NCBI GenBank assembly: GCA_030426355.1
Contig: JAUHYQ010000001.1
Span: forward strand, 372,001-436,000
DNA from: Gammaproteobacteria bacterium
Lineage (GTDB): Bacteria > Pseudomonadota > Gammaproteobacteria > Steroidobacterales > GCA-2729495
Length of the DNA stretch: 64,000 nucleotides
Direction: 5' to 3'
Position numbers and translations under genes: made by a program. Below are positions 1 through 64,000 of this stretch, piece by piece. Below the pieces are notes generated by a model, which was not told the origin of the DNA, did no database searches, and saw nothing but the letters and a program-made list of their open reading frames with translations. Within the stretch, counting starts at the first letter, position 1; each line of letters begins with the position of its first letter.

Positions 1-1101
1 CTGCAAAAGGCAGCGCACCAGTGTGGTCTTGCCGATACCGTTCGGGCCAATGATCGCCACGCGCGCGCCGGCCTCAATCACGACATCCAGATTTTCAAAC
101 AACGGCTCATCGTCAAATGACTTCGTCAGGCCCTTGGCTTCGACCGCCAGACGCCGCAGCGGCTTCTCCTGTTCAAAACGTATAAACGGACTCACGCGGC
201 TGGATGGCTTGATCTCTTCCAGCACGATTTTCTCCAGTTGCTTCGCCCGTGACGTCGCTTGACGCGCCTTGGATGCATTCGCCGAGAAACGACTGACAAA
301 GGCCTGCAGTTCTGCACGTTTGGCTTTTTTCTTGGCATTGTCGGCGTACATGCGCTCGCGCACCTGCGTGGCCGCGATCATGTATTCATCGTAGTTGCCA
401 GGGAACAACTGGATGCGGCCATAGTCGAGGTCCGCCATGTGGGTACAAACGCTGTTCAGAAAGTGACGGTCATGCGAAATGATGACCATGGTCGCCTTGC
501 TTTGCACCAGAAACTCTTCCAGCCAGCGAATGGTGTTGATGTCGAGGTTGTTGGTGGGCTCGTCCAGCAACAATACGTCGGGATCGGAAAACAATGCCTG
601 CGCCAGCAACACCCGCAACTTCCAACCCGGCGCGATGTTGCTCATCGGGCCGTCGTGCTGCTCCACCGGAATACCAATGTTCTCCAGCAACTCGCCGGCG
701 CTTGATTCAGCCGAATAACCGTCCATTTCGGCAAACTCGATCTCGAGGTCCGCAACCCGCATCCCTTCCGCATCGCTCATCTCGGGCAGGGAGTACAAGC
801 GATCGCGTTCCTGCGAAACCTGCCACAAGCGGGCATGACCCATCATCACCACGTCGAGTACGCGCACATCCTCATAGGCAAACTGATCCTGACGCAGTTG
901 ACCGATGCGGGCGTTCGGATCGGTTGATACATTGCCTGCTGTCGCTTCCAGCTCGCCCGCCAGAATTTTCATGAAAGTTGATTTACCGCAGCCGTTGGCG
1001 CCGATAAGGCCGTAACGATGACCGTTGCCAAAGCTAACGGAAACGCCTTCGAACAGTGGTTTAGCGCCGAACTGAATCGACAGATTAGAAGTGGATATCA
1101 C
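1..1101 (-). CDS. ybiT: ABC-F ATPase YbiT (3' end beyond the window)
   Basis: This soluble protein has two ABC ATPase domains and no membrane segment. It belongs to the ABC-F family, whose members bind the ribosome and act in translation or antibiotic protection. Only 367 of roughly 530 codons are present. The start is GTG at 1101, giving [19 protein letters not shown], and the first Walker A (GANGCGKST) is at residues 34-42. The first signature region reads [14 protein letters not shown] instead of the usual LSGG form, which is characteristic of YbiT rather than EttA, Uup or YheS. A second Walker A (GPNGIGKTT) begins at residue 352, just before the window edge. A REP palindrome starts about 40 bases upstream of the start codon. 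A shortened copy of this 5' end lies near 26.3-26.4 kb. The YbiT assignment rests on recalled E. coli sequence and is firm at family level. Confidence 0.93.
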
Positions 1102-1141
1102 GAGTGTGCACCGGGTTGGGGGGCGCGAATCATAACGATTT

Positions 1142-1171
1142 GTGGGGTCAGAGTCATTACTCCGACCCCAC
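1142..1171. repeat. REP palindrome at the 3' end of the RAYT gene
   Basis: Two arms of the form TGGGGTCAGAGT / ACTCCGACCCCA face each other around a 4-base centre and form a hairpin. The right arm carries one A-to-G change relative to the family consensus. The RAYT gene ends inside this element: read on the minus strand it supplies the codons for Gly-Ser-Glu followed by TAA. It lies between the 5' ends or ends of ybiT and the RAYT gene and may also act as a transcript end. Confidence 0.85.
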
Positions 1172-1810
1172 GATCAGCTGCTCAATCTCGTCCCTGAAGC
1201 GCGAATTGCCCAGCACCAGGCCTTTGTTGAGGGAATCGCGGATATCCTTGGTCACTCTGCCCGAAACCTCTTGCACAAAGAATCGCCGATAGGCGGCCCT
1301 TCTTTCCGCCGGCGTCTTGCCCAGGGCAAGATACTCCGGATGCGGCTGCCAGAGGCCAGCCCTCTTGCCGAATGCATGCGCACGGTAACTTGACCAGGTG
1401 TATTCGGCAGGATCCCGCGCCATGCCGGCGCGCACCGGATTGAGTTCGATATAGCGCTGACAGACCAGCAGATACTCGCGACTCTGTACGACGCTCGACT
1501 TGAACCGGCCCTCGAACAATGTTCCGCTGCGCCCGTAGCGATAGTTGAACCGCCGCACATAATAGCGACCGAGATATTGCATGCATCGCGAGATTGCATC
1601 GGCCGCAGGCGGTGTAACCAGCAAATGCACATGATTGGTCATGAAGACCCATGCGTGCACAGCGATTCCGTATTTCTCGGCCCCCTCGCGAAGCCAGTGG
1701 GCATATGCCTTTCGATCGGTATCGTCCGCGAAACAAGCCTGCCGGTTATTGCCGCGCTGAACCACATGCACCGGCAACCCGGGCGGACAACAACGACGCT
1801 TGCGCGGCAT
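1157..1810 (-). CDS. REP-associated tyrosine transposase (RAYT, IS200/Y1 family)
   Basis: This 217-residue single-strand-DNA transposase of the Y1 (HUH) family belongs to the domesticated RAYT branch that is associated with REP palindromes. The metal-binding HxH motif is NHVHLLV, with the histidines at residues 60 and 62. Tyr120 in the segment [14 protein letters not shown] lies about 60 residues downstream, which is where the nucleophilic tyrosine is expected. A WSSYRAH motif typical of RAYTs follows. The gene is flanked by REP copies, one inside its 3' end and one about 85 bases upstream of its start. Its last residues, GSE, are encoded by the REP itself. By analogy with known RAYTs it is the likely mobiliser of the eight REP loci in this window. 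No terminal repeats of a self-mobile element were seen, so it is probably a single-copy chromosomal gene. Confidence 0.9.
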
Positions 1811-1894
1811 AGCAGACTCTCCGACCTAACAAGCCCGCATTCTTGCCGCGACTGCCGCATTCAGGCGACCCGCCTATCTCGCCAATTGTTAAGG

Positions 1895-1928
1895 TTTTAC
1901 TCTGACCCCAGCAATGACTCTGACCCCA
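1895..1928. repeat. Two tandem REP half-sites
   Basis: Two direct copies of ACTCTGACCCCAGCAAT follow each other, in the orientation of the right arm of the palindrome. They lie between the 5' side of the RAYT gene and the 3' end of the MFS gene. Read on the minus strand they give GSESLLGSE followed by TAA, which forms the C-terminal tail of that transporter. Confidence 0.8.
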
Positions 1929-3249
1929 GCAATTCCTTGCGGCGGAGGGTTACGGCGGCGATCAGCAACAGTCCGTTCAGCAAGCCCATCATGAGAAAAG
2001 GCGCGGTTGGCCCGATTAGGTCGAAGGTGATGCCGCCGACCAGCGTGGCAAAGGCTATCCCGGCACTGCCCATGATGCTGAATACGCCGATGACGGTGCC
2101 GCGTATTCTGATGGGTGCATCCTGCCCGACCAGCACACCGGCGGCGATCAGCACGCTGATCTCGCCGATACCGAGCGCCATCGCCGTTGGAATGGCCATT
2201 GGCGAGAACGGATTCGCGAGCAAACCCATCCCGGTATAACCCAGCGTGGCGATTGCCAGGCCCAGCCCGAGCGCCGTCAGCCGGTTCAGTCGATCAGACA
2301 GCAACCCCATAAAATATGACCACAGCAGCGCCGAACCCTGCACGATTCCGAACAGTATGCCGGCCTTCTTCAACGACTCTGCCGTCGCAACACCGCCTGC
2401 GGTGCCGTATTGCACAACCCACAGCGATAGAAAGGTCGTGATGATTACCAGATCGCCGCGACCGATAAAGGCCGCGCCGTAAGCCACTGCCACGCGCGGG
2501 TTGTCCCGGGCAATTTTGAGCCCGGCGCCGAGCTTCGACCACACCGACACCTTGTCCGGGTCAATAGCTGTGACGCCCTTTTTCAAGCCGGCGTAAATCA
2601 GCAAGCCGGTCACCGTGCAAAATCCCGCGACTGTCCAGAAGGCGTAGCGACCGGCCAGCGACGCTTCAACGCCGCGGGCCACCAGCATGTCCGGCAGACG
2701 CGCGAAAAACAACGCCATGAACAACACGCCGAAGGCCGTACAAATGCTGTTGATAGCTACCCATTTGCCGCGCGATGCCTCTTGCACCGAATCCTGAATC
2801 ACCGCACTCATCATAATGGGCGCTGCGGCGCAACCCATGGCAAAGATCATGCGATAGATAACTAACTGAGGTTCCGACGAAGCAAGCGGATACAAAAAGT
2901 AACTCAACGCGATCAGCGCAATACCGATGCCGAAAACGAGCCGCCGCCCGACGCGATCCGACCACGCGCCAAAGAAACCCACCACCATCAACTGGAAGAT
3001 TTCAGCAGCGGCTGCAAGATTACCGGTGAACGTGCCCTGCCGAGCTTCGGGGATATGCAGAATCTCGGTCAGCACATACGGCTGCGCAAAACCCATGAAG
3101 GTGATCGCCGCAATTACACAAAAAGAAGCGAAGTTGACGGTGGCGAGATTACCGGCAGTGTAGCCAGGCATAAACCACAGCGGACCTATTTTTAAACCGG
3201 CAGGATCCGGCTGTGTCGAAGACGCTGACATTGGTTGAACAGTGCTCAT
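1897..3249 (-). CDS. MFS transporter, paralog 1, with a REP-encoded tail
   Basis: This is a 450-residue major-facilitator inner-membrane transporter with about 12 hydrophobic segments. The loop after helix 2 reads GAWSDRVGRRLVFG, the typical MFS motif A. It closely resembles the gene at 7.2-8.5 kb: both have GLKxGPLWFxPGYT near the start, SRGKW in the middle and RGDLVIITTFLSLWVVQYG in the second half. Two more distant relatives lie at 46.9 and 53.9 kb. The substrate is unknown. The paralog ends near ...RRRELAGS, whereas this protein continues into LLGSESLLGSE, encoded by two REP half-sites. The native stop has therefore probably been lost and replaced by one inside the repeat. The start is an ATG at 3249. 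Confidence 0.88.
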   Translation of the reverse strand: MSTVQPMSASSTQPDPAGLKIGPLWFMPGYTAGNLATVNFASFCVIAAITFMGFAQPYVLTEILHIPEARQGTFTGNLAAAAEIFQLMVVGFFGAWSDRVGRRLVFGIGIALIALSYFLYPLASSEPQLVIYRMIFAMGCAAAPIMMSAVIQDSVQEASRGKWVAINSICTAFGVLFMALFFARLPDMLVARGVEASLAGRYAFWTVAGFCTVTGLLIYAGLKKGVTAIDPDKVSVWSKLGAGLKIARDNPRVAVAYGAAFIGRGDLVIITTFLSLWVVQYGTAGGVATAESLKKAGILFGIVQGSALLWSYFMGLLSDRLNRLTALGLGLAIATLGYTGMGLLANPFSPMAIPTAMALGIGEISVLIAAGVLVGQDAPIRIRGTVIGVFSIMGSAGIAFATLVGGITFDLIGPTAPFLMMGLLNGLLLIAAVTLRRKELLGSESLLGSE

Positions 3250-3259
3250 GAATAATCCG

Positions 3260-3273
3260 TGGGGTCAGAGTAA
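3260..3273. repeat. REP half-site upstream of MFS paralog 1
   Basis: The single arm TGGGGTCAGAGTAA lies just before the start of the MFS gene on the minus strand, in its 5' untranslated region. With the tandem half-sites at 1.9 kb it brackets the whole transporter gene between REP arms in opposite orientation. Confidence 0.7.
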
Positions 3274-3356
3274 CAGGACATTGCGGCCCGATGGCAATAT
3301 TTCCGGTTCGCTCAAACAGGGTAGAATCCCGGTCAAATCACGGAGGTATAGAACGC

Positions 3357-3566
<210 letters not shown>

Positions 3567-3581
3567 GGCCAGCCAACTTTG

Positions 3582-3642
3582 GAGAGCTGGGGTCGGAGTA
3601 ACGACTCGAGAGCTGGGGTCGGAGTAACGACTCTGACCCCAC
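3582..3642. repeat. REP locus: 26-base direct repeat plus inverted arm
   Basis: The unit GAGAGCTGGGGTCGGAGTAA, continuing CGACTC, occurs twice with a 26-base period starting at 3582 and 3608. An inverted arm, CTCTGACCCCA, follows and closes a hairpin with the second copy. It lies after the SEC-C gene and before the metal-sensor promoter. The exact duplication suggests recent slippage or REP rearrangement. Confidence 0.8.
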
Positions 3643-3655
3643 GGATGGATTGACC

Positions 3656-3674
3656 TATCCCCCCGGAGGGGATA
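3656..3674. promoter_or_regulatory. Probable operator of the CsoR/InrS-like metal sensor
   Basis: The near-palindrome TATCCCCCCGGAGGGGATA lies 37 bases upstream of the sensor gene. CsoR, RcnR, InrS and FrmR regulators bind AT-flanked G/C tracts of just this kind. It is the only such site in the stretch and probably controls the two-gene metal-efflux operon downstream. Confidence 0.65.
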
Positions 3675-3710
3675 TAAGTGGTGCTACGAAGTCAGCCTGA
3701 GTAGCCATTT

Positions 3711-4025
3711 ATGTCCGCCTCTTCAGCCCATGCCCGCGCGGCGTCTGCGCCGGGAACACATTCGCATCAAAGCCACAGCGCGGTGGTGAATCGACTGAAA
3801 CGCGCCGCCGGCCACCTGCAAAAAATCATCGCGATGATCGAAGACGGGCGTGAATGCCCCGAAGTCGCGCAGCAAATGCATGCCGTGGTTCGGGCGCTGG
3901 ATAACGCCAAAGCCGTGTTTATCCACGATCACGTTGACCATTGTCTCGAGCAGGCCGTCGGGCCGGCGAATCGCGAACAACGCGCCACCATTTCGCAGTT
4001 CAAAGAAATCACCAAGTATTTGTAG
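3711..4025 (+). CDS. Metal-sensing repressor, CsoR/RcnR/InrS family
   Basis: This 104-residue all-helical repressor of the DUF156 family most likely releases its operator when it binds metal. The expected ligands are visible: Cys49 in DGRECPEV, and His74 and Cys78 in HDHVDHCLE. This is the Cys-His-Cys set of CsoR and InrS rather than the Cys-His-His set of RcnR or FrmR. The N-terminal His17, His19 and His22 could supply the extra histidine that InrS uses for nickel. It lies 23 bases before a His-rich cation exporter and 37 bases after a fitting G/C-tract operator. Nickel, cobalt or copper are the plausible inducers, with nickel favoured by the InrS-like ligands. The exact metal cannot be read from sequence. 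Confidence 0.88.
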   Translation: MSASSAHARAASAPGTHSHQSHSAVVNRLKRAAGHLQKIIAMIEDGRECPEVAQQMHAVVRALDNAKAVFIHDHVDHCLEQAVGPANREQRATISQFKEITKYL

Positions 4026-4048
4026 CCCCAGGCTGCGGAAAAAATCTA

Positions 4049-5191
4049 ATGTTCCGGAAAATTATTGACTGGCTAGGGTTTGGCGCACACGGACACAGTG
4101 CGGATCACCATGTGGGTCACGGCCATCATCACGGTGATGATAGCGAGGGCCACGGGCATACCCACGGTGTCATTGACCCGACCATTGCCACCACCGAGCG
4201 CGGCATCTGGGCGATCAAGTGGTCGTTCGTCATTCTCGCAATCACCGCCATGATGCAGATCGTGGTGGTCATTATTACCGGCAGCGTAGCGTTGTTCGCC
4301 GACACCATTCACAACATCGGCGATGCCGCGACTGCCATTCCGCTGTGGATCGCATTTCTGTTTGCGCGCAAGAAACCGAATGACCGGTTTACTTACGGCT
4401 ACGGCAAAGTGGAAGACATCGCCGGTGTGATTATTGTCGGCCTGATTCTTTTTAGTGCGTTAGTTGCAGGGTGGGAATCCATCGACCGGCTGTTTAATCC
4501 GCGCGAAATCAATTTCCTGTGGGCGGTTGCCGTTGCCGGGATCGTGGGTTTTATCGGCAACGAAGTGGTGGCTGTGTTCCGGATTCGTGTCGGCCGCGAG
4601 ATTCAAAGCGCAGCGCTGATTGCCGACGGTTATCACGCCCGTGTTGACGGACTTACCAGCCTGGCGGTCGTGCTCGGCGCAATTGGCGTCGGCCTGGGGT
4701 TCCCGCTGGCCGATCCGATTGTCGGCCTGATTATCACGGTGATGATTTTCGGAATAGTCTGGCAATCCACGCGCGCCGTGTTTACCCGCTTACTGGACGG
4801 TGTTGATACAAACATCACCGCCGAACTGCGCCACAGCATCGAGCACGTACCGGGTATCGTCGGCATCGATAACATCAGAGCGCGGTGGCTGGGCCATCGC
4901 CTGCACGCCGAAGCCGATATTGCGTTGCCGGACGGTGCGACGGTCGCCGAGGGCATCGAACTGACCCGGCAGCTGCGCGCCACCCTGAGTGCGCACTTGC
5001 CTGCTCTCACTTCGCTGCGTATTGGTTTCAGTGATCCTGTCACTGCGCATGAAAATGCGCATGAACACGGACACGCGCATCACGATCATTCACATCACGA
5101 TCACGATGACCACAGCGACGGGCATAGCCACAAACATAACCATGGCGAACACTCGCATGACCACGGTGGCCACAAGCATCCGCACGATTAG
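4049..5191 (+). CDS. Cation diffusion facilitator (CDF) metal exporter with His-rich ends
   Basis: This is a 380-residue inner-membrane metal/proton antiporter. The CDF transport site is seen as two HxxxD motifs, His88/Asp92 in TIHNIGDA and His196/Asp200 in YHARVDGL. That pairing is typical of zinc, cobalt, nickel or cadmium exporters rather than the DxxxD iron/manganese type. About 25 residues at the N terminus and 45 at the C terminus are extremely rich in His, Asp and Gly and probably act as a metal buffer. The start at ATG 4049 follows the repressor by 23 bases; a longer in-frame start at 3941 would lie inside the repressor gene and is rejected. Its partner sensor suggests induction by the exported metal, as in dmeRF or InrS-controlled exporters. 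Confidence 0.9.
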   Translation: MFRKIIDWLGFGAHGHSADHHVGHGHHHGDDSEGHGHTHGVIDPTIATTERGIWAIKWSFVILAITAMMQIVVVIITGSVALFADTIHNIGDAATAIPLWIAFLFARKKPNDRFTYGYGKVEDIAGVIIVGLILFSALVAGWESIDRLFNPREINFLWAVAVAGIVGFIGNEVVAVFRIRVGREIQSAALIADGYHARVDGLTSLAVVLGAIGVGLGFPLADPIVGLIITVMIFGIVWQSTRAVFTRLLDGVDTNITAELRHSIEHVPGIVGIDNIRARWLGHRLHAEADIALPDGATVAEGIELTRQLRATLSAHLPALTSLRIGFSDPVTAHENAHEHGHAHHDHSHHDHDDHSDGHSHKHNHGEHSHDHGGHKHPHD

Positions 5192-5201
5192 CTAAGTTGT
5201 T

Positions 5202-6059
5202 CTATGCGCTGTAGAGATCGGCGCGGCGGTCGCGGAAAAATCCCCAGGCGCTGCGATGGGTGGTCAGAAAATCCAGGTCGAATGTGTGCACCAGCACGCC
5301 CTCCTCGTCCGCGCCGAAAGATGCCACCAGTTCGCCACGATGATCGGCAATAAAAGAATGGCCGTAAAAGGTCTGCGGGGCACCGAGCCCCGGCTCCGTG
5401 CCGATGCGATTCGCCGCGACCACCGGCACCACGTTCGACACCGCGTGTCCCTGCATGGCGCGCTGCCACGGTGCCGCGGTGTCGAGTGATGCATCGTGCG
5501 GTTCGGAACCAATCGCTGTCGGGAACATTAAAATGTCCGCGCCGCGCAGCATCAGTTGCCGCGCGGTTTCCGGGAACCACTGATCCCAGCAAATGCCCAC
5601 GCCGATGTTGCCGAACTTCGTCGGCCACACTTTGAAGCCCGTGTCACCCGGACGGAAATAATATTTTTCCTGGTAACCGGGCCCGTCCGGAATATGGCTC
5701 TTGCGGTATACGCCCAAGATCTCGCCGCTGTCGTCGAGCATGACCACACTGTTATAAGTGTGCTGGCCGTCGCGCTCGAAGATCGATACCGGAATCGCCA
5801 CGCCGAGTTTTTTGGCGACCGGCTGCAGCGCCGTCACGCACGGGTGCGTCGCGGCCGGGTACGCAAAGTCGAACCAGCGCTCATCCTGCGTGGTGCAGAA
5901 ATACGGGCCCTGGAACAACTCCGACGGCAAGATCACCTGCGCACCCTGCTTGGCCGCCTGCTCGATGAAGCCGGCGGTGCGGGCGATGTTGTCCGCCATG
6001 TCCTCGCCGTAACCGGTCTGGATGGCGGCGACGGTGATTAGCCTTTTGCGTGCGCTCAT
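5202..6059 (-). CDS. aguB: N-carbamoylputrescine amidase AguB
   Basis: This cytoplasmic nitrilase-superfamily enzyme converts N-carbamoylputrescine to putrescine, CO2 and ammonia, the second step of agmatine breakdown. The catalytic triad is visible: Glu47 in ILPSELFQ, Lys120 in YRKSHIPDGPGYQEKYYF and Cys157 in IGVGICWDQWFPE. The FPTAIGSEPHD segment is typical of AguB. The 285-residue length from ATG 6059 matches the family; an in-frame extension to 6242 would run into aguA and is not used. It starts 10 bases after the aguA stop, so the two form an operon in pathway order. Confidence 0.94.
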   Translation of the reverse strand: MSARKRLITVAAIQTGYGEDMADNIARTAGFIEQAAKQGAQVILPSELFQGPYFCTTQDERWFDFAYPAATHPCVTALQPVAKKLGVAIPVSIFERDGQHTYNSVVMLDDSGEILGVYRKSHIPDGPGYQEKYYFRPGDTGFKVWPTKFGNIGVGICWDQWFPETARQLMLRGADILMFPTAIGSEPHDASLDTAAPWQRAMQGHAVSNVVPVVAANRIGTEPGLGAPQTFYGHSFIADHRGELVASFGADEEGVLVHTFDLDFLTTHRSAWGFFRDRRADLYSA

Positions 6060-6069
6060 GGGGGCAAGC

Positions 6070-7062
6070 TTAACCCAGCGGCTGCTGCTGGGTAATGCAA
6101 TGAAAGGATCCGCCGCCGGTGAGCAGGTGGGTTGAAGGCAGACCCACCACCGCACGCCCCGGGAACAGCGGCTCGAGTGCCGCCACCGCGGCCTCGCCCA
6201 GCACGTCGTCGTAGGTCGGCACCAAAACGGTTTGGTTGCCAATAATAAAATTCATGTGCGAAGCCGGCACCACCTCACCGTCCGCGTTGCACACGCGGCC
6301 CGGCGACGGAACGCCGTGCACGGTCAACCCCATGTTGCGCAAAGCATCGGCCACCACCGCGTACAGCTCTGCATTCGGGTCATCCGCACCGCTCGCTGTC
6401 GGACACACCACGGCATCCGCGGCAACAAAGCGTGCAAGGTTGTCGATGTGACCGTCGGTGTGATCGTTCAGCAACCCGTCATCGAGCCAGAGTATGCGCT
6501 CGGCGTGCAGCGCGTCTTTTAACTGTTGTTCGGCGCGCGCCTGCGTCCAGCCCGGATTGCGGTTCGGGTTCAACACACACTGGCGCGTGGTGAGCACGGT
6601 GCCCGCACCGTTGTGCTCCAGCGCGCCGCCTTCGAGCACAAAGTCAAAGCGTTGAACACTCGTTCCGGCTGTTGCCGCAACCGCATCACCCACAGTGTCG
6701 TCATTGGGCAGATCGTACTTGCCGCCCCAGCCGTTGGTGCGAAAGCGCAAGGCCACGGTGCCGTTGTCGGTGCGCGCAAAGATCGGCCCGGTGTCGCGCA
6801 ACCAGATGTCGCCGAAATCGGCCGGGATGATCTCGGCACTGTCGCCCAGTTCCATGGCCGCCGATGCGATCGCCTCGTCGCCGCAGGCAAGTATTTTTAT
6901 TCTGTCCCCGGACGCGAGCGCGTGCACCATCGCCGCCACCTCGGCGCGCGCACCGGGAAGGTCGTCCAGCCACAAATCCTCGTGCGACGGCCACGCTGTC
7001 CAGATGGCCGCGTGCGGCGACCATTCGGCAGGAATGCAGGCGGGCTGTGTTGTTTTGGACAT
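6070..7062 (-). CDS. aguA: Agmatine deiminase AguA
   Basis: This enzyme hydrolyses agmatine to N-carbamoylputrescine and ammonia. Family landmarks are present in order: PAEWSPHAAIWTAWP near the start, DIWLRDTGPIF, FVLEGGALEHNG, and GGGSFHCITQQQP with the catalytic Cys322. The start is placed at ATG 7062, giving 330 residues. A TTG eight codons further upstream is possible, and neither has a strong ribosome-binding site. It is followed by aguB within 10 bases, so the window encodes the complete agmatine-to-putrescine route that bypasses ornithine decarboxylase. Confidence 0.94.
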   Translation of the reverse strand: MSKTTQPACIPAEWSPHAAIWTAWPSHEDLWLDDLPGARAEVAAMVHALASGDRIKILACGDEAIASAAMELGDSAEIIPADFGDIWLRDTGPIFARTDNGTVALRFRTNGWGGKYDLPNDDTVGDAVAATAGTSVQRFDFVLEGGALEHNGAGTVLTTRQCVLNPNRNPGWTQARAEQQLKDALHAERILWLDDGLLNDHTDGHIDNLARFVAADAVVCPTASGADDPNAELYAVVADALRNMGLTVHGVPSPGRVCNADGEVVPASHMNFIIGNQTVLVPTYDDVLGEAAVAALEPLFPGRAVVGLPSTHLLTGGGSFHCITQQQPLG

Positions 7063-7110
7063 GGCGCGTGCTACGTGACGAGTCAATTTAAGGTGCGCGA
7101 TTATACGCGA

Positions 7111-7185
7111 TCAGCCGTCGCCGCCCTTCTTAAACCGTGTCAGCTGACGGCGTTCCTTATTACTCGGCTTGTGATCGCGGGGCCG
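7111..7185 (-). pseudogene. Orphan 3' end of an hslR-like gene
   Basis: In the gap between aguA and the second MFS gene, the minus strand reads RPRDHKPSNKERRQLTRF and then KKGGDG and a stop. This resembles the C-terminal tail of heat-shock protein 15 (HslR), RRPDKKERRDLLRFKHGDSE in E. coli as recalled. No S4 RNA-binding domain precedes it, because upstream the frame runs into the end of the MFS gene. It is best read as a leftover of an hslR gene whose body was displaced. The match is short and basic, so chance similarity is not excluded. Confidence 0.4.
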
Positions 7186-7204
7186 GAAACCGGCGGCGAT
7201 CCGG

Positions 7205-8536
7205 TCATGCGCCCGCGGTGGCGAGTGAACCGGCCAGTTCGCGCCGGCGCAGCCACACCGCGGCAATCAGCAACAATCCGTTCAGTATGCCCATCATCAT
7301 AAACGGCGCCGACGGCCCGATCTGATCGAAGGTTATGCCGCCGACGAACGTGGCAAAGGTGATGCCGGCACTGCCCATGATGCTGAATACGCCGATGACC
7401 GTGCCGCGAATCCGGATCGGTGCGTCCTGCCCGACCAGCACACCGGAGGCAATCAGCACACTGATCTCTCCCATGCCGAGCACCATCGCGGTGGGTATGG
7501 CCAGACCGGAAAACGGGTCGTCAAGCAATCCCATGCCGCCGTAACCCAGCGTCGCAATGGACAGACCGACGACCAGCGCGGTCAGCCGGTTCATACGGTC
7601 CGAAATCAGCCCCATCGGATACGACCAGAGCAACGCCGTACCCTGCACGACGCCGAACAGCATGCCGGCTTTTTTCAGTGCCTCGGCGGTCGTGATGTCC
7701 TGGCCGGCGCCGTATTGCACGACCCACAGCGACAAAAAGGTGGTGATGATGACCAGATCGCCGCGACCGATGAACGCAGCGCCGTAAGCGACTGCAACGC
7801 GCGGGTTGTCCCGTGAAATCTGTATGCCTTCGCCCAGCTTCCTCCAGATCGACACCTTCTCCGGATCGGCCGCAGTCACACCCTTGCGCAGCCCGGCCAT
7901 GATCAGCAAACCAGTCACCGTGCAAAAGCCCGCCACCGCCCAGAAGGCATAGCGCCCGGCCAGCGCCGGTTCATAACCTCGCGCCACCAGCAAGTCCGGC
8001 AGGCGTGCAAAAAACAGCGCCATGAACAACACGCCGAAGGCGGTGCAAATACTGTTAACGGCCAGCCACTTGCCGCGCGACACCTCCTGCGCCGAATCCT
8101 GCGTTACCGCGGCCATCATGACCGGTGCGGCCCCGCAACCGACGGCAAAGATCAGGCGGTAAGCCACCAGTTCGGTTTCGGAGGTGGCCAGTGGATATAA
8201 AAAATAACTTAGCGCGAACAGTGCGAAACCGATGCCGAACACCAGGCGCCGGCCGGTGCGATCCGACCACGCGCCGAAAAAGCCCACCACCAGCATCTGA
8301 AATATTTCCGCGCCGGCGGCCAGATTACCGGTGAACATGCCCTGCCGTTCTTCAGGTATCTGCAGAATCTCGGTGAGTATGTAAGGCTGGGCAAAACCCA
8401 TGAAGGTCAGCGCGCAGATCGTGGAGAAGGACGCGAAGTTGGTGGTTAGCAGGTTGGTGACGGTGTAACCGGGGGTAAACCACAACGGCCCGAATTTCAG
8501 ACCGGCGGGATCGGGAGTAACGGGAGTCGCTGCCAT
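7205..8536 (-). CDS. MFS transporter, paralog 2
   Basis: This is a 443-residue inner-membrane major-facilitator protein of about 12 helices and the closest relative of the transporter at 1.9-3.2 kb. It shares GLKFGPLWFTPGYT, GAWSDRTGRRLVFG (motif A), SRGKW and RGDLVIITTFLSLWVVQYG. It ends in a normal tail, RRRELAGSLATAGA, which shows where paralog 1 should have stopped. ATG 8536 is preferred as start; an in-frame TTG at 8563 is less likely. No substrate can be assigned. The gene lies alone between aguA and a cell-wall peptidase. Confidence 0.88.
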   Translation of the reverse strand: MAATPVTPDPAGLKFGPLWFTPGYTVTNLLTTNFASFSTICALTFMGFAQPYILTEILQIPEERQGMFTGNLAAGAEIFQMLVVGFFGAWSDRTGRRLVFGIGFALFALSYFLYPLATSETELVAYRLIFAVGCGAAPVMMAAVTQDSAQEVSRGKWLAVNSICTAFGVLFMALFFARLPDLLVARGYEPALAGRYAFWAVAGFCTVTGLLIMAGLRKGVTAADPEKVSIWRKLGEGIQISRDNPRVAVAYGAAFIGRGDLVIITTFLSLWVVQYGAGQDITTAEALKKAGMLFGVVQGTALLWSYPMGLISDRMNRLTALVVGLSIATLGYGGMGLLDDPFSGLAIPTAMVLGMGEISVLIASGVLVGQDAPIRIRGTVIGVFSIMGSAGITFATFVGGITFDQIGPSAPFMMMGILNGLLLIAAVWLRRRELAGSLATAGA

Positions 8537-8681
8537 GGGGTCGAGTGCTCTCGGCTGAACCAATCAAACAGCCATATTCGCAGCCGCGCCGCCGCTGGCA
8601 ACAAAAGTTGGACGCGAACGCCGCCCAGCAGTTACCAATGGTTAACCGTCGGTCAACAATCGCTGAACGTATATCGAATCG

Positions 8682-9485
8682 TTACGGTGCTGCCGTCAGC
8701 CCCGGCAGCGTAAAGGGATCGACGCGTGCGCCAGTGACTTTCATGCCCCAGTGCAGGTGCGGGCCGGTGACGCGACCGGTGGCACCGGCCAAGCCCAGCA
8801 CGTCGCCGCGTTCCACGATTTGCCCTTCGTCCACCAGAATGTCGGACAGGTGCAGGTACATGCTCAGCACCCCCATGCCGTGATCGACGAACACGGCCTT
8901 GCCGTTGAAAAAGAAATCGCCGGTCAACACCACCTTGCCTCGATTCGTCGCGTGAATTTCAGTGCCGGTTGGCGCGGTCAGGTCGGCACCGGAATGCGGT
9001 GCGCGCGGCTGATCGTTGAACACGCGCCGATGGCCGAAGTTGCGGCCGCCGGTGACGCCGGGGATCGGCACGATAAAATCATCCGACCAATAGCGGGTGT
9101 CTGCCGTCGTCGCATACGCGGCATTAATCTGTTGACTGTCGCGCGCCGCCCGCGCCTGATCTTCTGCGCTCAATTCGACGTACTTCGGTTCTACTGTAAG
9201 ACGGGTTGTCGGGTAGTCTTTGGGAGTGACGGTTAAATCTATTGCGCGGCGCTCTTTACGGTCGCCCGCGAACGTCAGCATGGCGTTTACGCGGTAAGCA
9301 CCGGGCTTTAGGTCCAGATCCACACCGAGCAGCGCGAAATAACCCTCATCCGTGCGCGCCATGCTGACCGCCTGCGATTGCCAGAGTAACGACACCGCTT
9401 CCAGTTCCGGCTCATACGGAATATCCACCGTGACCGCCTGGCCCGGGTAACCACTCAGCAACAGTAACAGCGCAAAAATATTCAT
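8682..9485 (-). CDS. Exported M23-family peptidoglycan metallopeptidase
   Basis: This 267-residue protein has a short N-terminal signal peptide and is expected in the periplasm. Residues 20-110 form an Ig-like beta region and residues 140-260 a lysostaphin/LytM-type zinc peptidase. All expected zinc and catalytic residues are present: His164 and Asp168 in HSGADL and the HLH pair at 243-245 in GPHLHWG. It should therefore be an active endopeptidase cutting cell-wall cross-bridges, unlike the degenerate EnvC/NlpD activators. The domain order, beta domain then M23, is common in gammaproteobacterial cell-wall hydrolases. A REP locus begins directly upstream of its start codon. Confidence 0.9.
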   Translation of the reverse strand: MNIFALLLLLSGYPGQAVTVDIPYEPELEAVSLLWQSQAVSMARTDEGYFALLGVDLDLKPGAYRVNAMLTFAGDRKERRAIDLTVTPKDYPTTRLTVEPKYVELSAEDQARAARDSQQINAAYATTADTRYWSDDFIVPIPGVTGGRNFGHRRVFNDQPRAPHSGADLTAPTGTEIHATNRGKVVLTGDFFFNGKAVFVDHGMGVLSMYLHLSDILVDEGQIVERGDVLGLAGATGRVTGPHLHWGMKVTGARVDPFTLPGLTAAP

Positions 9486-9547
9486 GATCTATGGGGTCAG
9501 AGTAACTGATCTATGGGGTCGGAGTAATTACTCTGACCCCATAGATC
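9486..9547. repeat. REP locus with a 40-base palindrome
   Basis: The unit GATCTATGGGGTCRGAGTAA occurs at 9486 and 9508 as a direct repeat. The second copy is followed at once by its inverted form, so 9508-9547 is a palindrome with 20-base arms, no loop and one mismatch. It separates the M23 peptidase gene from the TonB-dependent receptor gene, both on the minus strand, and could end the receptor transcript. Confidence 0.85.
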
Positions 9548-9554
9548 TCGTAAC

Positions 9555-11582
9555 TCAAAAGCTAACGCGCGCGCCAACGTGCCACGAACGGCCGGGAAGT
9601 GGCGCGAACTCGGCAATCGATGAGGTGCTCTTGCGGGCATCTTCATCGGCTAGGTTGGTTCCGCGCATGAACAATTCCCACTCGGTCTTACCCACCGGAA
9701 TCTTGTACATAAAGTTCGCATTGACCATGGTATAGGCATCGGTTTTATAGGAACTGATATCGTCCTGTTTAGCGTAGTAAATCACATCAAAACCCGCCGT
9801 CCAGTTGGCACGACCAAAGTCGAGATTGGCGCCCAAACGCCACGGCGGGATGCGCGGCAACTTGTCACCGTTGTCCAATTCGGCATTTACGGTATCGCCG
9901 AACAGCCGCAGGCTGTTGTCGAGCGTGTCAATTGACCACAGCGGAAAGGTAATTGCCGCTTCGGCACCCAGAAACTCGGCACTGTCCTGCGTATAGACGG
10001 CCACCGGCAGGTCGTCCTGCACGGCCCCGGTCAGGTTCTGATAAATATAATCCGAAAAATCATAGCGATAGACGGAGACGTCCCACTGCACATCACCCTC
10101 CGTGCGCCGCCAGCCCAGTTCGATGTTGGTCGCGTCTTCGGTCGTCGCGCTCCCTCCCGGGGTCGCAAGCAGCCCGATTTCGAACTGCCGGGTCGCGATA
10201 TGAGCACCCTCCGAGTACAGCTCTTCCGAATTTGGATTGCGTTGGGTCTGCGACAGGTTGGCAATGAGCTCGCTGCCCCAGCCCGCGTCAGCGTTTGCGC
10301 CCAACGAAAATGACCACGCCGTATTGCTGTATTTCGCCATCGTTGCATTGTCATGCTCGAGATCTTCCACCCGCGCCCCGAACTGCAGCTGCCCCCAGGC
10401 GAAGTCCGCTTCTTCGAGCAGAAAAAGGCCGGTGGCCTTGGTTTCCGTTGGCGTGACGAACGCTTCCTCGCCGACAGCAGAAAACTCGCGGTCATCCAGC
10501 TGGATACCAAACGTGCCCCTTAACCCGGACAACCGACGGTGCACGCCTTCCAACCGCACTTGATACTGTTCGTTATCAAACGTCGTCGCCACCTCGCCGG
10601 ACGGCTCTATTTCTTTGTGCTTGTAATCATTCATTCCCAACACAAAACGCGCCGATTCGAGCGCACCGCCGACAAACCCGTAATTGCCACGTATATCGGT
10701 GCGAACCTGCTCGAGGTCAATGAACGGCCCCTCGTAAGGATCCGGGGTCGGTGGCGGCGGACCGCCCGCGTCTTCTTCAGGCCCGGGCAAACCGTAGGTG
10801 GACTCGTAGACACTGACCGAGCCGCCAAGGTAACCCCGATTCCCGACCCACGAAAGGCCGCCCGCGAATCCATCGGTCTCACTGTAACTGTTGCGCAACA
10901 CACCGCGGGGTTCATCGGCCGGCCGTTCGGCCGGATTTGCTGTCGCAAAACCAGCAATGTCCACGTTTTCCGTTTCACGCGTAAAACCGTCCACATGCCA
11001 GGCGAACGCGCCGACACCGCCGTCCAGACGACCGACCATTGCGCGCTCGTCGGCTGCTGTATCACCGCGGACTTCAATCGCTCCGGAAACAGGCTTTTCA
11101 ACAGGCGTTTTGGGAATTCGACTGTCGACGACATTCACAATGCCACCCGCCGCCGTACTCCCGTATAACAAAGTCGCCGGCCCGCGAATCACTTCGATCT
11201 GATCGGCGAGCAACACCTCGATGGCGATCGCGTGATCCGGACTGACGTCGGACACATCCAGTGCCGATGCCGAATCGGTCAACATCGTTACGCGCGAACC
11301 GCTCAGGCCACGAATGATCGGCCGGCTCGCGGCAGGACCAAAGTAACTGCTGCTCAGGCCGAGTTCGTTCGCCAGCGTTTCGCCCAGCGTAGGCGCGTTC
11401 TTGCGCAACAGTTCATCGCCGCTCAGCACCTGGGTGGGCTGCAGCCAATCGGCTAAAGGTGCGGCAGTAACGGTGATTTCGTCAGTGGTTGTAGTGCTGC
11501 GGGCCGGGGTATCGGCCGATACGGCAGGTGCGCTGAATACAGCGAGACACGCTGCCATCGCAACTGGAGAGATTGTGTGCAT
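9555..11582 (-). CDS. TonB-dependent outer-membrane receptor, ZnuD-like
   Basis: This 675-residue outer-membrane protein has a signal peptide (cleavage near SADTP), a TonB box (DEITVTA), a plug domain of about 120 residues (SRPIIRGLSGSRVTMLTD and VIRGPATLLYGS) and a beta-barrel ending in the typical terminal Phe (VGARVSF). The plug most resembles the ZnuD group, which takes up zinc and sometimes haem. A small protein with a His/Cys motif encoded just upstream fits a metal role. The His-rich extracellular loop of classical ZnuD is not seen; instead there is a Pro/Glu-rich loop around residue 275. The substrate is therefore inferred, not shown. Confidence 0.88.
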   Translation of the reverse strand: MHTISPVAMAACLAVFSAPAVSADTPARSTTTTDEITVTAAPLADWLQPTQVLSGDELLRKNAPTLGETLANELGLSSSYFGPAASRPIIRGLSGSRVTMLTDSASALDVSDVSPDHAIAIEVLLADQIEVIRGPATLLYGSTAAGGIVNVVDSRIPKTPVEKPVSGAIEVRGDTAADERAMVGRLDGGVGAFAWHVDGFTRETENVDIAGFATANPAERPADEPRGVLRNSYSETDGFAGGLSWVGNRGYLGGSVSVYESTYGLPGPEEDAGGPPPPTPDPYEGPFIDLEQVRTDIRGNYGFVGGALESARFVLGMNDYKHKEIEPSGEVATTFDNEQYQVRLEGVHRRLSGLRGTFGIQLDDREFSAVGEEAFVTPTETKATGLFLLEEADFAWGQLQFGARVEDLEHDNATMAKYSNTAWSFSLGANADAGWGSELIANLSQTQRNPNSEELYSEGAHIATRQFEIGLLATPGGSATTEDATNIELGWRRTEGDVQWDVSVYRYDFSDYIYQNLTGAVQDDLPVAVYTQDSAEFLGAEAAITFPLWSIDTLDNSLRLFGDTVNAELDNGDKLPRIPPWRLGANLDFGRANWTAGFDVIYYAKQDDISSYKTDAYTMVNANFMYKIPVGKTEWELFMRGTNLADEDARKSTSSIAEFAPLPGRSWHVGARVSF

Positions 11583-11667
11583 GATTCCATTCTCTGTTCA
11601 ATTTTTAAGCGCCGCACAACCTAATCGTCATTGACGATCCGGTTGTACGAGGTGTTTTAAAGCTGAA

Positions 11668-11958
11668 TCAGAGAACGGGAGGCCCGCGATTGCGGACCGC
11701 AGAGACGGCGGCAGAACTAAAATCGATTAAGGGCAGCTTAATCCAGGACGATTGTGCGGCTGCTGGAATTACCGCAGCGGCGGAAGCGGCAAGCGCATCG
11801 CCAAAGGTGTGCTGCCCTAGGCAGATGGCGCAGTGCTCGCCCGGCGAATGCTCGGCGAGCACCTCGTGAGTGACCATAGCGAACTGAGCAAACATCGCCA
11901 ACACCATCGCAACAGCGACGATGCGGCTATTCCTCAGTCTGCTAATAAGCACGGCCAC
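11668..11958 (-). CDS. Small DUF2946-like membrane-anchored protein of a metal locus
   Basis: This 96-residue protein has one N-terminal hydrophobic helix (residues 13-30) followed by EHSPGEHCAICLGQHTFGD and a tail ending in RGPPVL. Proteins of this shape, with a Cys-x2-Cys/His motif and an R-G/A-P-P end, belong to DUF2946-like families found beside copper or zinc TonB receptors. The start is a GTG at 11958 without a clear ribosome site, so the N terminus is uncertain. It lies 85 bases upstream of the TonB receptor in the same direction. A 13-base palindrome, TCGTCATTGACGA (11625-11637), lies between the two genes and may be regulatory. Confidence 0.65.
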   Translation of the reverse strand: MAVLISRLRNSRIVAVAMVLAMFAQFAMVTHEVLAEHSPGEHCAICLGQHTFGDALAASAAAVIPAAAQSSWIKLPLIDFSSAAVSAVRNRGPPVL

Positions 11959-12016
11959 GGAAAAAGATTAGCACAGATTTCGTCATTTACATTGAGAGGA
12001 ATGGCGGGAGGATTGA

Positions 12017-12044
12017 TGGGGTCAGAGTAACGACTCTGACCCCA
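12017..12044. repeat. REP palindrome at the 3' end of pdsS
   Basis: This is the cleanest copy of the family: TGGGGTCAGAGT and ACTCTGACCCCA as perfect arms around AACG. The histidine kinase gene ends inside it and takes its last residues, VGSESLL, and its stop codon from the repeat. Confidence 0.9.
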
Positions 12045-14103
12045 CTGATTGCAGGGTGACGGTAACAACGACGCCGGCGGCGTCGGGCCGGTTGCGGGCG
12101 ACGACGCGTCCATGATGAAACGCGGCGATCAGGCGCACAATGGTCAGCCCCAACCCCAGATGCAAATTCTCGCCGCGCCCTTCGCGCACCGAGACCATCG
12201 ACTCAAACAGTTCGTCGTCCATGCCGGCGGGCAACGGCGGGCCGTCATTCTCCACCGCCAACAACGCCGTGCCGTTCTCGCGCCACATTCGAAAACGAAT
12301 GGCGCTGCCTTCGACACAAAAATCCCGCGCGTTATCCATCAGCTTGTCGAGCATCTGCGCAATCAACTCCGGACAACCGTCAAGCACGACGTCGCCGTCG
12401 GGCAGCTCCAGTTCAATTCGCTGCCCAGGCCAGGCGGATTGGTATCCGGCAACGATGTCGCGCGTCAATTCGCTCAGATCCAGCCGCTCCCGCTCGGCAC
12501 TCTGGATGGCCTGCTCCACCCGGCTGGCCTCGCTGAGCGCGGTCAGAATGTGTGACAGCCGCTCGCTGCCGCCGCGCGCCCGCGCCACGTATGCCTGCGC
12601 CGCCGCGTTCAGTTCTTCATGCTGCAGGTTATCCAGCGAACTGCTGACCACCGCCAGCGGCGTGCGCAGTTCATGGGAGAGTTTGGACGCCAGCGACTGC
12701 AGGTAATCCGTGTAACCGCGCACCCGGCCGAGCAAACGCCCGAAGTTGCGGCCCAGCGTGCCGATTTCATCGCCCGCCGTTTGTTCCGGAAACGCGCGCA
12801 ACTCGCGACCCTGCGGCTCCATCACGGTCATGACCTGCGCGCTTAAGCGTCGCACGCGCTGCGACAGCCAGGTCGCGTAGCCGACCAGCACCAGCACGAT
12901 CAGCAGCGTCACCAGCGCGGCAATGCCGATCACGTTCACCAGCGTTGAACTGGTGCGCGACAACGAACCGCGGCTGCTGGTTTCCAGCACCGCGACACCC
13001 ACCGGATTGCCGGCGCGATCGCTGATGCGCACCGCCGACGTCACGACGGCCGCGTCCGCCGGTTCGCTTGCGTAGTCACCGTCTTCCCGGCCGAGCACGT
13101 ACCAGCCGGAAGCGCCGCCCGCCGGGGACGTCAGCGCACTGTCCACTTCCTGACGCAGCAGGCGCCCACCGGCCGGCGGCACGTATGGACGGCTTTCCTG
13201 CTGAAAGCTGACGACGCGTCGATACAGGTTTTCGAGCAACCAGAAAGCCGGCGGCCGGTCGATGCCCTGACGAAAATCCGCGCCGCCTTTGGACGCCCGT
13301 ATCCAACCGTTTGCATCCACCAGCGTCACGTTCACGTTGCTGGAAAAATGCCGCAGACTGCTCTCGAGTAACTCGCTGCGCCGATACAGGTACGCGGGTT
13401 CGCCGGCGGCGTTCAAGGTACTCACTTCGGTCGCGGTGCTGGCGTCGTACACGCGCACCCCGAAATGCTCACCCAGCCAGCTGCGCGGCAACGACACCTC
13501 GACGCGATAGCCGTCGGCCTCGTCATGCCACCACGCCGCGTTGCCGTACTGCGCGATCAGCCGTTCACCCTGCAACCGCTCGGCGGTAAACGCGCCGGCA
13601 GCGCCCGGCGCCAGAAACAAGCGGCGCCGATCGTCCGACTCGCCCATCACCAGTTCGACGTGATCAAAGCCATCGTCGGCACGACTCGTCAGCCCGCGCT
13701 TGCGCAGTGACGGCCGGTTGAACTGCAGGTACACATACACGCGATCGCCGATCGCACTGAGGATGACGCGCGCCTCGGCCGCGGGGTCAGTGCCGGTGAT
13801 GCGTAGTGCCTCGGTGTCGATATTCAGTTGCTCGTCGGGATAACCGTCGATCTCAAAACCGCGGTCGCGATCCGTAAACAGGTAAAGACTCTGCGCCCCC
13901 GGCACCTCGGCCGCGGGTTCAAGCGCGTTAACCAGGGCCGCCTGCCCTTCGATGTACGCGGCGACCGAACCGGCAAACTTGCCGAGCATGTCCTGCTCGC
14001 CGTCGCGCAGCGTGTTCTCCATCTCGGCCACGTACTCGCAGCCGGCCCACGGCAGCAGCAACGCCACCAGGCTCACCACCACCAGCTGCGCCCGCAACTT
14101 CAC
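12022..14103 (-). CDS. pdsS: Dedicated sortase system sensor histidine kinase PdsS
   Basis: This is a 693-residue inner-membrane sensor kinase. It has an N-terminal signal-anchor helix, a large periplasmic part of about 370 residues, a second membrane helix near residue 385, a HAMP-like linker, a HisKA domain with phospho-acceptor His477 in LSHELRTPL, and an ATPase domain with Asn591 (DNARD) and GLGLTIV. The start MKLRAQLVVVSLVALLLPWAGCEYV is distinctive for the kinase of the proteobacterial dedicated sortase system. It begins with GTG overlapping the pdsR stop by 4 bases, so kinase and regulator are translationally coupled. The last seven residues, GSESLL with the preceding Val, come from a REP element. 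Confidence 0.92.
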   Translation of the reverse strand: MKLRAQLVVVSLVALLLPWAGCEYVAEMENTLRDGEQDMLGKFAGSVAAYIEGQAALVNALEPAAEVPGAQSLYLFTDRDRGFEIDGYPDEQLNIDTEALRITGTDPAAEARVILSAIGDRVYVYLQFNRPSLRKRGLTSRADDGFDHVELVMGESDDRRRLFLAPGAAGAFTAERLQGERLIAQYGNAAWWHDEADGYRVEVSLPRSWLGEHFGVRVYDASTATEVSTLNAAGEPAYLYRRSELLESSLRHFSSNVNVTLVDANGWIRASKGGADFRQGIDRPPAFWLLENLYRRVVSFQQESRPYVPPAGGRLLRQEVDSALTSPAGGASGWYVLGREDGDYASEPADAAVVTSAVRISDRAGNPVGVAVLETSSRGSLSRTSSTLVNVIGIAALVTLLIVLVLVGYATWLSQRVRRLSAQVMTVMEPQGRELRAFPEQTAGDEIGTLGRNFGRLLGRVRGYTDYLQSLASKLSHELRTPLAVVSSSLDNLQHEELNAAAQAYVARARGGSERLSHILTALSEASRVEQAIQSAERERLDLSELTRDIVAGYQSAWPGQRIELELPDGDVVLDGCPELIAQMLDKLMDNARDFCVEGSAIRFRMWRENGTALLAVENDGPPLPAGMDDELFESMVSVREGRGENLHLGLGLTIVRLIAAFHHGRVVARNRPDAAGVVVTVTLQSVGSESLL

Positions 14104-14804
14104 CCGGGATCGGCTCCCTGCCAGCTGTAGCCGGTGCCATAATGCACCCGCACCGGGTTGCAGTCGGGATCGACATCCCGGAAGGCTTTGCGAATGTGCT
14201 TTATATAAGAGCTGACGCTTTCGGGCTCGATGGTCTTGTCGGCCGCGTCCATGAGTTGTTCACGACTTTTGATGTGCCCCGGCCGCTGCGCCAGGCACTC
14301 GAGCATACGAAACTGCGTAAAGGTCAGCACAACCTCCCGGTCGCGCCACCACACCTGCATGCGATCCAGGTTCATGCGCAGCGGTGGCTGGTTGATCTCA
14401 GTGGGCGCCGGTGCGTCGGTGGCCATTAACGCGTCGAACATCTTAAAGAGGCTGTTGACCCGCGTGGTAATGATCGGCAGCGACAAGCGTTTCGACAGAT
14501 AGTCGTTGGCACCGAGATTCAGCCCGATGATTTCGTCCAGCTCGCTGTCGAGCGCGGTCAGAAAAAGGATGGGCAATATCGGCGAGCGCACCCGCAACTC
14601 GCGGCACAACTCCCGACCGCCTTCAATGTCGTCGCCCAGCTGAATATCAATAATCGCCATGTCCGGCAGGGACTGCGCAAACGCCTGCTGCGCCGACGAG
14701 CGATCCGGATAAATGTCGACGGCGTAGTGCAGACGCTCGAGCGCAGCTTTGTAGTTCTGCGCCAGATCGGCTTCGTCCTCAATAATGGCGATACGCCGTG
14801 GCAT
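14100..14804 (-). CDS. pdsR: Dedicated sortase system response regulator PdsR
   Basis: This 234-residue regulator has an OmpR/PhoB layout: a receiver domain (residues 3-120, phospho-acceptor Asp53 in IIDIQLGDD) and a C-terminal winged-helix DNA-binding domain (about 140-230, ending in VHYGTGYSW). Its gene precedes and overlaps the pdsS gene by 4 bases. It presumably adjusts expression of the divergent sortase and target genes and of pdsO in response to a signal sensed by PdsS. The target promoters were not identified. Confidence 0.92.
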   Translation of the reverse strand: MPRRIAIIEDEADLAQNYKAALERLHYAVDIYPDRSSAQQAFAQSLPDMAIIDIQLGDDIEGGRELCRELRVRSPILPILFLTALDSELDEIIGLNLGANDYLSKRLSLPIITTRVNSLFKMFDALMATDAPAPTEINQPPLRMNLDRMQVWWRDREVVLTFTQFRMLECLAQRPGHIKSREQLMDAADKTIEPESVSSYIKHIRKAFRDVDPDCNPVRVHYGTGYSWQGADPG

Positions 14805-14851
14805 GCGGTTCCTCCCGGGTCAGCGCCGTAAAAATAGCATCATTCCCGCAT

Positions 14852-14877
14852 AAAAAACGGGGGAGCCAGGCTCCCCC
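14852..14877 (-). terminator. Rho-independent terminator of pdsO
   Basis: A perfect 9-base-pair stem, GGGGGAGCC / GGCTCCCCC with a 1-base centre, is followed on the minus strand by six T residues. It lies 52 bases after the pdsO stop and just upstream of pdsR, so pdsO and pdsRS are separate transcripts. Confidence 0.88.
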
Positions 14878-14928
14878 GAAGTTCTCGCAGTCACGCGGCA
14901 ATGCTGCATGGACAAGCTTCGCGACAAT

Positions 14929-15693
14929 TCAGCGGGCGTCCGCCAGACTCAGGTCGTCGGCCGGCGGCAGCAGTGCGATGTCAACGCGGCGCTCCAGCGC
15001 GTAGCTGTCGAGATCATCGACGGCCGCGCTCGACAGACTCTCGCCGTAGGCAGCGGTATCGATGCGCGCGGCAGCCACGCCCTGCTGCTGCAGTAATTCC
15101 GCCACGCTGGCAACGCGCTCGGCCGACAACGCATCGTTGTAAGGCTCGTCACCGCGGGGGTCAGAGTAACCGCTGAGGCGCACGCGCAATTCCGGCTGCC
15201 GCTGCAGCAACTGCGCGAGTTGCTCGATGCGTTCGGCACTGTCGGCAGCCAGCGCTCCCTGTCCGGTGCGGAACAACACCTGCCATTGCAAAGTCTCGGC
15301 AGCCAGCCGCTGCAACTCGCTGACTTCGTGGCCGACGTTGGTGAGGCGCGCCTGCAGTTGATGGTTGGCAGATTGCAACTCGGCCAGTGAGGCCGTGGCC
15401 TGTTCGAGTGATGTTTGGTTTTCATAGCCGTCGATGACCCTGTTGCCGACCCAGTTGCCCGTCAGCATGCCGACGGCATAGCCCGCGGGACCGGCGAGCA
15501 AAGCCCCGGCGATGGCATGACTCAACGTGATGGCCGCGCGTGTGCCGTCATAGGCGTTGTTGTTGTCGGAAGTAGCGTCAGGTTGACGTTCCGGCCCCTG
15601 CGCCGCGCCGGCCCCGCTGCCGGCGAACATCATTGCGATCAAACCGGCGGCAGCCAGCCGCCTCATTGCGGGTCGTGTCGTTACTGTCTTCAT
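14929..15693 (-). CDS. pdsO: Sortase-system OmpA-family protein PdsO
   Basis: This 254-residue protein has a signal peptide (cleavage near AGAAQ), a glycine-rich hydrophobic stretch around residues 60-85, a helical region around 95-125 and a C-terminal OmpA domain that binds peptidoglycan (LSGYSDPRGDEPYN and LSAERVASVAELL). This order is that of PdsO, the OmpA-like companion of the proteobacterial dedicated sortase system. ATG 15693 was chosen because AGGAG lies 8 bases upstream; an ORF start at 15804 has no such support. It probably sits in the outer periplasm or outer membrane and may organise the sorted protein. It is divergent from the target gene and ends in a strong terminator. Confidence 0.9.
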   Translation of the reverse strand: MKTVTTRPAMRRLAAAGLIAMMFAGSGAGAAQGPERQPDATSDNNNAYDGTRAAITLSHAIAGALLAGPAGYAVGMLTGNWVGNRVIDGYENQTSLEQATASLAELQSANHQLQARLTNVGHEVSELQRLAAETLQWQVLFRTGQGALAADSAERIEQLAQLLQRQPELRVRLSGYSDPRGDEPYNDALSAERVASVAELLQQQGVAAARIDTAAYGESLSSAAVDDLDSYALERRVDIALLPPADDLSLADAR

Positions 15694-15909
15694 GGTTGTG
15701 CTCCTGTGTGCATAGCGTGTGTCGAAGTGAACAAACGAGTGCCATGAAAACGCAGCAGTCGGGTGAAAGCGGGTACGAATTCGGGCAAAGCCGGGGCGGT
15801 TCACGTCATTGCCCGAATTCGCCCGAATTGTTCCCCGGGCCTGCCCGAGTCGGGGCGTTCAATGGCATGCGTGTTCAACAGCGTTGCCAACCCGACCCGG
15901 AGATTCGTT

Positions 15910-17946
15910 ATGCACGCCATTAACCCGATCCATAAGCCCGTGACGTGGCTGCTCACCGCGGCACTGCAGGCTTTGCTGCTGCTGTGTCTGACCTTGCCGC
16001 TGAGTGCGGCACGCGCCCTGACCCTCGACGAAGTCGGTGCCGGCGAACTGTTATTCAAGCGCGGCACTGAATGGCAACCGTCGCTGCGACTTGGCACCCG
16101 CGTCGACATACAGGTCAGCGGCATGGTCGCGCGTGTCACCGTCGAACAGCGTTTTCAGAACCCGAATCCGGAATGGGCCGAAGGCAGCTACGTGTTTCCG
16201 CTGCCGGAAACCGCGGCCGTCGCGGAGATGCGCATCACCGTGGACGATCGCGTGATTGTTGGTGAGATACACGAAAAGCAGGCCGCGCAGCAGATCTACA
16301 ACGATGCCAAAGCCGCCGGACAACGCGCGGCCCTGCTGGAACAAAACCAGCCGAATTTATTCCGCACGCGCGTCGCCAATCTCGGCCCCGACCAGGAGAT
16401 CAGCGTCACGCTCGTGTACCTGGAAAAACTCGCTTACCAAAGCGGCGAGTTCAGCCTGCGCTTGCCGATGACCGTGACCGAGCGCTTTGACCCGTATACA
16501 GAGCTGCGGGCGAGCGGCGAAATGGCGCCGCTGGACAACGACGCCGAACCGCATTTCGCAGCCTCCAACGCACCGCGCAACCCGGTGCAAATCACCGCGC
16601 GCATCGATGCCGGCATGGCGCTGGCCGAAATCCGCAGCCCGTCGCACCCGGTGCACATCGAAGCGGCGCCCGTTTCACAAGCTTCTCAAGCGGAGACCAC
16701 CGCGTACAACGTGGCGCTGGCCAACAACGTCGTGCCGATGGATCGCGACTTTGTGCTGCGCTGGCGGCCGACACCGGGCACCGCACCGCGGGCCGCGCTG
16801 TTTGCCGAGACCATTGATGACGCAACCTACGCCATGCTGATGGTGGTTCCGCCGGATGTCGGCCGCAGCACGCAGGGCCTCGGCCGCGAAGTGATTTTTG
16901 TTGTCGATACGTCGGGCTCCATGCAAGGCCAGTCCATCGAAGCTGCGCGGCAGGCACTCGGTTCGGCGCTGCGCACGCTGGAACGTGACGACCGCTTCAA
17001 CATCATTGCGTTCGACGACCAGACGGTGAAACTGTTTAGTCAGGCACAGCTTGCCGCGGGCAGTTATTTGCAGGACGGCTGGGAATTTGTGAACCGCTTG
17101 CAGGCCGGCGGGGGCACCCGGATGGAACCGGCGCTGCGTGCGGCCCTCGACGGCCAGCCGGAGCTCGCCAAAGGCGCGGTGCGCCAGGTGATCTTTATTA
17201 CCGACGGGGCCGTCGGTAATGGCGACGAACTGTTCCGGCTGATCGACCGCAAGCTCGGACAAAGCCGGCTGTTCACCGTCGGCATCGGCAGTGCGCCCAA
17301 CAGTCACTTTATGCGCAAGGCTGCGCAGTTCGGACGCGGCAGTTTTACGTACATCGCGAACACCGCCGAAGCGCAGCACGAAATGACCGCGCTGTTCGAC
17401 AAACTGGCCGCGCCGCAACTGAGCAACCTCAGTGTCAACTGGTCGGGCACGGCGGAGATGTTTCCGGCTCGCGTGCCGGACCTGTACGCCGGGGAACCGC
17501 TGGTGGTGACGGCGCAATTAACGGACAGTGCCGCACCGCTGCGCGTGAGCATTGCGGACGGCAACGACCAGTGGCGTGAAGAGCTGCGCCTGCCGTCGGT
17601 GACGGCGCATCCCGGCGTCGGCACATTATGGGCGCGCGACAAACTCGAAGCCCTTTACGATCAAATTACCGAGCACGGCGAATCCGATACCGTGCGCGAT
17701 GCCATCGTCGCGATCGGCCTGCGCCATAAACTGGTCAGCCGCTACACCAGTTTCGTCGCGGTGGAACAAACACCCGTGCGCCCGGCTGAAGCGCCTGTGC
17801 TCAGCAGCCGCGTCCCCAATGCCCGGCCCGCCGGACAGGTGCTGGCACTGCCGCAAACCGATGCCGGCACGTACTCGAGCCTGCTGTTCGGCGCACTGAG
17901 CCTGCTGCTGGCGCTGGTTATCGCACGGTCGCGGGTGCAGGCATGA
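15910..17946 (+). CDS. Sortase target protein with VIT and VWA domains
   Basis: This 678-residue exported protein is the dedicated substrate of the adjacent sortase. It has a signal peptide (through about residue 34), a VIT domain (about 45-170, typical of inter-alpha-trypsin inhibitor-like proteins) and a VWA domain whose metal site starts at DTSGS (333-337). The C-terminal sorting signal is LPQTDAG at 647-653, then a hydrophobic helix and the basic tail ARSRVQA. The motif departs from LPxTG by having Asp after Thr, as allowed in this family. The start at ATG 15910 has a GGAG site and gives a normal signal peptide. The stop overlaps the sortase start by 4 bases. Confidence 0.93.
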   Translation: MHAINPIHKPVTWLLTAALQALLLLCLTLPLSAARALTLDEVGAGELLFKRGTEWQPSLRLGTRVDIQVSGMVARVTVEQRFQNPNPEWAEGSYVFPLPETAAVAEMRITVDDRVIVGEIHEKQAAQQIYNDAKAAGQRAALLEQNQPNLFRTRVANLGPDQEISVTLVYLEKLAYQSGEFSLRLPMTVTERFDPYTELRASGEMAPLDNDAEPHFAASNAPRNPVQITARIDAGMALAEIRSPSHPVHIEAAPVSQASQAETTAYNVALANNVVPMDRDFVLRWRPTPGTAPRAALFAETIDDATYAMLMVVPPDVGRSTQGLGREVIFVVDTSGSMQGQSIEAARQALGSALRTLERDDRFNIIAFDDQTVKLFSQAQLAAGSYLQDGWEFVNRLQAGGGTRMEPALRAALDGQPELAKGAVRQVIFITDGAVGNGDELFRLIDRKLGQSRLFTVGIGSAPNSHFMRKAAQFGRGSFTYIANTAEAQHEMTALFDKLAAPQLSNLSVNWSGTAEMFPARVPDLYAGEPLVVTAQLTDSAAPLRVSIADGNDQWREELRLPSVTAHPGVGTLWARDKLEALYDQITEHGESDTVRDAIVAIGLRHKLVSRYTSFVAVEQTPVRPAEAPVLSSRVPNARPAGQVLALPQTDAGTYSSLLFGALSLLLALVIARSRVQA

Positions 17947-18551
17947 AACGCGAATTTCTGACGCTGGTCATGGCAGGACTCGTCGCGGTCGGACTCTGGC
18001 AATTCGGCAACGCGGGCGTCATTCAGGCCAAAGCCTGGCTGGCACCGAAACTGATTGAACGGGCCTGGCAACGCACACTGGATGAACGCAAACCGGTGCG
18101 CCCGTGGCCGTGGGCCGACACCTGGCCGGTGGCGCGCTTACAAGTGCCGGCACTGGGCATTGAACGCTACGTGCTGGCCGGTGCCAACGGCGGTTCACTG
18201 CCGTTCGGCCCCGGTCACGTCGACGGCAGCGCCCTGCCTGGCGACCCGGGCAGCGTGATCATTGCCGGCCACCGCGACACGCATTTCGGCTTTTTACGCG
18301 ATGTGCGCCCCGGCGCACTGCTGCGCCTGACCGACATGTATGGCTACGAAACCGAGTTTGAAACCGTCACGCAGGAAATCGTCGATGCACGCCTGCACGG
18401 CATCAGCCCCCTGCAGAGCGGCTCCGAACTGGTACTGATCACCTGCGAACCCACCGACAACCTGCCCTTTCGCGGACCCTATAGGCTGGTGGTGGTAGCG
18501 ACAGGCATTGCAGCGGGGCGGCTGGATGCGGGTGGGTCGGATGGTGCATAG
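17943..18551 (+). CDS. Class GN sortase
   Basis: This 202-residue transpeptidase is anchored by an N-terminal helix (residues 5-25). The sortase active site is complete: His110 in AGHRDTHF, Cys168 in LITCEPTD and Arg181 in GPYRLVVVA. It belongs to the Gram-negative sortases that usually serve a single target, here the VIT/VWA protein encoded immediately upstream with a 4-base overlap. It should cleave the LPQTD motif. What nucleophile accepts the target in a Gram-negative envelope is not known from the sequence. Confidence 0.94.
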   Translation: MKREFLTLVMAGLVAVGLWQFGNAGVIQAKAWLAPKLIERAWQRTLDERKPVRPWPWADTWPVARLQVPALGIERYVLAGANGGSLPFGPGHVDGSALPGDPGSVIIAGHRDTHFGFLRDVRPGALLRLTDMYGYETEFETVTQEIVDARLHGISPLQSGSELVLITCEPTDNLPFRGPYRLVVVATGIAAGRLDAGGSDGA

Positions 18552-18622
18552 TCGACGCAAGGCGCTGCGCCAATGACTACTCGTAAGGCAATTGTGATGG
18601 CAACCGGACCGACCCTGGCGGC

Positions 18623-19960
18623 ATGACGACGGCAGATCACGACCCGCTGCAACCGATCGGTGTGGCCGGTGCCGGCCTGCCCGATGCTCCCCATCATGCC
18701 GATGCGACGTTGCGCGACGCGGGCATCGACCCGGACCGACTGTCGATTGCTTACTTCGGCGACCCTGCCCGCAAGTCGCCCGCCGTGCGCCCGCCGCTGG
18801 CGCTGCGTTTAGGGCTGGGGTTTGCACTGTGGGCCGGGCTGGCCCTGCTGAACCGGACAGCCATCGAGGTGCCCGCCTGGATCGAAGCACCGGCGGCGTT
18901 GCTGATCGGCCTGTTGATCCTGTCGGCGGCGTGTACCGCACTGGTCACCGCCAGCCAGCGGCTGGCCGCGCGGCTCGACTGGGATCATTACGTCGCCGGC
19001 ACCGTGGCCGAAGTGTTGTCGACGCTGCCGGAACTGGTGGTGATCGGCTTTCTGGTGCCGGTGAGTCCGCCGACCGCGTTGATCATCGCACTGGTCACCA
19101 TCTACAACAACGCGGTGGTGTTCAGCATCTATTCGTTCTTTCTGCCCAAAGACCGGCACGGCAAATTTCTGATGCCGCTGCCCATCACCAAAGCCGGCAC
19201 ACAAATCCTGGTCGCCGGCGCGGCCATGGGGCTGATACTCGGGCTGGTGATGATGGCCATGTCATTCAGCGATCACCCCAAGAATGCCTTCACGGCGCTG
19301 GACCTCAGCGCGGTCGGCATGCTTTTGCTCGGCATCTTCGGCGTCTACATCTACCGGCTGATGCACGGCTACGCGCGGGTCGAGGAAAGCGTGCGCGGCG
19401 CGCTGGCACTCACCGAGCAACAGATCGAAACCCGCCGGGCGCTGGTATACCGACCGGTCCACGAAAGCTCGTGGGGGCTGATTGCAGGCTATCTTGGCGT
19501 GGGCATGGTCGGTGCCGTGCTGGGCGGCGAACAGGTGGCGGAATTTGCGCGCATCTCCATTCAGGATTTTCAGTTCAACGCTATTGCCACTGCGCTGGTG
19601 CTGGCGATATTTGCCGGCATGAGCGAGTACATCATCCTCTGGGAATCGCACCGCAAGGGCGAATACGGCATCGCGCTGGCGAACAGTTTCGGCGGCATCA
19701 CCCAGGTGATGTTCATGGTGTTGCCGTTCACGATGATCGCCATCGGTATTTACCAAAGCTGGATCAACCCGAATCACCCGGAACTGCCGCTGCTGTTTTC
19801 TTTCTCGAATATTTTGCTGCTGCTGTTTCTGTTCCCGATGCTGTTCGTGCTTATTGAACTGCTCGAAGAAGACCACACCCTGGACGTGCTCGACACCACG
19901 ATCATGCTGGCGATCTTTCTGCTGCTGATTGCCCTGTTATTGGGTTACGGCGCGGTGTGA
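18623..19960 (+). CDS. Sodium/calcium exchanger-family (CaCA) membrane protein
   Basis: This 445-residue membrane protein has about 11 helices in two halves. Each half carries a conserved acidic segment of the CaCA family, GTVAEVLSTLPELVVI near residue 130 and GMSEYIILWESHRKGEYGIALANSFGG near residue 335. It is likely a cation/sodium or cation/proton antiporter. The N-terminal 65 residues are hydrophilic and unusual for the family. It follows the sortase gene by about 70 bases. A 17-codon reading frame starting at 18573 overlaps its start by 4 bases and could be a leader peptide, but nothing else supports that. It ends just before a large REP palindrome shared with a convergent gene. Confidence 0.85.
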   Translation: MTTADHDPLQPIGVAGAGLPDAPHHADATLRDAGIDPDRLSIAYFGDPARKSPAVRPPLALRLGLGFALWAGLALLNRTAIEVPAWIEAPAALLIGLLILSAACTALVTASQRLAARLDWDHYVAGTVAEVLSTLPELVVIGFLVPVSPPTALIIALVTIYNNAVVFSIYSFFLPKDRHGKFLMPLPITKAGTQILVAGAAMGLILGLVMMAMSFSDHPKNAFTALDLSAVGMLLLGIFGVYIYRLMHGYARVEESVRGALALTEQQIETRRALVYRPVHESSWGLIAGYLGVGMVGAVLGGEQVAEFARISIQDFQFNAIATALVLAIFAGMSEYIILWESHRKGEYGIALANSFGGITQVMFMVLPFTMIAIGIYQSWINPNHPELPLLFSFSNILLLLFLFPMLFVLIELLEEDHTLDVLDTTIMLAIFLLLIALLLGYGAV

Positions 19961-19971
19961 GCTGGGATTAT

Positions 19972-20033
19972 TGGGGTCAGAGTAAACGGGGGGTCAGAGT
20001 TACAACTCTGACCCCCCGTTTACTCTGACCCCA
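19972..20033. repeat. Nested REP palindrome with perfect 29-base arms
   Basis: Left arm 19972-20000 and right arm 20005-20033 are exact reverse complements of 29 bases around the loop TACA. Each arm contains two REP half-sites, an outer TGGGGTCAGAGTAA and an inner GGGGGTCAGAGT. It fills the gap between two convergent genes and would fold into one long hairpin in either transcript, so it may serve as a bidirectional terminator or block to exonucleases. Confidence 0.92.
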
Positions 20034-21092
20034 TTAATTCTTCGACACGTTTTCGCACCGGTTCACGGGCATCGCGTCGTGGTTGTTGAACCAGTCCAGG
20101 TAGGCGGTCGCCCCGTCGCGGCCGGATTCCACCAACGCTACTTTGGTGTCGTCATCAATGTCAAAGTCGGTGGTGCCCACGCCGAGTGAATCAATATAAA
20201 CGGTGCGCTGCCAGTCGTCCGAGTGCAGGTGTTGATTGCCCTGCGCTTCCAGAACCGTCGTCACCAGCGCCTTGGCGTAATCAAAAAAATCCCCGATGTG
20301 TTTGCCCACCGGCGGCACGCCGTCACGAAAGGCTGCGATCTCGTCGCGGGTATCGAGCCGAAGACCCAGCGTCTGGCGGTTGTACACATACGGGTTGTGA
20401 GTCGCGGCAGCGTCGCCGGCCTGATCAACAAGTGCCGCATTTTCACCGGCGTAGTAATCGGTTTCGCGGGCGGCAATCTCACGCTCTGCCGGTGCAATGT
20501 AATGCAGCCGGTCGAACAGTTTGACCGGGTAATTGTCGAGCACACCGCCGTCCACCAGCACCTCGTCACGCGCGTTGCGAATGGCCGCAAAAAACAGCGG
20601 TATGGACATCGAGATACGCACCGCATCGGCCAGCATCATCGCCGGCGTGTGCTCCGGTGAATACACCTGCCCGAAACCGTTGCTCAGGTTGGTACCGTAC
20701 ACGTACAAATCCGGTCGACCGGCCGCCTGCAAATGACTGAAGGTGGCGCGCTCGTCACCGAGTTTTTCAGCCACGCGTTCCCGCAGCCAGTTGTGGATCG
20801 CATCGCCACGGTGCCAGCCGAACTGGTTGACCAGCCGGTTGGTGTCGCGCACCACGCCCCAGTCATCATCGAGAAAGGTGTTGAAATCGAGTGCCGCTAA
20901 CAATCGCCGGGTTTCAGCATTGGAATAGCCGAGTGAGAACAACAACGCATTAATCGCACCGGCCGAGGTGCCACCGACCCGCACAACGTCACGCAGAATC
21001 CCGCGACGCTCCAGCACCTCCATCGCGCCGACGTAGGCGATCCCCTTGACGCCACCGCCTTCGAATACCAGGTTGCGGAACTGGTTGGGCAT
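20034..21092 (-). CDS. Patatin-like phospholipase
   Basis: This 352-residue lipid acyl hydrolase of the patatin family carries the oxyanion motif EGGGVKG (residues 11-17), the nucleophile elbow GTSAG with Ser43, and the catalytic Asp181 in VDGGVLDNYP. The Ser-Asp dyad is therefore complete. There is no signal peptide, so it acts in the cytoplasm or at the inner face of the membrane unless secreted by another route. Upstream on the same strand lie a small membrane protein and a PadR regulator, but a gap of 25 bases with no clear signal leaves co-transcription open. Confidence 0.92.
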   Translation of the reverse strand: MPNQFRNLVFEGGGVKGIAYVGAMEVLERRGILRDVVRVGGTSAGAINALLFSLGYSNAETRRLLAALDFNTFLDDDWGVVRDTNRLVNQFGWHRGDAIHNWLRERVAEKLGDERATFSHLQAAGRPDLYVYGTNLSNGFGQVYSPEHTPAMMLADAVRISMSIPLFFAAIRNARDEVLVDGGVLDNYPVKLFDRLHYIAPAEREIAARETDYYAGENAALVDQAGDAAATHNPYVYNRQTLGLRLDTRDEIAAFRDGVPPVGKHIGDFFDYAKALVTTVLEAQGNQHLHSDDWQRTVYIDSLGVGTTDFDIDDDTKVALVESGRDGATAYLDWFNNHDAMPVNRCENVSKN

Positions 21093-21117
21093 GGCCGCGC
21101 GCTATGGCCTGATGCGG

Positions 21118-21492
21118 CTAGCGCACAACAATGATCAGGTGCAGCACCAGCAACAACCCGCCCGTGGCGATCGCGGAACAACACACGGCCGAACACCAGC
21201 GCCTGAACAACGCCGATTCAGCGACATAATCATGATGCCCGATACCGGCCAGCACGGGCCAATCGCAGAGTTCGTTGTGTACCAAAAAGTGTTCGGCCAG
21301 AGTGTTTAACTCGCCGACGCGCTGGGCGGCTTCGTCGCGCGCCTCCGCAGGCGATAACCCCGCTGCCAACGCCTCATCGTGAATATCCTGATAATGATCC
21401 ATGAGCTCATCAATGGTGCGTGTAACACGCCATGCCGGCATGCCGCCGGCCCGCAGAGCATTTGCCATCACTTGTTGTTGCTGCTTATCCAT
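21118..21492 (-). CDS. Small membrane protein paired with PadR (permease-prefix/DUF1700-like)
   Basis: This 124-residue protein has a helical N-terminal half, with DELMDHYQDIHDEALAAGLSPAEARDEAAQRVGE, and one C-terminal membrane helix (about residues 100-122). This helical pattern recurs in DUF1700 and permease-prefix domains, which are typically encoded directly after PadR regulators and are thought to link sensing to a membrane partner. ATG 21492 overlaps the end of the PadR gene by 8 bases and is preferred over the 10-residue longer frame. Confidence 0.65.
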   Translation of the reverse strand: MDKQQQQVMANALRAGGMPAWRVTRTIDELMDHYQDIHDEALAAGLSPAEARDEAAQRVGELNTLAEHFLVHNELCDWPVLAGIGHHDYVAESALFRRWCSAVCCSAIATGGLLLVLHLIIVVR

Positions 21493-21823
21493 GGGCGATG
21501 TCTCCCAAAGCTGCCTGCACACCGGAACTGACGCGCGCCCATTCGCTTTCGAGTCGGGCGAGGCGTTTTTTGCCTTTCGCAGTCAAAGAATAATATACGC
21601 GGGTGCGACCGTTGTGCGCTCGCCGCTTGGCCCGCAAAGCACCGCTGCGCTCGAGGCCGTGTAAAAGAGGATAAACGACACCTTCACCGAGGCTGATCGC
21701 CTCGCCGGTGACCAGCCGGATATTTTTGACCAGCTCGTAACCGTACATCTGCTGTTGCGCCAGCAGCCTGAGTACCAGCAGTTCGGGTACCCCGCCCATA
21801 AAAAGTGGCCCGGTTCGTTCCAT
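21485..21823 (-). CDS. PadR-family transcriptional repressor
   Basis: This 112-residue winged-helix regulator shows the PadR pattern: LLVLRLLAQQQMYGYELVKNI, GEGVVYPLLHGLERSGAL and RVYYSLTAKGKKRL. Its gene is divergent from the tonB/VWA/sigma operon, and three copies of a palindromic site lie in the shared promoter region. The first copy covers the padR promoter itself. It therefore probably represses both its own gene and the divergent operon. The start is ATG 21823, 31 bases downstream of a good -10 element. Confidence 0.9.
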   Translation of the reverse strand: MERTGPLFMGGVPELLVLRLLAQQQMYGYELVKNIRLVTGEAISLGEGVVYPLLHGLERSGALRAKRRAHNGRTRVYYSLTAKGKKRLARLESEWARVSSGVQAALGDIAHG

Positions 21824-21853
21824 GTGCGTGAGCCTTAATAAGGATGTCGCCCC

Positions 21854-21882
21854 AAAATACCTCGCAATACGAGGCATGTCAA
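21854..21882 (-). promoter_or_regulatory. Promoter of the padR gene
   Basis: On the minus strand TTGACA (21882-21877) and TATTTT (21859-21854) are separated by 17 bases, a near-ideal sigma-70 promoter. Operator copy 1 fills the spacer and overlaps both hexamers, so repressor binding should exclude RNA polymerase. Confidence 0.7.
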
Positions 21883-21935
21883 TATATACCTCGTCACAAA
21901 AGGTATGTATGCTGATACCTCGCAATACGAGGTAT
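21857..21935. promoter_or_regulatory. Three PadR operators at exact 29-base spacing
   Basis: A 21-base palindrome, ATACCTCG-N5-CGAGGTAT, occurs at 21857-21877, 21886-21906 and 21915-21935. The third copy is perfect. The first has one change in the right arm and the second has two changes there. Centres are exactly 29 bases apart. Copy 1 covers the padR promoter and copy 3 contains the GAGG ribosome site of the tonB gene, 9 bases before its ATG. The sites probably mediate joint repression of both directions. Confidence 0.82.
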
Positions 21936-21941
21936 ATAGCC

Positions 21942-22526
21942 ATGATCAAACGGTATACAACATCTCTAGGTGCGGCAGCGGGCGTGACGTTCACGCTGCT
22001 GCTTTTGATGCAAATCCTCATTGCCACCAACCCCAGTCCGATTGAAGAGACCGGCACGGTGATTACGCCGGTGCTGCATCAGATGATTGTGGACACGCCG
22101 GCGGAACCCGACGACGACCCTACTCCCCCGCCACCCGCTGAACCGCCACCGGCACGCCCGGTCACTGCCCAGCCGGACCCGGGTGCCTGGTCCGTCGGGC
22201 CGCGGATAACAACACCGCCGATTACCGGCCCCACGTTCACGATCGTTCCGAATGGCACAGCCACCCTGCTGGTGGCGACCACGCCACTGTACCCATCGCG
22301 CTTACTAAGCCGGGGGATCGAGGGCTACGTCATCGTGCGCTTCAACGTAACCACCGAAGGCACGGTGCAAGACGTGACGGTGCTGGAATCCAGTCATCCG
22401 GGATTCGAGAAAGCCGCTATTAATGCCGCCCTGAAAATGAAATACAAACCCGAGGTGGTCGACGGCACACCGCGGATGGTCCGCGACGTTATGTTCAAGT
22501 TCAGTTTTGATATCGAGGACAGCTAG
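21942..22526 (+). CDS. TonB-family energy transducer
   Basis: This 194-residue protein has an N-terminal membrane anchor (residues 7-27), a periplasmic Pro-rich spacer (TPPPPAEPPPARP) and a C-terminal TonB domain (about 115-190: YPSRLLSRGIEGYVIVRFNVTTEG and GFEKAAINAALKMKYKP). It should pass energy from an ExbBD-type motor to outer-membrane partners, but no exbB or exbD lies nearby. The start at 21942 uses a GAGG site that is part of operator copy 3; longer frames would begin upstream of the operators. It heads a probable operon with a VWA lipoprotein, an ECF sigma factor and an anti-sigma-like protein. Confidence 0.88.
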   Translation: MIKRYTTSLGAAAGVTFTLLLLMQILIATNPSPIEETGTVITPVLHQMIVDTPAEPDDDPTPPPPAEPPPARPVTAQPDPGAWSVGPRITTPPITGPTFTIVPNGTATLLVATTPLYPSRLLSRGIEGYVIVRFNVTTEGTVQDVTVLESSHPGFEKAAINAALKMKYKPEVVDGTPRMVRDVMFKFSFDIEDS

Positions 22527-22608
22527 CAAAAACAATTAACCCCTTTTGCCGGAGCCCGACGTTTATAGCTTTACGACCCCTGATACCGGGGCAAACAAGG
22601 AGAGCGTC

Positions 22609-24393
22609 ATGAAAACCGCAACCGCAATGCTGGAACTGCTGGCCGACTATGTGTCCGCCACCCTTTTTCTGTCTGTCGCAGCACTGGTACTGGTCACCGG
22701 CTGTTTAAGCCAAACCGAAAACCGCGAGGAAGCCAACTATAGGGTTGCCCGACCCACCCCGGCCGACGAGATCGTGGTTACCACAAGCAAACGCGCGGGC
22801 AGCGCCGAGGAAGTCGCCCTGTACGCACCGCGCGCACAGGCGCTGGGCAGCCGCGCTCAGCAGGCGGATATGGCGCTTATGGACTATGAGCTTTACGCCG
22901 GTTCACTGCGCCAGCCATCGGAACCACTGAACCGCGAGAATTACGCCCACGATGAGCGCAATCCGGTAAAACGCGTCAGCGAAGAGCCGGTTTCGACCTT
23001 CAGCATCGACGTCGACACCGGCGCGTATGCGAACGTGCGGCGTATGCTGAATCACGGCTCACTGCCACCGCAAGATGCCGTGCGCGTCGAAGAGCTGATC
23101 AATTATTTTTCGTACAACTACAAACAGCCCGACAACATCGACACGCCCTTCAGCATCAACATGGAACTGGCCCCCACGCCGTGGAACGCCGACACCCATC
23201 TGCTGCAGATCGGCTTGCAGGGTTATCACATCGAAGCCGCCGAGCGCCCGGCGGCCAACCTGGTCTTTCTGCTTGATGTGTCGGGTTCGATGAGCGACCC
23301 CGACAAGTTGCCGCTGCTGAAACGTTCGTTCAGTTTGCTCACCCGGCAAATGACCGCCGCCGACCGGATTTCCATTGTGGTCTATGCGGGCGCCAGCGGA
23401 GTGGTGCTGGAACCCACCCCGGGCAATAAAAAGGCCACCATCCACGCCGCGCTGGATCGGCTGGCTGCCGGCGGCAGCACCAACGGCGCAGCGGGTATCG
23501 ACCTCGCCTACCGGATGGCTCAGCAGGGCTTTATCAAGCACGGCATAAACCGCGTCGTGCTGGCCACCGACGGCGACTTTAACGTCGGCACCGTCAGTTT
23601 CGAGTCGCTGATCGACATGGTTGAGGAACGCCGCGAACAGGGCATTTCTCTCACCACGCTCGGCTTCGGCACCGGCAACTATAACGATCATTTGATGGAG
23701 CAACTGGCCAACAAAGGTAACGGCAACTACGCCTACATCGACAATCTCAATGAAGCCCGTAAAGTTCTGGTGGACGAGCTGAGCTCCACGCTGCAGACCA
23801 TCGCCAAGGATGTAAAGATTCAGGTGGAATTCAATCCGCGTGTCGTCGCCGAGTACCGGCTGATCGGCTACGAGAATCGCATGCTGAGACGCGAGGATTT
23901 CAACAACGACCGCATTGACGCGGGTGAAATCGGCGCCGGCCACACAGTCACTGCGCTCTATGAAATCAGCCTGACCGGCAGCAAGGGCCAGCTGATGGAT
24001 CCACTGCGCTACACCAACGAGACTGACAAAGCATCGTCAAAACACAACGCGGATGAAGTGGCTTTCGTTCGGCTGCGTTACAAAGACCCCGATGCTGACC
24101 GCAGCCAGTTGATTGAACGAGCCGTGACAAAGTCCGACATCGTTGACCTACGTCAGACCAGCGATGAACTGCGCTTCGCGGCCGCGGTGGCAGCGTTCGG
24201 CCAGCGGCTGCGAGGTGGCGAGTATCTGCAGGACTTTGGTTACGAGGACATTCGCCAGCTGGCTAACCATGCGCGCGGCAAGGACGAGCATGGCTATCGC
24301 GGTGAATTCATCGGCCTGGTAAACCTCGCCGACAGTTTGTCGGTGGGAGCCGACAACGCGTATGCTGCCGGAAATGGCCGCCGAATTGACTGA
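22609..24393 (+). CDS. YfbK-like VWA-domain lipoprotein
   Basis: This 594-residue protein has a lipoprotein signal, LVLVTGC with Cys32 as the probable lipidation site. It then has an N-terminal VWA-associated domain (about 110-205), a VWA domain with metal site DVSGSMS near residue 226, and a C-terminal DUF3520-like region (about 420-590). This is the layout of E. coli YfbK and relatives. Residues 53-62, DEIVVTTSKR, look like the TonB box at the start of TonB-dependent receptors, which is unexpected in a lipoprotein. AGGAG precedes ATG 22609. The end overlaps the sigma factor gene by 32 bases, so the two are co-translated. Confidence 0.86.
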   Translation: MKTATAMLELLADYVSATLFLSVAALVLVTGCLSQTENREEANYRVARPTPADEIVVTTSKRAGSAEEVALYAPRAQALGSRAQQADMALMDYELYAGSLRQPSEPLNRENYAHDERNPVKRVSEEPVSTFSIDVDTGAYANVRRMLNHGSLPPQDAVRVEELINYFSYNYKQPDNIDTPFSINMELAPTPWNADTHLLQIGLQGYHIEAAERPAANLVFLLDVSGSMSDPDKLPLLKRSFSLLTRQMTAADRISIVVYAGASGVVLEPTPGNKKATIHAALDRLAAGGSTNGAAGIDLAYRMAQQGFIKHGINRVVLATDGDFNVGTVSFESLIDMVEERREQGISLTTLGFGTGNYNDHLMEQLANKGNGNYAYIDNLNEARKVLVDELSSTLQTIAKDVKIQVEFNPRVVAEYRLIGYENRMLRREDFNNDRIDAGEIGAGHTVTALYEISLTGSKGQLMDPLRYTNETDKASSKHNADEVAFVRLRYKDPDADRSQLIERAVTKSDIVDLRQTSDELRFAAAVAAFGQRLRGGEYLQDFGYEDIRQLANHARGKDEHGYRGEFIGLVNLADSLSVGADNAYAAGNGRRID

Positions 24394-24949
24394 CACCGCG
24401 TTGATGCTGCGTTATTGCGGCGGTGACATGAGCGCATTCGAAACACTGTACGCCCGTCATCGGGGCCCGCTGTTTCGTTTCGTGCTGCGCCAACTCAATA
24501 ACCCGCAGCTCACCGAAGACGTGTTTCAGGAAATCTGGGCCAAGGTGATTCGCAGTCGCGCTCAGTACCGGCCGACTGCGAAGTTCACCACTTACCTGTA
24601 CAGCATTGCGCGCAACAGCGTTATTGACCAGTACCGCAAGGCCGACCGCGCCGCCGACGTTTCGGTGCCGCAAGATGGCGACATGCCCGAGCCCGAGGCC
24701 ACCACCGATGATCCGTTGCAAACGGCGCATCAGGCGGAACTCGGCGCAACACTAACCGCGGCATTACAAGCACTCCCGCAGGAACAGCTGGAAGCCTTTT
24801 TATTAAAGGAAGAAAGCGGCCTGAGTCTGGAAGAGATTGGCAGCGTGACCGGCGTCAGTCGCGAAACCGTAAAAAGCCGCTTACGGTATGCGTTGAACAA
24901 ATTGCGCACTTGCCTGCCAACCCCCGCCGAGATAAGGATGGATGATTGA
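24362..24949 (+). CDS. ECF-type RNA polymerase sigma factor
   Basis: This 195-residue sigma-70 factor has only regions 2 and 4. Region 2 spans about residues 20-90 (LYARHRGPLFRFVLRQL, DVFQEIWAKV and YLYSIARNSVIDQYRK) and region 4 about 130-185 (LPQEQLEAFLLKEESGLSLEEIGSVTGVSRETVKSRLRYA). It starts within the last 32 bases of the VWA gene. The next gene encodes a one-helix protein of anti-sigma shape. It probably drives this operon or other envelope genes. Confidence 0.92.
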   Translation: MLPEMAAELTDTALMLRYCGGDMSAFETLYARHRGPLFRFVLRQLNNPQLTEDVFQEIWAKVIRSRAQYRPTAKFTTYLYSIARNSVIDQYRKADRAADVSVPQDGDMPEPEATTDDPLQTAHQAELGATLTAALQALPQEQLEAFLLKEESGLSLEEIGSVTGVSRETVKSRLRYALNKLRTCLPTPAEIRMDD

Positions 24950-24958
24950 GAAGCTGTG

Positions 24959-25804
24959 ATGGATAAGCACGACGATATTTCGAAGGCCTACAACCAGATG
25001 GACAAGCCGGAACCCGGCAAACATCTGGACAGCGCCATTCTGCGTGCCGCACGCGACGAGCTGCAGAAAGCGAAAAAAGACCAGCGCAGTGACTTCTGGC
25101 AGCAGTGGTTGCGCCCGCTGTCGACCGTCGCTGCGCTGGGTGTGTGCCTGGTCGTGGTGTTACAGGTCATGAACAACGCACCGGTCGCGCCCGGCGTGGA
25201 GAAGCTGGCAGGCGAGTCGGCAGCCACCGAGAGCGCGGATCTCGCCACGGTGCGACGTCCGGCAGCCAGCACGGTGGATGAAATAGTCGTGAACACTCGA
25301 CGGCAAGCGGAAGCACTGCAGGAAGCACCGATGGCGGCGGCGCCGTCGTTTGCCGACGAGCTCGTCGTCGTGACAGCGCGAAAGGCAGACCCGGATCCGA
25401 TTATGAATACCGAGCCGGCAGAAAACGCGCTGACGGCCTGGAATGACGGCACGCGGCCGGCGCCCGAGGTCTGGCTGGCCGGTATTGAAGCATGGGTCGG
25501 CGATATGGATCAGAACATCATCGATCAGGAACTGGCCAAACTGCAGCGGGCTTACCCGGACTTTATGGCGCAGGATGCTGACCGCATTTTAATGTATGAG
25601 AACCTGCCCACCGATGAAACCGCGCCAGCTGGAAGCCTCGATATGAAAACGATGCTAATGGAATTGCCCGAGGACACGGACGTAATCGCCAGCGCGTGGG
25701 CATGGGCAGCCGGCATCAATCAACTGGACGAAGACGGTGACGAGAAGCGCGCCGATGCCGAAGCGGAAAAGTACCTGCGGATTTATCCGGATCCTGCGCC
25801 GTAA
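24959..25804 (+). CDS. Anti-sigma-like membrane protein with TonB-box-like motifs
   Basis: This 281-residue protein has a charged cytoplasmic N terminus of about 50 residues, one membrane helix (about 53-72) and a periplasmic part of about 205 residues. Position after an ECF sigma gene and this topology suggest an anti-sigma factor, though no zinc-binding HxxxCxxC motif is present. The periplasmic region carries DEIVVNTRRQAEALQEAP (from residue 107) and DELVVVTARK (from residue 133), both like TonB-dependent receptor N termini. ATG 24959 was used; a GTG one codon earlier is possible. The C-terminal part is acidic and not recognised. Confidence 0.7.
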   Translation: MDKHDDISKAYNQMDKPEPGKHLDSAILRAARDELQKAKKDQRSDFWQQWLRPLSTVAALGVCLVVVLQVMNNAPVAPGVEKLAGESAATESADLATVRRPAASTVDEIVVNTRRQAEALQEAPMAAAPSFADELVVVTARKADPDPIMNTEPAENALTAWNDGTRPAPEVWLAGIEAWVGDMDQNIIDQELAKLQRAYPDFMAQDADRILMYENLPTDETAPAGSLDMKTMLMELPEDTDVIASAWAWAAGINQLDEDGDEKRADAEAEKYLRIYPDPAP

Positions 25805-25842
25805 CACAGAGGCAGCTTGATACCGCGAACAGGTGATCGCAG

Positions 25843-26301
25843 CTATTTAGCTTTCGCCAGCCACGCATCCAGACGGTTGGCAAAGGCCATGCGATCACTC
25901 TGGCTCAGCGGTGGCGGGCCGCCACCCACCTCCACGCCGCTTGAGCGCATGGTGTCCATGAAATCACGCATGTTGAGACGTGCGCCGATGTCTTCGGCGG
26001 TGTGCAGTTCACCGCGGGGGCTGAGTGCCAGCCCGCCCTTTTCGATTGCTTCGGCGGCCAGTGGAATGTCAGCGGTAATAACCAAATCGCCGGCCGCCAT
26101 GCGCTTCACAATTTCGTTGTCGGCAACGTCAAAACCGGAAGACACCTGCACAGTCTTGATAAACCGCGACCGCGGCACCCGTATAGCCTGGTTCGCCACC
26201 AACGTCACCAGCACCTGAGTGCGATCTGCTGCGCGAAACAGGATCTCCTTGATCACCACCGGACAGGCGTCGGCGTCGACCCAGATGCGTGCGTCTGCCA
26301 T
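25843..26301 (-). CDS. YaiI/YqxD-family protein (DUF188)
   Basis: This 152-residue cytoplasmic protein fits the conserved YaiI/YqxD family over its whole length, with [15 protein letters not shown] at the start, [26 protein letters not shown], and [15 protein letters not shown] near the end. The acidic DADACP and TADIPLA motifs resemble the active site of PIN-like nucleases, and the family is often placed in that fold, but no activity is established. It is a single gene between the anti-sigma-like gene and a fragment of ybiT. Confidence 0.9.
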
Positions 26302-26313
26302 GCCTTAACGCCG

Positions 26314-26409
26314 TTAAGCAACCAGCTCGCCGGCCAGATGCTTCATAAACGTTGCTACACCCGAACCATTGGTGCGGTATTGAATCGACAGATTTGCAGT
26401 TGAGTTCAC
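26314..26409 (-). pseudogene. Shrunken duplicate of the ybiT 5' end
   Basis: The minus strand from GTG 26409 reads MNSTANLSIQYRTNGSGVATF and then MKHLAGELVA and a stop. The start of ybiT in this window is [11 protein letters not shown], and after about 22 residues it continues [19 protein letters not shown]. The fragment joins these two parts after an internal deletion and has lost the Walker A lysine (GSGVAT for GCGKST). Similarity continues upstream of the start codon, including GCGCGAAT in the leader, and a REP arm follows at nearly the same distance as at ybiT. It is a 31-codon relic and unlikely to function. Confidence 0.75.
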
Positions 26410-26462
26410 GAGAGCGCACCGAGCCGGACTGGAGGGGGCGCGAATAGTAGCAAACAATTGAA

Positions 26463-26549
26463 GGGGTCAGAGTAAAAACAGATATGCATATCGCTGTCCG
26501 GATCGCTAGGCGACGATGTGCGGAGGGAACTAATTTTTACTCTGACCCC
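26463..26549. repeat. REP pair with 16-base arms and a 55-base spacer
   Basis: GGGGTCAGAGTAAAAA at 26463-26478 and its exact complement at 26534-26549 enclose 55 bases that contain ATATGCATAT. This two-arm form resembles compound REP elements (BIMEs) of other bacteria. The right arm encodes the C-terminal residues and stop of the lipoprotein gene at its edge. Confidence 0.85.
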
Positions 26550-26950
26550 AGCGATTCCAGCGAATCGTTGTCCTGTTCAAGCACGACAACGATGGGATTG
26601 TCGAGGTGCGAGTACATTGCACCGCTGCTTCCATCCACCATTGCGCCGATAAGTCCACCCAACAGAATATTCCCGGCCATACCCGCCTGACCGGCACCAT
26701 CGATCTCTGCGTTTACCAGCACGCGCGCTGTCTTATAGCCCGGCATCTCGATGTCCAGCGCGAAATGGCTGCGCCGCTTCACTTCGATCTCACATGGCGT
26801 GACGCAAGTCCATCCAGTCGAGGCGCGCACATATGCGCCGCTGGGCACCGACTGAATGCCGAGCTGCTCTGCAGTGTCGCGCGTAATCGATGCGCATGCA
26901 CTAAGCGCGACGGCGGGCAACAAAGGCGCTAGCAAGGCGAACTGCCGCAT
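26537..26950 (-). CDS. Small lipoprotein with a PEGA-like region and REP-derived tail
   Basis: This 137-residue protein has a lipoprotein signal (LPAVALSAC, lipidated Cys near residue 19). The region VPSGAYVRASTGWTCVTPCEIEVKRRSHFALDI resembles PEGA surface repeats, with a possible disulfide between its two cysteines. A glycine-rich hydrophobic stretch, GMAGNILLGGLIGAMVDG, follows. The last residues, ESLGSE, come from a REP arm. ATG 26950 gives a normal lipoprotein signal; a TTG four codons earlier is less likely. It is the last of three successive lipoprotein genes in the same direction. Confidence 0.72.
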   Translation of the reverse strand: MRQFALLAPLLPAVALSACASITRDTAEQLGIQSVPSGAYVRASTGWTCVTPCEIEVKRRSHFALDIEMPGYKTARVLVNAEIDGAGQAGMAGNILLGGLIGAMVDGSSGAMYSHLDNPIVVVLEQDNDSLESLGSE

Positions 26951-26958
26951 GGCGACAA

Positions 26959-27399
26959 TCAATCGGCAGCAAACTCACCCCAAACGGCATAGTGCGGCTC
27001 AGTCGTCTCGATCGCGTAGCCGTACATTACGCCCACGGACTCAATGGGCGTCACGTTGATGATCTCGAAATCGCGCGCCACCAATTCGCGCTTCAACAAT
27101 TCGTATGCCGTGTTGCTGACGTCCGTGGACGGCGACATAGTGCTCGGCCCGAACATTGCAGTGATGGTGCCGGTTTCATTACCGGCGACCTTCATGGGCT
27201 GGCCGGCCACATTGATCTTCTTGGCAGGCCCGGAAAGCCCGGAGCAATCCTGCGTAAGAGCGAACGGCTTCTTGCAACTCATGCCGACTGCAGACACCGA
27301 TGGGTTCGTGCCGGCGTCGGCCACCCTGAGCGCGGGCTGCGACGCGCACCCGACTGTGACAACGGCAAGCACGGCTACTGCAAAAATTCTGACGTTCAT
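26959..27399 (-). CDS. Small lipoprotein of unknown function
   Basis: This 146-residue protein has the lipobox VVTVGC (Cys near residue 17). ATG 27399 has GGGGAG 6 bases upstream, so the longer frame is rejected. The mature part has two cysteines in MSCKKPFALTQDCSG and ends YAVWGEFAAD. No family was recognised. It stands 8 bases from the next lipoprotein gene and 10 bases from the previous one, so the three form a tight operon and may make one envelope complex. Confidence 0.7.
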   Translation of the reverse strand: MNVRIFAVAVLAVVTVGCASQPALRVADAGTNPSVSAVGMSCKKPFALTQDCSGLSGPAKKINVAGQPMKVAGNETGTITAMFGPSTMSPSTDVSNTAYELLKRELVARDFEIINVTPIESVGVMYGYAIETTEPHYAVWGEFAAD

Positions 27400-27409
27400 G
27401 GAAACTCCC

Positions 27410-27847
27410 CTATGTTGACGATAACTCATCGGAAAACAATTCAGCCAATGCTTCGGCCACCATTTTGTCGGGCGCGGTGCGTGCACCTGAGGTACGCGTG
27501 GAGCTGGCCGTCGCGATCATCAGCCGGGTGGCCGGGTCGTAGATACGCACACTAAGCACCAGCAAGTACCAGGTAATATCCCACTGCCACTGCGCGTCAT
27601 ACTCGACAAGGTAATCCGTTTCAGCGGGCATGCGGTCAGCGAAACCGGAGCTCGTATCTGGACGATAGTAAGAAAGTTCCTTGCGCAGGAGCTCGTGCAA
27701 GCCATGGTCGTCTCGTTCTGTGAAGACGATGTAGTAGGCACCGCCGGGCTCAAGTCGCTCGCCGGGCACGACAAAGCCTGTGACGGAGGCCGAACACCCC
27801 GCGACAAGCGCACTCACTGCAGCGACAATTATCCCCCTAGCCTGCAT
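27410..27847 (-). CDS. Small lipoprotein, DUF4136-like in style
   Basis: This 145-residue protein has the lipobox ALVAGC (Cys near residue 18). A run of six G residues precedes ATG 27847. The mature part, with YDAQWQWDITWYLLVLSVRIYDPATRLMIATASSTRT and MVAEALAELFSDEL, has the pattern of envelope lipoproteins such as DUF4136, in which a beta-rich core ends in a helix. This is a resemblance only. It is the first gene of the three-lipoprotein operon. Confidence 0.68.
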   Translation of the reverse strand: MQARGIIVAAVSALVAGCSASVTGFVVPGERLEPGGAYYIVFTERDDHGLHELLRKELSYYRPDTSSGFADRMPAETDYLVEYDAQWQWDITWYLLVLSVRIYDPATRLMIATASSTRTSGARTAPDKMVAEALAELFSDELSST

Positions 27848-27957
27848 GCACCCCCCTATAGTTGATTTGCACTTTATAGCAACTTTGGCAGGCAAAAACC
27901 CGAGCCACCGGCATGATAGGCGTCTTCTACGAAACACCAATGCTTGTCGCGCGGTTC

Positions 27958-28794
27958 TCAGAATACTGCTGAATAGGCGCGCGGCCTTAAGTTTACGTGC
28001 TGATCGACAGCCCCATCTAATCGAAAAACCGCGGGACTTCGCTTAAATTCAAAAACGCGGTACAACGAATAGGCAGCCGATCGTTCATGAGAAAACTCTA
28101 CCTCATTCGCTGAGATCATGAACGGCTGATACTTGCCGGCGTTAGTGGTCTTTACCTCTATGAACAGCTCTGCGTCAGTTGCGCCATCGAATGAGCGGAT
28201 ATCGTAGCCGGCGCCGTCACCCCGATCCCGACTCGTCCACTCGACATCCGCAACCAAGTCCTGACGGCCCAGCGCGGTCAATCTAATTCGCTCCAAGTCG
28301 AGTACAAATGCTTCGCCTCGCTCACCTAATGCTCGGTTGCGATTCTCAAGTTCGGTAAAATTTACGAATCTTGGACATCGGTTGGATCTATCGTGCGCAA
28401 CAGAGACCTGGCGAAGCTCCGGTGGATCAACAAATCGCTGCTGCCAGTCAAGAACCTCCGGAATGTCTGGGGCCTCCGAAACCAGCGCCTGCTCCAATCC
28501 GTTCAGTACCGTGGCTTCCCGCTCGAGCCACTCCAGAACCACTTGCTCCAGCAAGCCCTGATAGTTCCAGGCAGGCTTGTACCCCGGAATATAGAAGCGC
28601 CCTTCATTTACCAGGACAGCGCTTATGTTCTGGTGCTTGTACTCGATGGATCCTTCAGATCTGTTCTGCAGCTTCTGTTTAAGTAAACGGCGGTGTTGCG
28701 CCTTGTTATATGGTTCGCTGCACAGCTCCTGATGAAGCATCGCAAAATAATCCGCGACAATCGCTTCGCATTCGAGCTTGTCCCACGCCTTCAT
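27958..28794 (-). CDS. DUF3883-like nuclease-fold protein of the defence island
   Basis: This 278-residue cytoplasmic protein ends in a DUF3883-like domain. The key residues of a PD-(D/E)xK nuclease are visible: Asp198 in GAGYDIRSFDG and Glu213/Lys215 in LFIEVKTT. The N-terminal 130 residues are not recognised. DUF3883 domains are common at the ends of restriction and other defence systems. It starts 49 bases after the Mrr-like gene and is the last gene of the long minus-strand defence series. ATG 28794 is chosen over the adjoining GTG codon. Confidence 0.75.
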   Translation of the reverse strand: MKAWDKLECEAIVADYFAMLHQELCSEPYNKAQHRRLLKQKLQNRSEGSIEYKHQNISAVLVNEGRFYIPGYKPAWNYQGLLEQVVLEWLEREATVLNGLEQALVSEAPDIPEVLDWQQRFVDPPELRQVSVAHDRSNRCPRFVNFTELENRNRALGERGEAFVLDLERIRLTALGRQDLVADVEWTSRDRGDGAGYDIRSFDGATDAELFIEVKTTNAGKYQPFMISANEVEFSHERSAAYSLYRVFEFKRSPAVFRLDGAVDQHVNLRPRAYSAVF

Positions 28795-28843
28795 CACGAT
28801 TGGCTGCGAATCAGATAGTCATTGCAACATTTGCAAAAAAACA

Positions 28844-29842
28844 TTAGTCAACCGGCCAGTAGAGCTTGGCCAGCGGTAACAAAACCCTCGTCTCCGAGTC
28901 CATCTGCGCATAATGCTCGGTAATCGCGTCAACAAGCTGGTCGAGATCCATCAATTTCACCGGAATATTTGCACGCTCCGCTTCGTAGCGAGCCTCCCGG
29001 CTGAACCCTCCGGTGCTCACGTACAAACCCTTGTCTTCAGCATGACGCCCTCCAAGAAAGGATCGTATGGCCTGGGCCCCCATCGCTGTATTCGTGCGAT
29101 GTTTGCATTCCACGACAATGCGAGGCTGCTCAAACCCAAACCCATCGGGGGATGCGAGGATATCCACGCCGCGATCCGCGCCGGGTGGCGAAACGCGAGT
29201 CTTGTACCCCATTGCCCGCAGCACGCCGGCAACCAGGTCCTGCAGTTCATAAGGGTCAAGCCGATTGATGCGATCTTTGATGAGCTCACGAGATTGCTCG
29301 CGAGTTTGCTCCAACAGGTCTTCGACCGTCTCGTCATCGACAACTGCATCCGCATCCGCTGCTGGTCGTTGACCGCTGGCGACACTGAGCATTTCCGCTT
29401 CGACTGGGTCAGGCACCAGAAACAATGTCGAAATTGCGCCTAGTGAATTCCTGGCCGACTGAGACAGCCTGTCCCGCGGCACCTCGGTTTTCCAGGTGAC
29501 GCTACGCACCCGCGGCATATCTTCAATGCCCTCAGGGGCGTATCGCGGCGCAGAGGCGATTTCTCCGATCAGGTAAATGCGGCGCCCCGGGTCATACGTG
29601 GTGACCTGGTCACCAATATTGATCTCGTTCAGAAAACGCCATATCTGACCCGCCCAGTTGCTTGCCCGGTGTCGGCTTCCATCAGCCCCGGGACTATGGA
29701 TTAGCAGTGCGGCGATATCATCTGCCGCAACGCCTGCATCAACTGGCCCGATAGCGGGCCACCCAATAGCGACACACTTCCGCTCTATGAAGTCGTTAAG
29801 ATAAACGGCCTGTCGGCCCGCACGTACCATCCACATGGTCAT
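28844..29842 (-). CDS. Mrr-like restriction endonuclease
   Basis: This 332-residue protein has a C-terminal Mrr-type PD-(D/E)xK domain (about residues 195-315): LDPYELQDLVAGVLRAMGYKTRV, then Asp227 in DRGVDILAS and Glu245/Lys247 in IVVECKHR. The N-terminal domain (about 1-145) contains RIYLIGEIASAPRY and probably recognises modified DNA or a ligand, in the style of EVE or other reader domains. Its ATG overlaps the hsdM stop by 4 bases, so it is translated with the methylase. Linking a putative modification-dependent nuclease to a type I methylase is notable. Confidence 0.85.
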   Translation of the reverse strand: MTMWMVRAGRQAVYLNDFIERKCVAIGWPAIGPVDAGVAADDIAALLIHSPGADGSRHRASNWAGQIWRFLNEINIGDQVTTYDPGRRIYLIGEIASAPRYAPEGIEDMPRVRSVTWKTEVPRDRLSQSARNSLGAISTLFLVPDPVEAEMLSVASGQRPAADADAVVDDETVEDLLEQTREQSRELIKDRINRLDPYELQDLVAGVLRAMGYKTRVSPPGADRGVDILASPDGFGFEQPRIVVECKHRTNTAMGAQAIRSFLGGRHAEDKGLYVSTGGFSREARYEAERANIPVKLMDLDQLVDAITEHYAQMDSETRVLLPLAKLYWPVD

Positions 29843-31317
29843 TCTGGTCTAGCCTCCCCCAAATCCTCCGCAATCAGCCGCATCTGCTCCAGCGCCGACT
29901 CCAGGTCCTCCACAATCTCCGCCGCAATCACCCCCGGCGGTGGCAGGTTGTCCGAGTCCTCCAGCGATTCATCCTTCAGCCAGAAGATATCCAGGCTGGC
30001 TTTGTCGCGGGCGACGAGCTGGTCATAGTCATACGCCCGCCAGCGGCCCTGCGGGTTTTCCTCGCTCCAGGTGGGCTTGCGCTTCTTGGCGGTGTAGCAC
30101 TTCACAAACTCATCCAGGTCTTGCCGCTGCAGCGGGTTGGTCTTGAGGGTGAAGTGTTTGTTGGTGCGCAGGTCGTAGATCCACAGCTTTTTGGTCCACG
30201 GTGTCTCAGAGGCGGCTTTCTTCTCAAAGAACACCACATTGGCCTTCACGCCCTGCGCGTAGAAGAGCCCCGTGGGCAGGCGCAGCAGGGTGTGCACGTC
30301 GCACTCGTGCAACAACTTGCGGCGGATGGTTTCGCCCGCCCCGCCCTCGAAGAGCACGTTGTCGGGCACCACCACGGCGGCGCGGCCGTTGATCTTCAGC
30401 AGCGTCTTGATGTGCTGCACAAAGTTGAGCTGTTTGTTGGAGGTGGTGGCCCAGAAATCGTCCCGCTCGTAGCTCTCCTTCTCCTTGGAGACCTTGCCGT
30501 CCTCGCCCACGATCGTGAACGCCCCTTTCTTGCCGAATGGCGGATTGGCTAGCACGATGTCGAAGCGGTCACCGGGGTCTGCGGCCAGCGAATCGGTGAC
30601 CTTAACGGGTTCGGATTCCTGGCTGCCGATGCCGTGCAGGAGCAGGTTCATCGCGCAGAGCCGCGCGACCGACTGCACCAGCTCGATACCGCTAAAGGTA
30701 CCGTCTTTGAGCTTTTTCTTCTGATCCCGGGTCAGGTTGGGGTCTTTAATCAGGTATTCGTGGGCCGCCAGCAGAAAGCCGCCGGTGCCGCAGGCCGGAT
30801 CGCAGATGGTCTCGCCCGGCTGCGGGTTCACCACCTCCACCATGGCCGCAATCAACCCACGCGGCGTGAAATACTGCCCCGCACCGGACTTCGTGTCTTG
30901 GGCGTTCTTCTCCAAAAGCCCCTCGTAGGCATCGCCCTTCACGTCGGCCGACATCGTCGACCAGTTTTCCTTGTCGATCAGGTCAACAATCAGCCGCCGC
31001 AGCTTCGCCGGATCCTGAAACTTGCTCTGCGACTTGTTAAAGATCAGCCCCAGCATGCCCTTCTCATCACCCAGCGCTTCCAGCGTATGCCGGTAATGAT
31101 CAAACAGCTCATCGCCGTCTTTCTTCAGGAGCGTCTGCCAGCCCCACTTTTCGGGCACGATGCTGGGCTGGTTATACGGTGCCTGCGTGCGTTCATCGGC
31201 CATCTTCAGGAACAGCAGATAGGTCAACTGCTCGACGTAGTCACTGAAATGCATGCCGTCTGCGAGCAGGACGTGGCAGTAGTTCCAGAGTTTTTGGGTG
31301 ATATCTTGGCCTGTCAT
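29839..31317 (-). CDS. hsdM: Type I restriction-modification methylase subunit HsdM
   Basis: This 492-residue N6-adenine DNA methyltransferase has the N-terminal HsdM helical domain (about 8-140), the SAM-binding motif DPACGTGGF at 173-181 and the catalytic NPPF at 258-261. Both motifs are intact. It pairs with HsdS to methylate the recognition site. Its start overlaps the end of the AbiC-like gene by 4 bases and its end overlaps the Mrr-like gene by 4 bases. It is separated from hsdS by three accessory genes, which is an unusual arrangement. Confidence 0.97.
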   Translation of the reverse strand: MTGQDITQKLWNYCHVLLADGMHFSDYVEQLTYLLFLKMADERTQAPYNQPSIVPEKWGWQTLLKKDGDELFDHYRHTLEALGDEKGMLGLIFNKSQSKFQDPAKLRRLIVDLIDKENWSTMSADVKGDAYEGLLEKNAQDTKSGAGQYFTPRGLIAAMVEVVNPQPGETICDPACGTGGFLLAAHEYLIKDPNLTRDQKKKLKDGTFSGIELVQSVARLCAMNLLLHGIGSQESEPVKVTDSLAADPGDRFDIVLANPPFGKKGAFTIVGEDGKVSKEKESYERDDFWATTSNKQLNFVQHIKTLLKINGRAAVVVPDNVLFEGGAGETIRRKLLHECDVHTLLRLPTGLFYAQGVKANVVFFEKKAASETPWTKKLWIYDLRTNKHFTLKTNPLQRQDLDEFVKCYTAKKRKPTWSEENPQGRWRAYDYDQLVARDKASLDIFWLKDESLEDSDNLPPPGVIAAEIVEDLESALEQMRLIAEDLGEARPE

Positions 31318-32123
31318 TTTGATTTCTTATCCCACGACTCTAGAACAAACAACGCGACCGTATGCGCGGCATGCACCGCCAGTCTCGCATGCCTACTTTC
31401 AATCTTGTATGTCTTTTTACCCGCTCCATGCGCCGTGCTCGCATGAGTTCGTAAGGCGCCAACACCATTTATCACCGACGCCAACCCACTCAATATCTCT
31501 TTCAAATCTCTATCTTCCAATTTACTCGGATCGAAATTGAGATCCTCCCGAACAACTGCCCAAGTAGGCCTCAAATCAAGCTTTCTGGGGGCTTCCAACC
31601 CCTCTTCCGCAATATAGATCTTGAAGATAGACTCCAATAGATTTCAGGCAGCAGAAAGAGACTCTCTTGGAGAAGCTTCTATATTCTGGACGGCTCGATC
31701 AAACTCCAACGATAAACTTTCAATATCTCTCTTTCTAATGTGTTCTTCGAGACTTATGCTCGGCCTAGCATGCGCCCCGGTAACTCTTCCTCCTTGAGTG
31801 TATTGAAGGTTGGCCTTCGCCAGCGCGGTTTTTAGCCTCTTTATTTGCGCTTCTCGCTTTTTCTCCGAACCATATGACTCGAAGATAAAATCTTCGTCCA
31901 TATAGCCCTCAATAATTCCGCCAAGAACTGCTAGTGCATCGATATCTGGGTCTTGATTTACTCGGCGCAGCCAAGCAAGGGCTTTTGCATGCTTGCTCTC
32001 TTGTGGCGGATCGCCAGGGGCACCTGCGTACATAAACAAACTATCCAGCGTAGCATGCGTTTCCCATTCCGTAACAAGCTCCGCAACAGCAGCTATCACT
32101 GGTGCTGGGATAGTATTCTTCAT
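31314..32123 (-). pseudogene. AbiC-like abortive infection gene with one in-frame TGA
   Basis: Two open frames, 32123-31644 and 31637-31314, are in the same reading frame and together match one AbiC-family protein of about 268 residues. The first part ends ASPRESLSAA at a TGA; the frame continues directly as NLLESIFKIYIAEEGLEAP and holds the conserved C-terminal core LSGLASVINGVGALRTHAS and RHARLAVHAAHTVALFVLE. In relatives the stop position is usually filled by Cys or another small residue, so TGC-to-TGA is the simplest origin. The end overlaps the hsdM start by 4 bases. It is either a young null allele, a read-through gene or a sequencing error. Confidence 0.82.
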
Positions 32124-32169
32124 CAATTCCAATTTACTGATTGCTCTATCATGGCCGCCATAAAGACAG

Positions 32170-33519
32170 TCATGAATAGAGCATTAATTGTTTGCTGTCA
32201 TACCAAACATCGTTATTTGGCGAACCAATTAGATAGAAGCAGATCTCCTCCAATGAGGGGATCAAAAAGTCTCTTATAAGTGCTTCGCTTCCCGCATCCA
32301 ATGCAGTATGAGTCAAATGTAGTTCAGTTTCCTTGTTATGAACGACCGCACATCTAACGGCATAAACCATACTCGCGAAATGATCAGCACATGCCCCATT
32401 ATCCTGAAAATCCCCAAACCTAAACGGGCCGCCACCATTCGTAACACCCAACTCACTAAGAGAGCGCTCAAGGTCAGCAGTTGCTACTCCCGGCACAATA
32501 TTATTCCACCGGTTCACAATGCGAGCGCTGAATGTCTCCGTCGGCGTCGCGTTAGCGGAAACAAAAGTCTTAAATAACGCTACTAGAGCGGGCCGTTCCG
32601 ATTGTTTAACACTTGTATAAAGGCGCTGAAAATCGCGGATCGAAAACATATGCCCGGCTTTTTCTCGCTCGAGCTTTACGATTGGCAGCTTAAACATGAG
32701 GTTCTCAACGACATGGTAGATAACCAGATACTTCAACAACAGATCATCATGATTGTTGTACTCGCTCAATACATTAAGCACCTCATTCCATTGATGGTAG
32801 ATATGCTCTAGCTGAAAAACATCTTTATCGACAACACTAATTGCGTGCCGGTAACGCACTGGCTTATGAACTGCGACGCCTGTCGCTAACACCAACACAC
32901 GACAAAATGCATCAACTGCCTCGGCCGCTACCGGATCCGCCGTAGCTTTAACCATCGCAAAATGACAACCGGCTAATTCCTCTTTCTCATATAGAAGCGC
33001 TAGAAGGTGATACAGCAGCTCAGGAGAGATTGTTGACGCGTCCAACTCATCCGAAAACTGTCTCACATTGGTTTTATTGAGTATCACAGCTGACTGCGCT
33101 ATGTCTCGTGTATTCTGATAAACAAACCACGATACTGGCAACTCAGAGGAAATTTCCCTTAGCTGAAAAACCGCCGCATCGACCTCATTTTCTTCAATGC
33201 TCTCAGCAACTGCGGCCATCTTCTCAACTAACAAAATATAGATGCGAAAAGAATCAATTAGGGCCGGCTGATAACCTTCAAACGCTGACGACAAGGCGCT
33301 GAGCGCGTCTCTAAGGAGATACCAGTCAGCATATACATCACGATTTGCTTTTGAACGAGCTAACTCAGGACCGACATTCCGAATTGCTTCAGTTAGCGTC
33401 GCAAATTTCTCTTGCTCGACTTCCTCCAAATCGGCAGCGAATGCGTTCGCTTCAGGCGAGTCAGACAATCGGGTTATAGCTGCTATTGGCCAATCATAAA
33501 GAAGTTCATGCTGCCTCAT
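32170..33519 (-). CDS. HEPN-motif protein, likely RNase effector of a two-gene module
   Basis: This 449-residue protein has no family I could name. Near its end, MVYAVRCAVVHNKETELHLTH holds the R-x4-H signature of HEPN ribonucleases, with Arg389 and His394 followed by Asn, in a helical setting as in ApeA-like HEPN domains. The rest is predicted helical and cytoplasmic. Its ATG overlaps the upstream DGQR-motif gene by 4 bases, which suggests they work as a pair, for example sensor and toxin. Codon use and base composition are AT-richer than in the flanking hsd genes. RNase activity is inferred from the motif alone. Confidence 0.65.
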   Translation of the reverse strand: MRQHELLYDWPIAAITRLSDSPEANAFAADLEEVEQEKFATLTEAIRNVGPELARSKANRDVYADWYLLRDALSALSSAFEGYQPALIDSFRIYILLVEKMAAVAESIEENEVDAAVFQLREISSELPVSWFVYQNTRDIAQSAVILNKTNVRQFSDELDASTISPELLYHLLALLYEKEELAGCHFAMVKATADPVAAEAVDAFCRVLVLATGVAVHKPVRYRHAISVVDKDVFQLEHIYHQWNEVLNVLSEYNNHDDLLLKYLVIYHVVENLMFKLPIVKLEREKAGHMFSIRDFQRLYTSVKQSERPALVALFKTFVSANATPTETFSARIVNRWNNIVPGVATADLERSLSELGVTNGGGPFRFGDFQDNGACADHFASMVYAVRCAVVHNKETELHLTHTALDAGSEALIRDFLIPSLEEICFYLIGSPNNDVWYDSKQLMLYS

Positions 33520-34754
33520 GATTCAGACACCCCAAACATATCCTGCCAATTGATTGGCTGCGGCTCCAAATCGGCCAATATATATTTGAAGGCCGAGAAA
33601 ACTGCGGTTCGATTCACTGATCCAATATTTACCTTGCTCAGATCTAAACTATTTCTGGTGTCTTCGAAACTCGCCAACCTCAGCAAATCAGGCTGGGCTT
33701 CAAGTATATGTTGGAGCCGCTCCATGGTCCTTATCAGGTCCTCTTGCCTTTCGTCGGCGACAAACCCTATCGCACCAAAAAGCCCTGCAAGTGTCACTTC
33801 TCTCCCAAACCAAATTCGCCCACGCTCAGGATAGTGTTCTACAACTAACCTATCGACTCTTACCAAAAACCTCATTACTTCCGCGAGAAGCTCCGGAGTG
33901 ACGAACTCGAGATCACCCTCATCCCTATCATCGTTCTGTATATTCTGAATGAGCGCGGTACTAGGAATTACTGGCGTTCCGGCGCCTAATGACAGCAATG
34001 CGCTAATAATATGTGCAAAGTGAAACGCACCGGCCTCCCTAGTCTTGCTGAATTGTGTAGAGCTAATTTCTTTTTCGCGACGAATCGTGAACTCCTCTCC
34101 AGCCTCTCGCTGGAGTTGCTCAAGGAGGTTAAGAAAAAGAAGCTCAAGCTGATGCCTAGTCTTAACCGCCTTATGCCCGGCGTTCAGCGTCAGCATCTTC
34201 TGAACTTCTTGCCGTGGCGATAAGTTCGCCCAAATCTCGAACCATTGACTGTTGCCAGTAAATGCACGCGTTAGGGCCTCTTCGCCCTCGGTATCCAAAA
34301 ACTGCACCACAGCGCGCAAAATATTGGTGTTCGAGTCAAACTCACGCAAGCCTGCGGAGAACCGACGCGAAAACGTATATCTATTTAGTTCTAATAGCTC
34401 GGCAGAATTGTCTACATTGTCTACGCAAAACTGGATGGTTCTTCTTATGACATCTAGTCTGAAAGTACGCTGTAAGCCATCCAGAATTTTGAATCTATCA
34501 ATTTCTAAACGACTATCATGTCTACGAAATGCGCCCTCTTCGATCACCAGAACAATCGGCGGGATATGGCGTCTATTCAATACAGTATCTACGAGACGAT
34601 CTAGATAAACGTTGGTAACGATCTCTCGCTGCACATCGTACTCCCGATAGTTATTGGGGAGTCCGTCGACATAAGCATCAAGAGAAATCTTCGAGAGGAA
34701 GCACTGAGGCCCCCCTTCGTTTCTCTCATCTAGAATATCCGCAACAATCGTCAT
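33516..34754 (-). CDS. DGQR-motif protein (DUF262/DndB-like N terminus)
   Basis: This 412-residue protein begins with a region in which IDRFKILDGLQRTFRL (DGLQRT at residues 92-97) matches the DGQQR/DGQHR signature of DUF262, GmrS and DndB-type ParB-like nucleotide-binding domains. The remainder is helical and not recognised; the DUF262 partner domain DUF1524, with its HNH motif, is absent. It starts 19 bases after hsdS and overlaps the HEPN-motif gene. DUF262 and HEPN proteins are known to occur together in defence loci, so this may be the sensor or regulator of that effector. Confidence 0.62.
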   Translation of the reverse strand: MTIVADILDERNEGGPQCFLSKISLDAYVDGLPNNYREYDVQREIVTNVYLDRLVDTVLNRRHIPPIVLVIEEGAFRRHDSRLEIDRFKILDGLQRTFRLDVIRRTIQFCVDNVDNSAELLELNRYTFSRRFSAGLREFDSNTNILRAVVQFLDTEGEEALTRAFTGNSQWFEIWANLSPRQEVQKMLTLNAGHKAVKTRHQLELLFLNLLEQLQREAGEEFTIRREKEISSTQFSKTREAGAFHFAHIISALLSLGAGTPVIPSTALIQNIQNDDRDEGDLEFVTPELLAEVMRFLVRVDRLVVEHYPERGRIWFGREVTLAGLFGAIGFVADERQEDLIRTMERLQHILEAQPDLLRLASFEDTRNSLDLSKVNIGSVNRTAVFSAFKYILADLEPQPINWQDMFGVSES

Positions 34755-34773
34755 ATTCGCATACTCTCAATTC

Positions 34774-36231
34774 CTAACCTCGTGATGCGGCAACGTCGCC
34801 GGTGAAACTATCTGCTAATACGGATTGGCGCAGCCGAGTAGCGCGTATGATGCCTTTCTCGACATATGATTCCAGGCTATCAATACGAGCCATTTCTACC
34901 TCTACTTGAGATCGAATCTCTATCTGCTCTTTGGTTGGTGGAAGCGGCACAGGCAATGAACTCAACATAGTCTTATTAATAGATGCCAAGTTGGTGGTTT
35001 GCTTCCCTCTAGCCATGAAGAATTTTTGGCCGAAACCATTGCCATACCACGAGATAAACATCGGCTCGATGGCTCTTTGCAAGATGGGCCGAGCCCTAAA
35101 AACATGATTCTGATAAACACAACGATCAATTTGGCCTTCCCAAACCCAGCCGCGACCCAACTTATCCCTATCGCCACCTTCGTTAAAAAGAACGTCGCCT
35201 GACTCTAAGAGTAGATCATCAATTTTTTCTGTGGGCACATCGATTTCTTTCATTTCATTGATATCAATCCAACCACGCTGCACATTCGCCACCCGAAGAT
35301 ATGGCAACGTGTCAAAGGAACTCGCTTTACGCTTGCTGTCCTTCGTGATGCCGCCCTTAATCTCGCAAACCTCATCCAGCCTAACTAAAATCCAGCTTTC
35401 AGGAATTTCTGACAGCGGTGCGGCTTTCTCAGCAGCCGGCTCCTTATATTTCTCCTTCCACTTATCGTTCTTCGGCTCTTTGCCTTTCGCCTTCATCTTG
35501 GCGAGCTCGGCTTCTTCCCATTTGGTGCGGCGTTCGGCGAGGATGCGTTCGAGGAGTTTGCTGGCGGGTTCGACGTCGGGGTTTTGCTTGCGCCATTCTT
35601 CGGTGAGTTTGCCTTCGATAGCGGCTTTGAGGACGGCGGCTTTGTAGCGCTTGAGGTTGGCTTTGACGCGCTTGAGACCAGCGACGGCTTCGTCGAGGCG
35701 GGAGAACTGTTTTTCGATTTCGGCGACCATCTTTTCCTGCTGTTCAGGAGGGGGCACAGGCAGCGGGATTTCCGAGATCGTTTTTGATGATAGGTGTTTA
35801 ACCGTTACCGAAGACGTTTTCTCATTTATTGCCTTCAGATACCCGGGCAACGCGTAGTCGAGAAGCTTCGGGTGAAGTACATCCGAATTGAGTGTGATCC
35901 GACATACCCGTTGATTCAGCAATCCTGGGGAACCGCGCCAGCGCGCACAGTTGAAATCGCCGTCCATTCCAACCAGGAGATCGCCCGGCTGGACCATGTA
36001 CTCAGGCTCGAATTCGCCTGTATAGAAGGTTTCGGTATCGACTTTAACGACATCGCGGATTCGGATGAGCGGCACGCCATCTTGCTTGCTAAATTTCGCT
36101 GACTTGAAGGCGAAGCCATTCTGAATATCAGCGATCTCTCCAAGCCTTACTCGTTCCCAAGACTCATGCTTGCCCAGCAACGGGTTATTGCTGTTCTCGA
36201 CGATCTCATCAACTGATTCGGTAAGCGCCAT
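34774..36231 (-). CDS. hsdS: Type I restriction-modification specificity subunit HsdS
   Basis: This 485-residue protein has two target-recognition domains, about residues 25-155 and 280-440. Each ends in a conserved helical segment with the motif IPLPVPPPEQQEKMVAEIE or LPVPLPPTKEQIEIRSQVE. A long charged spacer with KWEEAELAKMKAKGKEPKND separates them. Two different domains imply a bipartite asymmetric DNA target. The gene starts 5 bases after hsdR. The 3' half, encoding the second recognition domain, is AT-richer than the central part, which suggests exchange of recognition modules. Confidence 0.95.
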   Translation of the reverse strand: MALTESVDEIVENSNNPLLGKHESWERVRLGEIADIQNGFAFKSAKFSKQDGVPLIRIRDVVKVDTETFYTGEFEPEYMVQPGDLLVGMDGDFNCARWRGSPGLLNQRVCRITLNSDVLHPKLLDYALPGYLKAINEKTSSVTVKHLSSKTISEIPLPVPPPEQQEKMVAEIEKQFSRLDEAVAGLKRVKANLKRYKAAVLKAAIEGKLTEEWRKQNPDVEPASKLLERILAERRTKWEEAELAKMKAKGKEPKNDKWKEKYKEPAAEKAAPLSEIPESWILVRLDEVCEIKGGITKDSKRKASSFDTLPYLRVANVQRGWIDINEMKEIDVPTEKIDDLLLESGDVLFNEGGDRDKLGRGWVWEGQIDRCVYQNHVFRARPILQRAIEPMFISWYGNGFGQKFFMARGKQTTNLASINKTMLSSLPVPLPPTKEQIEIRSQVEVEMARIDSLESYVEKGIIRATRLRQSVLADSFTGDVAASRG

Positions 36232-36236
36232 AGTAA

Positions 36237-38987
36237 TTAAGCCGCCAACCCTTCATTCAACTCATCCAGAATTACCGGCAGCTGTTCACCAAATAACTGA
36301 TGCACCTTGCCCAGCCCACCCTCGCCCGAGAACGGCGCGTAATCGAAATCTTCGTTATCGATACTAAGATTCGCGGCAATGTGATCTCGAATCATCCCGA
36401 GCCACTTCTGCTGCTCCTTATTAAAGGTATTGCCGGCATTCTCCTGGCTGGCGAGCCAGGCTTTGTAGTTGGCGCTGACCCGTTCCGGGAATGGCACCAA
36501 CTCGTTGTCTTCTTCCATGGCGAAGCGCACAAGGGAGACGAGATCCGTCAGTAAGCGCTTGCCGCCCGCGCCTTTGACCTTGCTCTTCTCGAGTGCTGCA
36601 TAGGCTTCCCAAATCTGGGTGCGATTCATTAAGTACTTGGGCGCCCTGATGGCAGAGGACAGCTCCTTGAGGTGCTCGAAATTCAGACGTTCTCTATATG
36701 GGCGGTTGTAGAGAATCTGCAGCGCGGTGATCTCGTCTTTGTTTTCTTCGATAAATCGTTTGAATTTGTCGACCACCTCCGCGGCTTTCTCTTCATCGCC
36801 TTTCTTGAAGCCGGCCTCGAGGACTTCATCTTCGGTGATGATGTCGATGGTGATTTCGTTCTTCTGCCTAACAATGTCCAGCTGCTCGCGCACTTTCGGG
36901 TCATAGAAAGGCTTGACGGCCTTTTCGATGCTGGCCGCGCGGGCATCGGGGGCAAGGTCCGGGTTGAGGGCCTCCACGAGGTTCTTGCTGAGGTCGTGCA
37001 GGTCATAACCGTCGGTCAGCTCACGGATACTCTGCTCGTCTTCTTCCGTGGCGCGATGCCCCATGCGGGCCAGCCGACCGGCAATGGAACTGAGCACGTC
37101 TTCTTCTTTATTACCCAGCGAGATCGCCTGCATCAGTTTCTCGAACGAGACCGTGGGCTTTTTCTCCATGGGCTTGGAGTCGGTCATGTCCTGCTCGCAG
37201 ACGCCGACGGCATCGACAATCACAAAATGATCCTTGGCCTCGGCATCCGGGGTGACGGCCTTGAGATCGTCCGGCTTGCAAACCCGCACGCCGCGGCCCT
37301 TCATCTGCTCGAAGAAGGCGCGGGATTTGACGGCGCGCATGAAGAAGACGATCTCCACCGGCTTGATGTCGGTGCCGGTGGCGATCATGTCCACGGTGAC
37401 GGCAATGCGCGGGTTGTAGCTGTTGCGAAAGGCCTTGATCAGGTTCTTCGGGGTGTCGCCGGTGGTGCGGTAGGTGATCTTCTGGGCGAAGTCATTGCCC
37501 GCGGCAAACTCCTCGCGCAGCATAGCGACAATGTTTTCCGCGTGGTTGTCGTCCTTGGCGAAGATCAGGGTCTTGGGCACGTGCTCACGGCCCGGGTAGA
37601 TCACTGGTAGGTTGCTCTTGAAGGTGCGGATGATCTTGCGAATCTGGTCGGGGGCGACGACATCGCGGTCGAGCTTATTGGGGTCGTAGTCGAAATCGTC
37701 GTCCAGCTTTTCCCAGCGCTTTTGGCGGGTTGCCCGGTCAAGCATGGGCACCTCGAAGCCCGCCTCGATGGTGGCGCCCTGCTCCGAGATGGCCGTGCGG
37801 ATGCGGAACACATCGTAGTTCACGTTCACGCCGTCGGCCACCGCCTGCTCGTGGCCGTACTCCATCACCAGGTTCTGGTTGAAAAAGCCGAAGGTCTGCT
37901 TGCTGGGCGTGGCGGTGAGGCCGATTAAATAGGCGTCGAAGTACTCCAGCACCTGGGCCCAGAGGTTGTAGATGGAGCGGTGACATTCATCGGTGATGAT
38001 GATGTCGAAGGATTCGATGGGGATGTTGGGGTTGTATTCGATTGGCGGCTGCTCTTTGAACACCTGCTCTAGGCCGGCAACCGAGGCTTCGTCATCGTCC
38101 TCGCTGATGGGGTTGTTGCTGAGCATGGAGTACAGCCGCTGGATGGTGCAGATGCAGACGCGGGCCGTGGTGTCGATGGTATTGCCCTGCAGGCGCTGAA
38201 CGATGAATTCCTCGGTGAACTTGTAGTTGTTGTAGGGGGACTTGTACTGCTGGAACTCTTTTTCCGTTTGTTCGGCCAGGTTGCCGCGATCGACGAGGAA
38301 CAGCACGCGGCGCGCACCGCCGAACTTGATCAGGCGGTAGATCTGGGTGATGGCGGTGTAGGTTTTGCCCGAACCGGTGGCCATTTGCAGCAGGGAGCGC
38401 GGGCGGTTGTCCTTGAGGGAGGCCTCGATGCCTTTGACCGCCTCGGCCTGCTTGCCCCACAGGCCCTCTTCGATGAGGGGCGGGAGGTTTTGCATGCGGG
38501 CGAGGAAGGTGCGGCCTTTGGGAATGTAGGTGCCCTCAGTGTCGGCAACCTGGGCAGCCTCGGCGGCGACGTCCAGCAGCGCGGCGAGGCCCGCCGGTTT
38601 GTGGAACGCAAAAACACGGCGCGAGCGCGGCTCAGGATCCATGTTGTTGGTGAACTGGGTTTCCTTGCCGGTGGATTCGTAAGCGAAAGGCAAAGGGCGG
38701 TTATGGGCCGGCAGGTCGTCGGAGAGGCCTTTGACGTATTTGTCCGACTGAATCTCAACACCCTTCAGGGTGTGGCCAACTTTCTTGGCCTCAATGACGC
38801 CGACGGCCTTTCCCTGCAAATACAGCAGATAGTCAACGTGACCGTGGCCCTGCTTAAGGGGAAACTCTCGGATCGCACAGGGTTTGGAAATATCATGAGC
38901 ACCGTAATCACACACGAACCAGCCGGCGGCAGTAAGCAGCCGATCGATTTCCTCGCGGGCTTTGTCTTCCGGTCCGGCGGGGCTCAT
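36237..38987 (-). CDS. hsdR: Type I restriction endonuclease subunit HsdR (EcoEI type)
   Basis: This 916-residue motor-nuclease has an N-terminal nuclease domain with Asp52 in HVDYLLY and Glu66/Lys68 in VIEAKK, then an SF2 helicase with Walker A ATGSGKT at 203-209 and DECH at 331-334. The second RecA lobe includes ATGTDIKPVEIVFFMRAV, and the C-terminal EcoEI-type region binds HsdM. All catalytic motifs are intact. The start is ATG 38987; a TTG five codons upstream is possible. It heads the hsd series 54 bases after the HNH gene of the Zorya-like cassette. Its base composition matches the GC-rich chromosome, unlike the accessory genes. Confidence 0.95.
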   Translation of the reverse strand: MSPAGPEDKAREEIDRLLTAAGWFVCDYGAHDISKPCAIREFPLKQGHGHVDYLLYLQGKAVGVIEAKKVGHTLKGVEIQSDKYVKGLSDDLPAHNRPLPFAYESTGKETQFTNNMDPEPRSRRVFAFHKPAGLAALLDVAAEAAQVADTEGTYIPKGRTFLARMQNLPPLIEEGLWGKQAEAVKGIEASLKDNRPRSLLQMATGSGKTYTAITQIYRLIKFGGARRVLFLVDRGNLAEQTEKEFQQYKSPYNNYKFTEEFIVQRLQGNTIDTTARVCICTIQRLYSMLSNNPISEDDDEASVAGLEQVFKEQPPIEYNPNIPIESFDIIITDECHRSIYNLWAQVLEYFDAYLIGLTATPSKQTFGFFNQNLVMEYGHEQAVADGVNVNYDVFRIRTAISEQGATIEAGFEVPMLDRATRQKRWEKLDDDFDYDPNKLDRDVVAPDQIRKIIRTFKSNLPVIYPGREHVPKTLIFAKDDNHAENIVAMLREEFAAGNDFAQKITYRTTGDTPKNLIKAFRNSYNPRIAVTVDMIATGTDIKPVEIVFFMRAVKSRAFFEQMKGRGVRVCKPDDLKAVTPDAEAKDHFVIVDAVGVCEQDMTDSKPMEKKPTVSFEKLMQAISLGNKEEDVLSSIAGRLARMGHRATEEDEQSIRELTDGYDLHDLSKNLVEALNPDLAPDARAASIEKAVKPFYDPKVREQLDIVRQKNEITIDIITEDEVLEAGFKKGDEEKAAEVVDKFKRFIEENKDEITALQILYNRPYRERLNFEHLKELSSAIRAPKYLMNRTQIWEAYAALEKSKVKGAGGKRLLTDLVSLVRFAMEEDNELVPFPERVSANYKAWLASQENAGNTFNKEQQKWLGMIRDHIAANLSIDNEDFDYAPFSGEGGLGKVHQLFGEQLPVILDELNEGLAA

Positions 38988-39041
38988 GTCAAAGACTCGC
39001 AAACATATCTACTAACAATATGAATAGGCCACACCATTTAC

Positions 39042-39923
39042 CTAATGCGCAGCATGCCCTTTTTGTAATTTGGACCATATTGCAAGAAAATGAAAATAAT
39101 CAGCATTCTTCAAGTGGCCATGCAACGGCTGCTCCGCATGATGCTTAAGACAAAGCGCCTGCAGGTTAGCCATTCTGCAGTCAAACTTTTGTCCATTACG
39201 ATGATGCACATGGAGATATCGCTTCAACTTAATATCTGCCAATACGACACCGCATCGCTCACAGGACCAATTTACGGTTGCCTTGTAGTCTTCACTAATC
39301 TCCCGCCAATTCGTCGGATAGTCATCCAAAGGAGCGCTTCGGTCAGAATGGACAGGCCGGTGTTTTAAAAGAGCCTTCGGATAACGCGAAAAGTACTCTA
39401 CGATAGAAAAAGACGAAAAAATACTATTCTTCATTGATTGAGACAGATTATGGCTGTAGCCATCAAACCGCAATTTGTCCAGGCAATTCTTGCATACGTC
39501 TAGCCCGACCTCCGATGTGCGCCACCCACTCGCATCTGACTTTTTACGAATCTGAAATAGGCCGTCATCGCGAGTCGCGATGACATACCTACCAAACCTT
39601 TCTTTTGCCCGCATGTCAGCCAAGGTGCTGCAATCTGCGACATGAAACTTGGGCATACTGTTCCAACTACCTCCGCCATAAACGGAAATATCCCTGATAT
39701 GAACGAGCACCCGACTATTCTTGTATGCCAGTGTTCCATCGCTTAATGCACGAATTAGATCAAGAGACTGGACCTCTATGCCTTCTTTTTCCAAGAGGCG
39801 CTTTTCGTCTACAGAAAGATGGGTATTTGGCAATGGAAGCTCAAAAGACCCGAGCTGAATGGCTTGCATAGCTTCCCGAAGCTGGAGAAATGGAGCGAAG
39901 CCTGAAAAGTCAATGAGTCTCAA
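39042..39923 (-). CDS. HNH endonuclease of the Zorya-like cassette (ZorE candidate)
   Basis: This 293-residue protein has a C-terminal HNH nuclease domain. CERC (221-224) and a later CLKHH supply the zinc-binding side, and LHVHHRNGQKFDCRMANLQALC holds the catalytic His240/His241 and Asn residues. A second Cys pair, CKNC at 144-147, lies before it. The N-terminal 130 residues are not recognised. The frame begins with TTG overlapping the zorB-like stop by 4 bases; GGAGA precedes it, and the next ATG would remove 18 residues. In type II Zorya the third gene, zorE, also encodes an HNH protein. Equivalence is inferred from position and domain, not tested by alignment. Confidence 0.78.
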   Translation of the reverse strand: MRLIDFSGFAPFLQLREAMQAIQLGSFELPLPNTHLSVDEKRLLEKEGIEVQSLDLIRALSDGTLAYKNSRVLVHIRDISVYGGGSWNSMPKFHVADCSTLADMRAKERFGRYVIATRDDGLFQIRKKSDASGWRTSEVGLDVCKNCLDKLRFDGYSHNLSQSMKNSIFSSFSIVEYFSRYPKALLKHRPVHSDRSAPLDDYPTNWREISEDYKATVNWSCERCGVVLADIKLKRYLHVHHRNGQKFDCRMANLQALCLKHHAEQPLHGHLKNADYFHFLAIWSKLQKGHAAH

Positions 39924-40633
39924 GGCTGAGTTATCTCCAATATCTTGGCTATTCGCTGTTCCGCGTTTGTCTTCACGCGGAACTCTACGCGTCGCGACGC
40001 CGCTTTGTCCTCAGCCCCTGCTTCGTCAGGCACTGGCCGAGAAAAAGACAGCCCATTGGCGGTGACATGATTCCTCAGCCATGGCAATGACTGCTGCACT
40101 TGGGGTAACTCAAGAATATACTCTAATGTCGAGCGCGTTCGATCTTGCGACAACTTCATATTGAAGAAATAAGACTCTTGCTCTGTTGAACACGAAGAGC
40201 AAACCGATGATGTATGCCCCTCAACTCTAACCTCCTCAATATCATTGAAGTATTTCGGTGAGGTAATTACAGATACATACCGAGGGAAGAAATCGCTTAA
40301 AATCTGCTGGAACTCGACCTTGACTTCGGCGCTACCTGTATCGAAGAGTATGTCCGGCTCCTTAAATCGGACTACCAGATCCGGGTATATTTCTGCCCCC
40401 CACCTATCTAAATCTCTCTCGAATTCCTGCTGCAAATCTTCATATAGCTGCTGCTTGAATTGATCATAAACAATAGCAACCTCTTTGATTTTATTAGTTT
40501 CGACTTCCACTATTGCTTTGTAAACAACGGCAATTATCAGAAATATCATCATCAGAACGGCCATAAGATCCGTCACCGATATCCATTGATCTTCTTCGTC
40601 GCGAAGATCTGCGGACTGCAGAAGTTCACTCAT
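39920..40633 (-). CDS. zorB: ZorB-like MotB/OmpA-family stator protein
   Basis: This 237-residue inner-membrane protein has one helix near the N terminus, WISVTDLMAVLMMIFLIIAVV (17-37), with Asp22 in the position of the ion-binding aspartate of MotB and ZorB. A linker and a C-terminal OmpA-like peptidoglycan-binding domain (about 85-225: DILFDTGSAEV, VRVEGHTSS and LSQDRTRSTLEYIL) follow. CSSC at 146-149 is an unusual extra. ATG 40633 has GAGG 8 bases upstream and lies 13 bases after the zorA-like stop; the longer frame would overlap that gene. It should form an ion-driven motor with the MotA-like protein, as in Zorya phage defence. Confidence 0.82.
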   Translation of the reverse strand: MSELLQSADLRDEEDQWISVTDLMAVLMMIFLIIAVVYKAIVEVETNKIKEVAIVYDQFKQQLYEDLQQEFERDLDRWGAEIYPDLVVRFKEPDILFDTGSAEVKVEFQQILSDFFPRYVSVITSPKYFNDIEEVRVEGHTSSVCSSCSTEQESYFFNMKLSQDRTRSTLEYILELPQVQQSLPWLRNHVTANGLSFSRPVPDEAGAEDKAASRRVEFRVKTNAEQRIAKILEITQP

Positions 40634-40646
40634 TTCACTACCTCGG

Positions 40647-41846
40647 CTATCTCGATGACTGCGCAATAGACAAGACCTCACGCAGTCGCTCCGTAAGTGG
40701 GGTATAGTCTGTTGCAAACTTCTCCGACAATGAAGACAACTGCCGGCCAAACATCTCCAAGGCCTTACTCAACTCTTCCTCCAGCGCTTCGTCCAATTCC
40801 GCAATTTGCTTCTTCGAAGTCTCAGAGATATCTTTTATGTGTCCGGACATCTCATTATTGACACTGGTGAGCGCAGCAATTGTCTGATCATTAGCATCCT
40901 TGACCGACCGGCTCAGCTGCTCGGCCAACTCGAGGATCTTATTTTCAATTTTTGGAAGACTGTCTTTGCTCGTCTGGAGCGCCGCAGAAAGATTCTTAAT
41001 GTTTTCCTCAATAGATTTTCGTTGACTATCTAGGCTTGCTATTGTCAGCTCCAAATTTCTTGCTGTTTCTGAGAACTTTTCTGAATCGTTAATCAACTTC
41101 GCATAATCGCCAGTAGCGGACTTCATATTCTCTACCGTAACCTTCTGCTGCTCGATCATCTCCTGCATTTGCAGACGGTATGTCTCTTGCCAGTGTAAAA
41201 TCTTTTCTACTGCGGCATTGAGCTGCTTGAAGTTTTCTCCGAATTGCTCGTTTATTTTGGCGTTGAAATCGCGGATAACCTCCTCCAATGCTTTAATCAG
41301 CGCTTCAGAGTTCGCTTCGGCCATTTCTTCCAAAAACTTTTCTAAAGAGCTTCCTACGTTATCGAGACGGTCATTACTATCCTGTCGCGCCAGCTTTAAT
41401 TGACTTAGTAGGCTCCCGTCATCGCCGCCAGAAATCGATTGGTTTAGTTGCTTCATTTGCTCGGCCAAGTCACCAACTGTCGCGCCTACTAGTTTTGAGC
41501 CACTTTTAGAAGAAGCAATCAGTCCAAACAAATGGCGGAGTTTAATAACCAGCGCAAATAGCAGGCCGGTTATTGATGACCAGAACGAGGTCTTTAGGCC
41601 AGCGATTAGCCCAGGAATACTTCCCTGTATATCCTTTGTATCAAAAGCATTTAGACCAATGGCGATACCGAGGAAAGTGCCAAATATTCCGATACTCACT
41701 AAGGCTGTCGGCCCGTAATTAACTACGCCTCGCGAATACCCAAAAAGACTCAAATAGATCCCTAGAAGCGCCGTCATCGCGACAAATATTTGGGTTAGGC
41801 CCGGTAACGCCTCCCAAAGATCTATAAAAAACTCCACGGTACTCAT
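40647..41846 (-). CDS. zorA: ZorA-like MotA/ExbB-family protein with long coiled-coil tail
   Basis: This 399-residue protein has three membrane helices (about 17-36, 45-66 and 86-103) with the MotA/TolQ/ExbB core GIFGTFLGIAIGL and SIPGLIAGLKTSFWSSITGLLFALV. A cytoplasmic tail of about 280 residues follows, rich in Gln, Glu, Lys and Leu and almost wholly predicted coiled coil. Flagellar MotA and ExbB lack such a tail; it is the hallmark of ZorA, whose intracellular tail passes the signal of phage entry to the effector. It is the first gene of the minus-strand defence series. The region is AT-richer than the neighbouring chromosome. Confidence 0.82.
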   Translation of the reverse strand: MSTVEFFIDLWEALPGLTQIFVAMTALLGIYLSLFGYSRGVVNYGPTALVSIGIFGTFLGIAIGLNAFDTKDIQGSIPGLIAGLKTSFWSSITGLLFALVIKLRHLFGLIASSKSGSKLVGATVGDLAEQMKQLNQSISGGDDGSLLSQLKLARQDSNDRLDNVGSSLEKFLEEMAEANSEALIKALEEVIRDFNAKINEQFGENFKQLNAAVEKILHWQETYRLQMQEMIEQQKVTVENMKSATGDYAKLINDSEKFSETARNLELTIASLDSQRKSIEENIKNLSAALQTSKDSLPKIENKILELAEQLSRSVKDANDQTIAALTSVNNEMSGHIKDISETSKKQIAELDEALEEELSKALEMFGRQLSSLSEKFATDYTPLTERLREVLSIAQSSR

Positions 41847-42145
41847 CTCCCTAATATTATTCTTATCTGACCCGCCCCTTACGGCTCAGTCACTGCGATT
41901 CTAGTAATACGTGAAAATCCACCTCAATGCCAGCGATTTGCAATTTGTCCTTTCGCCGAGCGACTTTATGCCCCAACAGTCAGATCACATGTGGCAAAAG
42001 CTGGCGTGGCATTTGGCAAAGTTCCTTCAACTAAGGGACGAAGGGCCGATTTGTGTAAATGCATCTAAAATTGCCTAAATACAGCGCTCAAAGTGGCACT
42101 GCGATCTATAAATGTCCATAGGTCAAAAGCGGAGGGCAACTCGAA
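41847..42145. other. AT-rich intergenic region between divergent defence genes
   Basis: This stretch separates the zorA-like gene from a divergent nuclease-like gene and must hold both promoters. No clear operator, terminator or repeat was recognised. GGAGGG at about 42131-42136 is a good ribosome site for the plus-strand gene. Confidence 0.5.
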
Positions 42146-42712
42146 ATGAAACCAGAGCTAGTGAATTTGATAGGTGACTTTTGGAGCACGGCAATTGCAG
42201 AAGCCTACAAAGCCGGAAAAATTACAACGGAGCGAAGCCTGCAAGCCTCGATCTATATGGAACTGCGACAAAGGCTCCCACTGCTGAATATTTTTGTCGA
42301 ACCGGCTATAAACAATTTTGCAAGCTATAATTCCGGCTCAGCACCTGACCTGATAGTTTGTGACGAGAACAAGATACTTCTCGTCGCAGAACTAAAGTTC
42401 GTGCCACATAACTATCCACACTACCAACACGATATCGAAAAGCTTAAGGCTTTTTTCGATTCCAGATCATGCGCTGAATATAGACTTTCTATCGACCCAA
42501 AGACGGGACAATTCGCCGATAACACGCATCTTGCTACAGACCAAACAACATATGCCTTCTTTGTAGTTGGCAGGAGTGACTCCGCCGCGGTATACCGACA
42601 GGAAATAAAATCATTGCTGCGGACACCGAATTTCAGCCGGCAGTTTGCGCTATTCTATGGACGGGTTTTTCGCGAAATGAAGATAGAATTTGGAGTTGAG
42701 CTGGGAGAGTGA
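42146..42712 (+). CDS. Putative PD-(D/E)xK nuclease-fold protein
   Basis: This 188-residue cytoplasmic protein is not assigned to a named family. The arrangement Glu39 (YMELRQR), Asp68 (SAPDLIVCDENKIL) and Glu82/Lys84 (VAELKF) fits the core of a PD-(D/E)xK nuclease of the restriction-endonuclease type. GGAGGG lies upstream of its ATG. It is divergent from the Zorya-like genes and shares their AT-rich composition, so it probably belongs to the same island, as an extra effector or as an independent small defence gene. Activity is inferred only from the residue pattern. Confidence 0.6.
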   Translation: MKPELVNLIGDFWSTAIAEAYKAGKITTERSLQASIYMELRQRLPLLNIFVEPAINNFASYNSGSAPDLIVCDENKILLVAELKFVPHNYPHYQHDIEKLKAFFDSRSCAEYRLSIDPKTGQFADNTHLATDQTTYAFFVVGRSDSAAVYRQEIKSLLRTPNFSRQFALFYGRVFREMKIEFGVELGE

Positions 42713-42795
42713 CTTAAGGAATGAAAATCGGTACACAATACGAATAGCAATTATGCACGCCAAACCCATCTCATTTCTTGTAGTCAGTCCTTGGT

Positions 42796-43845
42796 CTAAG
42801 GCGCCTCCAAACTAAACCGCCGCCCGTCATCGTGCACCACTTCGGCTTCGGGCCAGCGCACGGCGGCCAGGCTGCAGACTAATTCGTCCTCATTGGCGGC
42901 CCGCTGCCCGGCACGCGCGCCCACACTGAAATCCACGCAATACACATTGTTGCGCTTACCCATCCAGTGATGCGGTTCGACGCCCTCAATCAAATCAGGG
43001 CCGTACTTGTCGGACAGAACGATTGAGGCATCTTTGAAACGGCGCCAGTAGTGACCGAAAACAACCGGTATGTCGGCATCGTACCGTTCCCACCATTTGA
43101 CGCGACTCACCATGCGCCATCTGCCACCGGCCCAGAACGGCGCATCGGCGGTTTCTTCTTCGCCTGAGGTCAGAACTGAGATTGGATTATCCATCTGGCT
43201 GCGACGGTCGAGCTCGGCCTTAAACGGCATAAACTGCGCGTCCCAGTCCGGGTCGGCCAGGCGCGGACCGAACTGCGCCCACTCTTTTTTGACCTGGTTC
43301 ATGAAACGCAACTCGGCCATCTTCTCGTACAGCTCGCGCTGGTAGTCCGCATACAGATCGGCAATGTGCCAATCCGGGCCGTTCAGTTCGCGCAACAATT
43401 CAACAGACGCGTCATTCCAGCAGGCATGCACGACGCGCAGGTCTTCCCGTTCCAATGCCAGAGGCAGGGTTTCCAGCCAGCGCGTGAGCTCCGCCTTGGC
43501 GGATCGCGTTATCTTCTGCATCGGGTGTTCGGTTTCTTTGTCGGGCGCCGTCCACCACGAATTGCCGTGCTTTTCATCATCGCGCAGCAGGTTCAGTTCA
43601 TGGTTACCAATGATGCACTGCGCGTGACCGGCCTCAACCAACGCACGCACTTGGTTCAGCACCGCGGGGCTGTCCGGCCCGCGATCCACAAGATCGCCCA
43701 CAAAGACCAAGCGCCGACCGTCCGGATGATCGCCCCTCTCGTCATAGCCCAGATGCGCCAACAAGGCATTGAGCGCATCGATCTCGCCATGGATATCACC
43801 GACGATATCTAGCGGGCCGTCAAACAACGTTCCAATCAATTGCAT
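42796..43845 (-). CDS. Metallophosphoesterase
   Basis: This 349-residue cytoplasmic calcineurin-like phosphoesterase carries the metal-binding motifs GDIHGE (near residue 17), GDLVDRG, GNHE and a late GH (VVFGHYW). The first half resembles diadenosine-tetraphosphate or protein-serine/threonine phosphatases of the PrpE/ApaH type, whereas the second half is longer than in those enzymes. ATG 43845 yields the usual MQLIGTLFDGPLDIVGDIHGE start; the longer frame runs into the upstream small gene. It follows that 55-residue gene by 17 bases. The substrate is not predictable. Confidence 0.86.
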   Translation of the reverse strand: MQLIGTLFDGPLDIVGDIHGEIDALNALLAHLGYDERGDHPDGRRLVFVGDLVDRGPDSPAVLNQVRALVEAGHAQCIIGNHELNLLRDDEKHGNSWWTAPDKETEHPMQKITRSAKAELTRWLETLPLALEREDLRVVHACWNDASVELLRELNGPDWHIADLYADYQRELYEKMAELRFMNQVKKEWAQFGPRLADPDWDAQFMPFKAELDRRSQMDNPISVLTSGEEETADAPFWAGGRWRMVSRVKWWERYDADIPVVFGHYWRRFKDASIVLSDKYGPDLIEGVEPHHWMGKRNNVYCVDFSVGARAGQRAANEDELVCSLAAVRWPEAEVVHDDGRRFSLEAP

Positions 43846-43862
43846 CCGGCTATTTTGCCCGC

Positions 43863-44030
43863 TCAATGCAACGTCCACGAACACGGCACATTCACCAGCA
43901 GCTGTTGCAGCACCGGTTCTGCTTCCTTACTGTGCAGCCAGTCTTCGACCCCGGGCTCGTGGCTGCGCAGGTTCAGCGCCACCAGTTGCCGCCAGGCTTC
44001 GACCGAGGCTGCGGGAATCGTGTGTTCCAT
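43863..44030 (-). CDS. 55-residue conserved-looking small protein
   Basis: The reading frame MEHTIPAASVEAWRQLVALN to LLVNVPCSWTLH has an excellent ribosome site, GGGAGG, 5 bases before its ATG. It lies 17 bases upstream of the metallophosphoesterase in the same direction, so it is probably a real gene of that operon. It has no membrane helix. No family was recognised. The last 16 codons recur as a separate fragment at 61.2 kb with 14 or 15 identical residues, which supports its being, or having been, a translated gene. Confidence 0.6.
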   Translation of the reverse strand: MEHTIPAASVEAWRQLVALNLRSHEPGVEDWLHSKEAEPVLQQLLVNVPCSWTLH

Positions 44031-44088
44031 ATCGGCCTCCCGACAAAATTCTCTCTCTGGATTAAATATGGGGGCCGAACGGACGGTT

Positions 44089-44121
44089 TCAATGGCCGGT
44101 GGCGGCAGGTTGCTCAGACAT
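44089..44121 (-). pseudogene. Orphan 5' end of an MFS transporter gene
   Basis: The minus strand reads MSEQPAATGH and stops. The MFS gene at 53.9-55.2 kb starts MSEKPVAAGE, and the two share the upstream sequence CGGCCGATGTCTGA and, with one change, CTATAC before it. A further short stretch, APIFNP, out of frame, resembles the GPxFxxPG found next in these transporters. It is read as the decayed beginning of another MFS paralog whose leader may now serve as promoter for the 55-residue gene. Confidence 0.45.
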
Positions 44122-44162
44122 CGGCCGGGTATAGACCGCTTTTTGCCTGTAACATTGGCGCC

Positions 44163-44762
44163 ATGGACGTCAATGAAATTGCATCGGTGGCTGTCACGCT
44201 GTTTCTGATCATGGATCCGCTGGGCAACGCACCGGTATTCAATGCGGTTCTTGCGCGTCTTGCCCCGCGCCGGCGGGTGCCGGTTATTGCGCGCGAGCTG
44301 ATCATCGCGCTGATTATCCTGCTGGGATTTCTGTTTGCCGGCAACGCCATCATGTTGTTTCTGGGCTTGTCACAGCCTTCGCTCAGCATCGCTGGTGGTG
44401 TTCTGCTGTTTATTATTTCGCTGCGAATGATTCTGCCCAACGGGGCAGAGAGCAGCGACGATGTCGAGACGGAAGACCCCTTTATAGTGCCGCTCGCAAT
44501 GCCGCTGATCGCCGGGCCATCGACCATTGCCGTGTTGTTGCTGCTCAGCTCCAGCCAGCCCGGCAAACTGTTTCACTGGGTCATTGCGTTGTTCCTGGCC
44601 TGGCTCACCACCACTCTAATATTGGTGGCCTCACCCAAAATACTGGGCCTGATAGGGCCGCGCGGCTCACTTGCTTTGAAGCGGCTGATGGGCATGATAC
44701 TGGTGATTCTGGCCACTCAGCTGTTGCTGAATGGCGTACGCGAATTTCTGCAAAGTCTGTAA
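44163..44762 (+). CDS. yhgN: MarC-family inner-membrane protein YhgN
   Basis: This 199-residue membrane protein has six helices, with two repeats of three. LFLIMDPLGNAPVF near the start, ARELIIALIILLGFLFAG, and PFIVPLAMPLIAGPSTIAVLLLLSS are diagnostic of the MarC family. The length and the end sequence, LMGMILVILATQLLLNGVREFL, match E. coli YhgN. The transport role of this family is not established. ATG 44163 is the natural start, since longer frames would extend through unrelated sequence. The next gene follows by 11 bases. Confidence 0.9.
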   Translation: MDVNEIASVAVTLFLIMDPLGNAPVFNAVLARLAPRRRVPVIARELIIALIILLGFLFAGNAIMLFLGLSQPSLSIAGGVLLFIISLRMILPNGAESSDDVETEDPFIVPLAMPLIAGPSTIAVLLLLSSSQPGKLFHWVIALFLAWLTTTLILVASPKILGLIGPRGSLALKRLMGMILVILATQLLLNGVREFLQSL

Positions 44763-44773
44763 AAGAGGCCGAT

Positions 44774-46594
44774 ATGATCACACTCAACTCGCTCACAAAA
44801 TTTCTGGCCGTCGCCTTGTTCAGCATCTCGCTACAGACAGCCGCAGCAGAACGCACGGTGGGCGTGCTGTTTGTCGTGCACGGCGGCTCGGAGGAAAACG
44901 ACCTCGGTAACACCTTCGACAACTCGCTGCAGTTCTTCCAGTACGACCCCAATAACGTGATCTATCAGCGCATCATGTGGAACCCGAAGATGTGGCCGAT
45001 GGTTGTGCGTCAGGGCGACAGTCAGGATTACGCCAACGCCTCCACACAGTACAAGAAATATAAGTGGCAAAACGACCGTATCGGCGGTGCCGACCCGGCG
45101 CCAACCATCACTGACCGGCAGTTCGAGGAAATGACCCGTCGGCTCGATGCCATCGGCAAGGAACGCGGTATTCGTTTTGTTACCGATATCGCGCACTGGC
45201 TGGGATCACAAACTTACATCCACCGTCTTGCCTGGCCGCGCCACATGTATAACCCGCAGGTAAAAGGCGGTTCGCCACTCAATTACTGCGGCAGCGAAAA
45301 GGACGGCGGCCCCTGGGATCACTGCAGCCCCGAGCGCTATAACATCGACGGGCCCGGTGAACGGCTGCTGAAGCGCGGCGCGGAAGAGATCATCATGGTC
45401 GACCTCACCACCTCGGGCGTGCGCTTCTGGAAAACCTACGACGTCGTCAACATGACTCGCCTCATGGTGGCTGACTGGAACCAACGCAACGGCACGGCAG
45501 TGCCGGTGCGGTGGGTGAATGATCCGACGGATCTCATGCGCGAGAGCTACCCGACGGACCCGCCCAACTGGACACGTTCCGCGGGGATACCCAAGGTGAA
45601 CCCGCAGACACCTCTCGAGGGGCGTCCGAATCCGCTCATCCAGGATTCGCTGCTGATCAATTCAATGGTGGACGGCATCGTTGCCGGCATGAACCCCGAT
45701 GTGAAGCCCGCCAATACGGCCGTCCTGATCGTCAATCACTCCATTCGTGACGGCAATCAGGCTTACGACCCCAAGGTCGATGACACCGTACTCATGGACA
45801 CGCTGGTCAAAGAGGAACTGCTGCGCCGTTTTCCCGACATGAAGGCCGACAATATTCTTGGCAGCTGGATGGGGCTAAAGGTGGAGAACCCGAACCTGCC
45901 GGATAGCAAGATGGGCGGCAAGAAGACCGAGCGCAGCCGCGAGATGCGTGGCGAAAGCCTGGGCAACGCGTGGCTTTATCTGAGCGACCGCGAACTGCCC
46001 GGCGGCGACCATCAGTATCGTTACTGGGAAGCGCTTGACCTGTTCCGGCAGCGCGAAGACGTCGACCACATCGTGGTCGCGTTCACGCAGATCGTGACCG
46101 ACAGCGTGCTGAACCTGGTCGAGCTGCCCAACCAGATCGCCAAGGAAATCGGCTGGAAAACCTGGCTGCAGGCAAAGACGCTAGACCTCGAAACCTATCC
46201 GGAAGTCGGCCATCCGTTTGCCGACTACTGGGGCATCTGGATCGACCCGGTCTGCAAGGTGATCGACGGGCCGGAAGGCGCGACCGAGCCCTGCTGCCTT
46301 GATATGGGCGGTTGCAGCAGCCGCCAGCCTTATCCCCCGCTGCGCCAGACACCGCTTAACAAGGCTCGCGAGGATACCGATCCGTCACTGGCATTCGACG
46401 TATCGGCTTATGGCCTGCTGGGCTACGACCAGAGCAAGGGCCCGCCGAGCGACGACGGTCCGGTTCAGGAACAGTACGACGGTACCTGGCAACTGTGGCG
46501 ACCCGCCAACGATGACCCGCGCATTGGCAAACTGCTCGCTACCCAGGTGGTTGGTCTGCTGGATGCAGAAAATCAGCAGGGAGCAGCACGATGA
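44774..46594 (+). CDS. Large exported protein of unknown function
   Basis: This 606-residue protein has a clear signal peptide (cleavage after about AAAE) and is predicted periplasmic. The mature part starts RTVGVLFVVHGGSEEND, a strand followed by His-Gly-Gly reminiscent of chelatase-fold enzymes such as CbiX or HemH, which begin with VLLVxHGS. The link is weak. Cysteines are clustered near residues 170-195 and 495-520 (CCLDMGGCSS). It overlaps the next gene, a HiPIP, by 4 bases, so the two are translated together and may form an electron-transfer pair. No family was recognised. Confidence 0.7.
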   Translation: MITLNSLTKFLAVALFSISLQTAAAERTVGVLFVVHGGSEENDLGNTFDNSLQFFQYDPNNVIYQRIMWNPKMWPMVVRQGDSQDYANASTQYKKYKWQNDRIGGADPAPTITDRQFEEMTRRLDAIGKERGIRFVTDIAHWLGSQTYIHRLAWPRHMYNPQVKGGSPLNYCGSEKDGGPWDHCSPERYNIDGPGERLLKRGAEEIIMVDLTTSGVRFWKTYDVVNMTRLMVADWNQRNGTAVPVRWVNDPTDLMRESYPTDPPNWTRSAGIPKVNPQTPLEGRPNPLIQDSLLINSMVDGIVAGMNPDVKPANTAVLIVNHSIRDGNQAYDPKVDDTVLMDTLVKEELLRRFPDMKADNILGSWMGLKVENPNLPDSKMGGKKTERSREMRGESLGNAWLYLSDRELPGGDHQYRYWEALDLFRQREDVDHIVVAFTQIVTDSVLNLVELPNQIAKEIGWKTWLQAKTLDLETYPEVGHPFADYWGIWIDPVCKVIDGPEGATEPCCLDMGGCSSRQPYPPLRQTPLNKAREDTDPSLAFDVSAYGLLGYDQSKGPPSDDGPVQEQYDGTWQLWRPANDDPRIGKLLATQVVGLLDAENQQGAAR

Positions 46595-46926
46595 GTTCAG
46601 AAAAAACCCTTACCCGCCGCACCCTTTTAAAGAGTGCGGTATTCGTCGCACCGGCCGGCGTGATCGGCTGCACCACCCTATCGCCGGACGGTGAGCCGCT
46701 GGTGCAAGCAACGGACCCCGTCGCGCGGGCGGTGGGTTATTTCGCGAACACCGGCGATGTGCCCGCCGACCATCCGCTGGCGGCGACGCACAGCGTCGAG
46801 CAGAAATGCGCGAACTGCATCCACGGGCGCGGCAGCGCCGGGCCGGGCCGCATCGAGTGCCCCACCTTCCCGGGGCGCAGTGTTAGTGAGGATGGCTGGT
46901 GCAGCATCTGGGCGCCGCTCATTTGA
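46591..46926 (+). CDS. High-potential iron-sulfur protein (HiPIP) with Tat signal
   Basis: This 111-residue protein has an N-terminal twin-arginine signal, TRRTLLKSAV, typical of cofactor-carrying exports. The mature domain has four cysteines, Cys73, Cys76, Cys90 and Cys104, in the C-x2-C-x13-C-x13-C pattern of HiPIPs, which bind a 4Fe-4S cluster and shuttle electrons in the periplasm. The last part, DGWCSIWAPL, is typical. A further Cys27 lies in the signal (VIGCTT). Its gene overlaps the large exported protein gene by 4 bases. Confidence 0.92.
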   Translation: MSSEKTLTRRTLLKSAVFVAPAGVIGCTTLSPDGEPLVQATDPVARAVGYFANTGDVPADHPLAATHSVEQKCANCIHGRGSAGPGRIECPTFPGRSVSEDGWCSIWAPLI

Positions 46927-46936
46927 GCGGCGTTGC

Positions 46937-48283
46937 TTATTCGGATCTTGCTGCCAGGTAGCTGGGCGGGCGGTATCCGGTGCGGCGGCGGACAAGAATT
47001 GCGCCGACCATCACGAGCAGGTTGATCGCGCCGACCATCACGAACGGTGCACCCGGCATCCACGCGTCGTAGATGAAGCCACCAATGAAGACTATGGCCA
47101 GCGTGCCGATCGAACCGCAGAAATTGAACAGCCCGACCACAACGCCGCGCACTTTCTCGGAGGCTTCCTGACCAATCACCGCGGCGCCGGAAAGAATGGC
47201 CGCCGACTCGCCCATGCCCAGCAGCAATGCAAAAGGAATGAAGACAAGTGCCAGCGGATCGGCCGAGAACCCCACCAACAGATAGGCTGTTCCTGCCAGC
47301 CCCATCGCGCTTGCCATCGCGGTGAGCCGGTCGACCTTATCGATAAACGCCCCCACAACCGGAGCAAATAACAGCTGCGCCAAACTTATCGTCCCGGCGA
47401 GCGCAGTAGCCGCGGCAATGGATTCCCCGAGGCTCAGGCCGGACAGCAGGCCGGCCTGCTTCGCCCACAAGGTGATGAACGTTGAAACAACCGCGAGATC
47501 ACCGCGCGCGATAAAGGCTTCGCAACACGCAATCAGAATGCGCGGGTTCCCCCGTGCCACGCGGACGCCCTCCGACACCACTTCGCGCAGGGCCATGCGT
47601 TCTCGACTGGCACCCGGCTTGCCGGCCTTGAGCCCCCTGCCGAGAATGACGGCAGTGATAACAGCCAGCGCCGCGCCAAACCAGTACGTCAGCCGGCCTG
47701 ACATCAGGGCATCGTAGCCCAGACTGTTCAGCAACCTTGGCAACTGTCCCAGCAGGACGGCCATGACAATGGCGCCCAGACCATTGCAGATGCCGGAAAC
47801 GGCAAGCATCTTGCCGCGCGAACGTTCCTGCGGATAGTCCGCGAGTACCGTTGCCATCATTGATGTGATGCAAGCCGAACCCACGCCGTAAAACGCCCGC
47901 AGAATGCCGAGCTGCAACAGCGTCTCGGTGAGCGGCAGCAAAATCATGACCGCGCCGACCCAGAGAAAACCGACCACATAAATCGGGCGCCTGCCGATTC
48001 GGTCGGCGAGTGCGCCCAGCGGGCCCACCATCAGCATGAACGTGAATTCATACGGCAAGGCCAGCAGCGAAACCGCGCCGCCCTGCTCTTTCTCGGGGAT
48101 ACCAAGATTCGCAGTCAGCAGGTAATTCTGCATAGCGGCCAGGAACGCCAGCATGCCGATCGTGAAGAATGCCGCGTAGAAATAAGTGAGCGCGTTGCGT
48201 CGGCTGACGCCGGGGTTCAGCCAGACAGGGCCAAACTTAGCCGCATCGTCCGTGATAGCGGACGTCAGAATTTTCTCTGTCAT
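46937..48283 (-). CDS. MFS transporter, paralog 3
   Basis: This 448-residue inner-membrane protein of about 12 helices is a more distant member of the group at 1.9, 7.2 and 53.9 kb. It shares the start AAKFGPVWLNPG, motif A (GALADRIGRRPIYV), RSRGKMLAVSGICNGLGA and ARGDLAVVSTFITLW. It is followed by a monooxygenase-like and a Rieske oxygenase gene on the same strand, so a role in uptake or export of the substrate of that oxygenase is likely. The stop lies 10 bases from the convergent HiPIP gene end. Confidence 0.88.
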   Translation of the reverse strand: MTEKILTSAITDDAAKFGPVWLNPGVSRRNALTYFYAAFFTIGMLAFLAAMQNYLLTANLGIPEKEQGGAVSLLALPYEFTFMLMVGPLGALADRIGRRPIYVVGFLWVGAVMILLPLTETLLQLGILRAFYGVGSACITSMMATVLADYPQERSRGKMLAVSGICNGLGAIVMAVLLGQLPRLLNSLGYDALMSGRLTYWFGAALAVITAVILGRGLKAGKPGASRERMALREVVSEGVRVARGNPRILIACCEAFIARGDLAVVSTFITLWAKQAGLLSGLSLGESIAAATALAGTISLAQLLFAPVVGAFIDKVDRLTAMASAMGLAGTAYLLVGFSADPLALVFIPFALLLGMGESAAILSGAAVIGQEASEKVRGVVVGLFNFCGSIGTLAIVFIGGFIYDAWMPGAPFVMVGAINLLVMVGAILVRRRTGYRPPSYLAARSE

Positions 48284-48302
48284 GGCGCCGGCTGCAGGCT
48301 AG

Positions 48303-48671
48303 TCAGCCGGTAACTTCGTCATAGTATTCCGCAGCATGCTGAGGCAGCAGGTAGGGGAAGAGCTCCTTGTCACGCTCTTTCTTTCGGTTCAGCGTAAAAG
48401 TCATGCGGGAATCGATGCTCTCCCAGCGCTCAATGAGGAGAAACTCGGTCCCTTGCTCGCCTTCGGTTTCGGGCTTCGGTTGTTTGGCAATCTGCTCCGG
48501 CGTCATGCGCGACAGGATGGACTCCAGCATGGTGCCGGTGCGCGCCCTGAGAATGGTCCGGCTGATGAAGCCTTCTGCAGCCTCGTACTCGGCCTGCTGG
48601 CTCAGGTAGAACTGTTCGACCTTGTCTTCCATGCCTTCGCGAGCAGCAATACGCACAACTACAGTTTCCAT
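48303..48671 (-). CDS. Antibiotic-biosynthesis-monooxygenase-like (ABM) protein
   Basis: This 122-residue protein of dimeric alpha/beta barrel type starts METVVVRIAAREGMEDKVEQFYLSQQ and has the ABM-like FLLIERWESIDSRMTF segment. It may be a small cofactor-free monooxygenase or an accessory protein. A helical insertion (residues 45-75) is longer than in typical ABM proteins. It lies between a Rieske oxygenase gene and an MFS gene on one strand, which suggests a catabolic or modifying cluster. Confidence 0.72.
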   Translation of the reverse strand: METVVVRIAAREGMEDKVEQFYLSQQAEYEAAEGFISRTILRARTGTMLESILSRMTPEQIAKQPKPETEGEQGTEFLLIERWESIDSRMTFTLNRKKERDKELFPYLLPQHAAEYYDEVTG

Positions 48672-48725
48672 TTTTTTCTCATGTTGCCGACGGGTTCAGG
48701 TTGGCGTGGCAGGAATTGACAATCG

Positions 48726-49823
48726 CTATTCTGCGGGCATCAGCGGTACCGGATCAAGCACCCAGTTGCCCGCCTCACGCCGGGCCGGGCTGGGAATCGC
48801 ATACGCCACGTCGCCTTCGTTCTGCTGCATGGCCCGCTGGTCAATTCGCCAGCCCTTCTTTTCAAACTTTCTCAGCCACTCACGATAGCTGACGATAACG
48901 CCGTCAGAAGATGTCATCAGTTCTTTTGTCAGGTTATCGGGCGTGCGTACCGGGTAGAGTTTTTCAAGGACGCCAATATCTTCCTGCGCAATGCGCTTGT
49001 TTATTTCGATCACCTTGTCGTCCATTTCCGGCTCAAGGATGAAATTGCGCATGTTCACGAAGTAGATGCGGGTATGATTTTTGTCGACCGGCGCTTCAAA
49101 AAACACCTGCACAAAATTGCTGGCCGCGTTCACAAAAATCGACGTGACAAGTGTGTTCGGGCCGTGGTGCCACGAACCGGCGCTTAGCTCACCCGTTACG
49201 TTGCGATCTTTGGCGATCTGGGTGTTTTCCAGCACCGGGTCGCCGAAATCGGCCTTAAACCCGCCGCCCCAGTCATCGTTCCACGTGCGAAACGTTTCCT
49301 TGTGGATGGGCGGAAAGCCCTGTGCCGGATGCACGAACTGGTTGTGCACCGGGTCGAGGCCGTTCTCGACCGAGCGCTCGTAATAGCAGTTGACGTTGAG
49401 AATCACTAATTTGTTCGCGCGCCAGCCTTCGGCGCCAAACTCTTTAATGTTGTAGAGCTCGGGGCGCTCGTCTTCTGGCAAATCGCCGAGAAAGGCAAAC
49501 ACGATGCCGTAGCGTTCTTCCGTGGGATACGCATCCACCTTGGCACGCGCCGGTGGCTTGGCATCGCCCTCTGACGGTATGTGTGTGCAGCGACCGTCAC
49601 CGGCAAACTGCCAGCCGTGGTAGGGGCATTCAACGCAGTCGCCCTTGATCTTGCCGGTACCGAGGGAACCGCCACGATGAATGCAGGTGTCGCTGAGAAC
49701 ATGCGGCTTGCCGTCGGAATCTCGAAATGCCACGAACCTGAGGCCCAACAGCTGAACCTGCAACGGCGCGTCGGCAGACAGCTCTTCCGCAGTGCAAACG
49801 GGGTACCAGAAATTGATATACAT
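48726..49823 (-). CDS. Rieske non-haem iron oxygenase, alpha subunit type
   Basis: This 365-residue ring-hydroxylating-type oxygenase has an N-terminal Rieske 2Fe-2S domain with Cys47-x-His49 (TCIHRGG) and Cys66-x2-His69 (ECPYHGW). The C-terminal catalytic domain carries the mononuclear iron motif NGLDPVHNQFVHP, with bridging Asp and two His. It would oxidise an aromatic or similar substrate using electrons from a separate reductase, which is not encoded nearby. It heads the cluster with the ABM-like and MFS genes. Confidence 0.9.
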   Translation of the reverse strand: MYINFWYPVCTAEELSADAPLQVQLLGLRFVAFRDSDGKPHVLSDTCIHRGGSLGTGKIKGDCVECPYHGWQFAGDGRCTHIPSEGDAKPPARAKVDAYPTEERYGIVFAFLGDLPEDERPELYNIKEFGAEGWRANKLVILNVNCYYERSVENGLDPVHNQFVHPAQGFPPIHKETFRTWNDDWGGGFKADFGDPVLENTQIAKDRNVTGELSAGSWHHGPNTLVTSIFVNAASNFVQVFFEAPVDKNHTRIYFVNMRNFILEPEMDDKVIEINKRIAQEDIGVLEKLYPVRTPDNLTKELMTSSDGVIVSYREWLRKFEKKGWRIDQRAMQQNEGDVAYAIPSPARREAGNWVLDPVPLMPAE

Positions 49824-49976
49824 AGTCGAACCTGGAAATTATTGTCGGCGCAAAGCTAAACACCCGGCCGCAACGGTAGCAATCTCGGAAAACCGCAGCA
49901 ATCCGCCGGCCCGATAGTAACTGCCTCATTCCGGACACGGGTAGAATCCGGCTCATTGTCTCCAAGGTGAACCATC

Positions 49977-50483
49977 ATGGCATTGTGCAAACAGCGATTG
50001 TTAATGTGTTACGCAGCGCTCGTCTGGGGCCTGACAACAGCCGGGGAGCCCGCATCGCTTGACGTGTCGGCCAACCCCGATCACGCGGCCATGAAGGCGC
50101 AGCTGGAAGGCGTTATCGATGCCTACAATGCGGCCGATCCGGAGGCTTTCAAAGCGGCGTATACCGAGGATGCCTGGGTTATTTCGATGCGGCGCCCGAT
50201 CAAGGCCTCGCGCGAGGAAATCGGCGCCGCCTTCACGCCGGGGATGTCGAACTACCGCTTCGAGACCACCCTGAATGTGCTTGACGTCGAAGTGCACGGT
50301 GACATTGCCTACATGATCGGTCGCAGCACACTGACGGGTGAACCGCGGGAAGGCGCCAGCGTGCCGGCCTTCATCGAGGAGCGCATCTACACAGCCATCT
50401 TCAAGCGCGAGGGTGACCAGTGGTTGATCCACCGGCACATGGAATCGACGTCGCCAATTGAAGGGTCGGATCTACCACAGTAG
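49977..50483 (+). CDS. Exported SnoaL/DUF4440-like protein
   Basis: This 168-residue protein has a signal peptide (cleavage near TAGEP) and a nuclear-transport-factor-2-like fold of the DUF4440/SgcJ type (about residues 35-155): VIDAYNAADPEAFKAAYTEDAWVI, YMIGRSTLTG and GDQWLIHRHMES. Such proteins are small enzymes or ligand binders; nothing shows which. It is divergent from the Rieske oxygenase gene and ends 9 bases from the convergent Trp-rich mini-protein gene. Confidence 0.8.
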   Translation: MALCKQRLLMCYAALVWGLTTAGEPASLDVSANPDHAAMKAQLEGVIDAYNAADPEAFKAAYTEDAWVISMRRPIKASREEIGAAFTPGMSNYRFETTLNVLDVEVHGDIAYMIGRSTLTGEPREGASVPAFIEERIYTAIFKREGDQWLIHRHMESTSPIEGSDLPQ

Positions 50484-50491
50484 ATAAAGCG

Positions 50492-50707
50492 TTAAACCCA
50501 TCCCCTTCGCCACTGCCCGTCGTCTTTCAACTCACGCCAATCCAGCACCCGCTCTTTTTTGCTGTAGACCGCTTGCATCGTCACGGTCTGTGGATTGCCC
50601 TCGTCATCTTCGTGCACCTCGGTGACCAGAAAATGTTTCTCCCGGTTAACCGGCTTCGCTGCCGTCCATTTGGTGTGCAACAGTTTTTTCGGGCTAAGCA
50701 GGTTCAC
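50492..50707 (-). CDS. TIGR02450-family tryptophan-rich small protein
   Basis: This 71-residue cytoplasmic protein matches the Trp-rich family over its full length: LLSPKKLLHTKWTAAKPVNREKHFLV at the start and VLDWRELKDDGQWRRGW at the end. The function is unknown. It begins with GTG at 50707, which gives the expected MNLLSPKKL start. It lies 36 bases downstream of the large FG-GAP protein gene on the same strand. Confidence 0.88.
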   Translation of the reverse strand: MNLLSPKKLLHTKWTAAKPVNREKHFLVTEVHEDDEGNPQTVTMQAVYSKKERVLDWRELKDDGQWRRGWV

Positions 50708-50743
50708 GTGCGAGGCATCAGCGCGGCCGGCTCATCCCGACAA

Positions 50744-53737
50744 TTAACGTGCTACGCACGTAAAACGCTGGTCACGCCATACACCCTGCACACGCCCGCT
50801 TGAGCGCGGAACGCTCGCCCGGCAGTCCATGGGCGACGACTTAACGGGTTCATCGTTGCGCCAGTCGGACTTGTTGCAGGCTTTGGCGCTCTGCCAACCT
50901 GTACCCGAATATTGGCTACAGAACTGCGCCTGATCGCAGCCCGCCGCATCCACCGCCGCAAGTGGCGGCGTATCGGGGCAGGCATCCGTGCTGTTTGCCT
51001 CGCCATCACCGTCGTCGTCAACAAACTTCGGTATGGCCAGGCAAGTATTCAGTTCAACACCGAGATTGGCCTCGTTAACGATCGCTTCTTCGCACCGGGC
51101 TGCATAGTTGTCCGCATTATCCGGGTAAGGGTCGCAAACGTCGCCCACCATGTCGCCGTCTCTGTCCGCCTGATCGGGATTAGCGGTTGCCAGGCAGTTG
51201 TCGAACATGGTTTCCCATTCATCCCCGTCGATGTCATCGGTGTCGTTGCACGCATCCCCGACTCCGTTACCGTCGGCATCTGCCTGATCCGGGTTTACTG
51301 TCATGGCGCAGTTATCGAGCGCATCAGCCCATTCATCACCATCGCTGTCAAAAATGTCGTTACAGACATCGCCAGTGCCGTCACCATCAGCATCAGCCTG
51401 ATCTGTATTGGCAATGCGCGGACAATTGTCCACATGGTTTAGCACACCATCATCATCGACATCTTTATTGCCTATACCGAACCCTTTAAAGGCGTGTACC
51501 CCGAAATCGGTGCCAACGATCAGCAGTGCCTGATCGCCGGAGCCGGTCGCAATCAGGCTGTTCCACAAGCCGACCTGATTGCCGAGTACCGGGCTGCGCC
51601 AAACAACCCGCTCTTCAAATATCCCCCAGAGGCCAACGGTATCGTCACAGGCGAATTGCACTGAGCCCGCCAGAGCCGCGGCTGTTGACACCTTGACGGT
51701 GCTCACCCTGTCGTCGCAGACCTTGCCGACTATTTCGCGCTGCAGGGTCTGCAGGTTGATTCTTGCCAGTTCGCCGGCTGCTGTACCCGCCCAGATGATT
51801 TTTTCCCCAGCCGCGTCTTCGCCGACCGCGAAGCCGCCGTAATCCATATCCGGCGTTTGCCGGTAAACCTTGGTACTGCCGTCGATAATAAAAATAGTGC
51901 CGAGTGAAGCAATGATGTCGGGGACAGCATCGCCCGTTATTTCAGCCGTCTCAACACCCGTATAGCCCACCGTGCCGGTATAGGCAAAAACAATACTGGA
52001 CCATTCAGTGACAAAATTTCTGCCATTAACGATATGCAACTGCCGCCCCGCCAGTGCGGCTATATCCTCGTAGCCATCGCCGGTAAAATCCGCCAGCGCA
52101 ATGCTGTAAACCTCCTCGCCGTTCATATTTCCGCTGCGTTTCAGCGTCTTGGTCAGGGCGTCAAACACTCTGATACCTTCACGCCAATAACCACCTGTTA
52201 CGACCTCGTTTCTCCCGCCCCCGTCGATATCGCCAATGGCTACGTCGTTGTACTTATAGTAGCCGCCGCTTAGGCTCAGGTTAAAAGCGCTCCACTTTTC
52301 GCTAAAATCATCTACGCGAAACACGTGCATCGGTGTGTTATCGACCCAGGAAGTGCCGGAATATCGATCGCCCTCATAGGCAATGACGACCAGTTCTTCA
52401 TCCGGATCGTCATCCACGTTGCCTAAAGCGATGGCTCGATAGGGGCCGCCCTCGTCAATGTTGACGAACTCCCGGGCCAGAGTCGCGATATCGTGAATCG
52501 AAAGAAAATCAGGTGCCGTTGAATTCGACCCTGCGCCCCAGATAACCTCTAGCTCGCCGTCATCATCTACGTCGGCCACCTCGATGCCCGGGGCACCGCT
52601 GCTTGGGTTCTTCAGCCGCCACAATTCCTGCAGAGTCAAACCATTGATAGCATGCACATAGCCATGTTGCTGATCGCCGTACAAGACATCCGGGTTGCCG
52701 TCAGCGTTTACATCCGCCAGCTTTAGCTGACTGATATTTATGTCGGTCGCGATCTGTCCGATCGGCGACTGCAGACGAGCATCCAGGATATCTATGTAAT
52801 CCCAGCTACGGGAGACAACCAGTTCATCTACACCGTCGCCGTCAAGATCGCCGAGCTGTAACCATCGGCCGAGACTGAGGCCACTGAAATTCCACTGTTC
52901 GGCGTAGGTGGTGCCGTCGTATTCGAGCACCTGTCCTGCCACGTAGACGATTTCCAGTTGCGGGTCGTTATCGACATTTCCGATACGCATCTCCCTGCCA
53001 CCCACCGGGATTTCACTTTCGACCGCTAGTGAAACAGGCGTCAGAAATGTCGTCTTATCCTCGGAGCTGACGACAATTTCCTTGATCCCGTCGTTGTCGC
53101 CATCGGCGTATTCAATGGAGAGGATTTCGCGAACACCTATCTCGACACTGCGCACGGCTGTAAGCGTTGCTCCATCGAACTCAACTAAACTGCCGTTCGA
53201 GTACCCAACGAAAATTCTTTGCTTGCCGTTAATCTGAAAAACATTGATCGCGTTAATGTCCACGCGGTCATCGCCCCAGTAGGGATTGTCATTGCTTGTA
53301 AAGACTATGTCGTATTCCCCTGACGAAGGGTTGTACCGCACCACATGCCAATTCTTGTTCTGACCAAAATTTCGCGACAGCGTGGCACCCAGCACAAGCT
53401 CCGTGGTGCCATCGCCGTCCAGATCCACAGCTTTGATACCGGTCTGCCCGAGATTGGACCCCCATACGGAATGCCTCCAGACCTGCGGCATATCGAGCAG
53501 ATAGGTCTCGTCATCGTAAATTGAGCTGCTGGACAGCGTTACATGGGCAGCAGCTGCTTCGAGCGCAATGGAACCGTTCGCCAGCTCTTCCCGGGAGTAA
53601 ACAATCCGCTCGCCGCTCGCGGTAACAACGACATTGCCGGCCGCATCGTACTCAACAAGACTATCGTCAGCCCAGACCGCTGCAGCCAGCAAGAGCGATA
53701 CGCCTGATAAGTACGTAAAACGATTAACAACCGACAT
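50744..53737 (-). CDS. Exported FG-GAP/VCBS propeller protein with thrombospondin type-3 repeats
   Basis: This 997-residue protein has a signal peptide (cleavage near VWAD). About 700 residues of repeated FG-GAP/VCBS-type beta-propeller blades follow, each with a calcium-type loop such as DLDGDGTTELVLG, DGDNDGIKEIVVS or DVDDDGELEVIWG. Residues about 805-950 contain DxDGDG thrombospondin type-3 repeats (DADGDGTGDVC, DADGNGVGDAC and DRDGDMVGDVC). A Cys-rich end follows, CSQYSGTGWQSAKACN to FTCVAR. AGGAG precedes ATG 53737. It is probably a surface or secreted calcium-stabilised protein involved in adhesion. No PEP-CTERM or sortase motif was seen at its end. Confidence 0.9.
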   Translation of the reverse strand: MSVVNRFTYLSGVSLLLAAAVWADDSLVEYDAAGNVVVTASGERIVYSREELANGSIALEAAAAHVTLSSSSIYDDETYLLDMPQVWRHSVWGSNLGQTGIKAVDLDGDGTTELVLGATLSRNFGQNKNWHVVRYNPSSGEYDIVFTSNDNPYWGDDRVDINAINVFQINGKQRIFVGYSNGSLVEFDGATLTAVRSVEIGVREILSIEYADGDNDGIKEIVVSSEDKTTFLTPVSLAVESEIPVGGREMRIGNVDNDPQLEIVYVAGQVLEYDGTTYAEQWNFSGLSLGRWLQLGDLDGDGVDELVVSRSWDYIDILDARLQSPIGQIATDINISQLKLADVNADGNPDVLYGDQQHGYVHAINGLTLQELWRLKNPSSGAPGIEVADVDDDGELEVIWGAGSNSTAPDFLSIHDIATLAREFVNIDEGGPYRAIALGNVDDDPDEELVVIAYEGDRYSGTSWVDNTPMHVFRVDDFSEKWSAFNLSLSGGYYKYNDVAIGDIDGGGRNEVVTGGYWREGIRVFDALTKTLKRSGNMNGEEVYSIALADFTGDGYEDIAALAGRQLHIVNGRNFVTEWSSIVFAYTGTVGYTGVETAEITGDAVPDIIASLGTIFIIDGSTKVYRQTPDMDYGGFAVGEDAAGEKIIWAGTAAGELARINLQTLQREIVGKVCDDRVSTVKVSTAAALAGSVQFACDDTVGLWGIFEERVVWRSPVLGNQVGLWNSLIATGSGDQALLIVGTDFGVHAFKGFGIGNKDVDDDGVLNHVDNCPRIANTDQADADGDGTGDVCNDIFDSDGDEWADALDNCAMTVNPDQADADGNGVGDACNDTDDIDGDEWETMFDNCLATANPDQADRDGDMVGDVCDPYPDNADNYAARCEEAIVNEANLGVELNTCLAIPKFVDDDGDGEANSTDACPDTPPLAAVDAAGCDQAQFCSQYSGTGWQSAKACNKSDWRNDEPVKSSPMDCRASVPRSSGRVQGVWRDQRFTCVAR

Positions 53738-53938
53738 AATGACCGCTCCTGCTCGGATGAGGCGTTCAAGATCGATGCGATTGGAATTGCCGACTTGAAA
53801 ATGCCGGTATTCGACCCCCAATACCCCAATCTCCCTGTCTTTCGATGCTATTAGCCACGCGCGGGGCTGTCAACGAACCGACACTCGACATAAGTTAAAT
53901 GGGGGCTGCAGAATTAGACAGGGCCGTAGCTGACAACC

Positions 53939-55240
53939 TTAGGTTTTCTTGTTTATCGCCCGCACATAAATCGCACCGCACAACACCAGCGCATTAATCA
54001 CACCCATCTGCAAAAACGGGGCACCGGGGGCAAACCAGTCGAACACACGCCCGCCGAGTGAGGTGGCAATCAAAATACCCAGCGCGCCACACAGCGCAAA
54101 ACTGCCCAGCACGGCACCGCGCACTGCTGCCGGCGCGCTCTGCCCGATCAGTGCATTGCCTGCAATAATCGTGCTGCTCTCGCCCATGCCGAGCAGAATT
54201 GCCGGCAACAAGATCGCGTTCGAAAACGGATCCTGCATTAAACCGAAACTGCCGTAACCCACGGCTGCCAGGGTGAACGCCACAATCACGCCGGTGACGC
54301 GATTCACTTTGTCGAGGATGTAACCCATCACCATGGCCCACAGCAGCGCTGCGCCCTGGATCACGCCGACCAGCATGCCGCCGCGCTTGTACCCGTCTGC
54401 CATGCCAAGGCCCATGTCTTCGGCGGCTTGCTGCGTCCATAAAAACGTAAAGGTGCCCACCACCAGCACGTCGCCGCGCGCGGCAAACGCGGTGCCGTAA
54501 GCAAGTGCGACTTTGCTATTCTCACGCGCTGTTCTGAGCCCCGCAGCCACCAGTTGCAACAACGAATCGCGTTCCCGCGCCTCGGTGGGTTTGCCTTTGT
54601 TCAAACCGCCGGTAGCGACCAGAAACACCGCCGCGCAGGTGACCGTGCAACCCCAGAACAAATATTTCGCGATGTCGGCCTCAGCCATGCCGTCGGCAGC
54701 CATGCGCGCCGGCAACACACGCAACAACTGCGACACCACGAAGATACCGATGCCCTGCGTCAGGCTCGCCAGCGCCACCCACTTGCCGCGGCTGCGATCC
54801 TGCACGTAATCCATATTCACGATGGTGATGCTGGTGGCCACGATTGCCACACCGAACCCAAACACCGTGCGGTAGGCGTACATCTGGAAAACACTGTCCG
54901 CAAACGGATAAAACGCGTAACCCAGACCCAGCAGCGCGGTACCCAACATTACCAGCGGTCGCCGACCGACTTTATCGGCCGCCGCGCCAATGAAGGGCGT
55001 GCAGACTAAAACGATGATTTCCTGGTAGAACACCAGGTCGCCGCTTAACGTGCCCTGCACAGCCCGGTCGACACCCACCAATCGCAGCATGATCGGCTGC
55101 AGGAAACTCAGCGCGGCCATCATCGGCACCGCGATCATCGCGGTGAGAAAGTAACTGACGCCGTTGATCCGGGTGATGCCGGGCATCAGGAAGAACGGGC
55201 CCAGCTTGCGTTCGCCGGCGGCGACAGGCTTTTCAGACAT
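53939..55240 (-). CDS. MFS transporter, paralog 4
   Basis: This 433-residue inner-membrane protein with about 12 helices is the fourth relative of this transporter group. It shares LGPFFLMPGITRINGVSYF near the start, motif A-like GAAADKVGRRPLVM, RSRGKWVALASLTQGIG and ARGDVLVVGTFTFLW. The start MSEKPVAAGE has a decayed twin at 44.1 kb. It is divergent from a TetR gene, with about 130 bases between them, and could be another target of that regulator, though the operator found lies close to the tetR start. Confidence 0.88.
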   Translation of the reverse strand: MSEKPVAAGERKLGPFFLMPGITRINGVSYFLTAMIAVPMMAALSFLQPIMLRLVGVDRAVQGTLSGDLVFYQEIIVLVCTPFIGAAADKVGRRPLVMLGTALLGLGYAFYPFADSVFQMYAYRTVFGFGVAIVATSITIVNMDYVQDRSRGKWVALASLTQGIGIFVVSQLLRVLPARMAADGMAEADIAKYLFWGCTVTCAAVFLVATGGLNKGKPTEARERDSLLQLVAAGLRTARENSKVALAYGTAFAARGDVLVVGTFTFLWTQQAAEDMGLGMADGYKRGGMLVGVIQGAALLWAMVMGYILDKVNRVTGVIVAFTLAAVGYGSFGLMQDPFSNAILLPAILLGMGESSTIIAGNALIGQSAPAAVRGAVLGSFALCGALGILIATSLGGRVFDWFAPGAPFLQMGVINALVLCGAIYVRAINKKT

Positions 55241-55337
55241 CGGCCGAGTATAGGCGGCAGCCCTTCACACACCAAGCAATTTACACGGGGGCTTGCCGGT
55301 CGATGCCGGCCACTGTCTTTGACAAAAAGCCCTTGAC

Positions 55338-55357
55338 TAAACCGACTAGTTGGTCTA
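55338..55357. promoter_or_regulatory. TetR operator in its own promoter
   Basis: TAAACCGACTAGTTGGTCTA is a 20-base near-palindrome that matches the site upstream of mddA at 56.0 kb in most positions. It lies between TTGACT (55334-55339) and TAGTCT (55356-55361), a plausible -35/-10 pair with a 16-base spacer, so binding should block transcription of the tetR gene. Confidence 0.8.
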
Positions 55358-55368
55358 GTCTGCGCTCC

Positions 55369-55959
55369 ATGGCAAAAATTACCGCAAAACAGAAGGCTAT
55401 AGAGGCCGCGCAGCAGCTGATGACCAGCAACGGTTATTCCGCCACCACGGTGGACGACATCATCAGCCTGGCCGGGGTTTCCAAGGGCAGCGTGTATCAC
55501 GCGTTCAAATCGAAAGAGGAACTCGCGATCACAGCGCTTGAGGATTACGAGCGCAAGGGCTGGGCCATCGTCAGCAGCGGCGCGTATGTAAACATCGAGG
55601 ATCCGGTCGAACGAGCCCTCGCGTTTGTTCAGCACGTCGAAAAGAAAGCGCCGGCGCTGTGGGAGCATGGTTGCCTGCTCGGCAGCATTTCGCTGGAAGT
55701 GGTCGACCGCCACCCTGCTTTGCACGACCGCATCGACGCGTTGTTCGAGGATTTTGAAAACAAACTCGCCGGCGTGTTCAGTCCGGCACTGAAAGCAGCG
55801 GGTGTGAGCAAGCCCAGTGGCAAGGCCATCGCGCGGCATCTGCTGGCCATAATTGAAGGCGGCATTATTACCGCCAAGTCGCATCGCCAACCGAAGTACC
55901 TGACCGAAGCAATCCGGCTTTTCCGGGATTACCTGAAAGGCATCCTCGGAGTTGATTAA
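55369..55959 (+). CDS. TetR/AcrR-family transcriptional repressor
   Basis: This 196-residue regulator has an N-terminal helix-turn-helix (about residues 10-55: AAQQLMTSNGYSATTVDDIISLAGVSKGSVYHAFKSKEEL) and a C-terminal ligand domain. ATG 55369 gives the usual short arm before the DNA-binding domain. The same palindrome lies in front of its own gene and of the mddA-like gene 90 bases downstream, so it likely represses both until a small ligand binds. The inducer is unknown; a sulfur or lipophilic compound would fit the target. Confidence 0.93.
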   Translation: MAKITAKQKAIEAAQQLMTSNGYSATTVDDIISLAGVSKGSVYHAFKSKEELAITALEDYERKGWAIVSSGAYVNIEDPVERALAFVQHVEKKAPALWEHGCLLGSISLEVVDRHPALHDRIDALFEDFENKLAGVFSPALKAAGVSKPSGKAIARHLLAIIEGGIITAKSHRQPKYLTEAIRLFRDYLKGILGVD

Positions 55960-56006
55960 TTCGGGTTGTAAACATATTTAAGTAGGCTTTTTTTTGGCCG
56001 TGATAC

Positions 56007-56026
56007 TAGACCGACTGGTCGGTCTA
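56007..56026. promoter_or_regulatory. TetR operator upstream of mddA
   Basis: TAGACCGACTGGTCGGTCTA is a perfect palindrome with 9-base arms around TG. It lies 24 bases before the methyltransferase start. The near-identical site in front of the tetR gene makes joint control by that regulator likely. Confidence 0.85.
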
Positions 56027-56049
56027 TTTGTAAAGCAAGAGGTGAAATC

Positions 56050-56826
56050 ATGAGTACGCAAACTTTGACAGCAACAACAAACCCCGCGACGACCGGATTT
56101 GCATCACGCGCGCTGGTCGCGACGTATGCACTGACTGCATATGCCATCGGCGCCGGCGCCCTCTTCTGGGTGCTGTTCGCTGCGGCCGGACTGGCCCCGC
56201 ATGGCCTGACCAATCTGCAGGTAGGCAACCCGGTCGTGGCCATTGTGATTAACATCGGGCTGATCGTGGCCTTCGCCGTGCAGCACACCGTCATGGCACG
56301 GAGCTGGTTCAAGGAAGCGGCGCAGAAAATCATTCCGCAGCCGATCGAGCGCTCCACCTATGTGCTGGCGGCCGGCATCGCGATGGGTGCGCTGGTGTAT
56401 TTCTGGCAGACGGTGCCGGGTGTCACCTGGATTGTGCAAACGCCTTGGGCGGTGGGCGTGTTGCGCAGCCTGTTTTTCATTGGGATCGCGTATGTGCTGG
56501 GCACGTCGTTCATCACCAACTACTTCGAGTTGTTCGGGCTGCGTCAGGCCTGGCTGTTTTGCATCGGTCAGGAGTACACGCCGGTGGCGTTCAAGCGGGC
56601 GTGGATGTACCGCTACAGCCGGCATCCGATGATGCTCGGCCTGCTGGTGGCCTTCTGGTCAACGCCGGAAATGTCGGCAACGCGCTTCGTGCTTGCGACT
56701 CTGCTGAGTGTCTACATCTTTATCGGCATTCAGTTTGAAGAACGCAGCCTGATTCAGGAATTTGGCGACACTTACCGTCAATACCAGAAGCAAATCGGCA
56801 TGTTCTTCACGCTGCGGAAGTCGTAA
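56050..56826 (+). CDS. mddA: Methanethiol S-methyltransferase-like membrane enzyme MddA
   Basis: This 258-residue inner-membrane protein with about five helices belongs to the NnrU/isoprenylcysteine-methyltransferase group. QHTVMARSWFKEAAQKIIPQPIERSTYVL, LFGLRQAWL, YRYSRHPMMLGLLVAFW and GIQFEERSLIQEFGDTYRQY are the landmarks of MddA, which methylates methanethiol to dimethylsulfide with SAM. The final RHPxxxG and EERxL motifs form the SAM site. It is preceded by a perfect TetR operator and followed after 3 bases by a transporter gene. Function on methanethiol is inferred from family resemblance. Confidence 0.82.
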   Translation: MSTQTLTATTNPATTGFASRALVATYALTAYAIGAGALFWVLFAAAGLAPHGLTNLQVGNPVVAIVINIGLIVAFAVQHTVMARSWFKEAAQKIIPQPIERSTYVLAAGIAMGALVYFWQTVPGVTWIVQTPWAVGVLRSLFFIGIAYVLGTSFITNYFELFGLRQAWLFCIGQEYTPVAFKRAWMYRYSRHPMMLGLLVAFWSTPEMSATRFVLATLLSVYIFIGIQFEERSLIQEFGDTYRQYQKQIGMFFTLRKS

Positions 56827-56829
56827 GCA

Positions 56830-57750
56830 ATGAGTGCGAAAACGGCATGGTTGACGTTTGTGGCAATGCTCGCCTTTGCAGGCAATTCATTGCTATGCCG
56901 GATTGCGCTGGGGAACGAACTGATCGATGCAGTTAGCTTTTCGACCATCCGGCTGGGCGCCGGCGCACTGTGCCTGGTATGCCTGTTGCTGCCGAACTGG
57001 CAGCAACAGGCAGCCGTCAAAACCAACTGGCGCACGGTGGTTGCGCTGTTCATATATATGGTGGCTTTCTCGTACGGCTACGTGTCCCTCAGTGCCGGTA
57101 CCGGTGTGCTGATCCTGTTCGTGGCGGTTCAGCTGACGATGTTCAGCGCAGCCATTCGTCGCGGCGAGCGCTTTTCGCTTATCGCGTGGGCGGGGCTGGT
57201 GACCAGCGGCGGCGGAATCGTGTACCTGGTGTCGCCGGGTGTGACGTCGCCCGACCCACTGGGCACTTTGTGCATGCTAGTCGCCGGCATCGGCTGGGGA
57301 GTTTACTCGGTGATCGGCAGCGGCGGCCATGAACCGGGCGTGGCAACTGCGCGCAACTTTATCGGTGCCGTGCCGCTGGCGATCGGTGCACAACTGCTTT
57401 TTATTGACAGTGCCGCGGTGACACCACAAGGTGCGGTGCTTGCTGTCGTCAGCGGCGCGGTGACCTCGGCGGTGGGTTACATCATCTGGTACAAGGCCCT
57501 GCGCGAACTCAGCGTGGGGTTCGCAGCAGTGGTGCAATTTGCCGTGCCTATCCTGGTTGTAATCGGCGGAGCACTGCTGCTGGACGAGCCCTTAACCGTG
57601 CGTCTGGCCATTGCCAGCGCGCTGACCATTGGCGGCATCGCCGCGGTGTTGCGCGCGCGCCAACCCGCGGCTCACATTACCTCGCAGGTTACGGTGCCGT
57701 CCGCACCGAGATCCGACACCCGAAACTCCACGCCCATGTCTCTGGCGTAG
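56830..57750 (+). CDS. EamA/DMT-family transporter
   Basis: This 306-residue inner-membrane protein has ten helices in two EamA repeats (about 5-135 and 145-275). LTFVAMLAFAGNSLLCRIAL and GAVTSAVGYIIWYKALRELSVGFAAVVQFAVPILVVIGGALLLDE are typical of drug/metabolite exporters. Its ATG comes 3 bases after the mddA stop, so the two share the TetR-controlled transcript. The last 26 residues are hydrophilic and overlap by 79 bases the end of the convergent gene, which suggests extension past the original stop. Confidence 0.9.
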   Translation: MSAKTAWLTFVAMLAFAGNSLLCRIALGNELIDAVSFSTIRLGAGALCLVCLLLPNWQQQAAVKTNWRTVVALFIYMVAFSYGYVSLSAGTGVLILFVAVQLTMFSAAIRRGERFSLIAWAGLVTSGGGIVYLVSPGVTSPDPLGTLCMLVAGIGWGVYSVIGSGGHEPGVATARNFIGAVPLAIGAQLLFIDSAAVTPQGAVLAVVSGAVTSAVGYIIWYKALRELSVGFAAVVQFAVPILVVIGGALLLDEPLTVRLAIASALTIGGIAAVLRARQPAAHITSQVTVPSAPRSDTRNSTPMSLA

Positions 57751-58271
57751 GCTTCGAGCCGCGGGCGCGTCCACAGGTTGTGCACGTCGGCCTCGGTCAT
57801 GTCCATCATGCCCATGCGCCTGCACGCCTCGATACTGGTTTTAAACGGTGATACCCAGGTGCGTTTACCCGGCTCGACTTTGGTATCCAGCACCAATTGG
57901 TAATGGCACTCGGTAATGTCGAACGTTGCTTCCAGTGCCAGCTCTTTGTTGCCGGTTTCCTCGATCAGTTTTCTGATGCGGAAGTTCACCGGTTCCATCA
58001 TCTTGCGGTCGTGCTCCACGTATTCGTTAAGCAAACCGTTGTTCTTGGCAAACTGCATCGCGCCCAGATGCGCCAGCACCAGCGCACCGTTCACGTGGTG
58101 CTGATAGGGTTCGGTCTGACTGAGCGTCTTGATCACCATGCTCATGGCTTGTCCGAGCAAGGCCTCGCGGCCTTCGAAACCGCTGCCGTGATTCTCGCGC
58201 CAATGCGCGGGGCGCTTGATCTGCGGTGACGTCGCCGGCTGATCGGCATTGATGGGTTGCGCTTTGGCCAT
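57672..58271 (-). CDS. Unrecognised cytoplasmic protein
   Basis: This 199-residue soluble protein has no signal peptide or membrane helix. ATG 58271 has AGGAGTAAGG upstream and is preferred over the 11-residue longer frame. The middle is helical (ALLGQAMSMVIKTLSQTEPYQHHVNGALVLAHLGAMQFAKNNG). The second half holds FDITECHYQLVLDTKV and an acidic end. The Cys/His pattern is faintly like small hydrolases of the L-2-amino-thiazoline-4-carboxylate hydrolase type, but this is not secure. It overlaps the end of the convergent EamA gene by 79 bases and is divergent from an exported unknown. Confidence 0.72.
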   Translation of the reverse strand: MAKAQPINADQPATSPQIKRPAHWRENHGSGFEGREALLGQAMSMVIKTLSQTEPYQHHVNGALVLAHLGAMQFAKNNGLLNEYVEHDRKMMEPVNFRIRKLIEETGNKELALEATFDITECHYQLVLDTKVEPGKRTWVSPFKTSIEACRRMGMMDMTEADVHNLWTRPRLEAYARDMGVEFRVSDLGADGTVTCEVM

Positions 58272-58351
58272 GACCTTACTCCTGTGTGTTTCAATCTTTG
58301 GCAAGGGTGCCTGATACCGGCATCAGTGCGCCGATGCCGTAATATAGCAAG

Positions 58352-59395
58352 ATGCCGGTTCGATATTGCACAGCTTTGACCCTGACGCTGGTGGCGTTGT
58401 CCGCCGCGGCAAACGACTCTGACCCCAATTTATGTGCCAGCGCGCAGCGCCTGTTGATTAATGCCGGTGACGATTTACCAGTCATCGAACAACGCGGTGC
58501 GAGCAACGGTTTTCACACCATCCAGATGGGCATTGATCACGAAAAACAGGCCGCGATCATTGCGATGACCACCCACACCGCCCAGGTTGATGGCCAGGAA
58601 CAGGCCACGTACATCGCCTGCAAGATGGTGGACAGAGATCGCGTGAATGACATGCTCGGGCTACAACTGCCCGGCCCCGACCGGCAATGCCGCGATGTCA
58701 ATGAAGCCACGCTGCAAAGCGCGCTGGCCAAACTTACCCCGGCACAACGTGCGCGCTATCAAAGCGAAGGCCGGCAATTGCGGTTTGCCGACGATGCGCT
58801 GTTGGCCACCGGCGGCGAATGGCTGCCCGTCACCATGGACTTATATATAAGTGTCGCAGCGAACAATGACGTGACGGTGCGCGCGCCAAGCGTGCGCGTG
58901 CCGTGGAACCCGGTCGAGAAAAATTTCTATCAGGGCGTGCAGCACTGCAAGCTGATCAGTCTGGCCGCCATGCAACGCTGGGTAACCAAAGCGGCATTCG
59001 AGGCCGGCGCTGATTTGATTCCGCCCACGGACACGGCCTGCAATGCACCGCATTCGATGACCTCGACGGTCGGCAGTTGCCTGTTTTATTTTGCGCCCGC
59101 CGACAGCCTGTTCTGCCAGGATTACAGTGGCGCTGAATGGACGGCCGACGCCGCGCAGCAGGAATGCGCCAATCGACATGCCAGCAAGGACGCTTTGGCT
59201 GCGGCCAAAAACCGCTATGACGGCGCGGGTGGCGCGTTCAGTGACAAAGCCTGCAACCAACGCACGGACACGCCAGACATTGCGGGCACCTGCGTGTTTC
59301 ACTGCAATGCCGGTGACGAAACGCTGTGGCATATTAGTGGCACGATTGATCCGCGCATGACGCGCGGCTGTGATCTGTTTATAGACGGGAGATAA
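58352..59395 (+). CDS. Exported cysteine-rich protein of unknown function
   Basis: This 347-residue protein has a signal peptide (cleavage near SAAAN). The mature part has about twelve cysteines, probably paired as disulfides in the periplasm, and no recognised domain. Immediately after the cleavage site the codons for NDSDP contain the 13-base REP half-site GACTCTGACCCCA. It ends 3 bases before the next exported protein gene, so the two are co-transcribed. Confidence 0.68.
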   Translation: MPVRYCTALTLTLVALSAAANDSDPNLCASAQRLLINAGDDLPVIEQRGASNGFHTIQMGIDHEKQAAIIAMTTHTAQVDGQEQATYIACKMVDRDRVNDMLGLQLPGPDRQCRDVNEATLQSALAKLTPAQRARYQSEGRQLRFADDALLATGGEWLPVTMDLYISVAANNDVTVRAPSVRVPWNPVEKNFYQGVQHCKLISLAAMQRWVTKAAFEAGADLIPPTDTACNAPHSMTSTVGSCLFYFAPADSLFCQDYSGAEWTADAAQQECANRHASKDALAAAKNRYDGAGGAFSDKACNQRTDTPDIAGTCVFHCNAGDETLWHISGTIDPRMTRGCDLFIDGR

Positions 59396-59398
59396 GCG

Positions 59399-60298
59399 AT
59401 GCACCGTTTCATGTTGCGAATATTGACCCCCCTGTTCCTGCTGCCGGGCGTGTTACTCGCTGGCGGACACACCGGCGCAGGCGCACCTGACAATGCTTTG
59501 AGCGACGACGAGCGCGCGGCATTAATCACATACTTTGAAGACTTTGTCGGCGGCATGGACGACAAATATTTCGGTCAGGTCGCTAACATGAATGACAACG
59601 CGGACGTCGAAGACCGCACTGCCGTCACCGAATACTCCGATTTTGACCTGCGCGTTGCCCGCGGCGACGTCATGGAAAAGGCCGGGCGCATGTTGTCCTT
59701 TGGCAAAAAACAATCACCGGGTCGCGGCGATGGCGTGCTGACGTGGGGGCGTTTTTATTCGCTCGACATGCACCCTAAAACACCGCTGGTCGGCATGTTG
59801 CACGCAACCATAGTCATGCAAACGTTTGCCGACGGTTCGGTGCAAACCGGCGGCTGGCTGGGCGTAATGCCCGGCACAAGACTTGAACCCGATCTGGCCT
59901 TGCTTAAAAAAGTTACCGACGACTACTTTGCCAAAGCCGGCAAAGACCCCACGCTGTATCGCAAACTGATCTGCAAAGGTACGGATGACACCGTAGCGGA
60001 GTTTCGTCGTCGGCCGGCTTGCTCCGGCGTCAGCTTTTACGGGCCGCCGGTGTACCGTGGCGACCCGGAAGCCAGCATCCGCTTTATCGCCGGCTTGTTT
60101 GACGCGTTCGTCGGCACTTACATGGACATCGTTCGCGAACGCGCCGATGACGCGTTCACCGCCGCCGATATCAAGGCACAGGATGACATGCGCCGGCGGT
60201 GGCTGATCGACCAGCTGTTCTCCGACCCTTTTGCCAGTGCCATCGTGCCGTTTGATGTGTGGAGCTTTGCGAACAACCCGCCGGTCATCAAGTTCTGA
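59399..60298 (+). CDS. Exported HemF-like protein (divergent coproporphyrinogen oxidase relative)
   Basis: This 299-residue protein has a signal peptide (through about residue 22), followed by a region that tracks oxygen-dependent coproporphyrinogen III oxidase HemF in order. GDVMEKAGRMLS aligns with GNVFEKAGVNVS, SLDMHPKTPLVGMLHA with SLVIHPRNPHAPTVHM, DPTLYRKLICKGTDD with DPALYPRFKKWCDDY, and FVGTYMDIVRERADDAFTAADIKAQDDMRRRW with [28 protein letters not shown]. The HemF hallmarks GGGADLTP and GIFFDDL are replaced by GGWLGVMPG and GVSFYGPPV, so the catalytic Asp is missing. HemF is cytosolic, which makes an exported relative odd. It may bind a porphyrin or another ligand without oxidising coproporphyrinogen. 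Confidence 0.62.
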   Translation: MHRFMLRILTPLFLLPGVLLAGGHTGAGAPDNALSDDERAALITYFEDFVGGMDDKYFGQVANMNDNADVEDRTAVTEYSDFDLRVARGDVMEKAGRMLSFGKKQSPGRGDGVLTWGRFYSLDMHPKTPLVGMLHATIVMQTFADGSVQTGGWLGVMPGTRLEPDLALLKKVTDDYFAKAGKDPTLYRKLICKGTDDTVAEFRRRPACSGVSFYGPPVYRGDPEASIRFIAGLFDAFVGTYMDIVRERADDAFTAADIKAQDDMRRRWLIDQLFSDPFASAIVPFDVWSFANNPPVIKF

Positions 60299-60810
60299 TG
60301 CCGACGCCGGACTCGCTGCCAAACCACCCGTTCTGGAACTATTCGTTGCGGCTTTACGCGCAACCGGGCGTGAGCGACGCTTGTCTGCGACTGCAGGACG
60401 AGCACGGTCTGGACGTTAACCTGGTGTTGTTCTGCATCTGGTCAGGGCTGGCCGGGCCCGGACAAATCACGCCGGATGAACTGAACTCGGCCATTGCGCG
60501 TGCCGGGAACTGGCAGAAGAACGTGGTGGAACCCATCCGCAAAATTCGCCGCACCCTCAAGCATGATTCGCTCGGCGCCAGTGATGATCTGGTGCAGTAT
60601 TTTCGCCCGCGCGCGCAAGCGCTCGAACTGGACGGTGAACACGTCGAGCAACTGATACTCGCATCACTGGTGCCGCTGGAACGTGGCAGGCAAGGTCGCG
60701 ATGCTGCCCGGCATAATCTGCAGAACTACCTGGATCGCTGCGCCATCTGCGAAGGCAGTGAGGCGCTGGCGCTTGTTGAGATCGTGCTTGGTAAGGCGAT
60801 GGGAGAATAA
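60298..60810 (+). CDS. TIGR02444-family protein (DUF2390)
   Basis: This 170-residue cytoplasmic protein fits the DUF2390/TIGR02444 family: FWNYSLRLYAQPGVSDACLRLQDEHGLDVNLVLFCIW near the start and a helical, acidic second half. Its function is unknown. The ATG shares bases with the stop of the HemF-like gene (TGATG). The next gene, encoding a membrane protein, starts directly after its stop, so this is a compact operon. Confidence 0.88.
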   Translation: MPTPDSLPNHPFWNYSLRLYAQPGVSDACLRLQDEHGLDVNLVLFCIWSGLAGPGQITPDELNSAIARAGNWQKNVVEPIRKIRRTLKHDSLGASDDLVQYFRPRAQALELDGEHVEQLILASLVPLERGRQGRDAARHNLQNYLDRCAICEGSEALALVEIVLGKAMGE

Positions 60811-61266
60811 ATGATGCTGAATGTATCCACCGGCCGTTTTATCTGGACCTTTCTGGTGGGCTTTTTTGTTTGCAGCAACCTGAACTGGGGCATCGCCGAG
60901 TTCTTTTTGAACGACTGGTCGGCGTCGCGGTTTGACGGGTTTCTGCGCTCGGGTGAGAACGCCGCTTCGGGTGCCGCCATTGCCCGCATGACTTTTGGCT
61001 TCATGATCCCTTTGTTTGTGTCGGCGTGGTGGTTTTCAACCACGGATAAACCCGCGGGCTGGGTGGCCCGTGCGATTTATACCGGCACGCTGGTCAGCGT
61101 CGCCGCGTTTTTTGGCACCTACACTTTTATATCCGGCTGGGGCAACGTGAACTGGTGGCCGCTGATGGTCACTGCCGCCTGCGACACGGTCAGCATTGTG
61201 CCGGGCACGCTGTTGATTGGCTGGTTACAGCAGCTCAATGCAAAGTCTGCGAACACGGCACATTAA
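60811..61266 (+). CDS. Four-helix membrane protein of unknown function
   Basis: This 151-residue protein has about four membrane helices (8-26, 62-82, 86-108 and 116-138) and no recognised motif. It belongs to the operon of the HemF-like and DUF2390 genes. Its last residues, LNAKSANTAH, and its stop codon lie within a fragment that is homologous, on the other strand, to the end of the 55-residue gene at 43.9 kb. The C terminus has thus been replaced or extended by a foreign piece. Confidence 0.75.
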   Translation: MMLNVSTGRFIWTFLVGFFVCSNLNWGIAEFFLNDWSASRFDGFLRSGENAASGAAIARMTFGFMIPLFVSAWWFSTTDKPAGWVARAIYTGTLVSVAAFFGTYTFISGWGNVNWWPLMVTAACDTVSIVPGTLLIGWLQQLNAKSANTAH

Positions 61267-61286
61267 CCAGTAGCTGCTGCAATCAC
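61233..61286 (-). pseudogene. Orphan 3' end of the 55-residue gene
   Basis: On the minus strand this stretch reads LQQLLVNVPCSQTLH and a stop, against LQQLLVNVPCSWTLH at the end of the gene at 43.86-44.03 kb. About 45 of 52 bases agree. A TGA lies directly upstream in frame and no start codon precedes it, so it is a relic. It overlaps the 3' end of the plus-strand membrane-protein gene. Confidence 0.7.
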
Positions 61287-61360
61287 GTGCTACAAAGGCT
61301 CAGGCGGCCAAAGCATCGTCAATGACACAGGCTGCTCCGCTAAGCCATAAGGAAGGGTTT

Positions 61361-61930
61361 ATGAAATCCCGAATCGCCGAATTACTGGAAGAAATCCGTG
61401 AGCGCGAGGAAGAACTCGAAACGCTCGTCAGAAAGCAACACACCTTGTTCTTCTACAAACTCGAAGACGGCAAAGTTCGCTTCGAGGAAGCCATACGAGA
61501 AGCGCAGAAAAAACTCAAAGTCGGCTCATTACGCTGGCTTTGGGAAAGTAATCCACGCAATGTGCTGTCTGCTCCGGTGATATACAGCATGATCATTCCG
61601 TTCGCGTTTCTTGACCTGTGCATCACTCTCTACCAGTGGCTGTGTTTTCCGCTGTATAAAATAGCCAAGGTCAAACGCGGTGATTACATTGCAATAGACC
61701 GGCATCACCTGCCCTACCTGAACAGTATCGAAAAACTCAACTGCACCTACTGTGGGTATATCAATGGACTGGTGGCTTACAGCCGCGAGATCGTGGCGCG
61801 CACCGAGCAGTACTGGTGCCCGATCAAACATGCGCACAAGGTGCTCGGCACGCATGATCGCTACGCGCAATTCGCTGAGTTCGGTGATGCAGAAGCGTAT
61901 CAGGACGCCCTCGGCCGGCGGAACACCTAG
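61361..61930 (+). CDS. Membrane-associated protein with coiled coil and Cys pairs
   Basis: This 189-residue protein begins with a charged coiled coil (residues 1-35, LLEEIREREEELETLVRKQ). A hydrophobic segment follows (about 68-95, IYSMIIPFAFLDLCITLYQWLCFPLY), then a C-terminal part with NCTYCGYINGLVAYSREIVARTEQYWCPIKHA, in which C-x2-C and a later Cys/His could bind a metal. This conserved pattern recurs in uncharacterised proteobacterial proteins. ATG 61361 has AAGGAAGGG upstream; the 13-residue longer frame lacks support. It ends convergently with the Rieske gene, overlapping by 4 bases. Confidence 0.78.
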   Translation: MKSRIAELLEEIREREEELETLVRKQHTLFFYKLEDGKVRFEEAIREAQKKLKVGSLRWLWESNPRNVLSAPVIYSMIIPFAFLDLCITLYQWLCFPLYKIAKVKRGDYIAIDRHHLPYLNSIEKLNCTYCGYINGLVAYSREIVARTEQYWCPIKHAHKVLGTHDRYAQFAEFGDAEAYQDALGRRNT

Positions 61931-62841
61931 CGCGAATAGTGCGCGCGATGCAGCTTGCGGTAAGCAATGACAGGCGCATCGCTGGGCAACAGTTTTTCTT
62001 CGCTGGCCGTTAACACGTCGCCCGGTATCTGGCTGGCGACAATCGGCCAGTCTTCACGAAACACCAGGTACTGCGAAAAGCGCGTGTAAAAATCCATCAG
62101 CCAGTTGATACCGGGCACCGGCAGTCGATACCAACTGCGCCCGTACACATAAGTGTGACTGTCATCCACCGGCACGAACACCAGCCCAAACATGAAGCGC
62201 GGCGCAAGCCGCAGCAACCAACGGTTCGGGTATAAAAACTCAAGGCTCTGATGCGGTTTGCCGTCCTGCATAAGGTGTGCACGAAAACCGCCGGGCACGT
62301 CTTCCATTTCGATAGCGGTCTGCCAGCCCTTCTTGAAACGACCGATGGTCGTCTTATGCACGAACGGCAGATGACTGAAGTCGCAGACGTTCTCAATGCA
62401 ACGTGTGTAATGCGCATTCCACAATGTCGCGGCATCGCCGTGGCGCATCGGCAAGGTGTCGGGGTGCTGCGGCACGGCCGGATATTCACCGGTTGGCTGC
62501 GGCCCGCGCCAGATCCACAGGTAGCCATCCGCTTCGCGGACGGGAATGGTGGCGACACAAAGCTCATCGGGAATCGCAAAGTTCTGTTCCACCGGCACGC
62601 GCGTGCAACGCCCGTCAACGCCGAATTCCAGACCGTGAAACGGGCAGGCAATACTGTCACCCTGCACCGAGCCGAGACTCAGCGCGGCACCCCGATGCGG
62701 GCAACGATCGCGCATGCACACCGCTGTATCGCCGGCGCGCCAGAACACCAATCGCTCACCAAAGCGCACGCGACTGATGGGCTTGCGCCCCAGTTCCGTG
62801 GCATCCACTACCGGCCACCAGTTACCTTTGACGGGATTCAT
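61927..62841 (-). CDS. Rieske-domain oxygenase
   Basis: This 304-residue non-haem iron oxygenase has an N-terminal Rieske domain with Cys47-x-His49 (RCPHRGA) and Cys66-x2-His69 (ACPFHGL). The catalytic part carries ENVCDFSHLPFVHKTTIG, where Asp and the two His can bind the iron. It is shorter than the Rieske oxygenase at 48.7 kb and resembles the vanillate-demethylase/chlorophyllide-a-oxygenase branch rather than the aromatic dioxygenases. No reductase gene is adjacent. It is divergent from the MFS gene at the window end. Confidence 0.9.
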   Translation of the reverse strand: MNPVKGNWWPVVDATELGRKPISRVRFGERLVFWRAGDTAVCMRDRCPHRGAALSLGSVQGDSIACPFHGLEFGVDGRCTRVPVEQNFAIPDELCVATIPVREADGYLWIWRGPQPTGEYPAVPQHPDTLPMRHGDAATLWNAHYTRCIENVCDFSHLPFVHKTTIGRFKKGWQTAIEMEDVPGGFRAHLMQDGKPHQSLEFLYPNRWLLRLAPRFMFGLVFVPVDDSHTYVYGRSWYRLPVPGINWLMDFYTRFSQYLVFREDWPIVASQIPGDVLTASEEKLLPSDAPVIAYRKLHRAHYSR

Positions 62842-62962
62842 GCGGGCATTCTAGCGTTTTGTGCTCTTAAAGCATCCAACCCGCCCTTCCCGGCGAATCC
62901 TCAGTATGATCCGCGACTCGGAAATGTCTCCCTGCCCGCTCCCCAAGGACTAACCTCAACCC

Positions 62963-64000
62963 ATGGATGAAGCAACGCGCCGCAAGGCGCTACTGGCCCT
63001 GCTGTTGTCCGGCGTGCTGATGGGCGCGCTGGACCTGGCCATCATCGGCCCCGCCCTGCCCGCCATTCAGGCGCAGTTCGGCATGGAAACCCGCGGCCTG
63101 GCGTGGCTGTTTAACTTGTATGTGCTAGGGCAACTCATAGGCACACCCATTCTGGCCAAGCTGTCGGATCGGCTCGGGCCGCGACCGGTCTACATCAGCA
63201 GCATCGCGTTATTCGCGTTCGGTTCCTTGTTAATGGTGCTGGGGCAAAATCCGTTGTGGCTGTTCATCGGTCGCGCGGTGCAGGGCTTTGGCGGCGCGGG
63301 TATCTTTCCGGTAGCGGTGAAAGTAATTGGCGACGTGTTTCCGCCGCAGCAACAAGGCGGCGCACTGGGTCTGCTCGGCGCGGTCTTCGGACTGGCGTTT
63401 CTGATCGGGCCGGTGCTCGGCGGTTTGCTACTGAATTACGGCTGGCAATGGCTGTTCCTGATTAACGTACCGATTGCGGCACTGCTCATTCTGGGAGCAT
63501 GGCGACTGGTGCCCAAAGGGACGCTCGGCCAGGATCACAAAGCCTTCGACGGTCGCGGTGCGGTGACGTTGTCCGTTGCCCTGGCTGCGCTGGCCATTGC
63601 CGTCACGAACTTTGATGCCAGTGCGCCGCTGTCCAGCCTGCAAGCCACCGCCGTCTGGCCGTTCCTGCTAACGACCGCGATCTTTTTGCCAACCTTCTGG
63701 CAAATCGAAAAACGTGCGATTGATCCGATCATCCGGCCGGCCTTTTTCAAGCAATCGCAAATTGCGATTGCCACGACCATCTCGCTCGGGCTCGGCGCCA
63801 TGCAGTCAGCTTCGGCGTTTTATCCGGCGCTGGCTGTCGCCGCGCTCGGCGTGACCGATGCGAACGCTGCGTGGCTGCTGTTACCCGGCATTCTGGTCAC
63901 GACAGCGGCTTCGCCAACCGCCGGCATGCTGATCAACCGGCTCGGCGCCAAGGTACTGGTGGTGTTCGGCCTGAGCTTTATTGCAGGTGGGTACTTGCTG
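62963..64000 (+). CDS. MFS exporter, DHA-type (3' end beyond the window)
   Basis: The first 346 residues of a major-facilitator drug/proton antiporter are present, and the frame runs off the window. The first helices read LLSGVLMGALDLAIIGPALPAIQAQFG with motif D1-like LDxAIIxxALP. Motif A is GTPILAKLSDRLGPRPVYI and motif C is GLAFLIGPVLGG. These are the hallmarks of DHA1/DHA2 multidrug exporters, most likely the 14-helix DHA2 type. It is not closely related to the four MFS paralogs elsewhere in the window. The start is ATG 62963. Confidence 0.9.
   Translation, partial: MDEATRRKALLALLLSGVLMGALDLAIIGPALPAIQAQFGMETRGLAWLFNLYVLGQLIGTPILAKLSDRLGPRPVYISSIALFAFGSLLMVLGQNPLWLFIGRAVQGFGGAGIFPVAVKVIGDVFPPQQQGGALGLLGAVFGLAFLIGPVLGGLLLNYGWQWLFLINVPIAALLILGAWRLVPKGTLGQDHKAFDGRGAVTLSVALAALAIAVTNFDASAPLSSLQATAVWPFLLTTAIFLPTFWQIEKRAIDPIIRPAFFKQSQIAIATTISLGLGAMQSASAFYPALAVAALGVTDANAAWLLLPGILVTTAASPTAGMLINRLGAKVLVVFGLSFIAGGYLL

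Follow-up and report, generated by a model that had tools for sequence, protein, structure and literature searches.

For diderm bacteria, the function of sortases has yet to be settled, and class GN sortases are described as poorly characterized and of unknown role in the accessible part of a 2023 paper (PMC10581121). The closest described arrangement is the proteobacterial dedicated sortase system, which is represented by five protein family models (TIGR03784, TIGR03785, TIGR03787, TIGR03788 and TIGR03789) and in which a single substrate adjoins its sortase. Rhombosortase and its GlyGly-CTERM substrates (TIGR03902) form a second system that is alike in outline: the substrates bear a C-terminal motif, a helix and a basic tail, the enzyme likewise cuts and adds a new C-terminal group, and dedicated pairs exist, as for GN sortase, according to an excerpt of PMC3237569. 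However, rhombosortase is a rhomboid serine protease and is unrelated to GN sortase as an enzyme. A group containing glycerophosphoethanolamine is attached to its product VesB, which depends on type II secretion to reach the surface (PMC6219818, in the portion available). The same excerpt of PMC3237569 describes a vault-like protein family whose members carry LPXTG, GlyGly-CTERM or PEP-CTERM tails interchangeably.

Here we characterize a locus within a 64,000-nucleotide stretch of a gammaproteobacterial genome (designated as the window, whose numbering is used throughout) that has all five components of the proteobacterial dedicated sortase system in common with it, as well as their order, the divergent layout and the single substrate adjoining its sortase. 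Open reading frames and family scans confirmed the five genes at 12022–18551; all are open and placed as in the initial annotation, which had called the system complete and its five parts intact. The features are as follows.

12022–14103, minus strand: PdsS, membrane sensor histidine kinase with a GTG start (TIGR03785; HisKA, HATPase_c, weak HAMP)
13375–13914, minus strand: CBM9-type beta-sandwich of the PdsS periplasmic sensor, residues 64–243, from profile matches
14100–14804, minus strand: PdsR, OmpR/CreB-type response regulator (TIGR03787; receiver and winged-helix domains)
14929–15693, minus strand: PdsO, with an OmpA C-terminal domain (TIGR03789; PF00691 OmpA, E 3e-15)
15694–15909, no strand: divergent promoter region of 216 bp separating pdsO from the target gene, from coordinates and sequence
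15778–15786, minus strand: single opposite copy of GCCCGAATT facing pdsO, from sequence
15809–15829, plus strand: candidate PdsR operator TTGCCCGAATTCGCCCGAATT, a tandem repeat of GCCCGAATT with period 10, 80 bases before the target ATG
15910–17946, plus strand: sortase target with signal sequence, VIT, VWA and C-terminal sorting signal (TIGR03788; VIT, E 2e-36)
17848–17868, plus strand: sorting motif LPQTDAG with Asp at the expected P1' (codons CTG CCG CAA ACC GAT GCC GGC)
17875–17943, plus strand: hydrophobic stretch and basic tail (SSLLFGALSLLLALVIARSRVQA) downstream of LPQTDAG
17943–18551, plus strand: class GN sortase (TIGR03784)

The leftward unit (pdsS, pdsR and pdsO) and the rightward unit (target and sortase) are separated by 216 bases, and 4-base overlaps join pdsS to pdsR and the target gene to the sortase gene. 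The start of PdsO was taken as the ATG at 15693 (the mechanical open reading frame extends to 15804) and that of the target as the ATG at 15910 (the mechanical frame begins at 15763).

Scored against NCBIfam, the sortase (186.1 bits; TIGR03784 cut-off, 158.25) and the target (692.6 bits; TIGR03788 cut-off, 551.65) passed, while PdsS (481.6 bits; TIGR03785 cut-off, 612.2), PdsR (257.6 bits; TIGR03787 cut-off, 335.7) and PdsO (130.1 bits; TIGR03789 cut-off, 152.2) fell below the curated cut-offs, each with the Pds family as its best match and the next family at 133.9, 143.9 (CreB) and 80.5 bits, respectively. Relative L031, which has the five genes in the same order, also falls below these three cut-offs (PdsS, 572.4 of 612.2; PdsR, 328 of 335.7; PdsO, 121.2 of 152.2 bits), and the cut-offs therefore appear tight for the lineage of the window. 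One of the four same-genus genomes checked (G002) has the target, PdsO, PdsR and PdsS in an identical layout, on a contig that stops within the target upstream of the signal and so leaves the sortase and the signal outside its view. The genome of the window encodes one GN sortase and one target above the TIGR03788 cut-off, which agrees with the one substrate per sortase annotated initially. A sorting-signal profile (A4, built from 38 of the 113 signals described below) gave one full-length match in this genome, a self-match by construction, and three further matches that span the membrane part only. The locus is almost certainly a proteobacterial dedicated (Pds) sortase system. This kind of system is already known, and the window provides an additional member with an odd signal; the useful gains of the analysis are the family signal, the CBM9-type sensor, the candidate operator and the independence of type II secretion, and the sensor, operator and signal are directly testable.

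The His-Cys-Arg set annotated for the sortase is present as His110 (18270–18272), Cys168 (18444–18446) and Arg181 (18483–18485). Among 113 aligned sortases, H110 and R181 are kept in all and C168 in 112, so that the full set occurs in 112 of the 113, the exception (L049) having Ser for Cys. Sortase model A3 of the family drew on 52 sequences. An AlphaFold model of the enzyme (pLDDT 92.3, pTM 0.85) has a single long N-terminal membrane helix (residues 2–48) followed by the sortase beta-barrel. Its best solved fold is Sortase D5 of Clostridium perfringens (4d70; Z 18.6, rmsd 2.1, 146 aligned), followed by a class E sortase (Z 17.1), with rows within 1 Z regarded as tied. Both Gram-positive classes are therefore similar in fold to the window enzyme, class E at Z about 16 to 17, but the latter scores below the cut-offs of the class D models (NF033746, 54.4 bits against 165; NF058671, 55.8 bits against 140) and of the class E model (NF033747, 43 bits against 160), and a GN-specific PWPWADTW stretch sets it apart. 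This stretch after the helix is near-invariant, with K30, A31, W55, W57, A58 and D59 in 113 of 113, and to our knowledge no role has been assigned to it.

The sortase fold and the His-Cys-Arg set are of the transpeptidase type, which argues against a sortase that acts mainly as a protease and releases the target into the periplasm instead of anchoring it, a job for which a lone signal peptidase would suffice. Release would be compatible with the presence of a single substrate and no polymerising pilin partner, and with an acceptor gene that is not conserved across all loci; nevertheless, we consider it improbable.

The sorting signal was compared across 113 distinct complete targets beside a GN sortase, comprising the window and 112 loci from 60 relatives, the best 80 of at least 576 species-genome matches, and class genomes. 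Loci were excluded beforehand if the sortase scored below 90 bits, if the target was incomplete or if the tail duplicated another one, and the signals were registered automatically in 102 cases and by hand in 11. Position 1 of the motif is Leu in 44, Phe in 33 and Tyr in 22; position 2 is Pro in 95 and Ala in 15; position 4 is Thr in 89 and Gly in 24; position 5 (P1') is Ala in 108, Gly in 2, Ser in 2 and Asp in 1; and position 6 is Thr in 101. These alignments give [LFY]Px[TG]AT as the signal of the family; this consensus comes from the present analysis and is not a published family definition. The window retains LPQT, but A-T is replaced by D-A (1 of 113), and RSR follows the hydrophobic stretch downstream; the Asp at P1', which distinguishes it from the described system, is the sole acidic residue at this position among the 113. 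The LPQTDAG signal of the initial annotation is accordingly present at 17848–17868, but it is not a regular one. The codon in question, GAT, is taken from the assembled sequence and is unlikely to be an assembly error.

Because Asp after Thr is unique among the 113 signals, intact processing of the window target is not to be assumed, and Asp at P1' may slow or stop its cleavage. Carried to its end, this would mean that the window copy is impaired, with Asp blocking the cut and the target remaining in the inner membrane; the presence of Ala, Gly or Ser in every other signal favors such a defect. The five open genes and the intact sortase residues speak against it, as does an altered loop after Cys168 in the clade of the window. 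In class A sortases, the corresponding loop governs which residue is accepted at P1' (PMC8361268, in the part available). We regard impairment as distinctly unlikely. Directly after this Cys, 109 of the 113 sortases have an aromatic residue, and Glu or Leu at that place is confined to members of the window's family, namely the window, L031, L033 and L032. Since L031, L032 and L033 retain Ala at P1', the loop change alone is insufficient to explain the Asp; a link between the altered loop and the Asp of the window is offered as a suggestion only. The Asp at P1' provides a natural test of substrate choice by class GN sortases.

The target has a DTSGS motif in its VWA domain, and its nearest solved relatives are PARP4 (E 4e-33) and the inter-alpha-trypsin inhibitor heavy chains. 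These proteins share the VIT and VWA domains with the target but, unlike it, are eukaryotic and have no sortase signal. Second VIT/VWA copies in G042, G056, G044 and G055 (L179–L182) have no GN sortase beside them, and inspection by eye of their last 60 residues revealed no visible tripartite signal. The replacement of the sorting signal by a GlyGly-CTERM or PEP-CTERM tail in sortase-free relatives was considered and found to be unsupported.

The catalytic His of PdsS is H477 in SHELRTP (12673–12675). PdsS model A2 of the family drew on 37 sequences. In the AlphaFold model of the window protein (mean pLDDT 83.4, pTM 0.58), a long N-terminal helix is followed by a beta-sandwich and then by a second, mixed domain ahead of the second membrane helix. 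Profile A5, constructed from 27 PdsS sensor stretches, matched CBM9 structures in the PDB (7nwn, E 3e-7; 1i82, E 0.0013), and these matches relate the sensor to CBM9 in both sequence and fold. Searched singly at E ≤ 1, 37 PdsS proteins matched Pfam CBM9_1 in 4 cases and dCache_1 in 10, and the window PdsS alone gave dCache_1 (E 0.11) and no CBM9_1. As judged by the profile, the sensor comprises a carbohydrate-binding domain of the CBM9 type, flanked by Cache-like parts. The fold is no proof of sugar binding, and PdsS would on this basis be a putative sugar sensor, amenable to a ligand screen. A literature search combining CBM9 with histidine kinase returned matches among which, as listed, CBM9 was absent. 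Foldseek and VIA lists for the whole of PdsS comprise kinase domains only and are uninformative on the sensor.

CreC and CreB are the next-best family matches of PdsS and PdsR. The operator style of CreB is a direct repeat (the CreB tag), and a direct-repeat style is common to both systems; they differ in that PdsS has the CBM9-type insert and in that the window genome has one operator-like site.

That site is the tandem repeat at 15809–15829. OmpR family regulators of the PdsR type commonly bind such direct repeats, and we infer that PdsR binds this one as its operator. The congener L177 has a mirrored stretch similar to the opposite copy at 15778–15786. Of 79 upstream regions, 32 match the family repeat, GCCACAATTNGCCACAATT, at no fewer than 14 of its 18 positions, compared with 0.32% of 3160 shuffles, counts that overstate independence in that the consensus was drawn from the counted loci, many of them close kin. 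The 79 regions are those of the 113 loci with more than 150 bases, plus L177, with starts chosen by rule. The window repeat matches the family repeat at 14 of 18 places, a level reached by none of 40 window shuffles. Among 48 loci with a divergent regulator, and hence a true divergent region, 25 reach 14 of 18 and 23 do not (the set includes the same-contig pairs L022/L080 and L023/L111, and L089 was left out). The closest relatives fall short of this level: L031 and L033 match at 12 of 18, though L031 repeats a variant of its own perfectly. Outside Woeseiaceae, the family repeat also occurs in Parahaliea (L084), Peristeroidobacter (L063) and other taxa. A generic test for any repeat with a 10- or 11-bp period gave a weak signal (9 of the 79 regions were equalled by no more than 5 of 100 shuffles); the signal is strong only in the shared-sequence test (32 of 79). 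With as many as 3 mismatches allowed, the window form of the repeat has one site in the genome, against 0 for the reversed control pattern. Since the promoter repeat occurs once in the genome, the regulon looks private, as had been proposed initially for the two-component system, and the one-site operator can be footprinted.

PdsO, examined by eye, has a Sec-type signal sequence and a glycine-zipper stretch and no lipobox Cys, and its peptidoglycan-binding OmpA domain contains the OmpA-type motif GYSDPRGDEPYNDALSAER. PdsO is found in fewer loci than the other components, occasionally in front of the target. Because many GN sortases have no PdsO nearby, it is not essential to the sortase reaction. 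In Shewanella algae, pdsS and pdsO are linked to membrane integrity and beta-lactam resistance, according to the accessible part of a review (PMC12114352).

What the target is attached to had been described as unknown, and our literature search is in line with this view, having found no paper showing the anchor point of GN sortase targets. The dependence of VesB on type II secretion distinguishes it from GN sortase targets, some genomes of which have no type II system. GspD alone over-calls type II loss, and GspL was added as a second marker. The best GspD match was weaker than E 1e-60, as judged by eye, in G113, G151, G160, G198, G268, G276, G346 and G420; G151 and G268 have GspL despite the weak GspD. 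Accordingly, of the 48 class genomes whose GN sortase exceeds the cut-off, 6 have neither a GspD-grade match nor GspL (G113, G160, G198, G276, G346 and G420), four of them at least 98% complete and four with normal signals (G113, L128; G160, L142; G276, L146; G346, L126). The test rests on relatives, as the window organism itself has GspD and GspL matches. Given these six genomes, the GN sortase reaction cannot generally need type II secretion. With no general need of that route, peptidoglycan or lipid II would be the simplest amine acceptor, which fits the OmpA domain of PdsO.

In an alternative scenario, the sortase would hand the target to a lipid head-group amine, e.g., that of phosphatidylethanolamine, and the product would travel to the surface in the manner of rhombosortase products. 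The interchangeable tails of the vault-like family (PMC3237569) and the precedent of VesB (PMC6219818), both from the portions cited above, lend weight to this scenario, as do the type II markers of the window genome; the six genomes without both markers weigh against it, as does the window genome itself, which has no rhombosortase above the cut-off (best E 1.4e-6). Rhombosortase and GN sortase occur together in many of the 369 class genomes. We consider lipid anchoring possible but rather unlikely.

The reading that we favor, with a rough probability of 0.45, is glycan sensing by PdsSR, induction, and sortase transfer to a wall amine. PdsS in the inner membrane would read envelope carbohydrate through its CBM9-type domain and phosphorylate PdsR. 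The latter would bind the divergent-promoter repeat of 10-bp period and induce pdsO together with the target–sortase pair, but no other notable genes. After export, the VIT/VWA target would stay in the inner membrane through its C-terminal helix, and the class GN sortase would cut it after Thr (LPQT/DAG); held as a thioester, it would then be transferred to an amine in the periplasm, most probably diaminopimelate in lipid II or peptidoglycan. PdsO would grip the same wall non-covalently via its OmpA domain, and overall a metal-binding VWA protein would be tied to the wall in a regulated manner. Both the cut between Thr and Asp in the window target and the acceptor, presumably peptidoglycan or its precursor, are predicted steps. 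The family matches, the synteny, the single sortase and target, the CBM9 profile, the repeat, the type II absence and the OmpA-type PdsO support this mechanism, together with CreC/CreB as next-best matches and the link of S. algae pdsS/pdsO reported in the cited part of PMC12114352; against it stand the lack of PdsO beside many GN sortases and the Asp at P1', unlike the 112 others. The family signal allows the product to be sought on sacculi. As deletion of srtA in Shewanella oneidensis left the current unchanged (PMC8176591, in the excerpt available), the phenotype may be small.

A more specific version, which we regard as speculative and unlikely, is an inducible wall-stapling circuit in a diderm, in which the CBM9-type kinase would read peptidoglycan or another envelope glycan and act through a single operator, the VWA protein would be stapled to peptidoglycan with PdsO on the same wall, and the rebuilt loop after Cys would have shifted the sortase from T/A to T/D.

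Genes neighboring the system in the window (an exchanger, a patatin, a ZnuD-like receptor and an M23 protein) had no matches beside the systems of relatives within the limited flanks available, except for weak patatin matches beside those of L029 and L030, and these neighbors were excluded as system parts. No sortase relative was found in viral contigs with the patterns used. The target and sortase genes adjoin wherever both are visible, and the kinase and regulator are often divergent. Of 60 relatives, 13 have a GN sortase above the cut-off (17 at E ≤ 0.001); for the genomes of the class the figure is 48 of 369 (56 at E ≤ 0.001). The order of the window includes Woeseiaceae contigs, with L022 and L080 identical in scores and tail. 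A scan of species genomes yielded at least 576 confirmed GN sortase matches, and alpha-, beta- and gammaproteobacterial titles, as well as Nitrospira, are present among the best 80 of these.

The class GN sortase of L049, a locus from a Kiloniellaceae MAG, carries Ser in place of the catalytic Cys and is otherwise intact, and the signal of its target, LPRGATPAA, is normal. This enzyme is possibly a natural sortase-dead variant, or else the substitution may be an assembly error.

Contigs titled Nitrospira, or in one case Nitrosospira, that encode a GN sortase with its target include, among the matches listed, L042, L047, L052, L053, L072, L106, L109 and others; these fall outside Proteobacteria, the group that gives the family its name. 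Ahead of the target they often have a weak OmpA-type gene.

The order to which the window belongs also holds a second type of sortase pair, consisting of a class D-like sortase next to a small secreted protein, in three loci:

L034:691-1964, pair with the sortase near the NF058671 cut-off
L035:8582-9974, likewise
L036:8957-10269, likewise

These sortases score 128.9 to 134.5 bits to NF058671, slightly below the cut-off of 140, and their partners end in LPATAS, LPTTAG or LPATAG, followed by a helix and a basic tail.

Three further features were noted in the window:

9555-11582, TonB-dependent receptor (best match ZnuD, 363.9 bits versus a cut-off of 950)
14035-14103, PdsS N terminus, with an LPWAGC motif where the first membrane helix ends
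22546-24949, YfbK-type VWA lipoprotein-like gene, then an ECF sigma factor gene (family matches)

The receptor gene lies directly 3' of pdsS. LPWAGC, which appears to resemble a lipobox, is common to many PdsS proteins, with Cys replaced by Tyr in several. The VWA domain is the sole relation of the YfbK-type gene to the sortase target.
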